The notes under the pieces: generated by a model
What the model saw: only the letters and a program-made list of their open reading frames with translations
Told to the model about the DNA's origin: nothing
Database searches by the model: none
Shown here: one piece after another, positions 1 to 64,000 of the stretch
How positions within the stretch are numbered: position 1 is the first letter of the stretch
Layout: each line of letters begins with the position of its first letter
NCBI GenBank assembly: GCA_933822405.4
Contig: CAKOGP040002280.1
Coordinates: 1 to 64,000 of the forward strand
Reading direction: 5' to 3'
Source: Cylindrotheca closterium
Taxonomy: Eukaryota; Bacillariophyta; Bacillariophyceae; Bacillariales; Bacillariaceae
DNA: 64,000 nt
Position numbers and translations under genes: made by a program

Positions 1-621
1 AACAAGGGAGAATACAATATATTAACATTCGACTACAAAATTCGATCTAATTCTAAGCCAGTGTAGAGTTGAATTGTCATTGTGGTGAGGTTTGGCTATT
101 TGAATATCGTCGTCTGCACTTCGATCGCCCAATTCATGTTTAGCGTGAAAGTACTTTGATAGGTCCAAATCCACGCTAAACATTCACGCTAAACAAGGTC
201 ACAGCACAGCACCGCACCGTTGCCCAAGTTCGATAAACTGATCGGACTTGGTGTTGCTGAGCAATGCTGTTGTGACAGTCGTTCGACCGTCGTCAGTATG
301 ATGAAAGGAATCCAATGATTCGTTCTCGAGCTTTCGTCTACGTTAGAGAATCCAATGATTGATTGATTCATTCGTTCTCGAGCTTTCGTCTACAATACTG
401 TAGATATAATCTCAAAAATGCATCTTTTACGAGTACTCGTATAAAATACTTGTACTCTTTATTTATTGTTTTGGATCGTACACAGTATTTTTGGCAGCCC
501 CGACATACTGTAATGCACACGCATTTTCTTGATTTCCTGTTTGCTTTCCTTCTGCTGCAAGCTGTATCATAACAACGGCGTAACATACCATACTTTGAAA
601 TTTTTTGTAAGAGGTAAAATC
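1..621. other. Intergenic, upstream of stomatin-like gene
   Basis: No convincing gene. It holds a duplicated segment: a 24-base word beginning ATTCGTTCTCGAG occurs at 318-341 and again at 370-393, each preceded by GAATCCAATGATT (308-320 and 348-360). The word CACGCTAAAC also occurs twice near 172-196. Short ORFs here lack domain features or composition typical of coding sequence. Confidence 0.6.
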
Positions 622-1764
622 ATGAAAGTCACAATCGATCTTCGCACCCTGCTCTTCTTGATCAGCTGCCGCTTTGAAGAAGCTGCAGCTTTTGTAACTT
701 CTTCATCTTCAAAAGCGAAAAGTATCAAAAGTAGTAACCCATCCATCAGAATCAGTACAACTACCACGGGCAGCCGTCCCTTCATCACTGACAGCAAACG
801 GCAACCATCTTCTGCAAGTCGCACGGCGCTCTACTCCTTTCCACTTATCCGGAACACCCTCGTTATAGCTGCAGCGTCCGTCGCAGCATCCGCGAAGATT
901 GTCAGCCAAGGTGACGTGGCCATTGTCGAACGCTTGGGCAAATTCCATCAGATTCTCAATCCCGGACTCCATTTTACAATCCCCTTGGTCGACCGATTGC
1001 GCACCAGGCTGTCTAGAAGAGAACAGGTCTTTGATATTCCACCTCAAGAGTGCATCTCTCTGGATAATGCTCCGCTGGCTGCCGATGCAGTGGTCTACTG
1101 GAAAATGATAGATCCAAATCGGGCCTACTATTCCGTCATGAATTTAGAGCTGGCCATTCAGAATCTGGTATTGACACAGCTGCGGTCCGAGATTGGAAAA
1201 CTCTCGTTGGATGATACCTTTTCGGCACGAGAGAAGATTAATTCCGTTTTACTGAGGGACTTGGATGTGGCAACCGAACCGTGGGGCATTCAGATTACCC
1301 GAGTGGAAGTGCGTGACATCATTCCCAACAAACAAATTCTAAAGGCCATGGAACAGCAAATGGCGGCGGAACGAACCAAACGAGCGGTGGTCATTCAGTC
1401 GGAAGGTGAATTGCAACGATCAGTGAATGAAGCGGAAGGAAACGCGCAGTCTAAATTGATTGATGCCAGGGCCGCCGCGGGAGCGGTGCGGTTGGAGGCC
1501 CAAGCTAAGAAAGATCAATTGGAACTGGAAGCTCAAGGAGCTGCACAAGCAATCAAAGTGCTGATAGACGTTGTGGGTGGCAATGCGCAGGATGCCACCC
1601 AATTTCAATTGACTCGAGAATACATCGAGGCACAGAAAGCTTTGGCGAATAGCGCGAATACCAAAATCATCTTGTCGCCCGACGCATTAAGCGGCGCCAT
1701 GGTGCAAGCTTTATCCAACTACGATGTTGCTGGAAGTGGAAGCAAAGCGTCTCCTTCCAAGTAA
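622..1764 (+). CDS. Stomatin-like SPFH/Band 7 protein with plastid-type presequence
   Basis: A 380-residue protein of the stomatin/SLP-2 branch of the SPFH (Band 7) family, whose members form membrane-associated ring oligomers that scaffold proteases and other membrane proteins. After a short hydrophobic stretch (about residues 75-90) the SPFH core starts with VAIVERLGKFHQILNPGLHF and runs to about residue 250, followed by an Ala/Glu/Lys-rich helical region (about 250-320) typical of the coiled-coil tail. The first ATG in the longer open frame is at 622. It gives a signal-peptide-like N-terminus (MKVTIDLRTLLFLISC) followed by AAAF at residues 21-24, which resembles the diatom bipartite plastid-targeting motif with Phe right after cleavage, and then a Ser/Lys/Arg-rich transit-like stretch. 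Family identity is clear. Plastid location is inferred; mitochondrial targeting, as for animal SLP-2, is the alternative. No intron is needed. Confidence 0.88.
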   Translation: MKVTIDLRTLLFLISCRFEEAAAFVTSSSSKAKSIKSSNPSIRISTTTTGSRPFITDSKRQPSSASRTALYSFPLIRNTLVIAAASVAASAKIVSQGDVAIVERLGKFHQILNPGLHFTIPLVDRLRTRLSRREQVFDIPPQECISLDNAPLAADAVVYWKMIDPNRAYYSVMNLELAIQNLVLTQLRSEIGKLSLDDTFSAREKINSVLLRDLDVATEPWGIQITRVEVRDIIPNKQILKAMEQQMAAERTKRAVVIQSEGELQRSVNEAEGNAQSKLIDARAAAGAVRLEAQAKKDQLELEAQGAAQAIKVLIDVVGGNAQDATQFQLTREYIEAQKALANSANTKIILSPDALSGAMVQALSNYDVAGSGSKASPSK

Positions 1765-2256
1765 ATTGTGTTGATCACCAGGTGATAGGACTAATGGTTA
1801 CGAAAGCTTAAATTCTGCACCGTGAGATCCTCTACTTCTAGCGCCACAACAGCAGTCATTCAGTCATGATGGCGTTGTTTCCTCCATTGTGGCAAAATAA
1901 TCCGAGGCTGCTGTGCGTTTTGAGAAACAAGTTGATGAACGACGACCGTGATAGAAACAGGATCGAGATTGTGACGACTCCCTTCAGGCAGGCGGAACTA
2001 CATACCAACACGATTGGCCGTTGACACTACCACTATTATTTTATCATTGAGGATGGTGATGGGATACATACACATAGTGGTATGCATTATATTGCAGTCA
2101 TCGTCATCATCATCATTATTATTATTCCCATCCTGAATCATATCCACGATCAGCGACCTTGATTCTAACGATGTAACTATAATTTTGGAAATTGAAAATA
2201 GAGTGTTATAATACCAAAATGTATCATAGATCCTATATGTACAGTATTCTACTGTT
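1765..2256. other. Intergenic between convergent genes
   Basis: About 490 bases separate the stop of the stomatin-like gene from the stop of the minus-strand PDZ-FYVE-ankyrin gene, so it should hold both 3' ends. A CAT/ATT trinucleotide tract lies at about 2099-2130. Small ORFs overlapping it are shadows. Confidence 0.6.
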
Positions 2257-5200
2257 TTAACTGGAAAATAGCAAATGATTTCCGGGAGGAGCAATGGAAT
2301 CTCCGCTAGCGGCGTGATTCAAATTGTTTTGGCTGCTCGAGTGATGGCTGCTAGAGCCTTGCGGGTTGGATCGCTGTCGATGGGCGATTTGGACACTGGC
2401 GGGCATTTGATTTTGCTCGGCCAACATACTGGCAGGCACAGTATCCAAGAGACCAGTCAAATGCCTCAAGACCTTACGATAGTCGGCGCGCAAGTCTTCT
2501 TCCAACAAATTTAGTTTCTGACTCGATACCAAATACTGAAGAATGTCTGTGTGTTCTTGCGCCAGTGCCAATCGCAAGGGCGACCGACCCTTGGAAGTCC
2601 GCAAGACCAAACTGTCATTGAAGCGCTTGCTGGTGCTGCTGTTGCCTTGGGTGGCCAAGGGAACGGATCGTTGCAAGGGCACATAGCGATCTTGGACCAA
2701 CCATTGGACCAGTTGCAAGTTTCCACCAAAAATGGCCATGTGGATGGGATGCATGATTTCATCCCGTCGTTTCTTGCTGCGGCCACCATTGTAGGGACCA
2801 TAGGGAGTTCGCATGTTGATGTTTCCAGTCTTGTAGAGAGTCAGAGCCTTGGACATGTTGCCTCTTAACAAGGCTTGTTGAAAGTTGGTGGCCAACCAAT
2901 CGCAACCCAGACACACTAGCACGGTCCCAGTGGTGTTCTTACTTTTCTTGCGATAGGTATCCGGCAATCGTTTGCTGGACCACGTACAGCAACAGCTGGA
3001 GCAAATGACGACTCCACAGTTCTTGCAATGTTTGGGCCGTTGGAAGACGGCAAACTTGGATTTGCACAGGAAACAAGTGGGATTATCCGAAAAGGGATGC
3101 ATGACGGGAGGTGCCATGGCAAGACCCGCCTCGTAGGCTTCCGACTCTGTGTCCCCCGAAAAGGTATGACAGGACCGAACTTGCTCCAGCGATCGCTCGT
3201 GGTTCGAAGAAGCTTCTTCCCATGCCTTTTGGTTTGTTTGTACCGAAGCTACCCATTTGTTGGTGGTAGCATTTCGTTTGACCGTCCATGGAAGTAAATC
3301 TCTCTTGCGAATGTAATCATCGGGGGCAGCTTCCAGTCCGGCCAAGATGACCTCCATGGAGTTCTTCTTGCCATCACCAAAGAGCTTTTGCTTCACATTC
3401 TTGGGGTTGTACTTTTTGTTACCATTCCTGCTGTTGGTATAACTGCGTTCTCTGGGACTCTGCTTGCCGTGCGCAATACTTCCACCATGTTCGACCATGA
3501 CCACAGATGCCACGGCAGTATCTTGTAGGATACTTCGTCGCACACGATCTTCAATCTGTGCTTCGGCATCGGTCGTCAGTTCGGCAGCGACCACCACACT
3601 GGAGTGAGTGGAGGAATGGTTGAGAATCTCGTCTTCAAAATCCACACTGTTATTGTCCAATAAACTATCCAAGAGACCCTCTGCATTATTTCCTTCCTCC
3701 ACCCCCACATCCAAATCGGTATCATCGTCAAAATCGGAAAAGTCTCCCGCGTCGTAAAAGCTGCGCAAGAAGGAAGAGTCGTCCGATTCATGACCGGAAC
3801 TGGGATTGGAACTGGCCCGTGAGCTAGCTCGGGAAAGAGAGGCTGGTCCCTGAATCGAGTAGGCACCGGGTGTCATGAAGAATGCAGGCTGATTTTGGGA
3901 CTGCCGTTGCAGAAGGGGTTGGGGAAGTGGTGGTTGATCATTGTCACCATTGGTGTCTTGGTGGCTTGCTGCTGGGGTCATGCGGTATTGATGGGGAGAA
4001 GGAGGTGGATATTCATGAAACTGTTGTTGTTGCTGCTGCTGTTGCTGTTGATTTGGAAAGAGACGAATAGGTCCTCCGCCCTTTTGCATTTGTTGTTGTT
4101 GTTGTTGTTGATTGGATGATCTATCCTGCTTTGTCCTTGAAAAGTCGGTATCGTAGGCAGCATCAAACTCTTCGTCTCCATCAAATGTCATTTCATCTTT
4201 TGTAGATTCGGGTGCATCATTTCCCAAGAGCCAGCTGGTAGCGGCTTCTGTCAGTTGCTGTGCTTGACTCAGGAGCGAAAAGGTGGAAGATTCCGATTCG
4301 TACCCATCGGCTTGCTTGGCAGCCTGTTTGGCCGCTTTGGAAAAGGCATAGGAGTCCGAAGCTGCGCGTTTGGCTCTTGCGGTAGGGCTCGCTGCTGCCT
4401 CTAGGGATGCAGTCGCCGAGGCCGCTGCTAACGTGGCTTTGAACGAATCCGAAGCAGAACGCTTGGAAGTACTGGTGGGAATGTGTTTTGTTTTGCCACT
4501 GCCTCTTCTTGCCGCATTACTTTTTAGCTTGGAATTCTCTGTAGTAATATATCGAGGCTTGCCACTGCCTCTTCGAGCCACATTACTCTTTGGCAGAGGA
4601 CTCTCCGCGGTGATAAATCTAGGCTTATCGCTGCCTCTTCGAGCAACATTTCTTCTTGGCTTTTCATTCCAATCGGTTTCATCTTCTGAATCGGAAAGTA
4701 ATGGTTTCCCCCTGGACCAGTCATCATCCGCATCGCCATCGTCGGCTTCATCGTGATAGTTTTTCTTGCTGCTTCTGCTCGTTTCATTGGAAGTATCCAA
4801 TAGTGTTGCTTCGACACCTTCGTCATCCGCTACCAACATGGCCGAAGAGCTCTCCATACTCGGGGAAGTGACAAATTCTACGGGCGCCAAACACTCACTA
4901 AGTCGTTGTCGTCTCGCTTCATCCTCTTCCCTACGATTGCGGCGGCGTGACATAGAAGAAAAGGCTCGAGTGACGTTTGTAGTAGCATTGTTACTCTCCT
5001 GATGTTGTTGATTCGGATCCTTCAAGGAACAGGCAACAATGGTCAAGTCTCCTTCAATGGCTTTGACAATGGTTGCAGTTTCCTTGACGGTCCGGGGACA
5101 CGGTTTGCCATTGACGGTCAAGACCACCATGCCAATCTGCAATGGAGTATTGGCAAACTTGCTGTTGCGTTTGATATCCGACACGTAAATCCGTCCCATG

Positions 5201-5517
5201 GTGTTGCTCAGTTTCAGATTCAAACCAATCTTTTCCGTCTTGGTGTATTTGAAAATGTTGGCGACGCAGAGAGATTTCTTGGGCGTCGGGTGTAGTGGTT
5301 GCGATTGTTGCGATGATGATGACGATGAATGCAATTGCTGATGTTGTGGCATTTCTCTCGTTTCCTGAAGCGGACTGGCGCTGCTATCGCTATTGCTGTT
5401 GCGACTTTCCTGCTGATGATTACGATGCTGCCGGCTGTTGCTGTTGCGTTGGGCACGGCGACCTCTGTGACTGTGGGATGAGTTCACCGCGAGCATTCCA
5501 AAGGATGGGGACATCAT
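2257..5517 (-). CDS. PDZ-like, FYVE zinc finger and ankyrin multidomain protein
   Basis: A 1086-residue protein, probably a phosphoinositide- or endomembrane-associated adaptor. The open frame continues upstream to 5823, but its first ATG is at 5517, so that start is used. Domain order: Ser/Gln-rich N-terminus; a PDZ-like domain at about residues 80-165 (IGLNLKLSN, GMVVLTVNGKPC); a long acidic, Ser-rich low-complexity region with three similar NVARRGSGKPR-type motifs; two polyQ tracts (about 465-500); a FYVE/FYVE-related zinc finger at about 812-873 with paired cysteines (CFLCKSKF, HCKNCGVVICSSCC, CLGC); and two ankyrin-like repeats at about 920-1000 (HPIHMAIFGGNLQLVQWLV, SPLRLALAQEHTDILQYLV). 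FYVE fingers usually bind PI3P on endosomes; the classic R(R/K)HHCR patch is here RPKHCKNC, so lipid binding is uncertain. The FYVE-ankyrin pairing is clear; the biological role is unknown. Confidence 0.85.
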   Translation of the reverse strand: MMSPSFGMLAVNSSHSHRGRRAQRNSNSRQHRNHQQESRNSNSDSSASPLQETREMPQHQQLHSSSSSSQQSQPLHPTPKKSLCVANIFKYTKTEKIGLNLKLSNTMGRIYVSDIKRNSKFANTPLQIGMVVLTVNGKPCPRTVKETATIVKAIEGDLTIVACSLKDPNQQHQESNNATTNVTRAFSSMSRRRNRREEDEARRQRLSECLAPVEFVTSPSMESSSAMLVADDEGVEATLLDTSNETSRSSKKNYHDEADDGDADDDWSRGKPLLSDSEDETDWNEKPRRNVARRGSDKPRFITAESPLPKSNVARRGSGKPRYITTENSKLKSNAARRGSGKTKHIPTSTSKRSASDSFKATLAAASATASLEAAASPTARAKRAASDSYAFSKAAKQAAKQADGYESESSTFSLLSQAQQLTEAATSWLLGNDAPESTKDEMTFDGDEEFDAAYDTDFSRTKQDRSSNQQQQQQQMQKGGGPIRLFPNQQQQQQQQQQFHEYPPPSPHQYRMTPAASHQDTNGDNDQPPLPQPLLQRQSQNQPAFFMTPGAYSIQGPASLSRASSRASSNPSSGHESDDSSFLRSFYDAGDFSDFDDDTDLDVGVEEGNNAEGLLDSLLDNNSVDFEDEILNHSSTHSSVVVAAELTTDAEAQIEDRVRRSILQDTAVASVVMVEHGGSIAHGKQSPRERSYTNSRNGNKKYNPKNVKQKLFGDGKKNSMEVILAGLEAAPDDYIRKRDLLPWTVKRNATTNKWVASVQTNQKAWEEASSNHERSLEQVRSCHTFSGDTESEAYEAGLAMAPPVMHPFSDNPTCFLCKSKFAVFQRPKHCKNCGVVICSSCCCTWSSKRLPDTYRKKSKNTTGTVLVCLGCDWLATNFQQALLRGNMSKALTLYKTGNINMRTPYGPYNGGRSKKRRDEIMHPIHMAIFGGNLQLVQWLVQDRYVPLQRSVPLATQGNSSTSKRFNDSLVLRTSKGRSPLRLALAQEHTDILQYLVSSQKLNLLEEDLRADYRKVLRHLTGLLDTVPASMLAEQNQMPASVQIAHRQRSNPQGSSSHHSSSQNNLNHAASGDSIAPPGNHLLFSS

Positions 5518-6715
5518 CTTTTGAGAGAACTGTTTAGGAAATTGAATATGATAGAAACCTCTTTTTGAGTGCCGAAAACTAGCGGTTTCGATCAAATAGA
5601 AACCCGGAAAAGCTATTGGTGACGTCTCGAAGGGTGTAAACTGATGGACTATTGAAATGATTGGGACGAACGAGGTTTGTGGAGGATGCCTATAAGATCT
5701 TTGGAAACATGCACCGCTGCAGTCAATCGATCCAATCGTTTGAGATTCGATATGCAGGAGAGAGGTGAAAGGCAACTTCGTCCTCACAAAATTCCTAAAG
5801 TAGGGAAGGATCAGAACTGACAACCTGACGCGCGCGTTTCAACGTAAACTTGGTACTCTTCTTACACTTTCGGTTCATTGGGTGTTGCAGTTATCAACAT
5901 ACCAAGAGACGTTACTTCAATTAGTAATATTTTGTATGTGACACATCACAAATGCTGTTGATCTTGTTTGCCACCAACACTGCGACACAAAAAGTGACCG
6001 TTAACATAAGTGATACTGGTATGTGCAAAGGGAGTCCGTCCGTCGTCATTTAGGCTCGGAGTGGACCACATCGTCATGACATGATGTGAAAGGAATCTTT
6101 TGGATGACGCGGATGAAGAATGGGAGTTACAGTAGTAGTACCGTACTGGTGTGGTTCTGATGGGATGAACAGCCAACCAGTGGAATTCTATCTGGGACTG
6201 CAATCTACGCGCAGATCAAAAAGGATAAAAGGACTTACCATTTGAAATCAAGTTCCTAATAGAACTACAGCCCAGTTGTTCCTAGTACTCTGCTTCTTGT
6301 TCTTCCTCCTCCTCATTGCTCGACGCTTGGAAACAATACGATTTATTGATAAAATATCAATGAACGGTACCTTCTTTTAACTAACAGGTCAACAAAGAAT
6401 GTGAATGGTCTATTTTTCCTGTAGGTCAATCACAAAGTCGCCATGCATGAGAAGCTTCTTGCAAGCATTATCGTTGCAAGGTGACAATAGATTTGGTCCA
6501 ACGAATCAAAGGTTTTGAAAGTCCAACGAGTCGATTTCGAATTTCTCAAACATGCACGCACACCGGTATGCACATCATCGTCCTCGATGATATCTCCGTG
6601 GCAATGCTATAAGGACTGGATATAGCATCGGACTAGTACCTACACGTACTTGCGCCATAGGGATTAGCTCCCTTCCTGTGGTGATAAATTTGGTCCAACC
6701 ACCGAATACCGAAAG
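5518..6715. other. Intergenic between divergent genes
   Basis: About 1.2 kb separate two divergently transcribed genes (PDZ-FYVE-ankyrin leftwards, BspA-type LRR rightwards), so both promoters should lie here. The 102 codons open upstream of 5517 contain no ATG and are read as 5' leader. An 85-residue minus-strand ORF at 5946-6203 has no recognisable feature and is not annotated. Confidence 0.55.
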
Positions 6716-8104
6716 ATGCAAGCATCAAATGAACTCAGCACCTACCATTACCATGGCCAAGAAGGAGAAAACGTACCAGACGATGTGGAAACCCTCATTG
6801 TCGATGCTTGCGTATCAGTGTTACCGGACCATTTTTGCAGTTTCCGAAGCGAGCTAAAAGAAGTTCATCTAGCAGAAGGACTGAGAGAAATTGGAACGGC
6901 GGCGTTTTACGAATGCGTGAATTTGAAGGATATCGAGTTCCCCAGCACACTCGAAACGATTGGAGAACGAGCATTCCTTTACTGCTTTGCGTTGACGAGG
7001 GTTCATTTCACAGAGCCATCATCATCATTTCAAAGAATCAAGGAAAGAGCGTTCACAGGAGTTCCGTTACGAAAATTCACTTCGCCATCTAGTATGAGAA
7101 TATTGGACAGACACGTCTTTGCAGATTGTTACTCATTGCTCGAGGTAAATCTTGGCTTTTCACGGCTATGTGAGATTCCAAGTTTTGCATTTGAACAGGC
7201 CGACAACCTACAAGCCGTCCGCCTACCGAGCTCTGTGAAACGCATCGCTTGCTATGCATTTTACGATTGTCCCAATCTTGTCACGGTGGAAGTCATCTCA
7301 TCACCGAATCGTCATCCCATCTGCGTTGAGAAGAAGTCCTTTTTCAACTGCAAGTCACTTGCCAATATACGGATATTCACAGCACATGGGAAGGTTGACG
7401 AGGCGGCCTTTGATGGGTGCATTCTACTGCACGAATATTGTGGTACAAGGCATGATGAGATTATTCATGGCCAAGCTCGCCGTTTTGATGAGCATCCCAT
7501 CCACCACTTGTGCTACCACTCATCGACCACCACGGTGGAAGAACTGCGTCGATGCATCAACTCCCAAGGAAACTTGAGTCTATTGGTCACAGACAATTTC
7601 GACATGACTCCATTTCATATCTTATGTTCTTCTGTGGAACCCCGTCAAGATTTATTCCTTGTGCTTCTGGACAATGGCAAGTGCCCAGCACACTATAATG
7701 TACTCGGTTGGAAAGATACCAATGGCAAACGAGCAATGGACTATCTAATCACCAACTGGTCTCCTGAAACTGCAAACTTGTTTCGAGTGGCCATGCAACG
7801 CTGGATAATCGGTTCATGGGAGCGGTGGGGTGCTACCGCAGGCCTGGAAGACATGGAGGGCCGTATAGAAGCTATACTTGATCGATCTGTTGACAAGGAT
7901 CTCCGGCAAAGTTTGTTCAATGATACATGCTCTGCATTCGAATATTATGCAATCATTGAAACTATGTCATTGCTAGAGTTGGCCATATGGAAACAGAAAA
8001 ATCTGGAAGTGGGTGAGAGTCGACGAGAAGAGTGCCGCTTGCTCTGCCAAACCGATATGGTGCTTGCAAATGTAGGTGCGTTCTTGGGATTCGTCCAGTC
8101 ATGA
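6716..8104 (+). CDS. BspA-type leucine-rich-repeat protein
   Basis: A 462-residue protein. Residues about 20-240 form BspA-type (LRR_5) repeats of 22-24 residues with the hallmark pattern of an early conserved Phe/Tyr-x-x-C and I-x-x-P, for example IGTAAFYECVNLKDIEFPST, IGERAFLYCFALTRVHF and RIACYAFYDCPNLVTVEV. The C-terminal half (about 290-460) starts with NFDMTPFHILCSS and looks helical. No signal peptide or membrane segment is visible, which suggests an intracellular protein. BspA-type LRRs mediate protein-protein contacts and are expanded in diatoms; no specific partner can be proposed. The start is the first ATG of the frame and no intron is needed. A second, unlike BspA-type gene lies at 11462-12532 on the other strand. 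Confidence 0.85.
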   Translation: MQASNELSTYHYHGQEGENVPDDVETLIVDACVSVLPDHFCSFRSELKEVHLAEGLREIGTAAFYECVNLKDIEFPSTLETIGERAFLYCFALTRVHFTEPSSSFQRIKERAFTGVPLRKFTSPSSMRILDRHVFADCYSLLEVNLGFSRLCEIPSFAFEQADNLQAVRLPSSVKRIACYAFYDCPNLVTVEVISSPNRHPICVEKKSFFNCKSLANIRIFTAHGKVDEAAFDGCILLHEYCGTRHDEIIHGQARRFDEHPIHHLCYHSSTTTVEELRRCINSQGNLSLLVTDNFDMTPFHILCSSVEPRQDLFLVLLDNGKCPAHYNVLGWKDTNGKRAMDYLITNWSPETANLFRVAMQRWIIGSWERWGATAGLEDMEGRIEAILDRSVDKDLRQSLFNDTCSAFEYYAIIETMSLLELAIWKQKNLEVGESRREECRLLCQTDMVLANVGAFLGFVQS

Positions 8105-8402
8105 ACTCACGGAAGTAGAGAATACCGTTTAAAATGCCAATCCCATTATATTCGTTTCCGCCTTGCTTGGCCATCATTATGTTGTCCTTACATTCATCGT
8201 TGAAGTCGAACGAGTCAAAGTCATGGATGACCTGCAAACCAAACAAAAATCCATTATCGCATCTCGCACATTCATCCCGATCTCCGTGGAAACACGAAGC
8301 CCCTCGCTGACAATAATAGGCATCCCCACCGCTGCAAATCATTCGATTAAAAAAGCGGATCTCGTTGCATTGAATATAATATTACTTTCTACAACATTGT
8401 CA

Positions 8403-10877
8403 ATGGCAGACTCCAAGCAACAACAACAAGAAAAAGAAGAAGAAGAGCAAGGTCAAGTCGTGGACGGGGCAACGGATGATGGCAACAATCAAGAAGTAGA
8501 TCCCATCAAGCAAGCCGCCGACGAAGCCAAGGCCAAAGAAGAAGAAGAAGAAGAAATTAAAGAGGAAGAAGAAAAGGTTTTAGACAAGGACACAAAGGAA
8601 GCTGAAGATCTAGAGGGTGCAGAAAAGGAAGAGGGGACTAGCGATGAGGAACAGAAATTGGAGCACGCTCTCAAGGCGGAAGAAGAAATCAAGGCTATGG
8701 ACCAATTGACTTCTGAAGAACAAAAGAAGATTGCCCAACGACTGCAGAAACAGTTGAATTTCAATCGTGATCATCCCTATGGAGTTACACTATTGGCACG
8801 GGACAACCAAAACAACCGACGACTCTTTCCTAATGGACCATTTGGAACCATTGATGTTGCCGAATCGGATTGTCAAGATGGCGTTTGCCCACATTATTCC
8901 GAACAACCAGATGCCAAATTGGAAAATGCCAAACATACCCCAGTTCATATGCTGATTGCTGCCTTTCGGGATAAGTTATGTTCTCGGACCTTGCATTATG
9001 CCTTTACCCAGGCAGAGAATCCATCCCGACTCTTCATTCGTGTCATTGATCAAGTCCAACCAGGATCCGATCTGGAAGATGATGCTGGATGCTGGGAACT
9101 CTATTGCGAAAAATACAATCACAATTGCAATGAATACAAGTCGCAAGTTCGAATTGTCAAGATTGATTCGGCTCAATCCATGGGCCCCACCTACGCTCGA
9201 TCGAAATTATCCGCCATGGTTCATTGGGATTACATCAACCGTGACAAGAGTGAGGAAATTGATCTTCAAGTTGTCAATGAACAAGATTACTGTATGCAGG
9301 TAAGATTCTTCATGTCTTGTTGAACGACTCAGTACTACTGCGGTGCTTGTTGATTCACCTTATTTGGAGTACAGACTGATGTCTAATTATTATATTGTGT
9401 GCTCCATTTTCGTTCCAACCTTTTTTGTTGTTGTTGTTGTTGTTGATCTTCTTCTTCCGTTTGACAGATTGACAGTCACATGAATTTCAGCAAGCGCTTT
9501 GATACCCGTCTCATTGAAATGCATCACCGGACCAAGAATGATTATGCTGTCTTGAGTACCTACGTTACAGACATTGAAAACAACGACCAAGATGAAAAAA
9601 CCGTCCCCAACCTATGCATGGTGACCTTTACTTCGAGTATTCGCAATTGGGGAACCAAAGAATGCAAATACCTTGTCCGTCCAAAGTTGACCAACGCCAT
9701 GTGGGGAGCTGGATTGAGTTTTCACAGATGTCATGGAGAACTTGTGGTACCTGTCGACCCGTATTTGGACAATGTGTTTGACGGCGAAGAGGGCAGCCGT
9801 GGAATTCGATTCTTTACCCACGGATATGACGTCTATGCTCCCGACATCGTCTTGGTCACTCACGATTACAAGACGCATCAGGGGAATCCAGTGGTGCATA
9901 CCTGGGGTCGGGGAGCCAGGCAACATCAGGATGAAGACGAGGACTTGAAAGTTGGCGAAAAGAAATGGAAGTGGATGGAGGAAATTAACAAGCATCGTCC
10001 CGAGCTCACCGTGTTTGGTACGGATCGAGTCAATATGCTTTTGGGCATTGGTTCCCATCACAATAGCACGGAGCGAGAACAGAAAGAACTCGATTTGATT
10101 CGCAACTCTCGTTTTGGTCTGGGGACAAAGCGAACCATGGAACAAGTGAAGGAGTTCACTGGAATCGATCTATTGAATAAGAAAATGGAATCCAACAAAT
10201 GTGGTAACAATTACTGGGTACCATTTGAAGAATCTCCCAACTATGGTGTGCAAGAGGTTTTGGCAAGAGGAAATGTTGGAAAGGTCCAGGAGCCTCCCAA
10301 ACCAGAAGAAATCAAAACAAAGGAAGTCGCCAAAGAAAAGAAGGGAGCAGCCCCACCGAAACATGTCGTCGTCGCCGAGGAACAGGAGGAGAAGAAGAAA
10401 GAAGAAGAAGAAGAACCTGTTGCTGACCAATTGGAGCATGAATTGTTAGAGGAAGACCAAGTACTAAAGAATGCGTTGAAGCAAAAGACTGTCAAGAAAT
10501 CCAAAAAGAAAAAGCCACTCGGGGACCTCTTGTCGGAGCCAAATCACGATATTGTGAAACGAAAGAAAATAAGAGGTGCTGGTGCCGTATTGCCAGAAGA
10601 TTCTTCCCCTGACCTCCATTCAAATAGATTCGAGAGAGCCAAGCACCTCCTTGACAATGCCAAACCTCAGATGCGCCATGCCGCTGAATTGCTAAAGACC
10701 AAGGAAGAAGCACTGATGGCTGGAGCTGTTCGGTTGAAAGAAAAGGAACAAGAGATGATTTCCAATGGCCAAGTGGATTACCAATTCTTTGGTATCGTTT
10801 CGTTGATAATCGTACTGTTGTTGTTCATCATGTCGACACAAGGGAAAAAGAGAAGAGACCACAAGAAGAGGAGTTAG
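8403..10877 (+). CDS. Skp1-type GlcNAc-transferase (PF11397-like), C-terminally membrane-anchored, two exons
   Basis: Exon 1 is 8403-9299 and exon 2 is 9468-10877. The 168-nt intron (GTAAGA..ACAG) joins CMQ to IDSHMNF in phase 0. The 768-residue product has an acidic Glu/Lys-rich coiled region (about 5-120), then a domain resembling the Skp1 hydroxyproline GlcNAc-transferase family (GT60/PF11397): AAFRDKLCSRTLHYAFTQA, GPTYARSK, LQVVNEQDYCMQIDSHMNF, MWGAGLSFHRCHGELVVPVD, GEEGSRGIRFFTHGYDVYAP. The DSH at 301-303 may replace the DxD metal site. After a charged linker, residues about 740-758 form one hydrophobic helix (FFGIVSLIIVLLLFIMS) followed by a basic tail ending KKRS. With the 8403 ATG there is no signal peptide, suggesting a tail-anchored enzyme with its catalytic domain in the cytosol. 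An in-frame ATG at 8223 would add a hydrophobic stretch and could reverse the topology. The fold assignment is good; the acceptor is inferred. Confidence 0.8.
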
Positions 10878-11461
10878 TAACATACACAGACAACCACAAG
10901 AATAATCTGATTTTGCTACTACTACGACTACTACGATTACTACCACCATGAATCTAAGGTGCACAATTGTTATTATACCAGTTTAGAATCTTGTACAAGC
11001 TACGGCGAGTCAGTCCCGTAGTCAGCCATCTTTTGAAAAGACGGCGGTGTTTTCATACAGGTTCATTTCCGAAAGTGGGGATCTTGGAGCGGCCTTTTAT
11101 CTAGCTGGTTTCTTTTTGTTTGGACATTGCTGATGCCAGGAGTGTCATCGTCTGCTTGTGTGTCTGCTTGTGTGTCTGCTTGTGTGTCTGCTTGTGTGTC
11201 TGCTTGTGTGTCTGCTTGTGTGTCCATTCTCCATTGACATTTGTTGTTGCTTTTATGGCTGCTGTACGCTTGGAAGATTTTCTGCAATTGCGTCTCCAAT
11301 CAGGTTCGTCACCCCCGTCGTTCGTTCCAAGCAGTGTCGCTCCAATGACTTTTGTGATATTGATAGTCCATCCATTAATCAATCAATCAATACACCCATC
11401 CATCAATCATCTTGGACCTATATACTGTGTATCTATTTATCATAGATTCATAGATACCTTC
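10878..11461. other. Intergenic with 12-bp minisatellite
   Basis: About 580 bases between two convergent genes. It contains a perfect 12-base minisatellite (listed separately) and an AATC-rich stretch near 11378-11410. Long plus-strand and minus-strand ORFs crossing it arise from the repeat and from the antisense of the LRR gene. Confidence 0.6.
11151..11222. repeat. Minisatellite, six perfect copies of a 12-mer
   Basis: The unit TCTGCTTGTGTG repeats six times without a mismatch. Because 12 is a multiple of 3, all six frames stay open and give artificial repeat peptides (for example KQTH or DTQA periods), which explains several spurious ORFs here. Confidence 0.97.
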
Positions 11462-12532
11462 TTACATGATGGAGCAAAGCTGAAAGCATTTGTCATTACC
11501 GTTCATGGAGGTCCGAATGGACGAATCAATGCTCTGTCTCATTCTCATGGAAGCTGCCGAGACATTCCTTGTCGCTGCCTTGTAAAAGTTATTGTCGGAA
11601 CTATACAGGTCTTTATCCATGCTTCCAATTCCAAAAAAGACATCATCCCGACTTCGTTGCCAGACCTTGAGACGGGGATGACATCCTTCCAAGTTGGTGT
11701 GATCTTCCAGCTGAAAATCTTCCACCGTACTCGGTATTTCCAAATGTTTCAACGAGGTACATCCACGAAAGGCCCCTCGTTCGACAGTTTGCAATCCTTC
11801 TGGCATTTTGATTTCTTGCAATCGAATGCAATCCGAAAAGGCATTGCCACACAACTTCAATAACGTGGAGGGAAGCTTGACTTTGGTCAAGGCAGCGCAG
11901 CTACCAAAGGCTTGATCGTGAATTTCTACCAGTCCCAACAATCGTGGGGAACACGTTTTGGTTTCAAATTGAATGTCCACCAGACTGGTGCAATGAAAAA
12001 AGGCAAACCCATGTATGCTTTTTACCGACGCTGGGATATGGACCGTCGTCAAGGATTCGCAATATTCAAAGGCCGATGCGGGGATAATGGACAAGGATGG
12101 TAGGTTGCTGCTGCTGCTGCTGCTATCGTAGGATGGCAATGTGACTTCGGTCAACAAGGTGGCTTGCGCAAAGGCATACACTCCCATTTGTCCAAGCGAC
12201 AGAGGACAGTGGACTTCAAATAAATACGGGCAGTTGTAGAAACAATAATCGCCAATTTTCTCAACGCCCTCTTGGATTTCCAAATAGGTCAATTTCGGTT
12301 GCTCGGCAAATGTGGAAGATGGGATGATTTTCGCGGATCCTTTGATCCGAAGTTTGACGATTGATTTTGGGATAAAAGCGTCTGGGTCGTGCCGTTTGGA
12401 TTTGTCATTGTCATTGCTATTGCTCCTTTTGTTGACACCCTTATTGGTGTTGTTCTCATGATCTCCCTTCTTGGCTTGTACTAATGTTGGTGGGTACTCA
12501 AACCAAGTGGAATCCAATTCAAACTTTGGCAT
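11462..12532 (-). CDS. BspA-type leucine-rich-repeat protein
   Basis: A 356-residue protein with about eight BspA-type (LRR_5) repeats at residues about 50-285, such as IGDYCFYNCPYLFEVHCP, SIHGFAFFHCTSLVDIQF, LCGNAFSDCIRLQEIKMP and VERGAFRGCTSLKHLEIPST. The N-terminus is Lys/Asn-rich and charged (about 15-50). The C-terminus, about 290-356, is Ser/Arg/Met-rich and not recognised. No signal peptide or membrane helix is visible. It differs from the BspA-type gene at 6716-8104 by lacking the C-terminal TPFHIL domain, so the two are separate family members and not a recent duplication. A polySer stretch near residue 140 is encoded by a CAG/CTG run. Confidence 0.85.
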   Translation of the reverse strand: MPKFELDSTWFEYPPTLVQAKKGDHENNTNKGVNKRSNSNDNDKSKRHDPDAFIPKSIVKLRIKGSAKIIPSSTFAEQPKLTYLEIQEGVEKIGDYCFYNCPYLFEVHCPLSLGQMGVYAFAQATLLTEVTLPSYDSSSSSSNLPSLSIIPASAFEYCESLTTVHIPASVKSIHGFAFFHCTSLVDIQFETKTCSPRLLGLVEIHDQAFGSCAALTKVKLPSTLLKLCGNAFSDCIRLQEIKMPEGLQTVERGAFRGCTSLKHLEIPSTVEDFQLEDHTNLEGCHPRLKVWQRSRDDVFFGIGSMDKDLYSSDNNFYKAATRNVSAASMRMRQSIDSSIRTSMNGNDKCFQLCSIM

Positions 12533-12583
12533 TCTCCCTCACAAGACAGAGCGGTTGTTGTTGTTGTTGTTGTTGTATGTAAA

Positions 12584-12638
<55 letters not shown>

Positions 12639-13113
12639 AGAGAGAGAGAGAGACCCAATTAATTCAAATGTGCTGTCGTATTATTTTAATAGACGTTATT
12701 GATGCTGATAAAACAGAGAGTCGTTTGGAACCGATATTCAATAATAGGTACAAAAAATGCGAAAGACACACGACATGACATCAGCGTCTTGTTTCGACCT
12801 ACCGGTATTACTGTTCAACTGACGTCGGGACGACGTACAGGCACTGTATCCTCGTAACATCGAGTTCGACCTATTCGAACCACTTTTGAATGAATCATCG
12901 AACACGCATGTTTCAAAATATCCAAACGTTCTTGCATCCATAAATCATAAAACATACCACGACTCTGGGTGTGTGTGTGTGTGTGAACTGCCCAAGCAAT
13001 CAATATTTTGTTTGACCAGAAACCCGTCCTCATCATCATAACATTCCCTACAGGGTCAATTCAAACGTGAAGAACGACAAAAAGTCGGAAACAAAACAAA
13101 ACAAACAATCAAA
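12533..13113. other. Intergenic with microsatellites
   Basis: Divergent promoter region between the minus-strand LRR gene and the RIO3-type kinase gene. It holds a TTG run (about 12554-12576), a perfect (GT)n tract of about 25 units at 12586-12635 next to a GA tract at about 12638-12653, a second short GT tract near 12969-12984, and a TACCGGTA word at 12800-12807. Short ORFs here come from these repeats. Confidence 0.7.
12586..12653. repeat. (GT)n followed by (GA)n microsatellite
   Basis: About 25 uninterrupted GT units are followed, after TTT, by about eight GA units. It lies about 460 bases upstream of the RIO3-type gene start. Confidence 0.95.
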
Positions 13114-15672
13114 ATGACAGATATTGCAACTACACCGCAACCAAGACCACAGGCGGCCACATCATCATCAGCCTCCTCCTCCATGAACCCTTCCGTCATT
13201 TCATCACCACCAAGTGACATGAAGCAGAGTGGGGATATTCCTGCAACATCCGCTCCAACGAGTAGTTCATCAGCAGATCCTGAAACGGGTCAATCGTCAA
13301 CACCACCAGAACCATCTGAAACGACACAACCTGTTGAGAATAATAACGCTCCTCCAAAACCAGCATTTTCATGGGGCAAGCCTATTAATGTTGTTGCAAA
13401 GGATACTGCTCCCAATGGCAGCAGTAGCAGTAGCAGTACAACAACAACAACAACAACAACAACTGCTGCCAAAGCCAAGAGTCTACTTTCCATCATGCAA
13501 GAAGAGCAAGAAATCTCCAAATCGCAACAGGCTCAAAAGGAAGAGGATGACTTTATGAAGCAAGCCATTCAACAATCATTGGCAATGCAACAGCAAGAAG
13601 AAGATGATTTGGCACTCGCCTTGAGGTTGTCCCAACTGGATGCAGGAATTACCGACAAGCCTACTGCTATGGCCATGAATGGTGGTGGTGGTGGTGGTGG
13701 GACTAAATCAACGCCTCCGGCCACATCTGGTGATCGAAAGCAAGCTCCAGTGTCCGCCGAGGCCAAAGTACCAGAGACGTCAACCCTTGCTGCTACTACT
13801 GCTACTACTGCTACTGCTACTACTGCTACTACTGCTACTACTAGTGATAGTACAAGTGCCGCTTCCATTCCCGCCGCCGCCACAGCAGCAGCATCCAGTG
13901 GTGATGGTGGTGGTGGTGGTGGTGGTCTTTCGGAAGATGAATTGGCATCGATTCAATTGGCGATTCAACAGGCCGAAGACGAAGACATGCAAAAGTCTTT
14001 GCAACTTGCCATGCAACTGGAACTGGAAAATGAAAGCTTATTGCGCACCAAGCAGCAGCAGCAGCAGCAACGAAGCGGTGGCGGCAGCAGCAGTATACAA
14101 AACCAAGGCAACGTGCGAGTCATTTCACGAGAAGAGTACCTGTTGGAACAGAAGGGACTCTTGCTGAAAAAGGATCATGGCGATGTGGACGAAGAATATT
14201 ACTACCAGCATCATCAAGCAAATAACACGGGTGCCGGATTCCGAATCAATGCCCAACATGCTTCTTCCAATCCTAATTGGACCCGATTGGACGGCTTTGT
14301 GGTCGGCCCGAATGATGAAATTCGTACCAAGCACGATCCCGAATTGCAAGGTCAAGCCAATGCCCATCGATTGCATTTGGACGATGAGTATGATCACTAC
14401 GAAGTGAATGGTGGTGGTGGTGGAAAAAGCAAAGGATTGAGGGTGGGCAACAAGGCCTACAATTCCTTTCAACAAACCATGAAGAAAAAGACCGTCAAGG
14501 GTGTGGCATCTCATGGCCAAGGTCGGGCCAATACGGATACCGAAAAGACCAAGGAAGGTGCTTTGGACAGTAGAGTCCGATTGTTGATTGGTAAGACCAT
14601 CAATCAAGATTGGATTGATGAATTTCATGGTTGTGTCAAGGAAGGCAAGGAAGCCTTGGTGTATCATGCTACTTCAGGTACCACGGCAGACGAGGAAATG
14701 GGAATTGGTCAAATGGATGATTTGTTCGGCACTACTACCAAAGTGGGCGACGTTGAAACGGGAAAATACGATGTGGCCGTCAAGGTATTCAAACGAATTC
14801 AAGAATTCCGCAACCGTGGACAATACGTCCAAGGAGATCCGCGGTATCACAGTCAAGACTTTTCTCATTCCAGTGGTCGAGCCCAATTGGAACTCTGGGC
14901 CGAAAAGGAATACCGCAACTTGATTCGGGCCTACCGGGTGGGGATTCCCGTACCCCAACCTCTGTTGCAACGCGAAAACGTTTTATTCCTAAGGTTTTTG
15001 GGACAAGATGGTTGGCCGTGTCCTCAATTGCGGGAAGTCAAACTGAAACGAAAGTCTCACAAATGGATGGCCTTGTATCAACAAACCATGGAAGCGATTC
15101 AAACTCTATATCAACAAGCACGATTGGTACATGGCGACTTGTCCGAGTACAATCTGTTAGTTTGCCCGAGCCACTTGTTATTGCGCAAGAAGAATCCAGA
15201 ATCATCCACAACGATTGAAGAAGAATCATCATCAGCAGCAGCAGCAAAGAAGAAGAAGAAGGACGAGAGTAGCGACGGCAAGATTGCCGATCCAGCGGAA
15301 GAAGAAGAAGAAGTGGAGGAGCAAGAAGAAGAAGAAGTAACAGTAGATGATGATCAGAAAATGCCCGCATCATTGGAGGATGATTCCAAACCCGCGCCTG
15401 AGGATGGTAAACAAAAGGCTGTGGAATTTGCAAGCAAGGATACCATAAAGGAGGACTCGTCATCCTTTTCGTACGATCCCAATGCCCTTCAAATTGCACT
15501 CATTGACTTTGGACAAGCCGTCGACATTCGGCATCCACAGGCCGAAGAATTGTTGGAACGTGATTTGCTACGAGTGAAGCAATTCTTTGTGAAGATGGGG
15601 ATTGCCAATACCCTGTCGAAGGAAGCCGCCATGGCCTATGTTACTACCGAAGGAGCACCACTGTTAATCTAA
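13114..15672 (+). CDS. RIO3-type atypical protein kinase with UIM-like motifs
   Basis: An 852-residue RIO kinase. The N-terminal third is Ser/Thr/Gln-rich with polyT/A, polyG and polyQ runs, and carries UIM-like helices at about 142-178 (KQAIQQSLAMQ, ALALRLSQLDA) and about 272-308 (ASIQLAIQQAEDED, QKSLQLAMQLE). A segment with RTKHDPELQGQANAHRL precedes the kinase domain, as in RIOK3. Kinase landmarks: glycine-rich equivalent CVKEGKEALVYHA (about 506), Lys557 in VAVKVFK, WAEKEYRNLIRA, PVPQPLL, catalytic loop LVHGDLSEYN with Asp675, and metal-binding IDFGQAVD with Asp798. About 100 acidic residues (roughly 683-790) are inserted between the catalytic loop and the metal-binding motif, where the family normally has a short loop. 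RIO kinases act in late 40S ribosome maturation; RIOK3 also has signalling roles in animals. Assignment to RIO3 over RIO1 rests on the THKD-type pre-kinase motif (TKHD) and AxVGIPVPxP; it is likely but not proven. Confidence 0.86.
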   Translation: MTDIATTPQPRPQAATSSSASSSMNPSVISSPPSDMKQSGDIPATSAPTSSSSADPETGQSSTPPEPSETTQPVENNNAPPKPAFSWGKPINVVAKDTAPNGSSSSSSTTTTTTTTTAAKAKSLLSIMQEEQEISKSQQAQKEEDDFMKQAIQQSLAMQQQEEDDLALALRLSQLDAGITDKPTAMAMNGGGGGGGTKSTPPATSGDRKQAPVSAEAKVPETSTLAATTATTATATTATTATTSDSTSAASIPAAATAAASSGDGGGGGGGLSEDELASIQLAIQQAEDEDMQKSLQLAMQLELENESLLRTKQQQQQQRSGGGSSSIQNQGNVRVISREEYLLEQKGLLLKKDHGDVDEEYYYQHHQANNTGAGFRINAQHASSNPNWTRLDGFVVGPNDEIRTKHDPELQGQANAHRLHLDDEYDHYEVNGGGGGKSKGLRVGNKAYNSFQQTMKKKTVKGVASHGQGRANTDTEKTKEGALDSRVRLLIGKTINQDWIDEFHGCVKEGKEALVYHATSGTTADEEMGIGQMDDLFGTTTKVGDVETGKYDVAVKVFKRIQEFRNRGQYVQGDPRYHSQDFSHSSGRAQLELWAEKEYRNLIRAYRVGIPVPQPLLQRENVLFLRFLGQDGWPCPQLREVKLKRKSHKWMALYQQTMEAIQTLYQQARLVHGDLSEYNLLVCPSHLLLRKKNPESSTTIEEESSSAAAAKKKKKDESSDGKIADPAEEEEEVEEQEEEEVTVDDDQKMPASLEDDSKPAPEDGKQKAVEFASKDTIKEDSSSFSYDPNALQIALIDFGQAVDIRHPQAEELLERDLLRVKQFFVKMGIANTLSKEAAMAYVTTEGAPLLI

Positions 15673-15714
15673 GAACAAATGAAATGACAGACCGACGGAT
15701 TGATTGACTGATTA

Positions 15715-15745
<31 letters not shown>

Positions 15746-16642
15746 AGTTCTATAGCTAGTACTAAGTACCAGCTAGGATGTACTAGTACATCCTAGCTGG
15801 ACATATCAATGTAGTTCCCAGAAGCTATGAATAAAATAATTACTATGGACTTGTCGGAGTTGGAAAGAACTACTATTAATAACACTGTAGGATGGAAACG
15901 AAGGGACGAATCTGTACGTATAGAAATAGTTGGACCGTATCAATCATAGGTCCGGGGTAGGTCGAACTGTGCGTGTATTCCTTCCTAATTAAAATTACTA
16001 CCGGTACCGGTACGCACGATTGATTGATTGATCATTGTTGGCTTCACTACCGGTACAATACCTACCACCAGCAGGTACCAGGTACCATTCTTCATCGAAG
16101 AAGGTCATTTGATTCTATCAAAACTTCGTTTGGTTGCACAGAACCAAGTTTACTTATCATCCAAGAACGATATCCCCAATCCCGGATTCAGACTTACACC
16201 GATGGCTCGCTTGAGTATTCGAATTCGATCGACTGACTCTTTCCAACTTCTCCACGCAACACGTCACGTTCTGGAGAATGTACACGTAATCATGTACCAA
16301 TCGGTGGAAAATGCACCACCACGAAACTTCGGAAAAGTGAGAATTCGTGGGACGAAAATAAAAAGGAGGCCTTTAGAAAGCGGACACAAACCGTAAAATC
16401 GAAGGTAGAGCTTCCGACACGTTTCAGGTTTCCTATCATTATCTTCTACAGTATCTTGTGGGATTGAGAATCAGTATCGTCCTATCAAGAAAGCAAGACA
16501 CTTGGTAATCCCTCCATCCACAACAAACAGTTTCAAAACCCTTCACAAAAACTTTCACACACAGGTTTTCACTTTTCAGGTCGTGAAGTTTCACACAAGT
16601 TTTTTCAATCTTCACACATTTTCACACATTGCACATCACAAG
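15673..16642. other. Intergenic, palindrome- and repeat-rich
   Basis: About 970 bases without a supportable gene. It holds TGATTGATT runs (about 15699-15745 and 16018-16032), a 32-base perfect palindrome, and the palindromic words TACCGGTACCGGTA (15999-16012) and TACCGGTAC (16048-16056). The last 130 bases before 16643 repeat TTCACAC-like words several times and are probably the 5' leader of the TPR gene. A 16028-16396 plus-strand ORF shows no domain. Confidence 0.6.
15769..15800. repeat. 32-bp perfect palindrome
   Basis: The arms CCAGCTAGGATGTA and TACATCCTAGCTGG flank a self-complementary CTAG centre, giving full two-fold symmetry over 32 bases. It sits about 97 bases downstream of the RIO3-type stop codon. 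A role as 3'-end hairpin, protein-binding site or inactive repeat is not distinguishable. Confidence 0.95.
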
Positions 16643-17500
16643 ATGACCATGTATCACTACCACAAGTCGTCTGCGGACCCCAAGGTCTCTGACGAAATGA
16701 AAGAATCCCGCGACTGCTATTGCGATGGACGTGACAAGTATACCGCTGGCGATTACCAAGCTGCCTACGACTCGTTCCAAAAGGCCGTTCAAATGCAAGA
16801 AGTCTTGTTTGGAAAGTACCACGAAGACACTGTAAAAAGTTACTGGTGGCTAGGAAAGGCAGCCTGTCAGACGCAAACGGAACCCCAAGAGGCTCTCAAG
16901 GCATTTCAAAGAGCCACGAGAACGGGGGAAGTAGCGCTCGGCAAGACCTTGTATTTGGAAATGTGCCAAGACATTGAAGAAACTTTGGCCCTAAGTGGGT
17001 GGGCCAAGGTACATGCCTTCAAGAAATCCAGTAGTAGTCCCACCTTACTAGGAGGCAGCAGTCGCAGTCTTCGTCTCAATGGAAGCGGTGGATCAAATCA
17101 CAACCACAATTCTTCTTCACTCAGTCTGAAAAGTCTCAATGGTTCTGGATCCTTGCGAAATCTCAAGACTTCCAAAAAGAAACTGATGAAAGTATTGCAA
17201 GATATCATTGGCCACGAACAAGAAGGCGATCGATATTTCAAACAAGGCCGTTACACCAAGGCCAATCACTACTATGGAAAGGCACTTGCCTTGCAAGACG
17301 AAACGATGGGAACGGACAGTTTGGACGGGGCTGACATTCGTTGCAAACTCGCGTTTTCAATGCTCAAAGATTCCTCGGCTACCAAACAGCAAGCGGCACA
17401 AACCTTGCAACTGGCCTATGAATGCTACATGAACAAGGTTGGAGAGAATCACCCTGCCACGTACGGAGTGGCGGCCAAGATGAAAACCATTGTGGCCTAA
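16643..17500 (+). CDS. Small TPR-repeat protein (kinesin-light-chain-like repeats)
   Basis: A 285-residue protein, starting at the first ATG of a frame that is open further upstream without ATG. Two TPR-containing halves are separated by a Ser/Gly/Asn-rich linker (about 130-185, SSSSPTLLGGSSRS). The first half has SRDCYCDGRDKYTAGDYQAA and FQKAVQMQEVLFGKYHEDTV; the second has GDRYFKQGRYTKANHYYGKA and ALQDETMGTDSLDGADI. The spacing, with E/Q-x-x-x-G-x-x-H/S at helix ends and GENHPATY near the C-terminus, resembles the TPR_10/TPR_12 repeats of kinesin light chains. No signal peptide or membrane helix is seen. A protein-interaction role is likely; the partner is unknown. Confidence 0.75.
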   Translation: MTMYHYHKSSADPKVSDEMKESRDCYCDGRDKYTAGDYQAAYDSFQKAVQMQEVLFGKYHEDTVKSYWWLGKAACQTQTEPQEALKAFQRATRTGEVALGKTLYLEMCQDIEETLALSGWAKVHAFKKSSSSPTLLGGSSRSLRLNGSGGSNHNHNSSSLSLKSLNGSGSLRNLKTSKKKLMKVLQDIIGHEQEGDRYFKQGRYTKANHYYGKALALQDETMGTDSLDGADIRCKLAFSMLKDSSATKQQAAQTLQLAYECYMNKVGENHPATYGVAAKMKTIVA

Positions 17501-18387
17501 ACAATAACACGTTGTAAAATGTTGCCAAGGGAAAGAAAAAAGAAGACGATGACTCACTCGTGCATCGCATGATACAGGATACAGGATACATAATATGATC
17601 ATTTTGTTTGGGAAAGAAACAGCCAAATGAAAATGCTTTGTAAAATTCAATAAAATTAGATTGCACATTATTGAAATTATTGTAATCCTATTTTGATGAT
17701 GACTTCTTATTTTAAAAAAAAAAGGATACATTAATCAAAATGCTTTTTGCCAAGACGCTTCTTTGCAGCCGTTTTAAATTTGATACGAGAATGGACAGCT
17801 ACTGGAAACCAAGAAATAGAATAAATCATCTTCAACTACTCTACATGATGAAATTGCAGTGACACTGTTCTTATTGCTTGTTCATGGTGGGAGGAGGAGT
17901 GTCTGCTGCAACATACATATATATTTTCAGGTTCCTCAGAAAATGGAAAGGCAAGAGGCGGCAAAAGATAATGTAATGGTTGCAGTAGTAGGCATAGGAG
18001 AGAAGGGTCTACTAAGATAGTATGACACTACCGATACGGTCTACTGTACCATCATAAAGCCGCGAACATTGGGCAGACGAGACTATTTGATGGATACCAA
18101 TACGGGGGAGGGGAACAATATGTTCCTTCCTTCCTTCCTTCCTTCCATTCGCTTTTGATGGGCTGGCGCTCCTCTGCGCGCTCAAAATGTCTCAAACGCC
18201 GCCAGGATTTGGTGAGTAAAAATCATTATTCTCATTTGCGTGGGCATACCGGTATTAGGTACAGTATCTGTACCGGTACCCTCTACCAGTACAACTTTCG
18301 CCACCGACCTGGCACATGGATTTTGGCATCTGCTACAGTACTGTTCGGTCATATAAACCCCTGTACCTAATCATCTCAAGGACCAAG
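17501..18387. other. Intergenic
   Basis: Nearly 890 bases without a gene. It contains a TTCC run at 18123-18146 and the palindromic words ATACCGGTAT (18246-18255) and GTACCGGTACC (18270-18280), about 110-140 bases upstream of the broken amine oxidase copy. Small minus-strand ORFs near 17357-17731 are antisense extensions of the TPR gene. Confidence 0.6.
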
Positions 18388-19950
18388 ATGAAGTTTTCGT
18401 CTCTCTTATTCACCACATTAGTCGCCCTTGCCTCTGGCCATTACGTTGATGAGAAACCTGAAAGTAAGTCGACAACATAGATTATTCAAGATTCCACCAC
18501 CACCACCACCACCATGAATCATTGCAATCAAAAGTCACATCGCAATCTCATCTTCGACGCTATATATGACCTTGCATTATTTTCGTCCCTTTCAGGCCGT
18601 CATGAAGTGCATTCTAACTATCATGATGTGAGATCTCATCACACGTCCGAGGATCCTGCTGAAAGTAAGTCATCCTTGGTATACTTGTGTTCAGCAACTC
18701 CTTCACTGGACGTACTCGCCATGTGCCATTATAGTAAAAGTGTCACACACAATCTCAAACAGTCATACTTCTTTGATTTCCTTTCTCTTCAGGCCGTTAC
18801 AACGAGGGGCCTTCTGAGTACGAGGTGAGATCGTCTCATCACAAGTCTGATGTGCATGAACGCACCCATCAAGACAGTACCAACAGCAACAACCTTCGTG
18901 GAGGGCCCTCTGCTGGAAATGGCTATGCTCATGGTCGATCTGGTTACTACCACGGCACCGATTCCAACGAACCTCGAGCTGGCGAGGGCCGAAGTGTGCA
19001 ACACGACGTTCTCATAATAGGTGCTGGAGCTGCTGGTCTCAGTGCCGCCCACGAGCTCGAAAAACAGGGCTGGACTAATTACAAGATCCTAGAGGCGCGA
19101 TCTTCCAGATGGGGGCTGTACTAGCTACCATGATCCACCAGAGTATCGCTGGGCAGGAAAGATGGGTTGGCATAGCTTCCTCACTGAATATGTGGCATAT
19201 GATGCAGTGAGAAACAATGTCATCAACAATTGTGAAAGTCAAGGCAATCAACACCCAAGGCGATGGTGTCTCCGTCACGTGCGGGGGCACTACCTACACT
19301 GCGTGGTACGTGATTGTGTCACGGTGCCAATGAAGATGCTCCAGAAGAATACGATCACCTTCACTCCTTCTCTACCGAGTTCGTATACCCAGGCAATCAA
19401 TAAGTTCATCATTGGCAATGGGTTCAAGGTCTGGATTGAGTACCAAGCCGGTGCAGAATACAAGGAGTATTTCACCCACACAACTGATTTGGCCATGTAC
19501 AGAACGTCGTGGGATGTGACTTCTCCGGCCATTGCTGCAGAGGCTGGATACCGACTGTTTTGGAACGAAGGATATCCGTATGGAGCCAGTACCAAAATTG
19601 TGGGTGGCCTCATTTATGGCAAAGCATACAACGAGTATGACGGCTTGTCATCGGAACAGAAGAAGAAGAAGATTGCGGAACACTTGGAAAAAGACGGCAT
19701 GGTGTATGGAACACCAACCGGCAGATGGACCGTCATGGATTGGAAGGAAGAAGACTACATTGAGGGTGCCTATACCATATTTGCGAATGAGGCCGACCAG
19801 TCAACCTTGTTAGATCCCATTTCATCCAAACTATACTTTGCTGGAGAAGCCTTAAATGAATGGACATGGGGTACGGTCCATGGAGCCGCTAAAACCGGAA
19901 GGGATCAAGCGAAGAAAATTGTGGCTGCTGGTGAACGTCGCCGCGAGTAA
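18388..19950 (+). pseudogene. Broken first copy of secreted flavin amine oxidase
   Basis: Same gene structure as the intact copy at 20400-22167: exon 1 18388-18463, exon 2 18596-18664, exon 3 from 18793, all joined in phase 1 with GTAAGT donors. The start encodes a signal peptide (MKFSSLLFTTLVALASG) and the FAD-binding GAGAAG is present. Compared with the intact copy, exon 3 lacks 227 bases after 19096 (junction near 19096-19101), which removes the part encoding GGRTR and the following segment, shifts the frame and leads to a stop at 19122-19124. Two further insertions follow: one A at GTGAAAGTC (about 19234) and two bases near 19317. Downstream the frame is open again to 19950, so most of the substrate domain is still readable but not joined to the N-terminus. 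Exon 3 is almost identical to the intact copy. A secreted N-terminal fragment could still be made; I call it a pseudogene. Confidence 0.85.
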
Positions 19951-20399
19951 GCAATTTAAAATGCATTGGCTGTGAGCCACTGCTGTTGTCCGTGCTCAAG
20001 GTAGAAGCAATATATAGTGTTACATATTATTATATTATGCATGGACCCTTTTATAAAAGGTACTGACCACAAGTACTTTTGCGTTGAATACGATTTATTC
20101 ATTTGATCCATGTGATCGATACAGTATTGACTGACTGTGAAACCATGCCGGGTACGAGTACCAGGTACGAGGTACTGGTACCGGTAGATCTTCAGACAAT
20201 GTCTCGCCGCCAGCAGGACGGCTCGCTCAAAATGCCAAAGATTCAATGGGGATTTTGGGGGTAAAATCATGCACCACAGTAGGTGCGGTGCTGCACGAGG
20301 GTACCGTTATCTGGTACACGCCTCCTTTTGATAAAACTGGAAACTGGGGTTGTACAGAACTTGAGACATCTTATATTGCTACTCATAGCAAGAACCAAG
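19951..20399. other. Intergenic within amine oxidase tandem repeat
   Basis: The first 96 bases match the 3' flank of the second copy (22168-22263) closely; similarity stops after GCATGGAC. The rest holds GTACC/GGTAC-rich palindromic words (about 20147-20187) and a TTTTATAAAA inverted element near 20050. Confidence 0.6.
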
Positions 20400-22167
20400 A
20401 TGAAGTTTTCGTCTCTCTTGTTCACCACATTAGTCGCCCTTTCCTCTGGCCATTACGTTGATGAGCAACCTGAAAGTAAGTCGACGATCTGTTTGCAACA
20501 TAAATTGTTCAAGTTCCATCATGTATCATCGCAATCAAAAGTCACAACGCAATCTCATCTTTGACGCTCTATACGACCTTCCTTCCCTATTGCTTCAGGC
20601 CGTTATGAGGAGCCTTCTAACTATCATGTGAGATCTCATCACACGTCCGAGGAACCTGCTGAAAGTAAGTCATCCTTGATATATTTGTGTCGAAGTATTA
20701 TGGTTTGACATGATCCGTGATGTGTGTCAGCACAATTTAACAATCTCATCTTTGCGTGACAATCCTTGATTTCCTCTCCCTTCAGGCCGTTACAACGAGG
20801 GGCCTTCTGAGTACGAGGTGAGATCGTCTCATCACAAGTCTGATGTGCATGAACGCACCCATCAAGACAGTACCAACAGCAACAACCTTCGTGGAGGGCC
20901 CTCTGCTGGAAATGGCTATGCTCATGGTCGATCTGGTTACTACCACGGCACCGATTCCAACGAACCTCGAGCTGGCGAGGGCCGAAGTGTGCAACACGAC
21001 GTTCTCATAATAGGTGCTGGAGCTGCTGGTCTCAGTGCCGCCCACGAGCTCGAAAAACACGGCTGGACTAATTACAAGATCCTAGAGGCATCCGACAAAA
21101 TTGGTGGCCGCACCCGTCATGAATGGTCTTTTGGTGAGAATGACGAGGAATACAACATTGATTTGGGTGCTCAGTACATCCACACAACCAATGATATTGG
21201 GAACGGTAAATATACTGGTGAAGATAGAGCCTACAATCTTTTGCAAGAAATGGTTTCTTATCCACTAGAGGAGGCCTTCAAGACTACATATACGAAGAAA
21301 GAATTTGCAAATGTATGCGTTCTTCCAGATGGGGGCTGTACTAGCTACCATGATCCACCAGAGTATCGCTGGGCAGGAAAGATGGGTTGGCATAGCTTCC
21401 TCACTGAATATGTGGCATATGATGCAGTGAGAAACAATGTCATCAACAATTGTGAAGTCAAGGCAATCAACACCCAAGGCGATGGTGTCTCCGTCACGTG
21501 CGGGGGCACTACCTACACCGCGTGGTACGTGATTGTCACGGTGCCAATGAAGATGCTCCAGAAGAATACGATCACCTTCACTCCTTCTCTACCGAGTTCG
21601 TATACCCAGGCAATCAATAAGTTCATCATTGGCAATGGGTTCAAGGTCTGGATTGAGTACCAAGCCGGTGCAGAATACAAGGAGTATTTCACCCACACAA
21701 CTGATTTGGCCATGTACAGAACGTCGTGGGATGTGACTTCTCCAGCCATTGCTGCAGAGGCTGGATACCGACTGTTTTGGAACGAAGGATATCCGTATGG
21801 AGCCAGTACCAAAATTGTGGGTGGCCTCATTTATGGCAAAGTATACAACGAGTATGACGGCTTGTCATCGGAACAGAAGAAGAAGAAGATTGCGGAACAC
21901 TTGGAAAAAGACGGCATGGTGTATGGAACACCAACCGGCAGATGGACCGTCATGGATTGGAAGGAAGAAGACTACATTGAGGGTGCCTATACCATATTTG
22001 CGAATGAGGCCGACCAGTCAACCTTGTTAGATCCCATTTCATCCAAACTATACTTTGCTGGAGAAGCCTTAAATGAATGGACATGGGGTACGGTCCATGG
22101 AGCCGCTAAAACCGGAAGGGATCAAGCGAAGAAAATTGTGGCTGCTGGTGAACGTCGCCGCGAGTAA
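20400..22167 (+). CDS. Secreted flavin amine oxidase (polyamine-oxidase-like), three exons
   Basis: Exon 1 20400-20475, exon 2 20599-20664 and exon 3 20786-22167 encode 507 residues; both introns are phase 1 with GTAAGT..CAG borders. The start gives a signal peptide (MKFSSLLFTTLVALSSGHY), followed by a short His/Ser/Glu-rich region in which exon 2 and the start of exon 3 encode similar motifs (SRYEEPSNYHVRSHH and SRYNEGPSEYEVRSSHH). The FAD-binding motif starts near residue 119 (VLIIGAGAAGLSAAHEL), IGGRTR follows, and the C-terminal FAD motif is YFAGEALNEWTWGTVHGA. This is the PF01593 amine oxidase fold; polyamine oxidase is the closest general type, but the substrate cannot be read. Such enzymes deaminate or cleave amines with release of hydrogen peroxide, here probably in the secretory pathway or outside the cell. 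Confidence 0.86.
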
Positions 22168-22815
22168 GCAATTTAAAATGCATTGGCTGTGAGCCATTGC
22201 TGTTGTCCGTGCTCAAGGTAGAAGCAATATATAGTGTTACATATTATTATATTATGCATGGACACTCTAATACTGACCACGCCATGCGACTAGGTGAATG
22301 GTAGCAGGATTCGTTTCCTTTGACCCAAAACGTAAAATAAGGGATAGCAATATCTGAATTTGAAATTTTTCAGACATCTCCTCTGAGTCGGTACCAGGCA
22401 AAGTTTGGTTTCTTTCGAGGTTCTTTGAAAAGGTTTGCCTTCGTTATCTGCATGACCACCAAAAGATGAGGTGCTACAAAAGTCATTTCAAAATGTCCGT
22501 CAGTGTCCGAAAAACGGAACAAGACATCAATTTGACCCAAGACTAAACTGCAAATTGCTTCCATAATAAGATCAGCAAATCAAAGTGGTTTATTGTAACG
22601 TCATCAACATCAAAGTTTAAAGCGTCAACTACAACGCCAACAACAGAAAGAAGCTTGAACTGAATAATGAGAGAGATTTCCTTTCTAATCAAGTGTCCGA
22701 ACAAAAAACATCAGTGAAATAACCAACTCTCATATTTGACCAAAGCCAACCCAACGCGAGCAGGAAATCTACCGATATCGATTGTCGAGCTTCTACTTTG
22801 CAATAGGCTATAACC
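22168..22815. other. Intergenic, upstream of the UBL giant
   Basis: About 650 bases. The first 96 bases belong to the amine oxidase tandem repeat; the rest should contain the promoter and leader of the large UBL gene. No gene-like ORF or strong repeat is seen. Confidence 0.55.
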
Positions 22816-25800
22816 ATGGCACAATCCTTTCACAATCAAACGAAAAAAATCGTTATTCCGGCGAATAAAGAGGATGCATACGTCTACAAGGTTGGTTCTA
22901 AGGGGCTCCAACGAGACACATCCAAACAACATGAAGGCGTCTGGAACGCCGAGCCGAAGGGCCTGTCACAATATCCATTGCGGACGAGTCCTGTGAAATT
23001 GTGGATTTTCTTTTATGATCATTTGAAGAATACAGACGTTCTGGACGGTATTTTGGACAACAATCCGAACCAAGGGGAATTTGGATACAGTTGCCAGAAT
23101 CCAAGAAAGGCCAAGCCTGAAGAAATGGTCTTCTTCTTGCCCAAAACCAAGGTGCCAGATTCATACAAACCAGGGGGGATATGGGTGCATCCAGTTTTCA
23201 AATTAGAAAATCTAAAGGATTTGGATGAGGGGGCGGCAGGATTCATGGTCATGGGAGACAAAGTGGAAAAGACCACGAGGTTAGGCGTAGGGGGCGCCTG
23301 GAACATGATGGGACACAATGCCAAGGTAAAACTACCCAAAAATGAAGCAGAATTGGGCGGGAAACAAGCAAAAGAACCATTTGGGGTCAAGATCCGCCAG
23401 AGTAGCACTGGTGAAATATTTCCAGTACCACTTCCATCGAGCAAGACCAAGGTGGACACGCTCAAGGACAAGATCTACACGAAGAAGGGCATACCATCGG
23501 AAGATCAACGGCTTTCATTCAATGGCACGCCGCTCGAGGGCAAGATGTTAAAGGATTATGGGATTAAGAATGGGGATATTATTGATCTTGAGCCAATGAA
23601 GGTATACGTCAAGAATCCTAAAGGAAAACGATTTCTCTTTGAAGTCGCACCAGATGAACAAGTGGAGAGCTTGATGGAGAAAGTTGAAAAGGAGGAAGGA
23701 ACTCCCGCAGAACAGCAAAAGCTGTCATTTTACCGACGGAAACTGGATCCAGCCAAGACCCTGGCGGACTACCGGATCAAGCACATGAATATCATTGATA
23801 TGACACTCGCACCACCCGTCAAAAAGGCACGTGTCTTTGTCGAAATTCCCGAGGGTCTCAATTCAGAGGGAGACCCCAATAATAAGATTGAGCTCAATGT
23901 GGCACCGACCAAGACCTTTGGCCAAATCAAGAAACTTGTGGAAGAGCAGACAGGAGTTCCAGCATCACGACAACGAATATTTTTTCAAGACAAGGAAGTT
24001 CCTGACAAGAAGCCAATCGCGAAAGCAAAACTTCAGGATGGCGATACGATTCGAATGGAGCCGATCCCTGAAGCAGAAGTCGACGTGAAAATGCCAGACG
24101 GAACTAGTCGGCAATTTGTCTTTGATCCTGAGGTGCCTGTTGGGGAATTCAAGGAAAAGCACAAGAAGGATTTCCCTGCAGGGACGAAGCTCATGTTCAA
24201 TGACATTGAAATGGTAGACGAGGATCCAATGGGGAAATACAACCTGAAGAAAGGGGATGTCCTTGTTGCCGAACCAGAGGATGTTGAAGTTGCTACACCC
24301 ACCGGCAAGGTAATGTTGTCAGCTTTCACAACATTGACACCAAGCGATATAAAGGACGTCATTGAAGAAGAGACAGGTGTACCTAAGTCGCAACAGCGGA
24401 TTTTCTTTTTCGATGAAGAACTGGTCGATGATGACAAGCCCATCGATAAAGAAAAGCTGAAAGCGATGGGCACACAAGGACTTCGAATGGAACCAGTGCC
24501 TCCAGAGGTCGAAATTACACTACCCAGCGGTCAAAGTCGAGCATTCTTTATGGACCCATCAGACACGGTACAAGATTTCAAGGAGAAGCATAAGGCGGAC
24601 TTTCCACCAGGGACCAAGCTGATGTTCAACGATGAAGAGCTAGTGGACGAGGATCCACTGGGAAAATACAACCTCAAGAAAGGGGACGTGCTACTGGCCG
24701 ATCCAGACAATGTCGAAATCGATACACCCACCGGCAAGGTAATGTTGTCAGCTTTCACAACATTGACACCAAGCGACATCAAGGATGTCATCGAAGAAGA
24801 AACGGGAGTACCCAAAACCCAACAGCGGATTTTCTTTTTCGATGAAGAACTGGTCGATGATGACAAGCCCATCGATAAAGAAAAGCTGAAATCGATGGGC
24901 ACACAAGGACTTCGGATGGAACCAGTTCCTCCAGAGGTCGAAATTACACTACCCAGTGGTCAAAGTCGAGCATTCTTCATGGATCCAGCGGACAAGGTGA
25001 AAGATTTCAAGGAGAAGCATAAGGCGGACTTTCCACCAGGGACAAGACTCATGTTCAACGATGAAGAGTTGGTGGACGAGGATCCATTGGGAAAATACAA
25101 CCTCAAGAAAGGTGACGTGCTCGTTGCCGAACCGGATGATGTAGCTATCGAAACTCCTCGAGGCAAAGTCATGCTCTCGCATTTACCAACAATGACACCA
25201 AGCGATATAAAGGACGTCATTGAAGAAGAGACAGGTGTACCTAAGTCGCAACAACGACTATTCTTCTTTGACGAAGAACTGGTCGATGATGACAAGCCCA
25301 TCGATAAAGAAAAGCTCAGATCGATGGGCACACAGGGACTTCGAATGGAACCAGTGCCTCCAGAGGTCGAGATCACTCTACCCAACGGCCAGAGTCGAGC
25401 ATTCTTTATGGACCCATCAGACACTGTACAAGATTTCAAGGAGAGGCACAAGACGGACTTTCCACCAGGGACCAAGCTGATGTTCAACGATGAAGAGTTG
25501 GTGGACGAGGATCCACTGGGAAAATACAACCTCAAGAAAGGGGACGTGCTACTGGCCGAGCCAGATGATGTAGCTATCGAAACTCCTCGAGGCAAAATCA
25601 TGCTCTCGCATTTACCAACAATGACACCAAGCGACATCAAGGAGGTCATCGAAGAAGAGACAGGCGTGCCCAAGTCGCAACAACGACTATTCTTCTTTGA
25701 CGAAGAACTCGTAGATGATGACAAGCCCCTGGACAAAGCGAAGCTCAAGTCATTGGGAACTCATGGTCTTCGTATGGAGCCAATACCAGCAGAGGTGCAA

Positions 25801-28800
25801 ATAACGATGCCGAACGGCAAATCTCGAACGTTTGTAATGGATCCAGAAGAATCGGTTCGAGACTTCAAGAAGAAGCACAAAAAGCATTTCCCTCCTGGGA
25901 CGAAGATGACATTCAATGGCGTGGGGCTAGCTGATGAAGAGCCACTTGGAAAGTATAATCTGAAGAGAGGCGATGTACTAGTTGCCGAGCCAGAAGGAGT
26001 AGCTATTGAAACCCCTCGTGGCAAAGTCATGCTGTCACTACACCCAACAATGACACCAAGCGACATCAAGGATGTCATCGAAGAAGAGACAGGCATCCCG
26101 AAGTCGCAACAACGACTTTTCTATTTGGACGAAGAGTTGACAGATGATATGAAACCGCTGGACAAATCTAAGCTACAAGCCGTTGGAACTGACGCACTTC
26201 GAATGGAGCCGGTGACTGACGACGACCCAACTGATCCTAAACTTGCCAACACAAGCAACCCAAGGGCTTTCTATCTAACGGAACCTGAAGATATCGAGAT
26301 CATGCTTCCAACTGGAAAAAAGGTCGCTCTTGCTGTCACACCAACCATGACTGTTGAAGAGCTGAAGGCTGTTGTGGAAGAAAAGGTACCAGAAATGAAA
26401 AAGTCGAAACAACGTCTATTCTTCTTCGACAGCGATGGTAAAATCAACAACAAGACGCCATTTTCAAAGGTCATGTTTGAAAGAGGAAGTCCATTGGAAG
26501 TGAAGCCATTTGAAATCACAATCTTAAAGCAGAATAATGGAACTTCCTTTCAGCTCTATCCCGATCCACTAGAGTACTTGGATGACATCAAGGATAGAAT
26601 AGAGGAGATTACAGGCATCCCCCCGGACTCTCAGTACCTTTCTATGATGGGATCCAAACTGGATGACATGCTTACGCTAGAAGCACAGGCCATTGAACAC
26701 ATGTCGAGACTGACATTAGACACTATGGAAATCCTGGTTGATATTCCCGATGGAAATCGTATTCCTGTGGCAGTGCAGCATGATGAGAGCATTCGGAGCA
26801 TCACGGAGAAGCTTGAAAATACTACTCAAGTGCCCGCGGAACGACAATGCATCTTGTCTGGACCGGATCAGCTTCAAGATGACGATACTTTAGATGCCAA
26901 GGGTATCGATGGTGGCGATATTCTCAAGATGGAGCTATTTCAGGTCAATTTTTTGCATTGGTTGGGCTATGAATTCAGTATCGACGGCTTGTCGCCAAAT
27001 TCAACATTGCCGGCCATGAAAGAACGAATCGAAGAAGATAAGTTGATACTCAAGGAAGACCAAAACTTCGAGCTGAAGGGTCAGGTTCTCAACAATGAAG
27101 AAACACTGCGGAAGCAGGGTATCAATCATAAGGCTTTGCTTGTCATGCAAGAGGGAAAAAAGATTGAAGTTTCTCTACCGCGAAAGAAGAAAATGACACT
27201 TACAATCTTCCCAACCACAACAATGCGCGACATGAAGCAGATCATCGAAGAAAAGATTCCAGCCATGAAAACGAAGAAACAACGGCTTTTCGCTTTTGAT
27301 ATGGAAGATGAAATTGAGGATGATACACCACTCTCAAAGCTGAAGTTTGACGACGGTCATCCACTAGAGTTACGGGCAATGGAAATATCAGTGCAGCATT
27401 GGAACGGTAAATCTTTCGATTTGCCATGTGCTCCGTCCGAATACATCGATGATGTGAAAGATATGTTGGAAGATTTGACAGGCATCCAGGCTTCTTCCCA
27501 ACGACTGACGCACGATGGAAAAGGCGTGGACGATACGCTTCGACTAGAAGAGCAAGGTATTGTGGATGGAAGTACCCTGCTTTTGGAGCAGATGAGAATC
27601 GTAGTACGACTGCCAGATGGACGTAAGATTCGATTGCGAGCAGAACTAAAAGACACAATTAAGTTGATCAAAAAGAAGATCGCCAAGAAATCAAGTCAGC
27701 ACCATGAAAAGCAGAGTATGTTGTTTGCTGGTGAAGATCTTGACGACAAGTCAACGTTGGGGGCTTGTAATATTGCGAATGGTGACGAGTTGACTATGGA
27801 GAACTTTCGGATTGATATCATGGATGATTCTGACGGAACTATTGTCACACTCGTTGATGTTGCTCGTAGTGACACCATCGACGATGTGCGGCAACACATA
27901 CGGAAACAGTTCAACAGACAAGTAGAACCTCAACAACTCTTTTCGCAGCAAAGTTCATCAGCTCTGGACGACAGCTCTAGTCTGAAGAAGCTTGGAATCG
28001 CACATAAGTCGATTATCGTAATTCGGACACCCGAAGAGAAAATTGCGGGATACAAAGCTGATAGGCTTCAATTCAACAAACTGTTTTCGACAAAGAAATT
28101 TGACGATCTTGATGACGATATTATTATTCCAGTTGAACCAGACTGGAGGACCAGAACGTTCATTTTCGACAATGATGCAACTCCAATTGATGGATTCATA
28201 ACCATTACCGTCTTACATTGGTCTGGGAAATCATTTTCCTTTGACAAGGTTAGACCAAGAGATACAATCAAGGACATTAAGCTGAGAATCAGGAAAAAGA
28301 AGAAGAAGAAGTTCCCGCCATACCATTTGCGACTCAACGGAAAAATTCTTAAAGAATCCGGAACACTTCTCAAGCTGGGGGTCGGACACAAGTCGATCTT
28401 CGTGATGGAAGAAAAGACGAGAAAGTCGATAGATATGGTGCCACAAGTGGACAAGATAAACATCGGAACGCTCGATACCCTTACAGAAGACAGTATCACT
28501 GTTGCAATCAAGCTGTGGAATGGAGACCTGCTAGAGTTGGCTATCGGAGCCACAGAGTACCTTGATGATATTCGAGATGAAGTATTCAACCGTCTTTCTA
28601 TACCAGCAGAGTATCAGAATCTCTCATTTGACGGTGATCTTGTCGATGACACTTTGACGCTGAAGGAGCAGGAAATCGTAGATGGATCCATGCTGGTACT
28701 GGAACAGTTGGAAATCCAAATCAACTTACCGTTCAAGGGAACTATGTTGTTGAAAGTAGAACCAGAGGATACGATTGCATCCATCAAACAAAAAGTCGAA

Positions 28801-29889
28801 AAGAAAACTGCCTTTGCTGCAAAGGTTCAGTGTTTTCTGTTCCAAGGGGAACTTCTTGACGATTCCAGTAGGATAATGGATTGCGATATTCAGCACGAAG
28901 ATGAACTGGATGTCGAACTATTCGTACTGAACATCTTGCAACTACAAGGTGCTAAATTCGCTATCTCTGGTGCTATCCATCCAGGAAGTACCATCTATGA
29001 CGTCCAACAAATCATCGCTAAGAAGCAGCTTATCCCTACACACCTACAGCAAATTCGATTGCACGGGAAGGTATTGAACCCGGATCTTCAGCTTTCAAGA
29101 CAAGGGGTTGTTCACAAGTCGATTTTGATCCTCGAAGCATCAGGAGACAAGGACCAGCAACAGTTAAAGAGAGAGAAAATTCAATTGCAAGTCCCAGCAG
29201 CACCTATTCGAAGACGATTATCAAATCCAGAACTTGAATCACCAACATTTCGAGGTCGCAAGACTGTCCCAGCAAAGGGAGCTACCAAGAGAAACAGCTC
29301 TGTAGATGCAGCTTCAGCAAATATTCAATCGATGAGCAAATCATCTGCCGAGGATTCAAAACCGGACTTGGACGATGGGTCGAAGCCTGTCTTGCGAGCA
29401 CGGAAGGGGAAGCGATCGAAATCAGTGGACCGGAGTAGGGATAGTACACCAGTGCCAGAAGAGGATGCAAGACCGGCGATGCGAGGACGGAAAACCGATA
29501 AAAGGAAAGTGAAACGATCCAAGTCTGTGGATCCAACTACTGCTGATACCACAGATCCGGCAGACGCAGATGATTCCAAATCTTTGAAGAAGAAAAAAGG
29601 CAAGCGCCCCAAATCCCCAAAACGGACCAAGTCTCCAAAGCGAACCAAGTCCCCAAAGCGATCCAAGAGTCCCAAGAGAGCTTCAGAAAAGCGACCAAGT
29701 GCGGCGGCTTCTGTTGATTCCAAACCTGATAATGATGAGGAGGAGAGCAAACAAGAGGCGTACAAGCTTGGTGCGCTTGCTGGTAGGGTTCACATTGACA
29801 AGTCGACAGCGAAATCAGAAGTGGAAAAAGTAAAAGCAAAAGAAGAAGCAAAGAAAAAAGAGAAAAAATCGGGTTGGTGGGGTTTCTAA
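22816..29889 (+). CDS. Giant multi-ubiquitin-like-domain protein (about 25 UBL folds)
   Basis: One intron-free ORF of 2357 residues. Residues 1-188 form an unrecognised N-terminal domain (KLWIFFYDHL, GGIWVHPVFKLENL). From residue 189 (FGVKIRQS) to about 2110 I count 25 consecutive beta-grasp, ubiquitin-like units of 67-98 residues, each with the pattern hydrophobic strand, turn, strand, D-x-I-K-x-x-I/V-E-E helix, Q-R-L-x-F strand, D-D/E turn, and G-I/L-x-x-G/H-D-x-I/L end. Units 1-3 are divergent; 4-13 are five copies of a 143-residue two-UBL repeat; 14-25 follow a D-A-B-C module order. The tail (about 2110-2357) is basic and Ser-rich with KRSKSVD and four SPKR/TKSPKR motifs, then a charged helix ending GWWGF. 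No unit ends in a processable Gly-Gly, so this is not a polyubiquitin precursor. A scaffold or elastic spacer role is a guess. The start ATG (ACCATGG context) precedes the conserved-looking domain. Confidence 0.9.
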   Translation: MAQSFHNQTKKIVIPANKEDAYVYKVGSKGLQRDTSKQHEGVWNAEPKGLSQYPLRTSPVKLWIFFYDHLKNTDVLDGILDNNPNQGEFGYSCQNPRKAKPEEMVFFLPKTKVPDSYKPGGIWVHPVFKLENLKDLDEGAAGFMVMGDKVEKTTRLGVGGAWNMMGHNAKVKLPKNEAELGGKQAKEPFGVKIRQSSTGEIFPVPLPSSKTKVDTLKDKIYTKKGIPSEDQRLSFNGTPLEGKMLKDYGIKNGDIIDLEPMKVYVKNPKGKRFLFEVAPDEQVESLMEKVEKEEGTPAEQQKLSFYRRKLDPAKTLADYRIKHMNIIDMTLAPPVKKARVFVEIPEGLNSEGDPNNKIELNVAPTKTFGQIKKLVEEQTGVPASRQRIFFQDKEVPDKKPIAKAKLQDGDTIRMEPIPEAEVDVKMPDGTSRQFVFDPEVPVGEFKEKHKKDFPAGTKLMFNDIEMVDEDPMGKYNLKKGDVLVAEPEDVEVATPTGKVMLSAFTTLTPSDIKDVIEEETGVPKSQQRIFFFDEELVDDDKPIDKEKLKAMGTQGLRMEPVPPEVEITLPSGQSRAFFMDPSDTVQDFKEKHKADFPPGTKLMFNDEELVDEDPLGKYNLKKGDVLLADPDNVEIDTPTGKVMLSAFTTLTPSDIKDVIEEETGVPKTQQRIFFFDEELVDDDKPIDKEKLKSMGTQGLRMEPVPPEVEITLPSGQSRAFFMDPADKVKDFKEKHKADFPPGTRLMFNDEELVDEDPLGKYNLKKGDVLVAEPDDVAIETPRGKVMLSHLPTMTPSDIKDVIEEETGVPKSQQRLFFFDEELVDDDKPIDKEKLRSMGTQGLRMEPVPPEVEITLPNGQSRAFFMDPSDTVQDFKERHKTDFPPGTKLMFNDEELVDEDPLGKYNLKKGDVLLAEPDDVAIETPRGKIMLSHLPTMTPSDIKEVIEEETGVPKSQQRLFFFDEELVDDDKPLDKAKLKSLGTHGLRMEPIPAEVQITMPNGKSRTFVMDPEESVRDFKKKHKKHFPPGTKMTFNGVGLADEEPLGKYNLKRGDVLVAEPEGVAIETPRGKVMLSLHPTMTPSDIKDVIEEETGIPKSQQRLFYLDEELTDDMKPLDKSKLQAVGTDALRMEPVTDDDPTDPKLANTSNPRAFYLTEPEDIEIMLPTGKKVALAVTPTMTVEELKAVVEEKVPEMKKSKQRLFFFDSDGKINNKTPFSKVMFERGSPLEVKPFEITILKQNNGTSFQLYPDPLEYLDDIKDRIEEITGIPPDSQYLSMMGSKLDDMLTLEAQAIEHMSRLTLDTMEILVDIPDGNRIPVAVQHDESIRSITEKLENTTQVPAERQCILSGPDQLQDDDTLDAKGIDGGDILKMELFQVNFLHWLGYEFSIDGLSPNSTLPAMKERIEEDKLILKEDQNFELKGQVLNNEETLRKQGINHKALLVMQEGKKIEVSLPRKKKMTLTIFPTTTMRDMKQIIEEKIPAMKTKKQRLFAFDMEDEIEDDTPLSKLKFDDGHPLELRAMEISVQHWNGKSFDLPCAPSEYIDDVKDMLEDLTGIQASSQRLTHDGKGVDDTLRLEEQGIVDGSTLLLEQMRIVVRLPDGRKIRLRAELKDTIKLIKKKIAKKSSQHHEKQSMLFAGEDLDDKSTLGACNIANGDELTMENFRIDIMDDSDGTIVTLVDVARSDTIDDVRQHIRKQFNRQVEPQQLFSQQSSSALDDSSSLKKLGIAHKSIIVIRTPEEKIAGYKADRLQFNKLFSTKKFDDLDDDIIIPVEPDWRTRTFIFDNDATPIDGFITITVLHWSGKSFSFDKVRPRDTIKDIKLRIRKKKKKKFPPYHLRLNGKILKESGTLLKLGVGHKSIFVMEEKTRKSIDMVPQVDKINIGTLDTLTEDSITVAIKLWNGDLLELAIGATEYLDDIRDEVFNRLSIPAEYQNLSFDGDLVDDTLTLKEQEIVDGSMLVLEQLEIQINLPFKGTMLLKVEPEDTIASIKQKVEKKTAFAAKVQCFLFQGELLDDSSRIMDCDIQHEDELDVELFVLNILQLQGAKFAISGAIHPGSTIYDVQQIIAKKQLIPTHLQQIRLHGKVLNPDLQLSRQGVVHKSILILEASGDKDQQQLKREKIQLQVPAAPIRRRLSNPELESPTFRGRKTVPAKGATKRNSSVDAASANIQSMSKSSAEDSKPDLDDGSKPVLRARKGKRSKSVDRSRDSTPVPEEDARPAMRGRKTDKRKVKRSKSVDPTTADTTDPADADDSKSLKKKKGKRPKSPKRTKSPKRTKSPKRSKSPKRASEKRPSAAASVDSKPDNDEEESKQEAYKLGALAGRVHIDKSTAKSEVEKVKAKEEAKKKEKKSGWWGF
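24076..26220 (+). repeat. Five in-register 429-bp coding repeats
   Basis: Units begin at 24076, 24505, 24934, 25363 and 25792, exactly 429 bases (143 codons) apart, each encoding two UBL folds: one starting EVxIxxPxGxSRxF and one starting VxxxTPxGKxMLS. Units 2-4 are the most alike; the first and last are more diverged. No indel disturbs the register over 2145 bases. Confidence 0.95.
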
Positions 29890-30165
29890 CCCTTGGAGAT
29901 GGACGAAAACACAATAGACTAGTTCCGAGTTTTTGTGGATCCACTCTGATAAAGAGGGAATGCTGTTGGCACTGGTGTCAATACCATTCCAGGGGGAATT
30001 CAATTGTATTAGTTAATTTTAGAAGCAGTTTTCATTGAATATAATATCAAATCATTCGGTTCATCGGTTTTAAAATAGTACATGAGTCTATGGTTCTATG
30101 GTTCTTTCTTCTTTTGGATCGATCGATCGGTCGACTGGCACCTTCTGCAACCAAATTCATAGGTA
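29890..30165. other. Intergenic, 3' of UBL giant
   Basis: Short non-coding stretch between the convergent UBL gene and a small minus-strand ORF. It contains AT-rich sequence and a GATCGATCG word near 30118-30128. Nothing else is seen. Confidence 0.5.
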
Positions 30166-30498
30166 TTACAGAGTAACGTTGGCCTTGGTCTTGTGAGTAA
30201 GGAGCCGCCGCATCTCTTTATCTTCTACCACTGTCTTGAATTCAACTATGCTTGGAACATCCAGCCTTCGGTTCGACCGGAGACTACACAAAGGCTTGAT
30301 TTCCAGGCTGCTGGCTCCGGACGACGCGTTGCTCGTCGCAGACAATTTCTCAAAGTCGTCGGTTGTGAGCCCACGTAGTGAAATCTTCTCGGTACTTCCA
30401 TCCTTTCGGTGCTGTTTTTGTTTTGATAGTCGTGCTGGCTTTTTCATGCGTCCAATGGGTGATGAAACCTTGGATGCAAGTTGGGAGATAATGTGCAT
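30166..30498 (-). CDS. Small hypothetical protein, possible short relative of the Trx-fold cluster
   Basis: A 110-residue ORF from the first ATG of its frame (30498). The product is basic at the N-terminus (SPIGRMKKPARLSKQKQHRK), then Ser/Ala-rich, with no known domain. Its start, LASKVSSPIGRMK, loosely resembles the conserved N-terminal motif MGSKMAVPFRMK of the Trx-fold family that begins 1 kb downstream on the same strand; it would then be a truncated member like 41332-41760. This resemblance is weak and the ORF may not be expressed. Confidence 0.35.
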   Translation of the reverse strand: MHIISQLASKVSSPIGRMKKPARLSKQKQHRKDGSTEKISLRGLTTDDFEKLSATSNASSGASSLEIKPLCSLRSNRRLDVPSIVEFKTVVEDKEMRRLLTHKTKANVTL

Positions 30499-31502
30499 GC
30501 TGATTGAATTTCGTAGATGTGCTTTGAATCCCGGAAGAAAGTAGTGCAATGCATACTGGTACAGTGCTCAGCCTGACAATACTGTAACTTCCGCTTCCAA
30601 ATATCATCAATTGGCGGAATAAATTTTGAAAATGTGATGCCACGTCCATTTTATGTGCCACGCCAGCCGTGACGAAAATCTGGACAGATTTTTCAAAGGA
30701 TTTTTTTCTGACTCACACACAGTGCTCACACAATAACTCCGCTACGTATACTGCTTACTGATAGAGAGAGAGCTCTTCGTCATCGCATCTGCAGTTTCAA
30801 CCTCTCTAGCTAGGCCGGCGGGTGAGGAAGCATCTGTTTCATCATCAACTCTTGTGACACCACGTCAATATTTGGCCACGCCTGCCGTCACGACAACGAT
30901 CTTATAGTACACGTATTAGATTTTTCCGACTACGAGCATACAGTACAGTATGAGGACTGTTTCTGACTCGAGCAGACACGGAACTTCATCTTCAGGTGAG
31001 GTATTGCAATTTTATATGTGTGGAGAAGGCTAAATGTGTTACCACGTCAATTGATCCACGCAGTCATTTCCACAAAAGAATTGTGTCTGGTCTAAGTTAC
31101 TTCAATACCGAACAGAACACGTGTAGGTTGCTGTGCGGTCGTGGCAAGATGAAGTTTCAAACTCACATGGCCGGCGAGAAAGGTACCAGGTACAGTACAA
31201 TACTTGGCAATGATGTAGCTTAAACCAGCTCTAACTAGAAAACAACCAAGCTGGTAGATAGTTTTAGAGTTAGTTCGATAGGACACTTGTAGGTTATTGA
31301 ACAGTCTTGGAAGATGAGTTTGCGAAACTCATCTGGCCTTTGAAAGAGTGATAGCTTACAAAAGCGAAAAGAACGAGAAAATGAGAAAGCTGGTAGACGT
31401 TTTTGTGCAAAATATTTTGTGTTCTAGCGGGTATTCTTTTTATATATTATGATATCATTTTAACAAAATTGTACAATCTAGTCTCTACCACGAGAGGAGA
31501 CT
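30499..31502. other. Intergenic
   Basis: About 1 kb without a supportable gene. Words such as GGTACCAGGTACAGTACAATAC (about 31181-31202) belong to the GTAC-rich palindromic class seen elsewhere between genes. Short ORFs have no recognisable features. Confidence 0.55.
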
Positions 31503-32216
31503 TTAGCAAGAGAGTGTATTCAATCTGGCAAATTCGGAAGCACTCTTTGGTTGTTCCAAGATTCCAGTATCGGCGATCCACTTTTCAAGTTCCCAGCATC
31601 CGGAAGACGATATATCTGAGATCTGGCTAATCACAGCTCCGTTGCGGATGGCAACAATGGTTGGTTGCTTGGGATCAATATTCAGCTTCTTGGTAAAGAG
31701 TGGTGCAAGTTCCGCATTGACTCTTCGGCACTGGCAGTGCGATCCAGCTTCCATTGATCTAATTAGAATGAGATCTTCAATGGGTTCCGACAGAGCCGAG
31801 TCTGCAGCATAGAAATGAACAATGAAAGTGACATCACTGCACTCATTGGTCATGAAACATTCCACAAGGAATTCGTTTTGATTCAAAGGGACGAAGAAAT
31901 CAGATTCCTTGTCGTTTAGCGCGACAAAGTCAAGGATGCTCTCTTCGAATGCAACGGAGCACTCGCCAAAGCTATCATTTGAACTTTGGTCATCGTGCTC
32001 TGTGACTTCGAGAGTACGGTGGGTTCGTTCGGTAAGATCTGATTCCTCCGTATGTTCGGTCATCTCGGAATCGTCAAAGACGTCTTTGGCAAGCTTGGTA
32101 AGAGAGAGTCTAAGCCTTCTCTGTGAGCTTTGCTTTGCAAACGGGGACACCATGCGTCCCAGCTTGTGGACTATGGATTGAGGTTGAGTTGGTGATGGAG
32201 GGGAAACAGTAGTCAT
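31503..32216 (-). CDS. Thioredoxin-fold (TXNDC9/phosducin-like) family protein, member 1
   Basis: A 237-residue protein. The first 41 codons of the longer frame are dropped because the family motif PQSIVHKLGRMVSPF follows the ATG at 32216 closely. Layout: conserved N-terminal amphipathic motif, basic stretch, acidic Ser/Thr-rich linker (about 40-105), then a thioredoxin-like domain (about 112-220): LNQNEFLVECFMTNECSDVT, FIVHFYAADS, HCQCRRVNAELAPLFTKKL, QPTIVAIRNGAVISQISD and WELEKWIADTGIL. The strand-helix order and the Pro-Thr that matches the cis-Pro of thioredoxins resemble TXNDC9 and phosducin-like proteins, which lack a redox CxxC and serve as chaperonin or tubulin/G-protein cofactors. 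No CxxC is present at the usual place, so a reductase role is unlikely. First of six related minus-strand genes over 13.5 kb. Confidence 0.75.
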   Translation of the reverse strand: MTTVSPPSPTQPQSIVHKLGRMVSPFAKQSSQRRLRLSLTKLAKDVFDDSEMTEHTEESDLTERTHRTLEVTEHDDQSSNDSFGECSVAFEESILDFVALNDKESDFFVPLNQNEFLVECFMTNECSDVTFIVHFYAADSALSEPIEDLILIRSMEAGSHCQCRRVNAELAPLFTKKLNIDPKQPTIVAIRNGAVISQISDISSSGCWELEKWIADTGILEQPKSASEFARLNTLSC

Positions 32217-32882
32217 GATTGATGGATGAGAGCTTGTTTTCGTTTTGTTTGATTTGTGATTGCGAGAGAGATTTGGCTGGTCATGCAGAGCAGAAACTAT
32301 TTGCTGTGTCAACGGTCTTCGCCAGGAACAGCAAGTCAATCATTCTTCACCACATAAGATTTGTTGCCAGCTCAAAATGTGAGAAAGCATTGCTGACGAG
32401 AAGATGCTGACTCAGCATTTCATATATTTTTACAAAACTCAAACGCCCCAGGACTCAGTTCAGTCCCGTTACGAACTATTTTAAACCCTCCGACCTAACT
32501 TAGTCGTCGTCATGTCCAGAACTATCTTAGTTTTAGTCCTACCGGTAATCAGAAGACTACAGTATAAAACCTTACATACGTCAACGGGCGTAATATGCAG
32601 GTGGAACAAGATGCGATGCATGTACCTCTTGTCAACATTTATGCAATACTATAATCCTAGGACCTAGTCGTACAAGCAAAAGGGATTAACATTTGTTTTA
32701 CGAGGAGTACTAGTACTAGCTAGTCCAATTACCACTATGAGCAACTGGAGCGACCACCCCAAGGCGAGGTATCCGAGGACGATTCAGGCGAGTTTCATGG
32801 CGTTCTTTTAGCAGTAGAGGTGTTTGTGAAAATATGAAATGCATAGATTGTTACAATTTATAGTAAAAGATAAACAGTTGCT
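32217..32882. other. Intergenic
   Basis: Promoter side of Trx-fold member 1 and 3' side of member 2. No gene-like ORF; nothing distinctive apart from short ACTAGTACTAGCTAG-type palindromic words near 32707-32722. Confidence 0.5.
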
Positions 32883-33620
32883 TTACAAGTGGCTTGATCG
32901 GGTGCTTAATGATTGGAAATCTGATTCACTGTCTCTTTTTGTCATCAGATTGGTATCGGTCAGCCACTTGTCCAGTTCCCAACCAGATGGAGAAATGTTG
33001 GACATTTTACCGATCACTGATCCGTTCTTCATGGCCACAAGGGTTGGTTGGTCCACATCGATTTGAAGTTTCTGAGTGAACATTGGTGCTTTGCGAGAGT
33101 GGACTCGTCGGCATTGGCAATTGCACCCAGATTTCGCGGTCCTGATAGCGACGATCTCCTCTAGATGCTTTGACAAATAGCACGATCCAGCGCTAAACAT
33201 GACAATGAATGTCACATCACTGCATTGATTTGTCATCAAGCATTCCATGAGGAACTCGTTCTGATCAAGAGAGATGAAAACATCTTCAGTCTCTTCGTCA
33301 CTGCTAGTGCTCTTTGCTTCGTCCTCCTCATGCAGGGAAAAATGATGCTGTCGATCACTATCATTGAACCAATCAGAAGTAGCCGAGAATTCATCATTGC
33401 TTTCATAGACAGTGTCTTGGAGTTCAGTAAGAGAGGTGCTAACTGTAGTTCTTTTGGAGCTCTGAAGGGTCCCTTCTTCATCGCCATGTTTTAATCTTCG
33501 TCTCAATGGAGAACATTGCTTCATTCGAAATGGAACAGCCATCTTTGACCCCATCCGAGACAAATGGTGAACAATGGACTGTGGTTGTTGCTGTCTTTCT
33601 GGGGTGCTCGGATAGTACAT
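32883..33620 (-). CDS. Thioredoxin-fold family protein, member 2
   Basis: A 245-residue paralogue of member 1. N-terminal motif PQSIVHHLSRMGSKMAVPF (about 13-31), a variable acidic/Ser linker, then the Trx-like domain from SLDQNEFLMECLMTNQCSD (about 112) to WELDKWLTDTNLM (about 225), with CNCQCRRVHSRKAPMFTQKL and QPTLVAMKNGSVIGKMSN. No CxxC in the active-site position; a C-x-C-x-C cluster (CNCQC) occurs before the central strand. Its 3' half is nearly identical in DNA to member 3 (34565-35269), while the N-terminal halves differ, pointing to a recent duplication with conversion or to selection on the domain. Start: first ATG of the frame. Confidence 0.75.
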   Translation of the reverse strand: MYYPSTPERQQQPQSIVHHLSRMGSKMAVPFRMKQCSPLRRRLKHGDEEGTLQSSKRTTVSTSLTELQDTVYESNDEFSATSDWFNDSDRQHHFSLHEEDEAKSTSSDEETEDVFISLDQNEFLMECLMTNQCSDVTFIVMFSAGSCYLSKHLEEIVAIRTAKSGCNCQCRRVHSRKAPMFTQKLQIDVDQPTLVAMKNGSVIGKMSNISPSGWELDKWLTDTNLMTKRDSESDFQSLSTRSSHL

Positions 33621-34564
33621 GGTTACTTTGTTTCGTTATGATGATTTTGTGTGGGGGGGCTTTTGAAGAGAGAATACTGGGTACCTATGTACCAGTACAC
33701 GTACCAGGAGCAAAACTAAACACTCGCATAGGTGAACGTTTGAAGATTTTATAAGCCCTTGAACTTTGTATGCAGGATAACAATTATGTCCAAATAATTT
33801 TATTTTAATAAGTGTCTTCTGTCCTCTTTCCTCCTTCGCGTGACGTGCAATAATATGTCCATCTCCTCTCTTTCACACGATAATATAGAACATTTAACAA
33901 AAATAGTCTTGCATCATACGAATGTGCTAAACGTCATTTTCGCAAGCGACTAAACAGAATTGTTCTCGTTCAAACTTCCAACTCTCGCTAGAGTACCAGG
34001 TATACCGTACCCTAGTATCACAAGTTTTCTTCCGCAAAACCACATCAAACACACAAATTTTCCACGAACACTATCATGAACGACCCCCCTCAATCGTCTT
34101 CGCCTTCTCTTGTTTCGTTGATGGCTCGATCGTATCAAAGATCATCACAGCCATCGCACCAGCCATCAATGGTTGCTCTTCCTTGCAACATACCAACTGA
34201 TAAGTATCGAGGGATTGCCGATATACTCTCAGCTGTGATTGATGTGCTTGACGATGACGATGACGATTTCAGTTTTGACCACCATCCGGCACTTGAGAGG
34301 TAGTCACCGAGGGCAAGTCTAATGGGAGCCAACGGAATACTACTGAAGTAGACTGCACTGCGCTGCACAGACGCAGTGATGTAAAAGTGCAGGCATTACA
34401 CCTTTATTCGGAACCATTTTCGAAATGCTACAGCAAAGGCACCGCAGTTGTACAGTAACTGGCTGGGACAGCAGGTTCGCTCGTATGTGGAATCAATGTA
34501 GAATATAATAATTCTTAAGATTTTTAAAATATGTATCGTCGATGATTTCAAAAATGTTTTAGGA
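33621..34564. other. Intergenic with one small candidate ORF
   Basis: Between Trx-fold members 2 and 3. It contains GTACC-rich words (33678-33708 and about 33992-34012) and a 75-residue plus-strand ORF annotated separately as doubtful. The remainder shows nothing. Confidence 0.5.
34076..34303 (+). CDS. Small hypothetical protein (doubtful)
   Basis: A 75-residue plus-strand ORF beginning ATGAACGACCCCCC, with a Ser/Gln/Pro-rich N-terminus and an acidic run (VLDDDDDDFSFD). It lies alone between two minus-strand paralogues. No domain, signal or relative is seen in the window. It is listed because it starts with ATG and has a mixed, protein-like composition; it may be chance. Confidence 0.25.
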   Translation: MNDPPQSSSPSLVSLMARSYQRSSQPSHQPSMVALPCNIPTDKYRGIADILSAVIDVLDDDDDDFSFDHHPALER

Positions 34565-35269
34565 CTACAAGTCGCATAGTCGGGTGCTTAATGATTGGAA
34601 ATCTGATTCACTGTCTCTTTTTGTCATCAGATTGGTATCGGTCAGCCACTTGTCCAGTTCCCAACCAGATGGAGAAATGTTGGACATTTTACCGATCACT
34701 GATCCGTTCTTCATGGCCACAAGGGTTGGTTGGTCCACATCGATTTGAAGTTTCTGAGTGAACATTGGTGCTTTGCGAGAGTCGACTCGTCGGCATTGGC
34801 AATTGCACCCAGATTCCGCGGTCCTGATAGCGACGATCTCCTCTAGATGCTTTGACAAATAGCACGTTCCAGCACTAAATATGACAATGAATGTCACATC
34901 ACTGCATTGATTTGTCATGAAGCATTCCATGAGGAACTCGTTCTGATCAAGTGAGATGAAAGTCTCTTCGTCACTGCTGCCTTCGTCTTCGTCCTCCTCA
35001 TGAAGGGCAGAATGCTGTCGACAAGTACCGTCATAGCAATCAGATGTGAACGACCAGTCGTCGTTACTTCCATCAACGCTGTATATGGGTTCAGTTCGGG
35101 AAGTAAGACTTTCATAACTTCTTTTCGAGTGCATTAGACTTTCCTCGTCGTCCTGTCTTCTTGATTTCACTGGAGAAAGTTGCTTTCGAAATGGAATAGC
35201 CATCTTTGACCCCATCCGAGACAGATGGTGAACGATGGATTGCGGTTGCTGTTCTTGGGTACGAGACAT
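34565..35269 (-). CDS. Thioredoxin-fold family protein, member 3
   Basis: A 234-residue paralogue, closest to member 2. N-terminal motif PQSIVHHLSRMGSKMAIPF begins at about residue 9; a shorter acidic linker (EEDEDEGSSDEET) leads into the Trx-like domain (about 100-215). That domain differs from member 2 at only a few residues (for example ECFMTNQCSD for ECLMTNQCSD and VDSRKAPMF for VHSRKAPMF). The QPT motif and the CNCQC cluster are conserved; no CxxC. Only the last few residues (STRLCDL against STRSSHL) diverge strongly. Confidence 0.75.
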   Translation of the reverse strand: MSRTQEQQPQSIVHHLSRMGSKMAIPFRKQLSPVKSRRQDDEESLMHSKRSYESLTSRTEPIYSVDGSNDDWSFTSDCYDGTCRQHSALHEEDEDEGSSDEETFISLDQNEFLMECFMTNQCSDVTFIVIFSAGTCYLSKHLEEIVAIRTAESGCNCQCRRVDSRKAPMFTQKLQIDVDQPTLVAMKNGSVIGKMSNISPSGWELDKWLTDTNLMTKRDSESDFQSLSTRLCDL

Positions 35270-36044
35270 TGTTGCTTCGTTTCGTGATGTTATTTTTTAT
35301 GAACTGTTGGGGAGGCGCAAGTTAAAGTGAAAATAGATCGATCAAGACTCAATAAGACCAAACACACGGATATGTGAGCCACGTTTTTTGCAGATTCAAA
35401 AGGCCGGTGTCGTAGCTATAAATAAGAATATGAGTTAGCTTTGAGCTCTCTTAAGTACTTTCTTTCTGCATGACCAAACAATAAGTAAACCACCACTTGA
35501 ATAGGATTCCGATTCTAAAGGCCGTTGTGGAAATAAAGCAGGAAACAAGGCACACTATTTCAGTGAGTGGAAAAGTTCTTATCTCTAATAACATTTAATG
35601 GCACCTGTTTCACACGTCGCTAACGTCATTGTTTGTCAGTAAATGAAAATAACGGGGGGCAAAATTCGAACAGACGTGGCAAGTCTGAACCGACGGGACC
35701 CACCTATTTGAAACTGGCCCGTCATTCATTACATTGGACTATTCGAGCTCAGAGCAAACACCATACTACCGATTGTGAGTGCAGTGATCATGGAGTGCTT
35801 TTGTTTTTCAGGATGGTATGCAGCATGGACGCGCACGTTTTTGCACAATTGATCAGACGTTCGGTGGGGCGGTTGAATTACACCACGTGTTAGAGGCAAG
35901 AATACTCTTGGTAGAGGTACCGGGTACCGGTACCAACTGACTCCAATTGAAACAGCGAAGATCCATGCTGGGTCGCGCATTGTACTTCTGTACTCGCACG
36001 CCAAACATTATTAGTAGATAATAGTAGCAACAACAGCTAGCTAT
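35270..36044. other. Intergenic
   Basis: About 775 bases between Trx-fold member 3 and the 3' end of NAD+ synthetase, both minus strand. It contains GGTACCGGGTACCGGTACC at 35916-35934, the densest example of the palindromic intergenic word. ORFs at 35633-36004 show no features. Confidence 0.55.
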
Positions 36045-38222
36045 TTACTCTTCCTTCTTGTCTTTTGACGCTGCTTCTTGTCGTTGCACGATCTCGTCAA
36101 TGACCCGAAACTGTCGAGGCCACTTGGAATTGTAGAGAAACTGTCTAAGATCGAACCGATTGTCATCTGGACTGTACCCTTCCGCGTGGTAGCTCGGTGT
36201 CAGGGTGCACATCTTGTGTCTGTTAATACCATAGTAAAAGAAGAATCTTTTGACTTTTTCCGCAACTTGACTTGGCGACAGATGGTCCCATGTCACAAGC
36301 AGCTTCCGATACATACTGACAGGACCGCATCTTGAAATTTTCCGTAATCTACCAAACCATCCCAATTCTTCGTATGACATACCCATTTCATCTTCATCTA
36401 GTTGTGAATGCTCGGCATCTTCGTTTGAGCCTTTGGTCTGAGGCCTTAGTTCTGCAGTTGGGGGAGCCCCGGCAATTTCACTGAGCACTGGCAAACTGAA
36501 TCGTTCTGATGCCCAAAGAAGCATTCGCTTCAAGTCACCCTTGCTAATGGCACCAATAGGATTCAAGTCTGCCGAAGAACAATCGTATTTGGTCATGTAT
36601 CCTCGCAATCCTTCATCCACATTCGCAGAACCCAAGACTAGAAGGAATCCAGTTCTGGAGCGAGTCCATGGAACCAGTTGTGCAAATAGGTAGGCAGTTA
36701 CCATGCGCAATCGAGCTTGGATATTTTGTAGGGCCAGATCTTCGGCCATGCTACCACCATTGGATTCGAATTGTGGCCGTCTATCAGTAGCATGAGAAAA
36801 TACTTTGATGACTGCATTCACCATCAAATCAATGGGTACAGACAAGTGATAACTTCCAACGGCTTGACCCAATCGCTTGGCACGGGAAGTTGTCTTCTCG
36901 GACGAGTTTTCCGTTCCCATAAAAATGGTGTGAAGGACATGTGTTGCTAGTTCTTGTGGGGTACTCGGCAGCCAATCATCTGGTTGACGGCAGATCCGAC
37001 GGGCATCAGCTGCCACTTGAGGATCGTTGGGGGCAGCTTCCACCACCAAATGACACATGGCACTAACAATGGCGCATACCGAGCTAGAATCGGCACCACC
37101 ACTCAATGGAAGTAGGTATCCAGCAGCACCAGAACGTCGAAGGTAGTCCCACAGCCAGCAGGCTGGGCCCAGACAACACTCTTCTTCAGGACTAGAAATT
37201 CTTAATCCTTCGTTTGGCGTGGTGACGACAGTACGATCCAAAGATGCATGTCCCAATCGCAGTGATGGACAATCAACACAATAGTCATTGGCAATTTCAC
37301 TTTTTCGATTCACTTGAGCGGCTTGAATACCAAAGGACGGAATGGAAGCACGGTAACTCCGAACATCGTCAAGATCCACCGTAGCTGTAATGACTGTTAC
37401 ATCCGACACGGAAAATTGGGGTGCTTGTGCCAGCACTTTGCCGTTGCAGACAATAATGGCACCACCATCAAAGTACAATCTGCCACCGTCGCACCCACGT
37501 TGGTTGCTATACAGGTAGACACCGCCACATTTGCGAGTGGCATTCACCATGAGTTCCAAGCGGTTGTCTAATTTTCTCAGTTCATGATGGGATCCGGAGC
37601 CATTACCAATAATTTCAACCCCCCGTAGTGCCAAGTCAATATGTGTGGCATTGGGAGTCCACAGTTCTTCACAAGACTCACATCCAATGGAGACATTGTC
37701 GTTGGATTGCAAGTAGGCCAAACCAAATGGACAGGTTCTTTGCTTCAGACGTTCTTGGACAAAGTTTGGAAGCAATAGCTCTTCATCGGCGACGGAAGCA
37801 TTGCGATAAGCGGTGAAATATCTCGATTCTCGATAATTTCCACCGTCTGCCAGTGCCGTCTTGGGGCGGACAAACAAAATCTTGCGGTTGTAACAGACCA
37901 CTCGGCAATTGTACCGAACACCCTTGTACATGACGGGCATTCCAAAGTCAGACACCAAATCGTCAGAAGCTCCTTTTTCCAGTAGTTCCACAAGCGATTC
38001 CCAACAATGAGCAAAGGTATCCTGCTCGAAAAAGTGATCCTCGCAGCCATATCCACTCAACTCAAGTTCGGGACCCAGGCGATACGAAGCCCCCGCTTCC
38101 TTGGCCATTTGACAGGACTTGAGAGAGCGTTCCATGTTGCCATCAAAGTCTAATGCCCATTGGTTCAGTGTACATGTTGCCACGGTGACCAGCGACCCAT
38201 TTCCGAAAGCAAAGTCTGACAT
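36045..38222 (-). CDS. QNS1: Glutamine-dependent NAD+ synthetase
   Basis: A 725-residue bifunctional enzyme that makes NAD+ from deamido-NAD+, ATP and glutamine in the last step of NAD synthesis. The N-terminal nitrilase-type glutaminase domain (about 10-300) keeps the catalytic triad: Glu52 in GPELELSGYGCEDHF, Lys121 in RPKTALADGGNYRE and Cys184 in CESCEELWTPN. The C-terminal synthetase domain carries the ATP PP-loop LPLSGGADSSSVCAIV (about 374), LGSANVDEGLRGYMTKYDCS and DLNPIGAISKGDLK. The protein ends near the family's usual length (about 700 residues in yeast and animals), with HKMCTLTPSYHAEGYSPDDN, a conserved eukaryotic ending. The start is the first ATG; no intron is seen. It sits inside the Trx-fold cluster but is unrelated to it. 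Confidence 0.96.
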   Translation of the reverse strand: MSDFAFGNGSLVTVATCTLNQWALDFDGNMERSLKSCQMAKEAGASYRLGPELELSGYGCEDHFFEQDTFAHCWESLVELLEKGASDDLVSDFGMPVMYKGVRYNCRVVCYNRKILFVRPKTALADGGNYRESRYFTAYRNASVADEELLLPNFVQERLKQRTCPFGLAYLQSNDNVSIGCESCEELWTPNATHIDLALRGVEIIGNGSGSHHELRKLDNRLELMVNATRKCGGVYLYSNQRGCDGGRLYFDGGAIIVCNGKVLAQAPQFSVSDVTVITATVDLDDVRSYRASIPSFGIQAAQVNRKSEIANDYCVDCPSLRLGHASLDRTVVTTPNEGLRISSPEEECCLGPACWLWDYLRRSGAAGYLLPLSGGADSSSVCAIVSAMCHLVVEAAPNDPQVAADARRICRQPDDWLPSTPQELATHVLHTIFMGTENSSEKTTSRAKRLGQAVGSYHLSVPIDLMVNAVIKVFSHATDRRPQFESNGGSMAEDLALQNIQARLRMVTAYLFAQLVPWTRSRTGFLLVLGSANVDEGLRGYMTKYDCSSADLNPIGAISKGDLKRMLLWASERFSLPVLSEIAGAPPTAELRPQTKGSNEDAEHSQLDEDEMGMSYEELGWFGRLRKISRCGPVSMYRKLLVTWDHLSPSQVAEKVKRFFFYYGINRHKMCTLTPSYHAEGYSPDDNRFDLRQFLYNSKWPRQFRVIDEIVQRQEAASKDKKEE

Positions 38223-38470
38223 ACCGGTACTATTGAAACTGAATTATACAACAACAATAGTTGACAACAGATTGTTTTGCTTGCGAAAGATTTTGAGATT
38301 GGTCCGGGTGATTTCCAGTTCTTCTTCCCATTGCGATGCGCATAATGATCGCGCGATCTTTTATTTTATATTTTGTGGAGGTCTTCTACTCTAATAAACA
38401 TATTGAATACTCGTATACCGGTAGTACGTCATCTTCAATAAAAAAGGACAGTTTCATTTATTCATATAAT

Positions 38471-39676
38471 CTACACATTGACGACTGTAATACTATTCTC
38501 CTTGTAGTCCTCAATTTCACATTTCATTTGCCGCATTTTCATTTCGGCCAATGTCGGAACCATCTTGATGCGGTCAATCGAAGCCGTCTGGCACACTTGT
38601 TCCGGTGGCTCGGCATGAGTAGCCATGAGTTCTTGCATCCTTCCATCGACGTGAGATTGTTGGCCATGACAAATCTGACACTTATTTTCTACTGCTGCCA
38701 TGCCCAAACAGCCCGTACCTCGCACCACCAGCCACTTGTCTCCCTTGTTTTTCTCAAATCCAAAACAAAGACCATCATGGATAAAGGCACATCCCGGAAT
38801 TTGTTGGGCCATGATATCCCGTGATTTCGAAAGACCCGAATAAAGGGATTCCGTCAGTATGCTGTGAAAAAATTTGAGGTGAATGGAATCTTTTCCAACC
38901 AGGCAACCCTTGCAGGTCAAGTCTTCTCCTCTTTGCTCAGGACTACTAGCTGTAGTGCTGCTGGTTCTGGTTGGCGGGATATTCTCATTCTGATACTCGT
39001 GACCTTGCAATGATGAGCGTTGCCAGGAATTTTGATTTGTTCTACCATAGGAAAATTGTGCCCTAGCAGAGTCGTAACGAGGATATCCAATGGATCTCGA
39101 TTCTTTTTGGTGATAGGATCGATGTGATGCTGCTGGGTAGCTAGACGGGAGGTTCCGAGCCGAAGGCACTGTACTGGTAGTTGTCTGCTCGTCAGCGCCA
39201 GAAGAATCTTCGCTGTCTACTTTCTGTCTCGTATTGGGAGGAGTTACATAGGGGGGTTCCTCAGATTTGCGCTTTCCACCATCAGGGGCCCACGACGATG
39301 TAGCTGAAGTAGTAGTCGAGGCAAAGTGGCGGTGTTGACGTTCACTATATGGGGGAACTCTGTAATGATAGCTTTGATTTCCGTAATATCCATTCAGATG
39401 ATGATACTGATGCGAATGATTGTACTGTCGATCTGCTTGAAAGGTACCGGTATGTTGTTGATGATGATGCTGATACTGCTGATACTGCTGATGCTGATGG
39501 TATCCCTTACTCTTGTTGTTCTCTTGTTGTTGAGAGTAGGGAATGGATCGGCTCATCTTGCAAATGTCCCCTTCACCAATAACATTCTGACCATAATCAT
39601 TGCTTCCCACCACGGCGAGTGGGTCCAAGGAAGAAAGTTCTAGTCCAGGATCGACGGCACTCCGTGTTATGTGCAT
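38471..39676 (-). CDS. Unrecognised Gln/His/Tyr-rich protein with paired cysteines
   Basis: A 401-residue ORF. The first 60% is low complexity: Q/H/Y-rich (about 50-100, YHQHQQYQQYQHHHQQH), then Ser/Thr/Pro-rich. The C-terminal 150 residues look folded and carry two CxxC pairs, LTCKGCLVGKDS (about 254) and KCQICHGQQSH (about 335), separated by hydrophobic sequence (FFHSILTESLYSGL, GCAFIHDGLCFGFEK, WLVVRGTGCLGMAAVENKC). The pairs could bind zinc, but I do not recognise the family. It is transcribed away from the SUMO gene; the two starts are 290 bases apart, so they may share a promoter region. Confidence 0.65.
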   Translation of the reverse strand: MHITRSAVDPGLELSSLDPLAVVGSNDYGQNVIGEGDICKMSRSIPYSQQQENNKSKGYHQHQQYQQYQHHHQQHTGTFQADRQYNHSHQYHHLNGYYGNQSYHYRVPPYSERQHRHFASTTTSATSSWAPDGGKRKSEEPPYVTPPNTRQKVDSEDSSGADEQTTTSTVPSARNLPSSYPAASHRSYHQKESRSIGYPRYDSARAQFSYGRTNQNSWQRSSLQGHEYQNENIPPTRTSSTTASSPEQRGEDLTCKGCLVGKDSIHLKFFHSILTESLYSGLSKSRDIMAQQIPGCAFIHDGLCFGFEKNKGDKWLVVRGTGCLGMAAVENKCQICHGQQSHVDGRMQELMATHAEPPEQVCQTASIDRIKMVPTLAEMKMRQMKCEIEDYKENSITVVNV

Positions 39677-39966
39677 CCATTGTCGTTGATGGGTTCAACG
39701 GCTGGGATTGCAGCATGCGCCGTCATCTACCGGTACAGCACAGCATAGCATATTCCCCCATTTTCAAAAACGGTTTGATGTTCCCCAATTATTCGGGCGG
39801 GAACAGAACGCCAGCCTGGTAGACTTTCTACGACGAATCCGATCGTAAAGCAAAGCAGAAGACACACCAAAGCAACAGTGCTGTACATTAAAACTTGGAT
39901 TGTCAAGTCTTGCAAACTCTTTGCTCTTCAACTAACGCACAACCTACAACACGAACAAGATCAACC

Positions 39967-40386
39967 ATGGCCGACGCTGAAGAAGGAGGAGATAACCCAG
40001 ATCAAATCACCATCCGAGTCAAGGATCAGGTAAGCCGTCAAAGCAATGCTCATTGAAAATGGGCGCGCAATGCGTCTGGGTGTCATCCTTGTCTTCTGGA
40101 CAAAGATGGCCGTTGCAAGGCATTGTTTCTGCCTTTCACAACATGTATTAACCGGCTATTGCGTTTCGCTTGATAGGCTGGAGAGGAGACATTCTTCAAG
40201 ATCAAAAAGACCACCAAAATGGGAAAAGTCTTTCAAACATATGCGCAACGAAAGGGAATGCAAGTCTCTTCGCTTCGTTTCCTTTTGGATGGGGACCGCA
40301 TCAAGGATGATCAAACTCCAAAGATGTTGGAGATGGAGGATCAAGACCAGATAGACTGTGTTTTGGATCAAGTTGGAGGGTTTTAG
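39967..40386 (+). CDS. SUMO: SUMO (small ubiquitin-like modifier), two exons
   Basis: Exon 1 39967-40029 and exon 2 40177-40386, joined across a 147-nt intron (GTAAGC..ATAG) in phase 0, encode 90 residues. The product starts MADAEEGGDNPDQITIRVKD, continues with AGEETFFKIKKTTKMGKVFQ, SLRFLLDGDRIKDDQTPKML and ends DQIDCVLDQVGGF. These are the standard SUMO fold landmarks (RFLxDGxRI, TPxxLEMEDxDxID, QxGG). After the Gly-Gly needed for conjugation there is only one residue, Phe, so the SUMO protease has to remove a single residue. The N-terminal extension is short. SUMO modifies nuclear proteins through an E1-E2-E3 cascade. The assignment is firm even though neither exon alone gives a long ORF. 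Confidence 0.95.
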
Positions 40387-41331
40387 ATTGATTGATTGAT
40401 TGATTGATTGATGTATTTTGGATCTTTTTTAAATCCAAATTGGAACCACGCTTTCCCACGAAATAGGACTACTAAAGATGCAACAGTTTTATATAACACT
40501 TTATAAACAAAAATATGCAACCAAAAACATGACAAACGATCTCTTTTGTATAAATGCATTGTATTTTAGTCTGAAAATAGAAAAGAGACGAATTACCTGT
40601 TGGAGGCTTTGGTGCGAAATGTGCATTCAAGACCAGTTTCTCTCCATGGAAAAACAAAAAATTGTTTTTCGCCATTTCACAGTAAAGCAGATGAGCAATG
40701 ATGACAATGCTTGTTGGGCTCTTTCCCTAGTTTACTCTTCAAATGCTACACAGCCTGCAATAGCGTATGACAAAAGCTTTCGAAGAACGTCGAATGATGC
40801 CAACGTCCTGTCGTCGTACGGTTCCCCTTTGAATCCGTCCCCTGCTCAATATTCCCCTTTTGTAATCTAACCCCTCCCCAAACGAGATTGATTCAAAGTG
40901 GCCAAAGAGGAAAGTTGAATTGGTAATAGAGCCGTGGTGAAAGAGCTTTTGCATGAACGCACTTTGCCCTATTAGGTACAGCCAGCGCCAATGTTATCAA
41001 ATGACCACGGAGTTTTCAGGTATTGGTATTTTTTTTAATTCGGCTTCTTGATTCTCACTGAGTTTCAGGAAAGATAGCAGCGATAGTATACGCACATGCG
41101 GATGCTCTCGATATATGCATGCGTATGGTTAATTTGTTAGTTTATTATTTTCTTTATTCGATTAGTATATCTTGATTTTAAAAATGTGTGGGCCATCCGA
41201 AACCATCTCCTGTCACTTGTATCATTGTTGTGGTGTCAACAGTTTTCACGTGGCTGGCGAGTATTAGTTCCGACCACCAAAAACTCTTCCTGCCGAGTCT
41301 ATTGCTTCGCTAGCTAGTGCCTTTTATCGGA
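40387..41331. other. Intergenic, 3' of SUMO
   Basis: Starts with an (ATTG)n run at 40387-40412. A 130-residue plus-strand ORF at 40478-40870 begins with ATG but has no recognisable features and AT-rich, 3'-UTR-like context, so it is not annotated. The rest is AT-rich without repeats of note. Confidence 0.55.
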
Positions 41332-41760
41332 CTAGAACATCTCTCCTGTGGTATCAATGCGGAGGGAGTTACCTGACCTCCGATGACTTTTGTTGGACGA
41401 ACGGCGACTAGCCGAGGCATCATTGCTCACGTCCTTTCCCTTTTGCGAATTACCATCGCACTTGCCGTCCTCTGTAGCTTGAGGCAAAGGTGTGTCTTCC
41501 ATGTCTTCGATAAGATTATCTTCGTAATCTCCTTGGCTGGTGACGGAAGAAAAGTCTTCATGGCCACTGGCGTCAATCCCGTGAAAGATCCCATTCTCGT
41601 CAAGGACTCCGTCGCTGTCCAGTACTAGCACGTGTGCTGATTCCTGCACATCGTCATCCCTCGCTGATTTGTTCTTCTTTAAGGGCTTGTACATTTTGGA
41701 TCCAAGACGTCCTATTTGGTGAAGGATGGATTGAGGCTTGGGGGCTTCGTAGTCTGACAT
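41332..41760 (-). CDS. Truncated Trx-fold family member (N-terminal part only), member 4
   Basis: A 142-residue ORF that begins like the other cluster members, with PKPQSILHQIGRLGSKMYKP near the N-terminus, followed by an acidic linker (DYEDNLIEDMEDTPLP) and a basic Ser-rich end (RRSSNKSHRRSGNSLRI). The whole thioredoxin-like domain is missing. The ORF ends cleanly, and the sequence downstream to 40900 does not encode the missing domain in any frame I could recognise. It is either a truncated paralogue or a member that works through the N-terminal motif alone; the former is simpler. Start: first ATG. Confidence 0.6.
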   Translation of the reverse strand: MSDYEAPKPQSILHQIGRLGSKMYKPLKKNKSARDDDVQESAHVLVLDSDGVLDENGIFHGIDASGHEDFSSVTSQGDYEDNLIEDMEDTPLPQATEDGKCDGNSQKGKDVSNDASASRRSSNKSHRRSGNSLRIDTTGEMF

Positions 41761-42436
41761 TGCTAATGTTGGCTGTGTTTTGTGAAAGTCGAAAGATACA
41801 TTATGCCAATTTGGATATCAATAAAAGCAAATGTATTTCCGTGTGGTTGGATATGGCTTTCCAATGAATGACTCAGATTTTCGGGGTTTCTGTGCCCGTA
41901 GTCAAGATTTTTGAAAAGGCTTTTCACTTTTCTGGTGAAAAGCTCGTCCTTCTCCCAAGTTGAATTTCGAAATTGGCTTGTTCAATAAAACAAGGCGAAA
42001 ACCCAATATAAAACATCACGAGACTAACAGTCGCAAGAATCTGTTATTTTGAGATTGCTTTACGTGTTGCCATTTGTGGTCGTGCTGATAGATCGAAAAG
42101 CTTCTCAGCATTATGACTGGAGTCGATCTGCGACTCTAGATTTAACGGGGGTGACCTTCATGAAAAACCTTGAGCCATCATCATAACAAGAGATTGTCAA
42201 CGGGAATGTTGTGAGGACTGAAGGTTCGCAGGCTTTTGGAACGCGGAAGTAGTACCGTTTTCGGCAACATCCATCGTTGTGTTTGCTACTAGGAGCCTTG
42301 GATGGGCAAGTGTGGACCTGTGGGCCTCCTACTGGTCAGTATCAGCTAATGTCATCCTAGAAATGATACTAGATATGGGGTTTGGTGCAGTGCAGCCATT
42401 GTACAAAATCATGTATTATAAATATATGTAGTTTTC
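41761..42436. other. Intergenic
   Basis: About 675 bases between members 4 and 5 of the Trx-fold cluster. No gene or strong repeat seen. Confidence 0.5.
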
Positions 42437-43198
42437 TCAACACGAGTGTACATTCATGCTGGGGAATGCACTGTTGTTGTCTGGCTTTTGCGTCAATATG
42501 CCAGTGTCTGAAATCCACTTCTCGAGTTCCCAGCATCCAGGAGAGATGTCGGATATTCTGTCTACGACAACACCATTTCGGATTGCAACAATTGTTGGTT
42601 GGTCGGGATCAATGCCAAGCTTTGCTGTAAACAGCGGGGTCAGTCTTGAGTTCACTCGACGGCATTGGCAGTTGGATCCAGATTCCATGGTACGAATCAA
42701 AATGGCTTCCTCAATATCGTATGATAGAGACGGTGAATCTTCGGCGTAGAAATGTACAATGAAGGTTTGGTCGCTGCATTCATTGGTCATAAAACACTCA
42801 ATCAGGAACTCGTTTTGGTTCAGAGCAACAAAGAAGTCTTCTTCTTCGTGGTGAGTGCTTTGATCCAGGTTTTCTCCTCCCATTGTCCCTTCTGAGAAAT
42901 CTTCATCGCTGTGGCAAAGACTGCCAAACTCATCGACAGTTTCTGAAGTGAGGGCTGCAGAATGAGAAGATTCTGCAAGAGTTAAGGTAGTTTCCTCTTT
43001 CTTAACGATTTTAGTAGACTTTCGAGTACACTTCTTCTTGATCTTCTTGTCTTTCTTTGAATTCTTGGTGAACGTCTTTGCGCTCTTCTTTCCAAAAGGC
43101 AAAGAGATTGAGGAACTCATACGTCCAATCCGGTGGACGATGGATTGAGGTCTCTTGACCGGTGTCAGGCCTTTGCCGAATGAATTGATGTGATCCAT
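42437..43198 (-). CDS. Thioredoxin-fold family protein, member 5
   Basis: A 253-residue paralogue, closest to member 1. N-terminal motif RPQSIVHRIGRMSSSISLPF at about 17-36 is followed by an unusually Lys-rich stretch (TKNSKKDKKIKKKCTRKSTK), an acidic linker, and the Trx-like domain from ALNQNEFLIECFMTNECSD (about 125) to CWELEKWISDTGIL (about 235). QPTIVAIRNGVVVDRISD and NCQCRRVNSRLTPLFTAKL are conserved; the domain lacks CxxC. The Lys-rich stretch could be a nuclear-localisation or RNA/membrane-contact signal; this is inference. First ATG used. Confidence 0.75.
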   Translation of the reverse strand: MDHINSFGKGLTPVKRPQSIVHRIGRMSSSISLPFGKKSAKTFTKNSKKDKKIKKKCTRKSTKIVKKEETTLTLAESSHSAALTSETVDEFGSLCHSDEDFSEGTMGGENLDQSTHHEEEDFFVALNQNEFLIECFMTNECSDQTFIVHFYAEDSPSLSYDIEEAILIRTMESGSNCQCRRVNSRLTPLFTAKLGIDPDQPTIVAIRNGVVVDRISDISPGCWELEKWISDTGILTQKPDNNSAFPSMNVHSC

Positions 43199-44249
43199 GA
43201 TTTTTTTTTCGTTCTGAGAATTTGTGAGTTGACGAAGAAAAGGTCGCTATTAGGAAAAGCGGAAAAATTGTGAGACTAAAGGACATCGAAACTCCGTTGA
43301 ACTACGTACCGGTACTGGTGCCAAAACAAAAAGCCCCACGAATCTTTGTGCAAACAGCGCGAATTTTGTTAATTGTGAGGATTTGAAAAATATATTGGAG
43401 CAGATTTTTCATCACCCGCAGGAGTAAAAGTCCTTGCCCGACACCAACTACCAACTTCATTCGGAGAACCAGCGTGCTATATCAGGCACATGTCCCCCGC
43501 TTTTGTGCATCGTGCTACTCAGTTTCTATGCAAATCTTCTGATCAAGAGACATTGATATTTGGTCCACCATTCTGTATGATAACAATATCCGAATGAGCA
43601 TCGGCCTTTTGCATTTATTAGCGGCTATTCTTGAAGTACAACATTCAGAAAGAAACGGAGCCACGGTCCTCCCTCGCATACGGGAACGCTGTTGGTGCTG
43701 AGACTAAATCGGACTAGTCTTCGCAAGTCCTGCTATCGTACAGTAATAGTAGGTTGAACTTCAAGAGAGGATATGTTCATTCTCTATCAAGAAATGACCG
43801 TCTGGCAGATGAGCGAGCTTTATTGTCACCATGGTACCATGGTATCTGGTGCTCTCAAAGTCGGTAGTACACGCAATGGCAATAGTCCCAAGAGGAGTAG
43901 CTACTGTAGCCTGCCAGCATCGTCTCTAAAAGCCAGAGCTGGCTGTGGTGGTTCGGTCCAGAAACTTTTCATCGCGAAGTTCTTGGTGCCTCAAAGACGA
44001 AGCTTCTCCACTTCTGACAGAAATTGCTTGAAGAAAGAAAATCCTAAAAACTGGAGTTGCGGATGCAGCGCTACGGTTGTTGAACCTGCCTGCCTGATAC
44101 AACTACAATCGAACCCGTGGTTGATGGTTTTAGACGGATCATGGTAAAATACACGTCTGTACGCCGAAACTCATTCACGGTACCCCCTTGGTACTGTGGA
44201 ATATTAATGTTACAGTCTACAGTAGCTACTAATAGCAACACGCCAGCGT
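43199..44249. other. Intergenic
   Basis: About 1.05 kb. It contains CGTACCGGTACTGG (43305-43318). A 124-residue plus-strand ORF at 43773-44147 has ATG but no recognisable features, and is not annotated. Confidence 0.5.
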
Positions 44250-45035
44250 CTATTCTGTAGATAGGTGCGACAAGGAGAACAGAAGCTCCGAATGATTCAA
44301 AAAATCATTCGCTTCTATCCAATGTTCCACTTCGTCTCGCACGCCCGAGGAGAAGTCTGAGACTCTGTCAATCACGCTTCCGTTTCGAATTGCTACAATG
44401 GTTGGTTGCTCTGGATCAATTCCAAGTTTCATAGTAAATAAGGGTGCCATGCGTGCATTTACTCGTATTAGATGGCAGTTGACCTTCTCGCCCATCACGA
44501 TGCCGGATATGGTCTTCTCTATTTCGTCGGATATTGTGGAATCATCATTGAAGAAATGAACAAAGAAGATAATGTCGCTTTGTTTATTGGAAATGAAGCA
44601 TTCGAAGAGGAATTCGTTCTGATCCATGGTCTCAAACGTTTCGTTTTGGTCTTCACCAGCTACCCAGTCGGATAGACTGCCATGTACTACTTCATCCCCG
44701 GCATCGGAGTCGGTGATGCTTTCCATGTCCAGTCCCAGTGGCAAAGAATCTTTGGAGCTTGCCGTCCCGACTGTATCACCAACACTCAGTGACAAAGAAG
44801 AACCTTTCAAGCTTGTACTATCGTCCTTTAGAGTTAGCGCAGGCAGAGATTTTATCGATCTAAGAGAGGAAGGAACGGAGGTATCTGTGTAGCTCTCCAC
44901 GCTTCCATCAGCGTCCAACAGTTTGGTTGGCCTTCTCTTATGAGACGATGATAATGGCCTGACAACTCTTGATCCAAGACGACTCAGGTGGTGAATGATG
45001 CTCTGGGGCTTCGGTTGTGCTTGGTGACGAGCCAT
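44250..45035 (-). CDS. Thioredoxin-fold family protein, member 6
   Basis: A 261-residue and the most divergent full-length member. The ATG at 45035 is used because the codon opening the frame, three codons upstream, is not ATG. The N-terminal motif is PKPQSIIHHLSRLGSRVVRP (about 9-28); a Ser/Thr/Leu-rich linker follows; the Trx-like domain runs from about 135 to 245: TMDQNEFLFECFISNKQSD, FFVHFFNDDS, NCHLIRVNARMAPLFTMKL, QPTIVAIRNGSVIDRVSD. Here the CxC pair of the other members is reduced to one Cys (NCHLIRV), so that cysteine cluster is not essential to the fold. No CxxC. Confidence 0.72.
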   Translation of the reverse strand: MARHQAQPKPQSIIHHLSRLGSRVVRPLSSSHKRRPTKLLDADGSVESYTDTSVPSSLRSIKSLPALTLKDDSTSLKGSSLSLSVGDTVGTASSKDSLPLGLDMESITDSDAGDEVVHGSLSDWVAGEDQNETFETMDQNEFLFECFISNKQSDIIFFVHFFNDDSTISDEIEKTISGIVMGEKVNCHLIRVNARMAPLFTMKLGIDPEQPTIVAIRNGSVIDRVSDFSSGVRDEVEHWIEANDFLNHSELLFSLSHLSTE

Positions 45036-45964
45036 GAGTGTCAAAATGGTTTGTTCCGATTCCTAAAGCAGAAAATGAGAAGAACGGAAGTTGTGAGACG
45101 GCAAACATCCTCAATAGTCTGCAACTTCCCGTTTGTCACACGAGCCTTTTGTTCCTTACTCGTCTGAATGTAGTTTCAACAATTGACGTAAGCTCGTGTG
45201 GAATAAAAGCAAGAAAGATCTGTGCTTAACAATCGTCCTTTTTATCACGATCAACTAATTGGTTTTTCTGTTTTCGTCCTTCATCCATAAATGTTTCAAA
45301 ACCACAAGCCACCAAGTTTGACGGCCAATCGAACACTCAGAAATCTTGAGTCTCAATAGCGCCACTAAACAACTCTTTCCTCGTTAAATCCCAGTCCCTG
45401 CCAATCAACCACGTCATTTCTGCACCTTCTTCCTAGCGCTATTCCTCACCCGCGATCACCCCATTGTTACGATTCTCTGATACGATTGATTCATTCATTC
45501 CTTCATTCCCACTATCAACGTGGTTTTGCAGCTTGCAGCAAGACAAGTATACCGGTACGGTAGGCAACTTTGAAAGGCATGCTCCGACCAAAGCGCCGTT
45601 AATGTCGACTCAAGCCAGCACGAGCACAAGGGACAAGAAGTAGTAAAGTTAAGAGGCTTAGTAGTTAAGTTGGCAAGTCGCGATCCATGGTGAATTACGT
45701 TTTTATAAAGCATGGTGGCCTACTTTACAGGAATATTGTACCTACTGGTATCCTTCGATATTCTGATCCATGTCTCTGATCAGTTTGAAGTTTTGGTTTC
45801 AATTTCGAATCAAAGGGTACGTCTGTCAGTCATTGCGTTCAGAACAGAGCCCTTCATTTTTTTTCTCCGACAAATCCAATCAATAAATCATCTGTTATTT
45901 TCTTTGTACTATTGCCACATATAAAAAACACCATCAACAAACACCACACAACCCTACATTCACC
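45036..45964. other. Intergenic between divergent genes
   Basis: About 930 bases holding the promoters of Trx-fold member 6 (left) and IPI1/TEX10 (right). Contains ATACCGGTACGGTA at 45549-45562. No gene-like ORF. Confidence 0.55.
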
Positions 45965-48634
45965 ATGTCGTCCAAACGAAAGAGTGGAGGTCAGTCACAA
46001 TCCGACTTCAAACGCCTCAAGGCAAAAGTCGGAAAGCGAGCGCCCAAGGCTGCCAATTTCACCGATACGACTTTCAAGTCAGCTTCCATTCGGATGGCAG
46101 ATCAACATGCCTTGCAACAAATAGGGACGGGTGTTGCGTCGGCTCGAGGAAGATCGATGGTTGATTTGTCACTTCAACTAAGTCATCATGCTGCAGCTGT
46201 CCGCTTGAGCGCCGTTAAAGGATTGGGGGATATTACGCGACATGAATCTACAGCCTCACTTCGGCCACATTTGGCCCTCTTGATACCTTGCTGTGCCAAG
46301 TCGTGGGTAGACGAAGACGACGACACACGGACGGCTGGACTTACAACGTTTGGAGAACTACTACGAAAACAATCGGAGACTTCTATTCGACCATTCATGC
46401 CTCTGATTGTTGCCTACTTGACCTCAGCCCTTCATAGTCTGGATTCAACGATGAGAGTAGATGGTGCCAAAGCTGTCCACTTGGTTTGCTCTGTTCATCC
46501 AAAGCTCCTTCGGCCGCATGTAGCGAAATTGCTGAAACCTTTCATTGGTCTATTGACGGACAGAGGAAAGCTCGCTGCTAAGGCTGAAATCCTACTCGGT
46601 TTAGTATCGTTGATGAAGGTTTCGAAGGTTGATGCCTCCGATCGACAGCTGAAGCGGGCTTCGATAGAGTCTTGTCCTCATTTCACGTTTGTTTCAGGTG
46701 GTCGATCTCGTAATGCAATCGTAGTGGAAGGAAGGTCGATACGGCCACCTGTTGCACCATTGAGTTCAATCCAGGATATTCTTTCTTTGGATCGAAGCCG
46801 AGCCGGCAGGACGGATGGCGAGAACGATGATATGGAAGTGATACAAGAGTTAATGGAAAAAGTCCGAAATATCTTGATGGAGATCTTGGAATCAGAGACT
46901 ATGGAAGTAGCGAAAACCAAGAAATCCCCAAGTCCACAGTCCAAGGAGAAACTAATTTCGTTGGTTTTTCAGGCCATTGGGTTGTTGTGGAAGCGAAAGA
47001 CACGATTCTATGAAGGTCAACCAGACAATGAGCCTCCAGAGAAGTTGCAAAAGCTAGCAGTTCAAGTTTTATCGATTCTGCTAGATATGTTGCCATTGCA
47101 ACGAGGAGACTTCAAGTTTGTGAACGATTCAACGGTCGAATCCTTGAATTCGACCCTTTGCACCACTGTAATGACCATTGGTGCGACAGTACCCGAGAAC
47201 ATTTGTCAAGATTCTGAAGGAAAGCAGCTGAAGTGGAAGTCGCAACTCTCTTCCTTCCTCTTGCCTCATTTGCAACGATACAAATCGGACCAAGACTATC
47301 CTACTTCCGCCTTGAACGTCACTTGTGACTTGTTGCTATCCTCGGTCGATTCTGCCAGCAACTCACTGTACGACCACGGTAGTGCCATGCTGAAGGCAAT
47401 CAACGAGATCTTTTTCCAAGATTCCAATGCAGCGTTAGCGCGCTCTCAAGCTGGGCGCAAGGTGGCTGTCACTGTCTGTGACATTCTCACAAGTTTGAAT
47501 TATCCGAATTTGGCCGATGCACCTCTATTGATGGATATGACGTCTGCGATGTCATCCTTTCTCAACTTTTGGGGTGCTGACTGTGAGTTTGAAACCAATG
47601 TTACATTTGATGCACTGCTCGGAATCGTGCGATCCAATGGCACCGACTCGGAATTGGGCAACACGTTGCGGAACAGAATGGAAGATTTAGTCCTCACGGA
47701 AGAGAAGGGAGAACGACCGGCATTTGAAATTTATACGACTCAGAGTCAGAGCAAGTTCCTCGCGTTGATGGTAATGTTGGAGAAACCCTCGGCTTCCTGT
47801 CTAAAGGGGCTAGCCAAGTTCTGTTCCAAGTCTTCGAATGATACATCGACGGCAGATGCAATTGTTTCGTCCTTACAAGCGATTCGAAGGAGCATTCCAA
47901 TGAAGAACTACATCCAGTTTTTGTTGACAAGCATTGTGATTCCAAAAGCAAAGAGCAAACGAAAGAACCAGTCCAGTGACGAGCCATTTGCCTCCTTCCT
48001 GTCACGCATGGGAACAATGGATTCTGGTGTGCGACGAGTTTCGGTTGCCTTGATTGAATGTGGCTCGAAACGAATTCTACAAATGCTACTTCCATTCTTG
48101 AAAGATCTACTAAAACCAAAGGAGGAACTAGAAGCAGCGGATAGCTACTTGCGATACCGTGCTTCCATTTCACTTTTGGCTTTGATTTTGCTGGATATTC
48201 AAGTAACAACTGGAGAGACCGACGTTCCACCCGAGCTGAATGAACCTCTTGTGAATGCGCTGTTTGCATCAATAGACTTTATATCGGCCTCGAAAAACTC
48301 CATGGGAGGAGCCACCAAGCTGCTGTCTCCGCTTATCGGCGTGTGTCATGCTGAAAAGGTTCTCCTTTTGTCACTTTTTGACCGAATCGTCGACAAGGTC
48401 GCTGACTACAAGACCAAGCAACATCAACTAAAGAACATTGTCCGACTCTTGGTCGATATTTCCAACGATGACCGCATTACAGCCCGACTGGATGGTTTCG
48501 ATCAGCTTCGGGGCAGTGTATTGGCACTCAAGCAAAGTGTACAAAAGAATGGCCTGCAAAAGTTGGAAGGGATTGATCAGCTCCAAGCTCTGGTGGATGT
48601 CCGAACCGGCTACAAGGAGCGACAAAGAGTTTAG
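45965..48634 (+). CDS. IPI1: Pre-rRNA-processing protein IPI1/TEX10
   Basis: An 889-residue HEAT/armadillo-like protein. The N-terminus has the family signature: DFKRLKAKVGKRAPKAANFT, TTFKSASIRMADQHAL, then a conserved helical-repeat region (LSLQLSHHAAAVRLSAVKGL, DDDTRTAGLTTFGELLRKQS, VDGAKAVHLVCSVHPKLLRP). In yeast Ipi1 is part of the Rix1-Ipi1-Ipi3 complex that removes the ITS2 spacer and helps mature the 60S ribosomal subunit; TEX10 is the animal counterpart in the PELP1-TEX10-WDR18 complex. The length agrees with TEX10 (about 930) more than with the shorter yeast Ipi1 (about 330). The C-terminal two-thirds are helical and poorly conserved. Single exon; start is an ATG in CACCATG context. 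Confidence 0.88.
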   Translation: MSSKRKSGGQSQSDFKRLKAKVGKRAPKAANFTDTTFKSASIRMADQHALQQIGTGVASARGRSMVDLSLQLSHHAAAVRLSAVKGLGDITRHESTASLRPHLALLIPCCAKSWVDEDDDTRTAGLTTFGELLRKQSETSIRPFMPLIVAYLTSALHSLDSTMRVDGAKAVHLVCSVHPKLLRPHVAKLLKPFIGLLTDRGKLAAKAEILLGLVSLMKVSKVDASDRQLKRASIESCPHFTFVSGGRSRNAIVVEGRSIRPPVAPLSSIQDILSLDRSRAGRTDGENDDMEVIQELMEKVRNILMEILESETMEVAKTKKSPSPQSKEKLISLVFQAIGLLWKRKTRFYEGQPDNEPPEKLQKLAVQVLSILLDMLPLQRGDFKFVNDSTVESLNSTLCTTVMTIGATVPENICQDSEGKQLKWKSQLSSFLLPHLQRYKSDQDYPTSALNVTCDLLLSSVDSASNSLYDHGSAMLKAINEIFFQDSNAALARSQAGRKVAVTVCDILTSLNYPNLADAPLLMDMTSAMSSFLNFWGADCEFETNVTFDALLGIVRSNGTDSELGNTLRNRMEDLVLTEEKGERPAFEIYTTQSQSKFLALMVMLEKPSASCLKGLAKFCSKSSNDTSTADAIVSSLQAIRRSIPMKNYIQFLLTSIVIPKAKSKRKNQSSDEPFASFLSRMGTMDSGVRRVSVALIECGSKRILQMLLPFLKDLLKPKEELEAADSYLRYRASISLLALILLDIQVTTGETDVPPELNEPLVNALFASIDFISASKNSMGGATKLLSPLIGVCHAEKVLLLSLFDRIVDKVADYKTKQHQLKNIVRLLVDISNDDRITARLDGFDQLRGSVLALKQSVQKNGLQKLEGIDQLQALVDVRTGYKERQRV

Positions 48635-48873
48635 CATCATCTGGTTCACCGTTTTACCGGCGAAGACGTTCTGAGCGACTCAGATTTATTTCTACCTCTA
48701 GTATATAAAATGGAGTTTCACAATAAAGGGTCGGAGGGAAATATTTGAATTGTTTTCCGTACGGACGTCGGACAGTCATGCGGCTCACACAAAATAATAA
48801 AACACAAAACTCCTTATCATCATTGGAAACAATCTCAATGAAACATCAAGAAACAAACAGAAAGCAATCCATC

Positions 48874-50620
48874 ATGTCGCCTGTCAAGCGCAAAGCCACT
48901 GTAACTTCAAGAGACTCTAAACGTCCCAAGAACGGGGACGTGCAGAAGGAAGCTGTAGCTGTCGCAAAGACTCTGTTTGGTATCACGGATATTGTGTCCC
49001 AGCTATTTTCGTTCTTGGATACGAGATCCTTGCTCAAGTTTTCCTGTTTGAACAAAGAGTTCATGTCATTGCTCACGTATCACCATGTTGTCCGGGCTGC
49101 AATGATGCAAGGAGGTTTCGGGGCGCAGTCTCTTGAACGTTTGGTTCGGATACTGGAGTGTTTTGACATTTGGGTGCCTTCGCCTACCAGGCTGCTCCGT
49201 ATTGTTTGTGGAAAGCGTTGCGAGAAGTGCTTTGACTCAACTCGCTATGTATCTGCATCGTTTGGCGTCTTTCTTTGCGACAACTGTATTGTGACTTGCA
49301 CGACGCCTGTGGATCATGGAAACAAGACCATTGTAGCACATAAAAAAGCCCCATTTGTGTGCTATGGCCCGCGAAAAGGTCCATGGGCAAGAAAGAAGTA
49401 TTTCATCAAGAGTCCCATGATGGACCGGAGTGGAGAAGAGGTTGGGCCGCTGATCACCTTTCAAAACATTGCGGAAATGATCGCTGACAACACGCCAGGA
49501 CTTACTCCAGAGGAGAAAGTCATCGACCACATGGTTGAATGCCTACATCGTCGGCCTGATATGATGGATGGAGAGAAGGCAATTTTATCAGCAGTCAAAG
49601 AAAACAAAGAAGAGGCCGAAGCACGAAAGGCTGCTGCCCGCGAAAGCAAAGCGAACGGACAGAAGCGATTCGGGGAGGTACGCAAGCAACGAGTAGATAA
49701 GCTGCTCGATCATCTGCATGGTCTTGTGGGAGATGAAGTTGCGTGGAAGTCCAAACTGGATGAGAGAACGTGGGTATCTCAGGTCTGCGAGTGGTACCAC
49801 CGTTATTCCCACGGGTATGACTTCCGTGACGAAATCTTGCAAGGCATCTTCTGAAAGCTCCCAGCAAGGTAACCAGAAAGCGCCTCCGTGAAATTCCCGG
49901 AGAGATCCAAAATGCATTCGATAACCGAGCATTGATGGACCACTATATTCAAAGAATGGTGAATTTTGCAGATCATCCAGAGGCAAGACGCGTCCTCGAT
50001 CACGATTGGATTTTGGACCAGTTTTGGTACAGGTTTCGCAGACTCCACGTCCACCATGTCCTTGGCGAACCATTGAAGAATCCACGTGCATTGAATGAAG
50101 AAGACCTGGTAAGGCTCTGCGTTGAAGTCAAGAAATTGGTCCACAGAAGAGAGGCATGCGACGTGGTTTTGGAAAAGCTTGTCGCGAAACTCGATGGGGT
50201 TCCGTTCAAGGAGGAGCTTGAGCAGAATTCTTGGGGGGCCAACAAGTGGGCTTATTCTTTCAATAAGGCATACATTCACTGTATTTTGGCAGAACCCCTT
50301 CTTGACCCCGCTTTGATTACCAATGAAAAGCTGGATGAGCTGGCAGAAAAAGTCCGATCCCTTCTGGAACGGAAACATGAGGTTCATCGCAAGGTGGAGC
50401 TTTTGGTGCAACCTACCAGAAAGTATGTGGAATGGACGCATCATCTCGATGGTTGGCGCTGGAACAGGGTTAACAACGAAGTTTTCTTTTCTCTTCAGGG
50501 TGTGAGCAACGAAAAAGCTCGTCTACTATTGGAAAAAAAATCGCTGATCTTCTAAATCTCACCGATGCCGCAATCGCTGACTTGTCCAACGAGGTCATTC
50601 AAATCTTTGAACAGAACTAA
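48874..50620 (+). pseudogene. F-box-like protein gene, frameshifted copy 1
   Basis: Paralogue of the intact gene at 52435-54165. The start aligns at MSPVKRKATV (48874); an in-frame ATG lies further upstream at 48838. The first segment, to the stop at 49852-49854, has the F-box-like helices DIVSQLFSFLDTRSLLKFSC, then CGKRCEKCFDSTRYV and FLCDNC, a likely zinc-binding pair, and a charged helix. At the stop about ten bases present in the intact copy are missing, so the frame shifts; the second segment (from about 49855, with REIPGEIQNAFDNRALMDHY) continues to 50555. A run of eight A at 50533-50540 causes a second shift; the third segment ends with AIADLSNEVIQIFEQN and TAA at 50618-50620. The A8 event could be a sequencing error; the ten-base loss less so. 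A truncated 326-residue F-box product remains possible. Confidence 0.8.
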
Positions 50621-51041
50621 TGAAATTCGTGGCAGGAAGCCCCAAACATCATTTCTCGTTCGTGGCAAGAATACCAAGCGGCCATCCTCGCCACCATACC
50701 CTTGCGACAATAACTTCTCGTATAACAATCAACTACTACTTCTCAGCTTTTCAAAGTACGTGGACTTCCACTTTTGCTTCCCCTTTTGCTTCCCCTTTCG
50801 AATCTTATATATCGTCGTTTGTAGACTGACTCTCTTACCACATTGTCAGATGAAGTGATTGATTCGACTGATACGATCAATATTCTGACGTATGACAAAT
50901 CTTTTGAAGAGACGATGATCGATGACGAGCTGATACTGCGTGTGATAACTTATTATTGTATGCACTCATGTTGATAGATGAATGAAGACCTACCGTACTT
51001 ACATTCAATCACCAAGGATCATTCGTCGATGAAAAGGATTG
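50621..51041. other. Intergenic
   Basis: About 420 bases between F-box copy 1 and the membrane-protein gene. Contains TTGCTTCCCCTTT duplications near 50776-50800. Nothing else noted. Confidence 0.5.
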
Positions 51042-51635
51042 ATGTCGTCTCCTACTAATTTCACCCTGAGCAAGCATATCGATGCGTCGATCCTGGCACT
51101 GGCATCCTCAACGGACAACTTCACAGTTGGATTCAGCATCGGAATTCGACGCAAGCACTTGGGACGATGGGCAAACGCCCTGATTTCACTTTGCAATGGA
51201 CTTGGTGCTTTCCTTGCTGTTTTTGGAGGCAGGGTGATAATGGAATTCCTTCCTTCCTTTGCAAATGTGGTGGCAGCGCTTATGTTTGGAGTACTGGGCA
51301 CTGTTGAAATTGTTTCGTATTGTTTCAATAATGGTAATGAGACAACTACATCATCGTCAGTTGGCGCAATGACTTTCGCTCAAGTCATCCAATTGTCCGT
51401 ACCGATGACACTGAATAATCTTGCTGGAGGCGCAGCGGGAGGAGCCATGGGATTGTCACCAGGAATATCTGGATTCTACGCTGTCGTCGCATCCTATGTC
51501 ATGATGCACTTTGGACACATGGCCGGATATCGACTAAGCTCTACAAAACTCCCAGTCGATCCTTCTTTGGTGTCGGGGGTTTTACTCTTGGTTCTTTGTT
51601 TGTTGACGATCCTAGATGCTACTGAGGCCGATTGA
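51042..51635 (+). CDS. MntP/YtaF-like (DUF204-type) membrane protein
   Basis: A 197-residue polytopic protein with about six hydrophobic helices. Two similar halves start with ASILALASSTDNFTVGFSIG (about 15-35) and QLSVPMTLNNLAGGAAGGAM (about 118-140), an arrangement typical of the MntP/YtaF family with an acidic or amide residue followed by a small-residue helix. MntP proteins export manganese; in this protein the second conserved Asp is replaced by Asn (TLNNLAGG), so transport activity and ion specificity are uncertain. The LysE-superfamily relationship is general knowledge of the family. The ATG at 51042 directly follows a TTG that opens the frame. There is no recognisable targeting peptide. 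It interrupts the F-box-like tandem family. Confidence 0.65.
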   Translation: MSSPTNFTLSKHIDASILALASSTDNFTVGFSIGIRRKHLGRWANALISLCNGLGAFLAVFGGRVIMEFLPSFANVVAALMFGVLGTVEIVSYCFNNGNETTTSSSVGAMTFAQVIQLSVPMTLNNLAGGAAGGAMGLSPGISGFYAVVASYVMMHFGHMAGYRLSSTKLPVDPSLVSGVLLLVLCLLTILDATEAD

Positions 51636-52434
51636 TAGCAACTGATGAAATAACAAGAACACAAGACAGAGAGGCCTATTATTGCACACTTCGTCACATC
51701 ATAATACTTCCTTGAGCTCCAAGCATTCGAAGGCTCATATCGATCAAGTCTAGTAGAATCCAAATACAATGCATGTGATGGAGAGACAGGAAAGTTGGAA
51801 GGAAAAACAGGCTTCTAGCGCAATTCAGTTTAGTCAGGGAAACTCATCGGTACCTATGGCAAGTGACAAAGAGTTTGGCGCTCCGAACAGTCAGACGAAT
51901 TGTTAGATATTCTAGCAAATAAGGTATAGCTGTTCAGAAGTGAATCGAGCCAATCTACGACGACTGCTGTCGCTCTAAATCACTTTATCCTTGATGACTA
52001 CTTTCAAACCATCCCATGAAATCGCAGGTACTCTAGTTGATTGTTTAAATGCAAGACAAAAGAACCATTCGATGAGACGAACCACTGTGGCATATTGATA
52101 GATGAATCGCTGGGAAGTTACAAGAGACTTTATAGTCGATGCTCGCATCGCCTACCGCTTCGAAATTGGGCTACTTGAGAAATCGCAGATGCCCAAAATA
52201 CTCCCCAAGTGAATATCAGCAAGTGCGCCACCATTTCCATCGCTGGAAGTAGTTGTCCATGGTGGTCATAGCCTACATAAGACTTGTCGGGGGGAGATTT
52301 GAGCCGATTTTGGATTCGGAACTTCTCCGTGTGTGGTCCGCCCTTCATACGTCTCGCGTTCTGGCATGTTTCACAGTGGCATCAAAAACCTCATAATTTC
52401 AACTTTGGAACAAACTGAAAGCAATCCCTTCATC
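51636..52434. other. Intergenic
   Basis: About 800 bases upstream of the intact F-box-like gene. The frame of that gene is open to 52333 and has another ATG at 52366; see that entry. No other feature. Confidence 0.5.
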
Positions 52435-54165
52435 ATGATGACCCTAAAGCGCCAAATTGATGTCACTCCAAGAGCCTCAAAACGTCTAAAGACCAAGGCG
52501 AGAAAGGACGAAGCGGTAACGATCTCGAGCACGTTGTTTGGCTGCACAGACATCGTTGCCGAACTCTTCTCGTTTTTGGATACAAACTCACTACTGCAGT
52601 TCTCGTGTGTCAACAAGGACTTTTCTTCCCTTCTCACTTATAATCATGTGGTTCGGGCTACTATGATGTCTGGTGGATACGCCGCTACGACTCTCGAACG
52701 CATGATCCCGCCTATTCGAGATCAGATGATTTGGATTCCATCACCTATGAGACTTCTCCGTGTTGTCTCTGGAAAGCGATGCGAAAGGTGCCATCGGGCT
52801 ACTCGCTACGTTTCCCCATGTATTGGTATGTTTCTGTGCACTAGATGTACTGGGGCATGCTCCGAGAAGACTTTGCGGAAGAATCCGGTGAAACGGTTCC
52901 TTGATTGTAAAAGAGTTCAGCGTGTCCCTCTGAAAGGGCCTAGATCCCCTCACAGATTCCTAATCAAGGCCCCCATACAAGATTCTACTGGCACAAACAT
53001 TGGACCGGTGGTAACTCTCCAAGATATTGAAACGATGGCGACAATCACGAATATGACCCAGGCTGAAAAAGTCGTCGCTAGACATGTTGAAGAATGCGAC
53101 ACTCGTCAGCCCAAAGCTATTGCGTCTGCAAATGCCATTCTTTCGGCAGTCAACCAAAATCGAGAAGATGCCACTGCCCGAAAGAATGCCATTCTAAAAG
53201 CCAAACTGGAAGGGCAAAAGCGATTCGAAGAAGCCCGCAAGAAACGAGTCGACGCGCTCCTTTTTGAACTCAAGGCTCTTTTGGGCGAGAACGTTTCTTG
53301 GAAATCCAATCTGGACAATCGACGCTGGAAATCTAATGGCAACCAATATTTATTCAGCGATCCTATACTGCAAGGAATATTGCAGCCAATGCTTAAAGCA
53401 CCCAGCAAAATCAATAAAAAGGTCCTCGGCGAAATTCCAGGAAGAATCCAAGCCACTGTCGACAAACGAGCTCTAATGGACCTATACATCGAGAGGATTT
53501 TGCATTTTGTGGGCGATGACGACGGAGAGCGAGCTTTACAGCACGGTTGGAATACCGAAGGCTTTCACTATAATTTCTACAACCGTTCGATCGGAAAACT
53601 TCTTGCCCAACCCCTGAAGGATCCGTATGCACTCAGTGAAGGAGACCTTCAAAAGCTCTGCGAGCAAGTCAAGGCCATTGTGAACCGCAAACATACTGGA
53701 AGGGTTGTGCTGCAAAAGCTTGCTTCGAAACTCGAAGGTTGTCCGTTCCAGGACGATGTTCAGCAGTATCATTGGATCATCCATCTATGGGCTTATGGCT
53801 TCCGTAACATGCACGTTCAGAGGATTCTGAGAGAGCCTCTTCTCGCACCTGAAGAGATTACGGAGGAGAAGCTAAATGCGATTGCAGAACAGCTCCGAAT
53901 GGTCTTGGAAAAGAAGCAGGAGGCTTTTCGCAAGGTCAACCTTTTGTTGGAACCCACAAGAGATTACCCTGAATGGACCGGAAGGCTCAACAGCTGGTTC
54001 TGGAACTCGAGGGACAACAAAGTCATCTTTCACAATTTCGCTGCTCGTGAAATATTGAACCCCAAGTTTGCGGATTTGGACAATCTCACAGACGAAACTA
54101 TCGTCGGCTTATCGAAGGAGGTGATTAAACATTTTGAAAAAAAGTATGGAAATGCAGAGTCTTGA
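52435..54165 (+). CDS. F-box-like protein with cysteine pairs, intact copy 2
   Basis: A 576-residue protein from the ATG at 52435, which aligns with the start of copy 1; an ATG at 52366 would add 23 residues. Near the N-terminus lies an F-box-like motif (TDIVAELFSFLDTNSLLQFS, about 35-55), followed by CVNKDFSSLLTYNHVVRATM. Next comes a Cys-rich module (VSGKRCERCHRATRYVSP, MFLCTRCTGAC; about 110-145) that probably binds zinc. A Lys/Arg/Glu-rich helix covers about 225-280 (REDATARKNAILKAKLEGQK), and the C-terminal 250 residues contain two similar repeats each with W/Y-x-x-N/G and EPL-x-x-P motifs (LAQPLKDPYALSEGDLQKLC; LREPLLAPEEITEEKLNAIA). F-box proteins recruit substrates to SCF ubiquitin ligases through Skp1; substrate and true Skp1 binding are not predictable. 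Two decayed relatives flank it. Confidence 0.75.
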   Translation: MMTLKRQIDVTPRASKRLKTKARKDEAVTISSTLFGCTDIVAELFSFLDTNSLLQFSCVNKDFSSLLTYNHVVRATMMSGGYAATTLERMIPPIRDQMIWIPSPMRLLRVVSGKRCERCHRATRYVSPCIGMFLCTRCTGACSEKTLRKNPVKRFLDCKRVQRVPLKGPRSPHRFLIKAPIQDSTGTNIGPVVTLQDIETMATITNMTQAEKVVARHVEECDTRQPKAIASANAILSAVNQNREDATARKNAILKAKLEGQKRFEEARKKRVDALLFELKALLGENVSWKSNLDNRRWKSNGNQYLFSDPILQGILQPMLKAPSKINKKVLGEIPGRIQATVDKRALMDLYIERILHFVGDDDGERALQHGWNTEGFHYNFYNRSIGKLLAQPLKDPYALSEGDLQKLCEQVKAIVNRKHTGRVVLQKLASKLEGCPFQDDVQQYHWIIHLWAYGFRNMHVQRILREPLLAPEEITEEKLNAIAEQLRMVLEKKQEAFRKVNLLLEPTRDYPEWTGRLNSWFWNSRDNKVIFHNFAAREILNPKFADLDNLTDETIVGLSKEVIKHFEKKYGNAES

Positions 54166-54554
54166 AAGCAGTATACGTACTGTAGCACCCAGCGAAAACT
54201 CCAGCCTTTGGAGTTCAGCACTTGCAGGATTGAACCAACTCTGAATCTTTTCATACATAATTTTCTTCCATTTTCATTAAAGAGTCTACTCTTGTAGTAT
54301 TGAATTACATGGTGCTAGCTTTCATTTTGTCCAAAACAAGAATCATCGCTCTTGTTGGATTATGGATTACTGTACTGGTATATACCGTATACTCCGATAG
54401 ATGATCGATTACTCTGATAGTCGACTGGTTCGAGTACCTTTGACGTTGCAGTGACATCTTGAAATGGATACAATGCGCGATGATGACAATAGTATAATGT
54501 ATCACAACAAGAGTCAAAATACGATTTCATACCATGGCTGAACCGAAACGGCGT
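54166..54554. other. Intergenic
   Basis: About 390 bases after the intact F-box-like gene, containing CTGTACTGGTATATACCGTA (about 54370-54389). The eroded third copy begins immediately after. Confidence 0.5.
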
Positions 54555-55240
54555 GTTCAAACTTCCAAGCATTATGCATTGGAAACCATTGCTTGCCAAT
54601 CGAAAATGGTCAGCCAAGGAGGGACATTATGAGTTTGGCGATCCAGTCATAGATAGCCTTGTTGGAAGGGCCTTCGTTACACCAAGCAAGCTCAACAAGA
54701 AAACGCTTCGTGAGCTAGTAGCGCATGTCCATACTGTCTCTACCGATCAGACACTAATGGAGCAGCATGTTCAAACGATAATTCCCAAGTGGATCATAGG
54801 GGAGCACAAGCTGCAATGAAGATGCAATGGCATCCAGAAAAGAATTTCTATATGTTTTTTGATCCGTATGTGAGTCAAATAGTTGGGATACCTTAGTTGG
54901 GATACCTATCTCGAATCCTCGATCGCTAAAACCAGAAGACTTAACCAAGCTAGCGATGCAAGTTTCGAAGCATTTGAGAAACAAAGAAAAGTCAGATGAG
55001 CTTTTGAGACTTTTATTTAGATTGATGGAAGGTTACACTCACGAACCATCAGTCTTATTCAAGAACTATTGGGACCCAGTAAACGCCAGATATATTTTCT
55101 CATTCTACAGAATCCACTCTGTGATTGGAAAAGAATTTGAAAGACCTCATGAGATCCCTACCAACAGACTTTTCATGATGGCACAGCAGATCAAGATAGA
55201 ATTGAGTAAACCTTATTGGGGCCATCATTATTGGATGACT
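54555..55240 (+). pseudogene. F-box-like family relic, copy 3 (C-terminal half only)
   Basis: Recognisable only by comparison with 52435-54165. The first piece encodes HWKPLLANRKWSAKEGHYEF and TPSKLNKKTLRELVAHVHTV, matching WKSNLDNRRWKSNGNQYLF and APSKINKKVLGEIPGRIQAT of the intact copy, up to a stop at 54817-54819. The frame then changes: QWHPEKNFYMFFDPYVS (about 54831-54880) corresponds to GWNTEGFHYNFYNRSIG. A third piece from about 54930, with LTKLAMQVSKHLRNKEKSDE and NYWDPVNARYIFSFYRIHSV, runs to 55243 and matches the second C-terminal repeat. The F-box and Cys-rich half is absent. At least two frame disruptions and a missing 5' half make this a clear relic. Confidence 0.75.
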
Positions 55241-55359
55241 TGAGGAGGCGATAACGAATAATATTATTTACTAGAGTGGTAATAGTATTATATTGCACAA
55301 ACAATTATTTCGGCTATTTGCGCCTGCCCATATATGTATGTATACTCCAAAAGATTGAT

Positions 55360-57769
55360 TTACTTGACATCGCGGCACAAGGTGCAGCAATCTGGTTCGC
55401 AATCGTACCCTTCGTTCAATCGGGCATCGTAACAATCCACAATGAACTGTCTCAAATAGTTCTTGGTCAAATCGCAAACCTCTGCAGGAATGGTACCACC
55501 GAGTTTATTACCCTCCAGGGTAAATTGCTCGAGTTTTTCCAGGTTTCCAATGGTGTATGGGACATTTCCAGCGAACTGATTTCGTTGAAATTGCATTCGA
55601 GTCATGTTTTGCAAGTTTCCAATTTGGAACGGGATTTCTCCTTCCAATCGATTGTCGTTGATACTAAAGTAGACTGTGCATTGCGAGAAGGAAAAAAAAT
55701 AGAGAAAAGGACTGAAGTGAGCATGCTTGTCTGTCCAGAGAATAAAACCATTTGGATGCACATGGAGTCAATAACTTACACATGTTGGTCAATTGCCCAA
55801 TTTCCGAAATGAGTCTTCCCGAGAACCCATTGTAACCCAACTCGAGACGTTGCATGTCGGTGAGCAACCCCAATTCCGATGGCATGAAGCCACCCACACC
55901 AACGGATGCGGCACGCAAATCTCTCATCTTCCACAAGAGACCAATGTGGGTTGGAAAGTTGCCATTGAACAAGTTTTCGGACAGTGCCAAAACTTCGAGA
56001 GAATTCAAACGACCCAGGTCCGTGGGTAGGATTCCCGACAATTCGTTGGACGCAAATCGAAGGTTGACGAGTTGCTGCAGTTCTCCCAGTTGACTTGGAA
56101 CCGTACCCTTCATACGGTTGAAACCAATGTTCAAGTCCGTGAGAGTTCGTGTGCGGCCAATTTCACTGGGAATCCGGCCACTGATAAAGTTGGTTTCGAC
56201 GCGAAAGCCTCGAAGAACCGGCGAGTTTCCAACCTCGGTGGGAATGGTACCGGTAATACGGTTACCATAGAGTCGTAATTCTCTAAGGCGAGGCATTCCA
56301 AAGAGCTCGGTAGGAATGGTTCCGGTCAAGTGAACACGAGAGGCAGAGATGGAAGCAAGACCAATCATGAGACCAATCTCACTCGGGAACTGTAATAATA
56401 ATAATAATAATAAGGACATGGCAAGAGGACATGTTTGGAAATTGGTTGGTTAGTAACTGATGAAAGAAATGCAAATCCAGACAAATCGCCAAGTCTCTAG
56501 TCAACAACAATGATATAATATAGTATCACAAATAATACATACCTGTCCAAACAAGTTGTTGGTATCCATCTGCATGGAATTGATGGCATCGCGGTTGTTG
56601 CACTGGACTCCCAACCAAAGACATTCATTGAGATCACTCATCCAAGCATCGTCGTAATCCCAAATGGTTCCATTCAAACCATAGTAGTTAATGGCGAGAG
56701 TGAATCGCTGACGAGCTTGTCCGGCATCCCGATTGTTCCCCGAGGCAAACCAGATCATGGCCATGTTGATGGGATGACATAGATTTTCGGGCAAGGTAAA
56801 GTTGGGTCCAAAAAACTTTTGGGCGACTCGTTCTTGAATGGTAGCGCGCATGTCCTTGACGTCTTGGGGGATAATTTCGATTTGCCCGTTGCAGTTGCAC
56901 TGATCCACCACATTGGGAAAGCAGGATTGATCTTCAAAGTCGCAGTTTCCATCAAAGTCGGCCATACAGGAATTGATTTGTCCCCGTGCTAGGACGATAT
57001 CATCATCGTAGTAGAAATCGTCATCAGTGTCATCAATCCATGGAGAAAAGGTAGGAGCCAAGGTTTCCATTTGATCGGGTTCCTTGTCCTTGAGGATGAT
57101 GTAAAGGACTGCTATTAGCAACAGCAAAAGCAAACAGCAGAGACAAATGAGACAGCAACACCAGGCCCGGCGGCGCCGAGCCCGGCGCTTGGATTCGTCT
57201 TCCACAATTTCATCTTCGTAGGTCTCGCGCATGTTGATGGGTTCTCCTTCGTCATAGTCATAATCATCGTCGTCCTCGTCGGCATAGGCCATGTCGGGAT
57301 CGTAGACCATGAGTTCGTTGCCTGCGTCCTTGTACTCGCGGCCTGCATACTGCCTTGGCTGAGGTTCCGAGGCAGGATCGTAAGGGACCAAACTCATGGC
57401 CGACTCGGGAGGTTGGTAGTGGTCATCATAATAAGGTTCTCCGTCGGCGTTGATGTAATAGGGGCGACCTGTGTCATCGTAATACGGACCTTCGGGAGGA
57501 GGCACCGTTGGACCAGTCTCCGTGGCATCTGGCACTTCAGCACTTGGATCTTCCGTGAATTGACTGGTGGTAAAGTCATCGGTGGAGCCTCCCGTGCGAG
57601 TATAATCGCCGGTTGTGGTACGATTGTCATACTGGGTGAACTCGTCGGCATTGGGAGAAGGTCCTGTTTCATTGGGACCGGCTTCAGCAAAGGTATCTCC
57701 GCCAAAGGTGTCGCCTCCGTAAGTATCGGCTCCCACCGTGTACTCGTCGTTGTTGTTATTGCTGGCCAT
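55360..57769 (-). CDS. Transmembrane leucine-rich-repeat protein, three exons
   Basis: Exon 1 56543-57769, exon 2 55780-56389 and exon 3 55360-55673 (minus strand) encode 716 residues; introns are 153 and 106 nt with GTATG..CAG and GTAAGT..CAG borders, phases 0 and 1. The N-terminal 195 residues are acidic, Tyr/Thr/Pro-rich and presumably cytosolic (EYTVGADTYGGDTFGG). A basic patch RRARRRRA precedes one helix at about 203-226 (WCCCLICLCCLLLLLLIAVL). The outside part starts with a Cys-containing region and an LRR cap (NECLWLGVQCNNRDAINSMQ), then about ten plant-type LRRs (LxxLRFxSNELSGILPTDLG, IGNLQNMTRMQFQRNQFAGN), and a Cys-rich end (CEPDCCTLCRDVK). No kinase domain. This is the type II LRR receptor-like layout common in diatoms; the ligand is unknown. 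Confidence 0.88.
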
Positions 57770-57790
57770 ATTGGTCTTCTTCTTCGTGTC

Positions 57791-57826
<36 letters not shown>

Positions 57827-58512
57827 GGATACTCTGTTGTATCAACTCAGAGAGCGTGAATTGTCCTTTTTACTTGGCCCTGAAACCGAAAACTGGGAAT
57901 GAAAGAATGAATGGTATGACTCGAACTTCTTGTTCTTCTTCTTCTCTTTGTTGCAGTAACAATCGACGCTCAGCTTAAGAGTGTGAAACGTGGAGATTAC
58001 TGATCGATTGAAGATAAATACAAGTAGTGTCACAGTTGTAAAAAGCCAAACACCTTAAAATAGAATCCACAAGGTAGATCTGTTGTTTCCTTACGTGATG
58101 ATAACAAAGAGGAGTGCCTGTGGATTTTTCGTACCTACATTACTACCCTTTTCAGTAGGGATGGTGCATGATATGAGAACGAAGCCTTTCCATTTTCGTA
58201 CCATTCTACACAAAGACCGAAAGCAAAATGACTCACGACCACGACCCCCTTCGATTGGCCCCTCCCGCGAAAACGCTGGAGACTGTGACTGACTGTCCGC
58301 CATTCTCTTCCCCTTTTTCGAATTCAAAAGGAGGGAGATGGGAAGGGGAAATGATTCTGAAAACTTTGGCCATATTTTGGTAAGCGGACGAGAGAGTATA
58401 CCGGTATATTACTGTAGGTGCACCTCCCTTCACGAGACTGCCAACCACAGCACTTCTGCTCTACCACTACCATACCTGTACTAAAACCAGCAATGTCAAT
58501 GATATTCTAAGA
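57770..58512. other. Intergenic between divergent genes
   Basis: About 740 bases between the LRR membrane protein (left) and the seven-helix receptor-like gene (right). Contains a TTG run of about 14 units at 57789-57827, immediately upstream of the LRR start, and ATACCGGTATATT near 58398-58410. No gene seen. Confidence 0.6.
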
Positions 58513-59522
58513 ATGCATCAACAACTATTCACTCACAATCAGCAAGTTGCCTTGGCATTCGCTCCAAAATGCAGCGGGTTCTTGTCCATCATTGCCTCCG
58601 TATGGATCGTTGTGGAAGTCCTAAAGGAACCCTCGAAACGATCCAACGTTTACCATCGTTTGCTGTGTGGAATGAGTCTCTGGGATGGAATTGTGTCCGC
58701 GGCAATGTTCTTGTCCACTTGGCCAATGCCGACCGGGGGTGAAGATGAAGACAATACAGTTTGGTATGTTTTACACTAGGTGTGCGATGCGCGGTGTATT
58801 ACTATGTGTTGAGTGTGCAATGGCATGCATGCATCCATGCATACTCACTTCATTTTGGTTTTCTTTCCTATAGGGCAATTGGGAATGAGCTAACGTGTCT
58901 CATTCAAGGAACATTTGTGCAATTCAGCATAGCACCACCGATTTGTACGTTTCTGCTTATTGTCATACAGTATATGGATATATTAGGGTTGCCAGCCAAT
59001 CTGATCGATCACCATATGCACCGTATACATATTCTCATTATTTTTCTGTTTCCTTCTTCTTCAGACAACTTTTGCCTCGCCCTTTATTACATGCTCGTGG
59101 TCAAATACAAGTATTCGGAAAAGCAAGTCAAGAAGATTGAACCGTACATGCATGCCTTGCCCAACATGGTCGGAATTGGAACGGCCTTGTTTGGGCTGTT
59201 TCATGGAATCTATGGGAGCGCCCTGTTGTGGTGCTGGATCGAACCCGATGATACTCAATTTCGGTAAGCAAGCGTGTGTGTGTGTATGTTTTGTGATATA
59301 GCGACTATGGACTCAAAGGGAAAAAAGAATGGCTCTAACAAACCTGTATTGACTGCCATTTTATAAAATTTTGGAATCCACACAGGTGGGAAATGTATTA
59401 CATTCCACTTTGGATTGTCATTATTCTCATTACCACGATTATGATTGTCGTCTATCGAACCGTGGAACGCCGGGAAATGAAACTGATATTGGGAGTAGGG
59501 GATACTACTACTACTACTGGCA

Positions 59523-59556
<34 letters not shown>

Positions 59557-60796
59557 CACTAATAATGCCACCAATCGCATGTCGCTGACGTCTCAAGGGA
59601 GCGAACGGTCCTTTGTGGTGCAGCAGCAACAACAACAACAACATCACAATGCGTTTGATGGCAATAGTAGTTTCAGAGGTTCCATTACTTCCGGGACTGA
59701 CCATGCGAATGAAGGATTGTTGTTGCTTCCCGAATCCATGATGGATGCCTTGCGAATAGCTCGGGCCAGTCGGAGTAGTGGTGGTGGTGGTGGTGGTGGT
59801 GGTGGGACTATTACTCCTCTTGTCGGAGCACCATCCAACGACCGCCATGGAAGCAGTACCAACTTTGTAGCCGATGCTCTCCAACGCGCAAGTTTGAATC
59901 ATGCAAATTTGAACCACACTGTTGGACCCAAGAATCCGAGTATTATTAGTGGCGGCGGTGGTGGATTGTTGGATGCTGACCAAGTGATGGACGCGATTGG
60001 TGGATTTGCCTCGGTAAAGGAACAGCAGTCTGTGGAGAGCAACAAATTGGGAAGTCGGGCAGTCTTTCGACAATCGCTTTATTATACCCTATGCTTCTAT
60101 GCTGTATATGCCTTTCCGACTCTGAATCGAATCCTGGAGTTGCATGGGCACTCTTTTTTTCTGATATTTTTGTTACATGGCATCAGCATTCCAGCCGCAG
60201 GGATTTTGAACCTGATCGTCTACCGATACCCGTAAGTATTGATGCTTCTTATGGAGTTTGCTGCTCTTATAATTATTCTGACACACGCGCGCACACACAT
60301 TCATACCGTTCCAATGATAATGTTCAGATTCTACAAACGTTTGAAACAGCGCTACCCAGGAATGAGCCGGTGGCAGCGCGTCCGAAGAAGCATTCGATGG
60401 TCCTTCCTCGGACCAATCAAGGAGAGTAACAAAGTTACTCCTTCGCAGATGCAATCTCAGAAAAGCAAGATTGATCCGCGCAATTCCAGTAATATGCATA
60501 GCAATCTTTTGGAGGGCTCTACTGCAGGCAATAGCCAGCAGCCACCCGATTTGCTGTCGTCGGAATTCGATCCTTCCATTTACCGAAGCTCGTTTATGCA
60601 AACCATCATTGACGACATGTTGCACTTTGATGATCAAGATTATATTGGAAATAATATTGACTTGTACAATCAAATGGAATCCGATCTGAATGCCGTTTAT
60701 TCAGAATTTCCAACCGCGCTGACGGAAGATACAGTGGTTGTGCCCACTGACTTTCCAGTGGTGCTTCGACGCGAGTCTATCTCAGAAGAACACTAA
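58513..60796 (+). CDS. Seven-transmembrane receptor-like (GPCR-like) protein, five exons
   Basis: Exons 58513-58763, 58874-58944, 59065-59263, 59386-60231 and 60328-60796 encode 611 residues; all introns have GT..AG borders and their phases agree (DNTV-WAIGNEL, PPI-YNFCLAL, TQF-RWEMYY, RYP-FYKRLK). Hydrophobic helices: about 20-38 (FLSIIASVWIVVEVL), 50-70, 91-118 (NFCLALYYMLVV), 137-160 (GIGTALFGLFHGIYGSALL), 177-197 (YYIPLWIVIILITTIMIVVY), 405-424 (YYTLCFYAVYAF) and 431-453 (FFLIFLLHGISIPAAGILN). This is the 7TM receptor order. The segment between helices 5 and 6 is about 200 residues, with polyA, polyQ and polyG tracts. The last exon is a cytosolic tail. Helix 4 WCW and the SLWDGIVSAAMFL of helix 2 resemble cAMP-receptor/secretin-like receptors of protists more than rhodopsins; the ligand is not predictable. 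Confidence 0.82.
59522..59800 (+). repeat. Homopolymer-coding repeats in receptor loop
   Basis: Inside exon 4 of the receptor-like gene: GCT run coding polyAla (about 59523-59554), CAA/CAG run coding polyGln (about 59620-59642) and GGT run coding polyGly (about 59775-59805). They lie in the loop between helices 5 and 6 and may vary in length between strains. Confidence 0.85.
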
Positions 60797-61082
60797 TATG
60801 ATAGAATCCTGTAGGTTGCGATTGCTTTTGAGGCGTCGATTATTTCCTGCAACTATCAATCACTGTTGAACGCTTGATTGCTGCAAAATCATTACTGTCC
60901 AAGCTGACCTCAACGAATCTCACTTGTCGAAAGGATGATTCCAAGCACATTTTTGGATGATACGACGATGAAACCGCTCAAAATTGGCGTGATAGGTTGA
61001 CATTTCAATACTGTAATTGTAGATTTCTATGTTGTTAGTTCTAGTATCTAATAATTCGCTTTGCAAATATAGATCGCATCTA
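60797..61082. other. Intergenic between convergent genes
   Basis: About 285 bases separating the receptor-like gene from the RING-H2 gene on the opposite strand. Nothing seen beyond presumptive 3' ends. Confidence 0.5.
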
Positions 61083-61727
61083 CTACACGACTTCTTTTCG
61101 CAGCTCGCCTTCTGGCATCAGATTTGATCTGCAAAGTGGGCATCGATTGTGCCTCCTAATCCATTCGATCAGACAGTGCTCGTGAAACACATGAGAGCAT
61201 TTCTCTGTCTTTCCTGAACATAGGTCATCACCAATCGCATATGGTTCCAAACAAATCGCACAGCACTCATCGCCGCATGTTGAATCATCCTTCTTCGTTG
61301 AAACGTATTCGTCAGCAGGAAGCTTTTCCTGTGGACTAGACTCATATACTGCATGTACGGCAACTGTTGCCTCAATATCTTTAGATCCATCCTCAGAGTT
61401 TGCCATAACCATGTGACCATCGACCTTGACGCATACTCCAAACAGAAAGTGACCCATCATTCTTTCTGTTCTGGTTTGGCGTGCACGTATGATATCCTGA
61501 CCATTCTCACTGGTGTCTATCTTGTCGAGATCGATTGATGTCGGTCGATCCCTTCTTGTCCGATGTGGCCTTATCCGTGGCTGTTCGGCTCCAGATTCAA
61601 TGCCATCTACTTCAGATCGTAATCGTCGATTCATCCAATGGAAGTATGTTCGAAGACCACCCGCACAACAGACAATAACCACAAGAGGGCCTGCCATCAA
61701 TGCAGAGACTCCAGCGTCAATGACCAT
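61083..61727 (-). CDS. Membrane-anchored RING-H2 protein, probable E3 ubiquitin ligase
   Basis: A 214-residue protein. One hydrophobic helix at the N-terminus (about 8-26, ALMAGPLVVIVCCAGG), then a basic Arg-rich stretch (RIRPHRTRRDRP), a variable middle, and a C-terminal RING-H2 finger at 156-199 with all eight ligands: C156, C159 (CAIC), C177, H179, H182, C185 (CSHVFHEHC), C196, C199 (CPLC). The Trp after C185 (LIEWIRRH) is conserved for E2 binding. The layout resembles plant ATL-type membrane ligases, which attach ubiquitin to substrates with an E2. Substrate unknown. Start at the first ATG; divergent from the dioxygenase gene, 294 bases away. Confidence 0.9.
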   Translation of the reverse strand: MVIDAGVSALMAGPLVVIVCCAGGLRTYFHWMNRRLRSEVDGIESGAEQPRIRPHRTRRDRPTSIDLDKIDTSENGQDIIRARQTRTERMMGHFLFGVCVKVDGHMVMANSEDGSKDIEATVAVHAVYESSPQEKLPADEYVSTKKDDSTCGDECCAICLEPYAIGDDLCSGKTEKCSHVFHEHCLIEWIRRHNRCPLCRSNLMPEGELRKEVV

Positions 61728-62021
61728 CGTTGATCAATAACTAGATTCTGGGCCCAAGAGTAACCGATCTCGGTAACTTTTATGGATTCCAAGTTCATCC
61801 TTACAAGTTCAAAGCGGTGTTTCTTTTTGTCTTATTATCTGTGATGCTAAATTTTATTGGTTCGTGCTCGAAGATCTACGAACAGTCAAAGCGGAGGAGT
61901 GGAGAACCGGAGACCAACAATGTTCGATTCTGTTCCCAATTCGAAAGTGTATCTTCCCGCCTCTCTGTGGTGTGGTCATTTTCTAATTCATTCGGCAACA
62001 AAACACATTTTGTAGCTCTAG

Positions 62022-63410
62022 ATGACAACAATGATTCAAATTCTACTGCACATATTACTGCTATTCCGTTTGCCCTTGCTTGGCTCAAGTTTTAGTGCCG
62101 TCGTCTCGTCAGCAGGACGACGAACCGAACCATCATCATCATACATCAAATCATCCGCTGGAATCGATCGACGATCACCTATTCGGTTGAACTACCAGGT
62201 TGGGGAAGGACGAAATCTGTTGGTAGAAGATGCTCCTAGTTTCTGCAATGAATTCACCAGTCCACTGGACTGCGGCCTCCAGCATATCGAGACATCCCTA
62301 CTCCCTTCTTCGGCGACATCAGATAATTCAGTCTATGTGATGCCACTTGTCATTTCGCCGAAGAACTACACGAAGAACTTTTGTTTGAGAGGATTTATCA
62401 AGAACAACCGGGACTGGATTGATCAGCAAGTCTCGGAATATGGTGCAGTGCTTTTTCGAGGCTTCGATATCAACTCAGCTGCTGAAGTTGAGCAAGAAGT
62501 CAAAGCTCTTGAGCCAGACTTGAGCAATGATTATAGAGGAACCAGTCCCAGAAACGCAGTCGATGGATCAACATATGTCTTTTCGGCTGCCGAAGTTCCC
62601 TCTCACTATCCTATTGCACAACACTTGGAAATGAGCTTCTTGCCAGCTCCTCCCAGACGGCTTTTCTTCAGTGCCCTCCAAGCACCGAAGACTAAGGGCG
62701 GAGAGACCGCTTTGTCAGACTTCCGAAAGGTCTATCGAGATATCCCAGAGGATCTGAGAGAAAAACTAGCTCGGAAAAAGCTCCGATACACTCGAACTCA
62801 CTACAGGAAGGGTGCTAACCCGTTGTTCACTAACGACATCTCATCCTTGGAATCATGGCAAGATGTCTTTAGGACTTCTGACAAGTCCAAGGTGGAAGAA
62901 ATCGCTGCGAAAGAGAATTTTCCAGTCAGATGGGAGGGAAGAAAAAAGGACGTATTCGTCAGTGAATATCAGTCCGAACCCTTTCAGCTGCACCCTGTTA
63001 CAAAAGAGCCAGTGTGGTTCAATCATGCTCAAGTATTTCACTGGACGACTTACCCTGCCGAACTCTGGAACTCCTATAAACGCATTCGAGATATTCGGTT
63101 GTTGCTTCAATCCGCTAGGGCGTGGGTCATGGCATTCGCAACCTATGTTATTTCCCGTCGCAAAATGGCTCTGACAGTGACTTTTGGCGACGGAGAACCC
63201 TTTTCCATGAAGGAAATGGGTTCCATTCGTAAGACGATTCACAGACATATGACCTTTAATCGGTGGCAAAAGGGGGATCTTTTGGAAATTGATAATTTTG
63301 CCATCTCCCATGGCCGAGAACCTACATATGATAAGGGTAGAAAGATTGTGGTTGCCTGGAGCAGTGCATTGAACAAGTCGAATGATCCTGTCTATGGTCT
63401 TAGCCCTTAG
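62022..63410 (+). CDS. TauD/TfdA-family Fe(II)/2-oxoglutarate dioxygenase
   Basis: A 462-residue protein. The N-terminus is a signal-peptide-like hydrophobic stretch (about 5-30, IQILLHILLLFRLPLLG, followed by SSFSAVVSSAGRR), so it is probably imported into the secretory pathway or the plastid. The TauD-like core follows: YGAVLFRGFDINSAAEV (about 140), then the iron-binding HxE at H201 and E203 (QHLEMSFLPAPPRR), AGGETALSDF-like GGETALSDFRKVYRDIPE, and the distal His430 with Arg440 (ISHGREPTYDKGRKIVVAW) for iron and 2-oxoglutarate. The HxE instead of HxD is common in the syringomycin/gamma-butyrobetaine-like branch. The middle carries about 50 extra residues with no recognised function. The substrate is not predictable. 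A second, damaged copy begins 290 bases downstream. Confidence 0.88.
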   Translation: MTTMIQILLHILLLFRLPLLGSSFSAVVSSAGRRTEPSSSYIKSSAGIDRRSPIRLNYQVGEGRNLLVEDAPSFCNEFTSPLDCGLQHIETSLLPSSATSDNSVYVMPLVISPKNYTKNFCLRGFIKNNRDWIDQQVSEYGAVLFRGFDINSAAEVEQEVKALEPDLSNDYRGTSPRNAVDGSTYVFSAAEVPSHYPIAQHLEMSFLPAPPRRLFFSALQAPKTKGGETALSDFRKVYRDIPEDLREKLARKKLRYTRTHYRKGANPLFTNDISSLESWQDVFRTSDKSKVEEIAAKENFPVRWEGRKKDVFVSEYQSEPFQLHPVTKEPVWFNHAQVFHWTTYPAELWNSYKRIRDIRLLLQSARAWVMAFATYVISRRKMALTVTFGDGEPFSMKEMGSIRKTIHRHMTFNRWQKGDLLEIDNFAISHGREPTYDKGRKIVVAWSSALNKSNDPVYGLSP

Positions 63411-63703
63411 CATCATTGTATAACAAACAAAAATATTTTTTACAGATGGTTGGTACAGGATGGAAAGAGAAGTCGCGACCCTAACCCCGACCCACCACTC
63501 GGTGATAAAGATCAGAATGGGTAAACAGAACTACCGAAGTCCCAAATATAGCATTACTAAAAATGTCTAGTAATTAGTCGCAAAATTCCTGCATTTTCGG
63601 GACCTCTTGACATCAAAGTTGTCAAGAGCGCCAAAACTTGAAATTCTCGAGTTTTGCCAACGCTACATACTATGATATTCACAGGTTGTCACCTAAGAAG
63701 ACA
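63411..63703. other. Intergenic between dioxygenase copies
   Basis: About 290 bases, AT-rich, no feature except the approach to the second copy. Confidence 0.5.
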
Positions 63704-64000
63704 ATGATTCAATATCTAATACACCCTTTGCTACTCTTCTATTTGCCCACCCTGGGCTCAAGTTCTAATGTTCTCGTTTCGCCCGGACGAGAAACATCGT
63801 ACACTGCTATTCGAGAAATCACCATCAATCGTAAAAATTAATCGGACATCGTCTCACACACTGTTCTGACACCAGAGTCAGACTACCAAGTTCTTGAACT
63901 ACGGGATTTTCTCGCAACAGGGAACAAGACAACTGCATTGGAGCATGGACTTCAACACATCGAAACAACGCTGCTCCCTTCTTCGGCGACATCAGATAAT
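63704..64000 (+). pseudogene. Second dioxygenase copy, start only, with premature stop; cut by window end
   Basis: The ATG at 63704 aligns with the fourth residue (Met) of the dioxygenase at 62022. MIQYLIHPLLLFYLPTLGSS matches MIQILLHILLLFRLPLLGSS, and the closing bases to 64000, which encode HGLQHIETTLLPSSATSDN, match CGLQHIETSLLPSSATSDN, including 27 identical bases at the very end. Both stretches are the same distance apart in the two copies, so no intron explains the TAA at 63839-63841 that splits them. The stop therefore suggests a pseudogene or a sequence error. The rest lies outside the window. Confidence 0.6.

Follow-up and report, generated by a model that had tools for sequence, protein, structure and literature searches.

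The window analysed here (64,000 nucleotides of Cylindrotheca closterium, positions 1 to 64,000 of contig CAKOGP040002280.1) carries on its plus strand, at 22816-29889, a single open reading frame which runs from ATG to TAA with zero internal stops and encodes a predicted protein of 2357 amino acids, exactly where the initial annotation of this DNA had placed it. Both ends of the frame are backed by a database relative, P0001, which starts MADEFHVQVRKLVIPANK where the protein here starts MAQSFHNQTKKIVIPANK, and which has the C-terminus GGWWQM compared to SGWWGF. An N-terminal domain of residues 1-188, here called the W-domain (22816-23379), is followed by 25 ubiquitin-like (UBL) units with the eroded remains of a 26th, and then by a basic, probably unfolded tail of 251 amino acids (29134-29886) ending in GWWGF; the length of the N-terminal domain and the basic nature of the tail had also been described correctly from the letters alone. 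This architecture, 25 ubiquitin-fold units plus one eroded unit in one frame, is well supported.

By pairwise identities the units fall into classes in the order n1, n2, alternating B and A (units 3-13), C-D-E-F, C-D-E-F, an eroded C with F, and D-E-F, after which comes the tail. Units 1 (n1) and 2 (n2) lie at 23386-23589 and 23602-23802. The B units (3, 5, 7, 9, 11 and 13) occupy 23872-24057, 24283-24474, 24712-24903, 25141-25332, 25570-25761 and 25999-26187, and the A units between them (4, 6, 8, 10 and 12) occupy 24079-24267, 24508-24696, 24937-25125, 25366-25554 and 25795-25983. The first C-D-E-F module (units 14-17) is at 26293-26502, 26515-26718, 26731-26931 and 26944-27147, and the second (units 18-21) is at 27163-27372, 27385-27585, 27598-27798 and 27811-28023. 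The eroded C-type unit (28024-28203) precedes unit 22 (type F, 28204-28407), which is the most basic of all with a net charge of +14, and units 23 (D), 24 (E) and 25 (F) complete the array at 28501-28701, 28714-28914 and 28930-29133. All 25 were delimited by a family HMM and class assignment, and all except units 4 and 18 by a genome search as well.

The initial annotation had counted about 25 ubiquitin-like folds, and this was borne out both by profile searches and, for the first units, by structure prediction. The ubiquitin-fold superfamily profile PF00240 matched the protein with 643.6 bits, 25 stretches being counted when E-values up to 10, a lax limit, were admitted, and the family HMM, which is partly circular in having been built partly from the protein's own units, found 25 units between residues 191 and 2106, each at E ≤ 2.9e-12; on 200 shuffles of the protein the same HMM gave nothing at E < 0.01 (best 4.2 bits). 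The genome search listed 23 of the 25 singly at E ≤ 1e-3 (22 of those 23 above the Pfam cut-off), with no single listing at that threshold for units 4 and 18. Units 1-4 were modelled as UBLs, unit 4 minus its last strand, with a block pLDDT of 66-89, and the solved structure nearest to this model was linear tetra-ubiquitin (7eb9, Foldseek E 1.3e-28); the model's pTM of 0.35 does not resolve inter-domain packing, and units 5-25 are assigned to the fold by profile only. The eroded unit (residues 1737-1796) scored a weak 6.4 bits against the C-class HMM, and its equivalent scored 17-31 bits in five relatives tested (six reversed controls, ≤0.7).

As in a polyubiquitin precursor, ubiquitin folds are here joined head to tail, and that likeness in outline is the argument for a polyprotein which is cleaved into many UBL modifiers. 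The units of polyubiquitin, however, are identical and are released at Gly-Gly, whereas these are divergent and without it: GG occurs solely at residues 120, 159 and 181 of the N-terminal domain and at residue 1366 inside unit 16, so that no junction has one, as the initial annotation had also stated, and RGG is absent from the whole protein. Identity has a median of 23% over all unit pairs and is 21-36% when single units are set against ubiquitin, and the Leu8-Ile44-Val70 patch is kept by none of the 25, on which grounds a polyubiquitin precursor was rejected as the identity of this protein. Given in addition the short pitch of the units and their conserved order among relatives (both below), a cleaved precursor is very improbable. 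The stable, uncleaved multi-UBL chain proposed in the initial annotation thus stands as something distinct from polyubiquitin, and the diversity which it ascribed to the units holds for the array overall but not for units 4-13, which are of two alternating types with certain same-type copies 85-94% identical. Polyubiquitin of 2-52 copies is reported for Trypanosoma cruzi in a section of PMC11354881, and the C. closterium genome itself (47.6 Mb in 572 contigs as searched) has a normal polyubiquitin gene on C435, with six listed units at 228 bp spacing.

The W-domain had no match in Pfam (the top-scoring model, at 11.3 bits and E 0.26, fell short of its cut-off of 26.3) and no confident match in a PDB profile search (best E 0.86). 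Its core, residues 12-128, was modelled as three beta-hairpins. By profile it recurs in the genome, with 16 copies in one protein, and so on this sequence evidence the unclassified tryptophan-bearing domain is a recurrent module which forms arrays of its own.

A database search, which reaches only proteins having short words in common with the query, scored 7862 candidates and returned 12 relatives (P0001-P0012) at E ≤ 1e-3, with 15-34 units each by the family profile (Pfam alone gives fewer in the four relatives checked). One, P0003, carries the source name 'ubiquitin C', and P0012 is a 'hypothetical protein' of Bacillariaceae sp. Like the protein here, the relatives have many UBLs and a W-domain followed by n1-n2 (all 11 with an intact front, 11/12 overall, the n2 of P0009 being uncertain and P0006 being a fragment without the front), but they have fewer B-A pairs or none. 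With classes assigned from seeds in this protein and five relatives, the block C-D-E-F-F-D-E-F found here is present in every one of P0001-P0010, that is in 10 of the 12 relatives, and is missing from P0011 and P0012. P0001 has an extra C-D-E-F ahead of this block, P0004 and P0006 have two extra D-E-F behind it, and P0002 and P0003 have one C-D-E-F module compared to two here. There are 2, 3 and 2 B-A pairs in P0001-P0003 and 5 in this protein, while front and end are constant; the centre of P0004-P0012 consists of other units, and P0009 and P0010 have an extension ahead of the W-domain and almost no tail. Judged by these shared features the protein belongs to a conserved family and is not a one-off, and its conservation and its separateness from polyubiquitin are both well supported at the level of sequence. 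Full-text literature searches, which carry little weight as most subscription journals lie outside their coverage, turned up nothing whose title or abstract describes a protein of this kind. The class is wider than the initial annotation had supposed, since relatives and paralogues exist.

The B-A dimer corresponds to a DNA tandem repeat with a period of 429 bp (24148-26135, 4.6 copies, 83% matches), and this, together with the C-D-E-F modules, suggests that the array grew two, three or four units at a time. Recent unit copies are under purifying selection: of 20 B-A pairs compared within a class, nine have a dS < 1.2, and these give a dN/dS of 0.07-0.22 (the remaining B-A pairs and most C-F pairs are at or close to synonymous saturation). 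When 15 one-to-one slots were compared with P0001, leaving out B-A units 4-13, 13 were best matched by their own slot (the misses being units 15 and 24) and 14 were nearer to their P0001 counterpart than to all other units of this protein (the miss being unit 24), with means of 55% compared to 39% and 40%; the units have thus kept separate identities. A decayed or artefactual reading frame, for which the one eroded unit might speak, is extremely improbable in the face of 2357 open codons, a dN/dS far below 1 and relatives that keep both order and ends.

At least eight further open frames in the same genome are multi-UBL, with 3-20 UBLs each (C223a 10, C223b 20, C392 16, C541 5, C68 10, C249 5, C113 6 and C447 3 units). 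C223b shows a strict alternation of two unit types, and C392 has a pitch of 71-72 residues at 15/15 junctions. The C223 pair are adjacent frames (C223:553778-561812, 10 + 20 units) in which two unit types alternate and the tails carry SPKK-like motifs. Two adjacent frames at C329:138228-148704 consist mostly of tandem W-domains (3 + 16 copies by profile); both end in a motif like VGKLKLPxAFSGK, and their start resembles, by eye, that of C541. Two ubiquitin-like units at C526:23607-24050 follow a hydrophobic, signal-peptide-like N-terminus, and one of them retains L8, I44 and V70 together with RGG. For the silicon transporter family the genome gave 12 matches, the best nine at E ≤ 1e-247, and one of 14 control genomes was matched, none above the cut-off; taken with the Bacillariaceae label of P0012, this marks the genome as a diatom's.

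According to part of PMC7226360, the surface that most ubiquitin-binding domains contact is the one around residues 8, 44 and 70. The initial annotation had suggested a scaffold for UBL-binding proteins (UIM, UBA, proteasome), and as far as this would work through the Leu8-Ile44-Val70 surface the suggestion finds no support: position 8 is hydrophobic in 5/25 units and position 44 in 16/25, but position 70 is polar or charged in all 25, and so in no unit are 44 and 70 hydrophobic together. For this reason the canonical ubiquitin-patch binding mode is, as read from these residues, lost in the 25 units. A ubiquilin-like protein of this genome (named by eye) has S8, V44 and V70, and C526 and C447 each have one unit that retains L8, I44 and V70. 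A multivalent receptor platform, on which the UBLs would recruit UBA, UIM, proteasome and p97 proteins, could be served by other surfaces, as low-homology UBLs usually bind via an alpha/beta groove (as stated in a portion of PMC7226360), and the slot-specific conservation of units would suit individual docking sites. However, besides the contrast at positions 44 and 70 with the ubiquilin-like protein, no surface face stands out when conservation is scored across ten unit slots (core highest at 0.55, the face around I44 at 0.42, only slightly above the four others at 0.30-0.41), and the Pfam list contains no UBA at E ≤ 10, which together make such a platform unlikely. The NCBIfam rad23 model does match the UBL part, at 120.3 bits against a cut-off of 207.3; as it falls under its cut-off and no UBA is listed, a Rad23/ubiquilin UBL-UBA shuttle was rejected.

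The tail contains 69 K+R and 38 D+E in its 251 residues, had no match in Pfam, and carries four [ST]P[KR][KR] and two RSKSVD motifs. Four of the former were reached by none of 2000 tail shuffles, and one such motif occurs in 13,288 amino acids of other long frames in the window. SPKK-type motifs bind DNA in histone tails. Among the relatives, the P0006 tail has three SPKR-type motifs and the other 11 of the 12 have none in the tail; P0001 has four RSKSVD-like motifs, and P0009 has two of these in its N-terminal extension. Paralogue tails have two (C223a), seven (C223b) and one (C68) SPKR-type motifs, with none in the other five. A SAP domain was matched in P0010 (24.8 bits, cut-off 23.9), the P0009 match of 13.9 bits being below the cut-off. 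The tail motifs and the SAP match point weakly to nucleic acid or chromatin.

The median pitch of the units is 74 residues, 18 of the 24 junctions being at most 76 and six being longer, up to 135; the pitch of the polyubiquitin in the same genome is 76. Such a short pitch would leave little or no room for the flexible end of ubiquitin, and a rod built of these units would have hinges at the six long junctions. We infer, with slightly less than an even chance of being right, that the protein serves inside the cell as a stable, rod-like scaffold whose centre varies and whose ends are conserved, and this is the likeliest single reading of it. Its folds, stacked end to end, would make a stiff rod that is largely acidic and very roughly 90-100 nm long (units 4-11 each have a net charge of -5 to -9, unit 12 of +1 and unit 13 of -5), in which the variable centre would determine how far apart the partner-docking end modules lie, and the charge of the SPKR/RSKSVD tail could serve to anchor it, perhaps on nucleic acid or chromatin and under phosphorylation control. 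A possible role as mechanical spacer, which the initial annotation had also raised, would fit the variable length of the centre. That variable centre with constant ends, seen in four proteins, is a stronger argument for a rod or spacer than is the divergence of neighbouring units. Identity is 29% at lag 1 and 46% at lag 2 in this protein, and 29% and 56% in C223b. Part of PMC4660218 reports low neighbour identity for titin-like folded chains, where it is thought to limit tandem-domain misfolding; polyubiquitin avoids misfolding despite identical neighbours, according to sections of a simulation paper (PMC4862688). Against shuffled unit order, neighbour dissimilarity reached significance in C223b (0.0002) and C392 (0.022); it did not do so in this protein (mean 0.32, maximum 0.056) or in any of the 11 database relatives tested (mean, 0.32-1.0), and so it may only reflect block duplication and is given little weight. 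Also against the rod-like scaffold are the six junctions longer than 76 residues, the restriction of SPKR-type tail motifs to one of 12 database relatives and three of eight paralogues, the low pTM, and a centre in P0004-P0012 that is not a B-A array.

Titin-like tandem Ig chains resemble this protein in being long rows of homologous folds whose neighbours have diverged, and, the fold being another, the comparison (drawn from part of PMC4660218) is one of working principle. It raises a mechanical element in which beta-grasp units would resist or buffer tension, as might suit many folded units in series, an array length that varies among P0001-P0003 and this protein, and the published work on linkage-dependent mechanical stability of ubiquitin that is cited in a section of PMC4862688. 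The Pfam list contains no known cytoskeletal anchoring domain, however, and the eroded unit and the six long junctions break up the chain, so that a tension-bearing role is rather unlikely.

ISG15, FAT10 and OASL have two tandem UBLs, with an LRGG end where conjugated. They likewise place different UBLs in tandem, and ISG15 and OASL structures were among the Foldseek matches, but with 25 units and no RGG the protein was rejected as a member of this class. Bacterial PolyUbl proteins also join UBL repeats in tandem within a single chain, as a rule two or three of them, and are encoded in operons with conjugation-type genes (as described in part of PMC11354881), whereas here there is a eukaryotic gene with 25 units; among neighbouring ORFs of at least 200 amino acids, read by eye only, none was recognised as E1, E2-like or JAB. 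It is possible, though doubtful, that diatoms evolved a structural system which employs ubiquitin folds as titin employs its Ig domains, with length-tunable rods of distinct UBLs capped by the three-hairpin W-domain, which also has 16-copy arrays of its own; inside the cell these would make up a scaffold network, perhaps bound to chromatin, that has not been described before and has no part in ubiquitin conjugation.

The ubiquitin fold has here been expanded into long arrays that are predicted to be uncleaved and are conserved by position, and an unclassified domain is revealed which partners UBL arrays and builds arrays of its own. If the rod reading is true, diatoms, which are major primary producers, would have a large intracellular scaffold class, and source names such as 'ubiquitin C' (P0003) could hide it. 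The array is also a natural set of many diverged ubiquitin folds in which to examine how domains that resemble their neighbours escape misfolding.

Elsewhere in the window, some 10 kb 3' of the multi-UBL gene, lies a likely SUMO gene (39967-40386, named by eye) of at least two exons, the last frame of which ends Gly-Gly-Phe. Upstream, two amine-oxidase-like ORF copies (also named by eye) are at 19162-19950 and 20818-22167, the first being the shorter. On the minus strand, between 31503 and 45044 and with other ORFs interspersed, there are five related ORFs of 234-278 amino acids with a common PQSI(V/I)H start and a common region CxxxRV...P(L/M)FT...QPT(I/L)VA(I/M)(R/K)NG, which looks thioredoxin- or phosducin-like by eye, and a shorter sixth ORF with that start is at 41332-41817 on the same strand.
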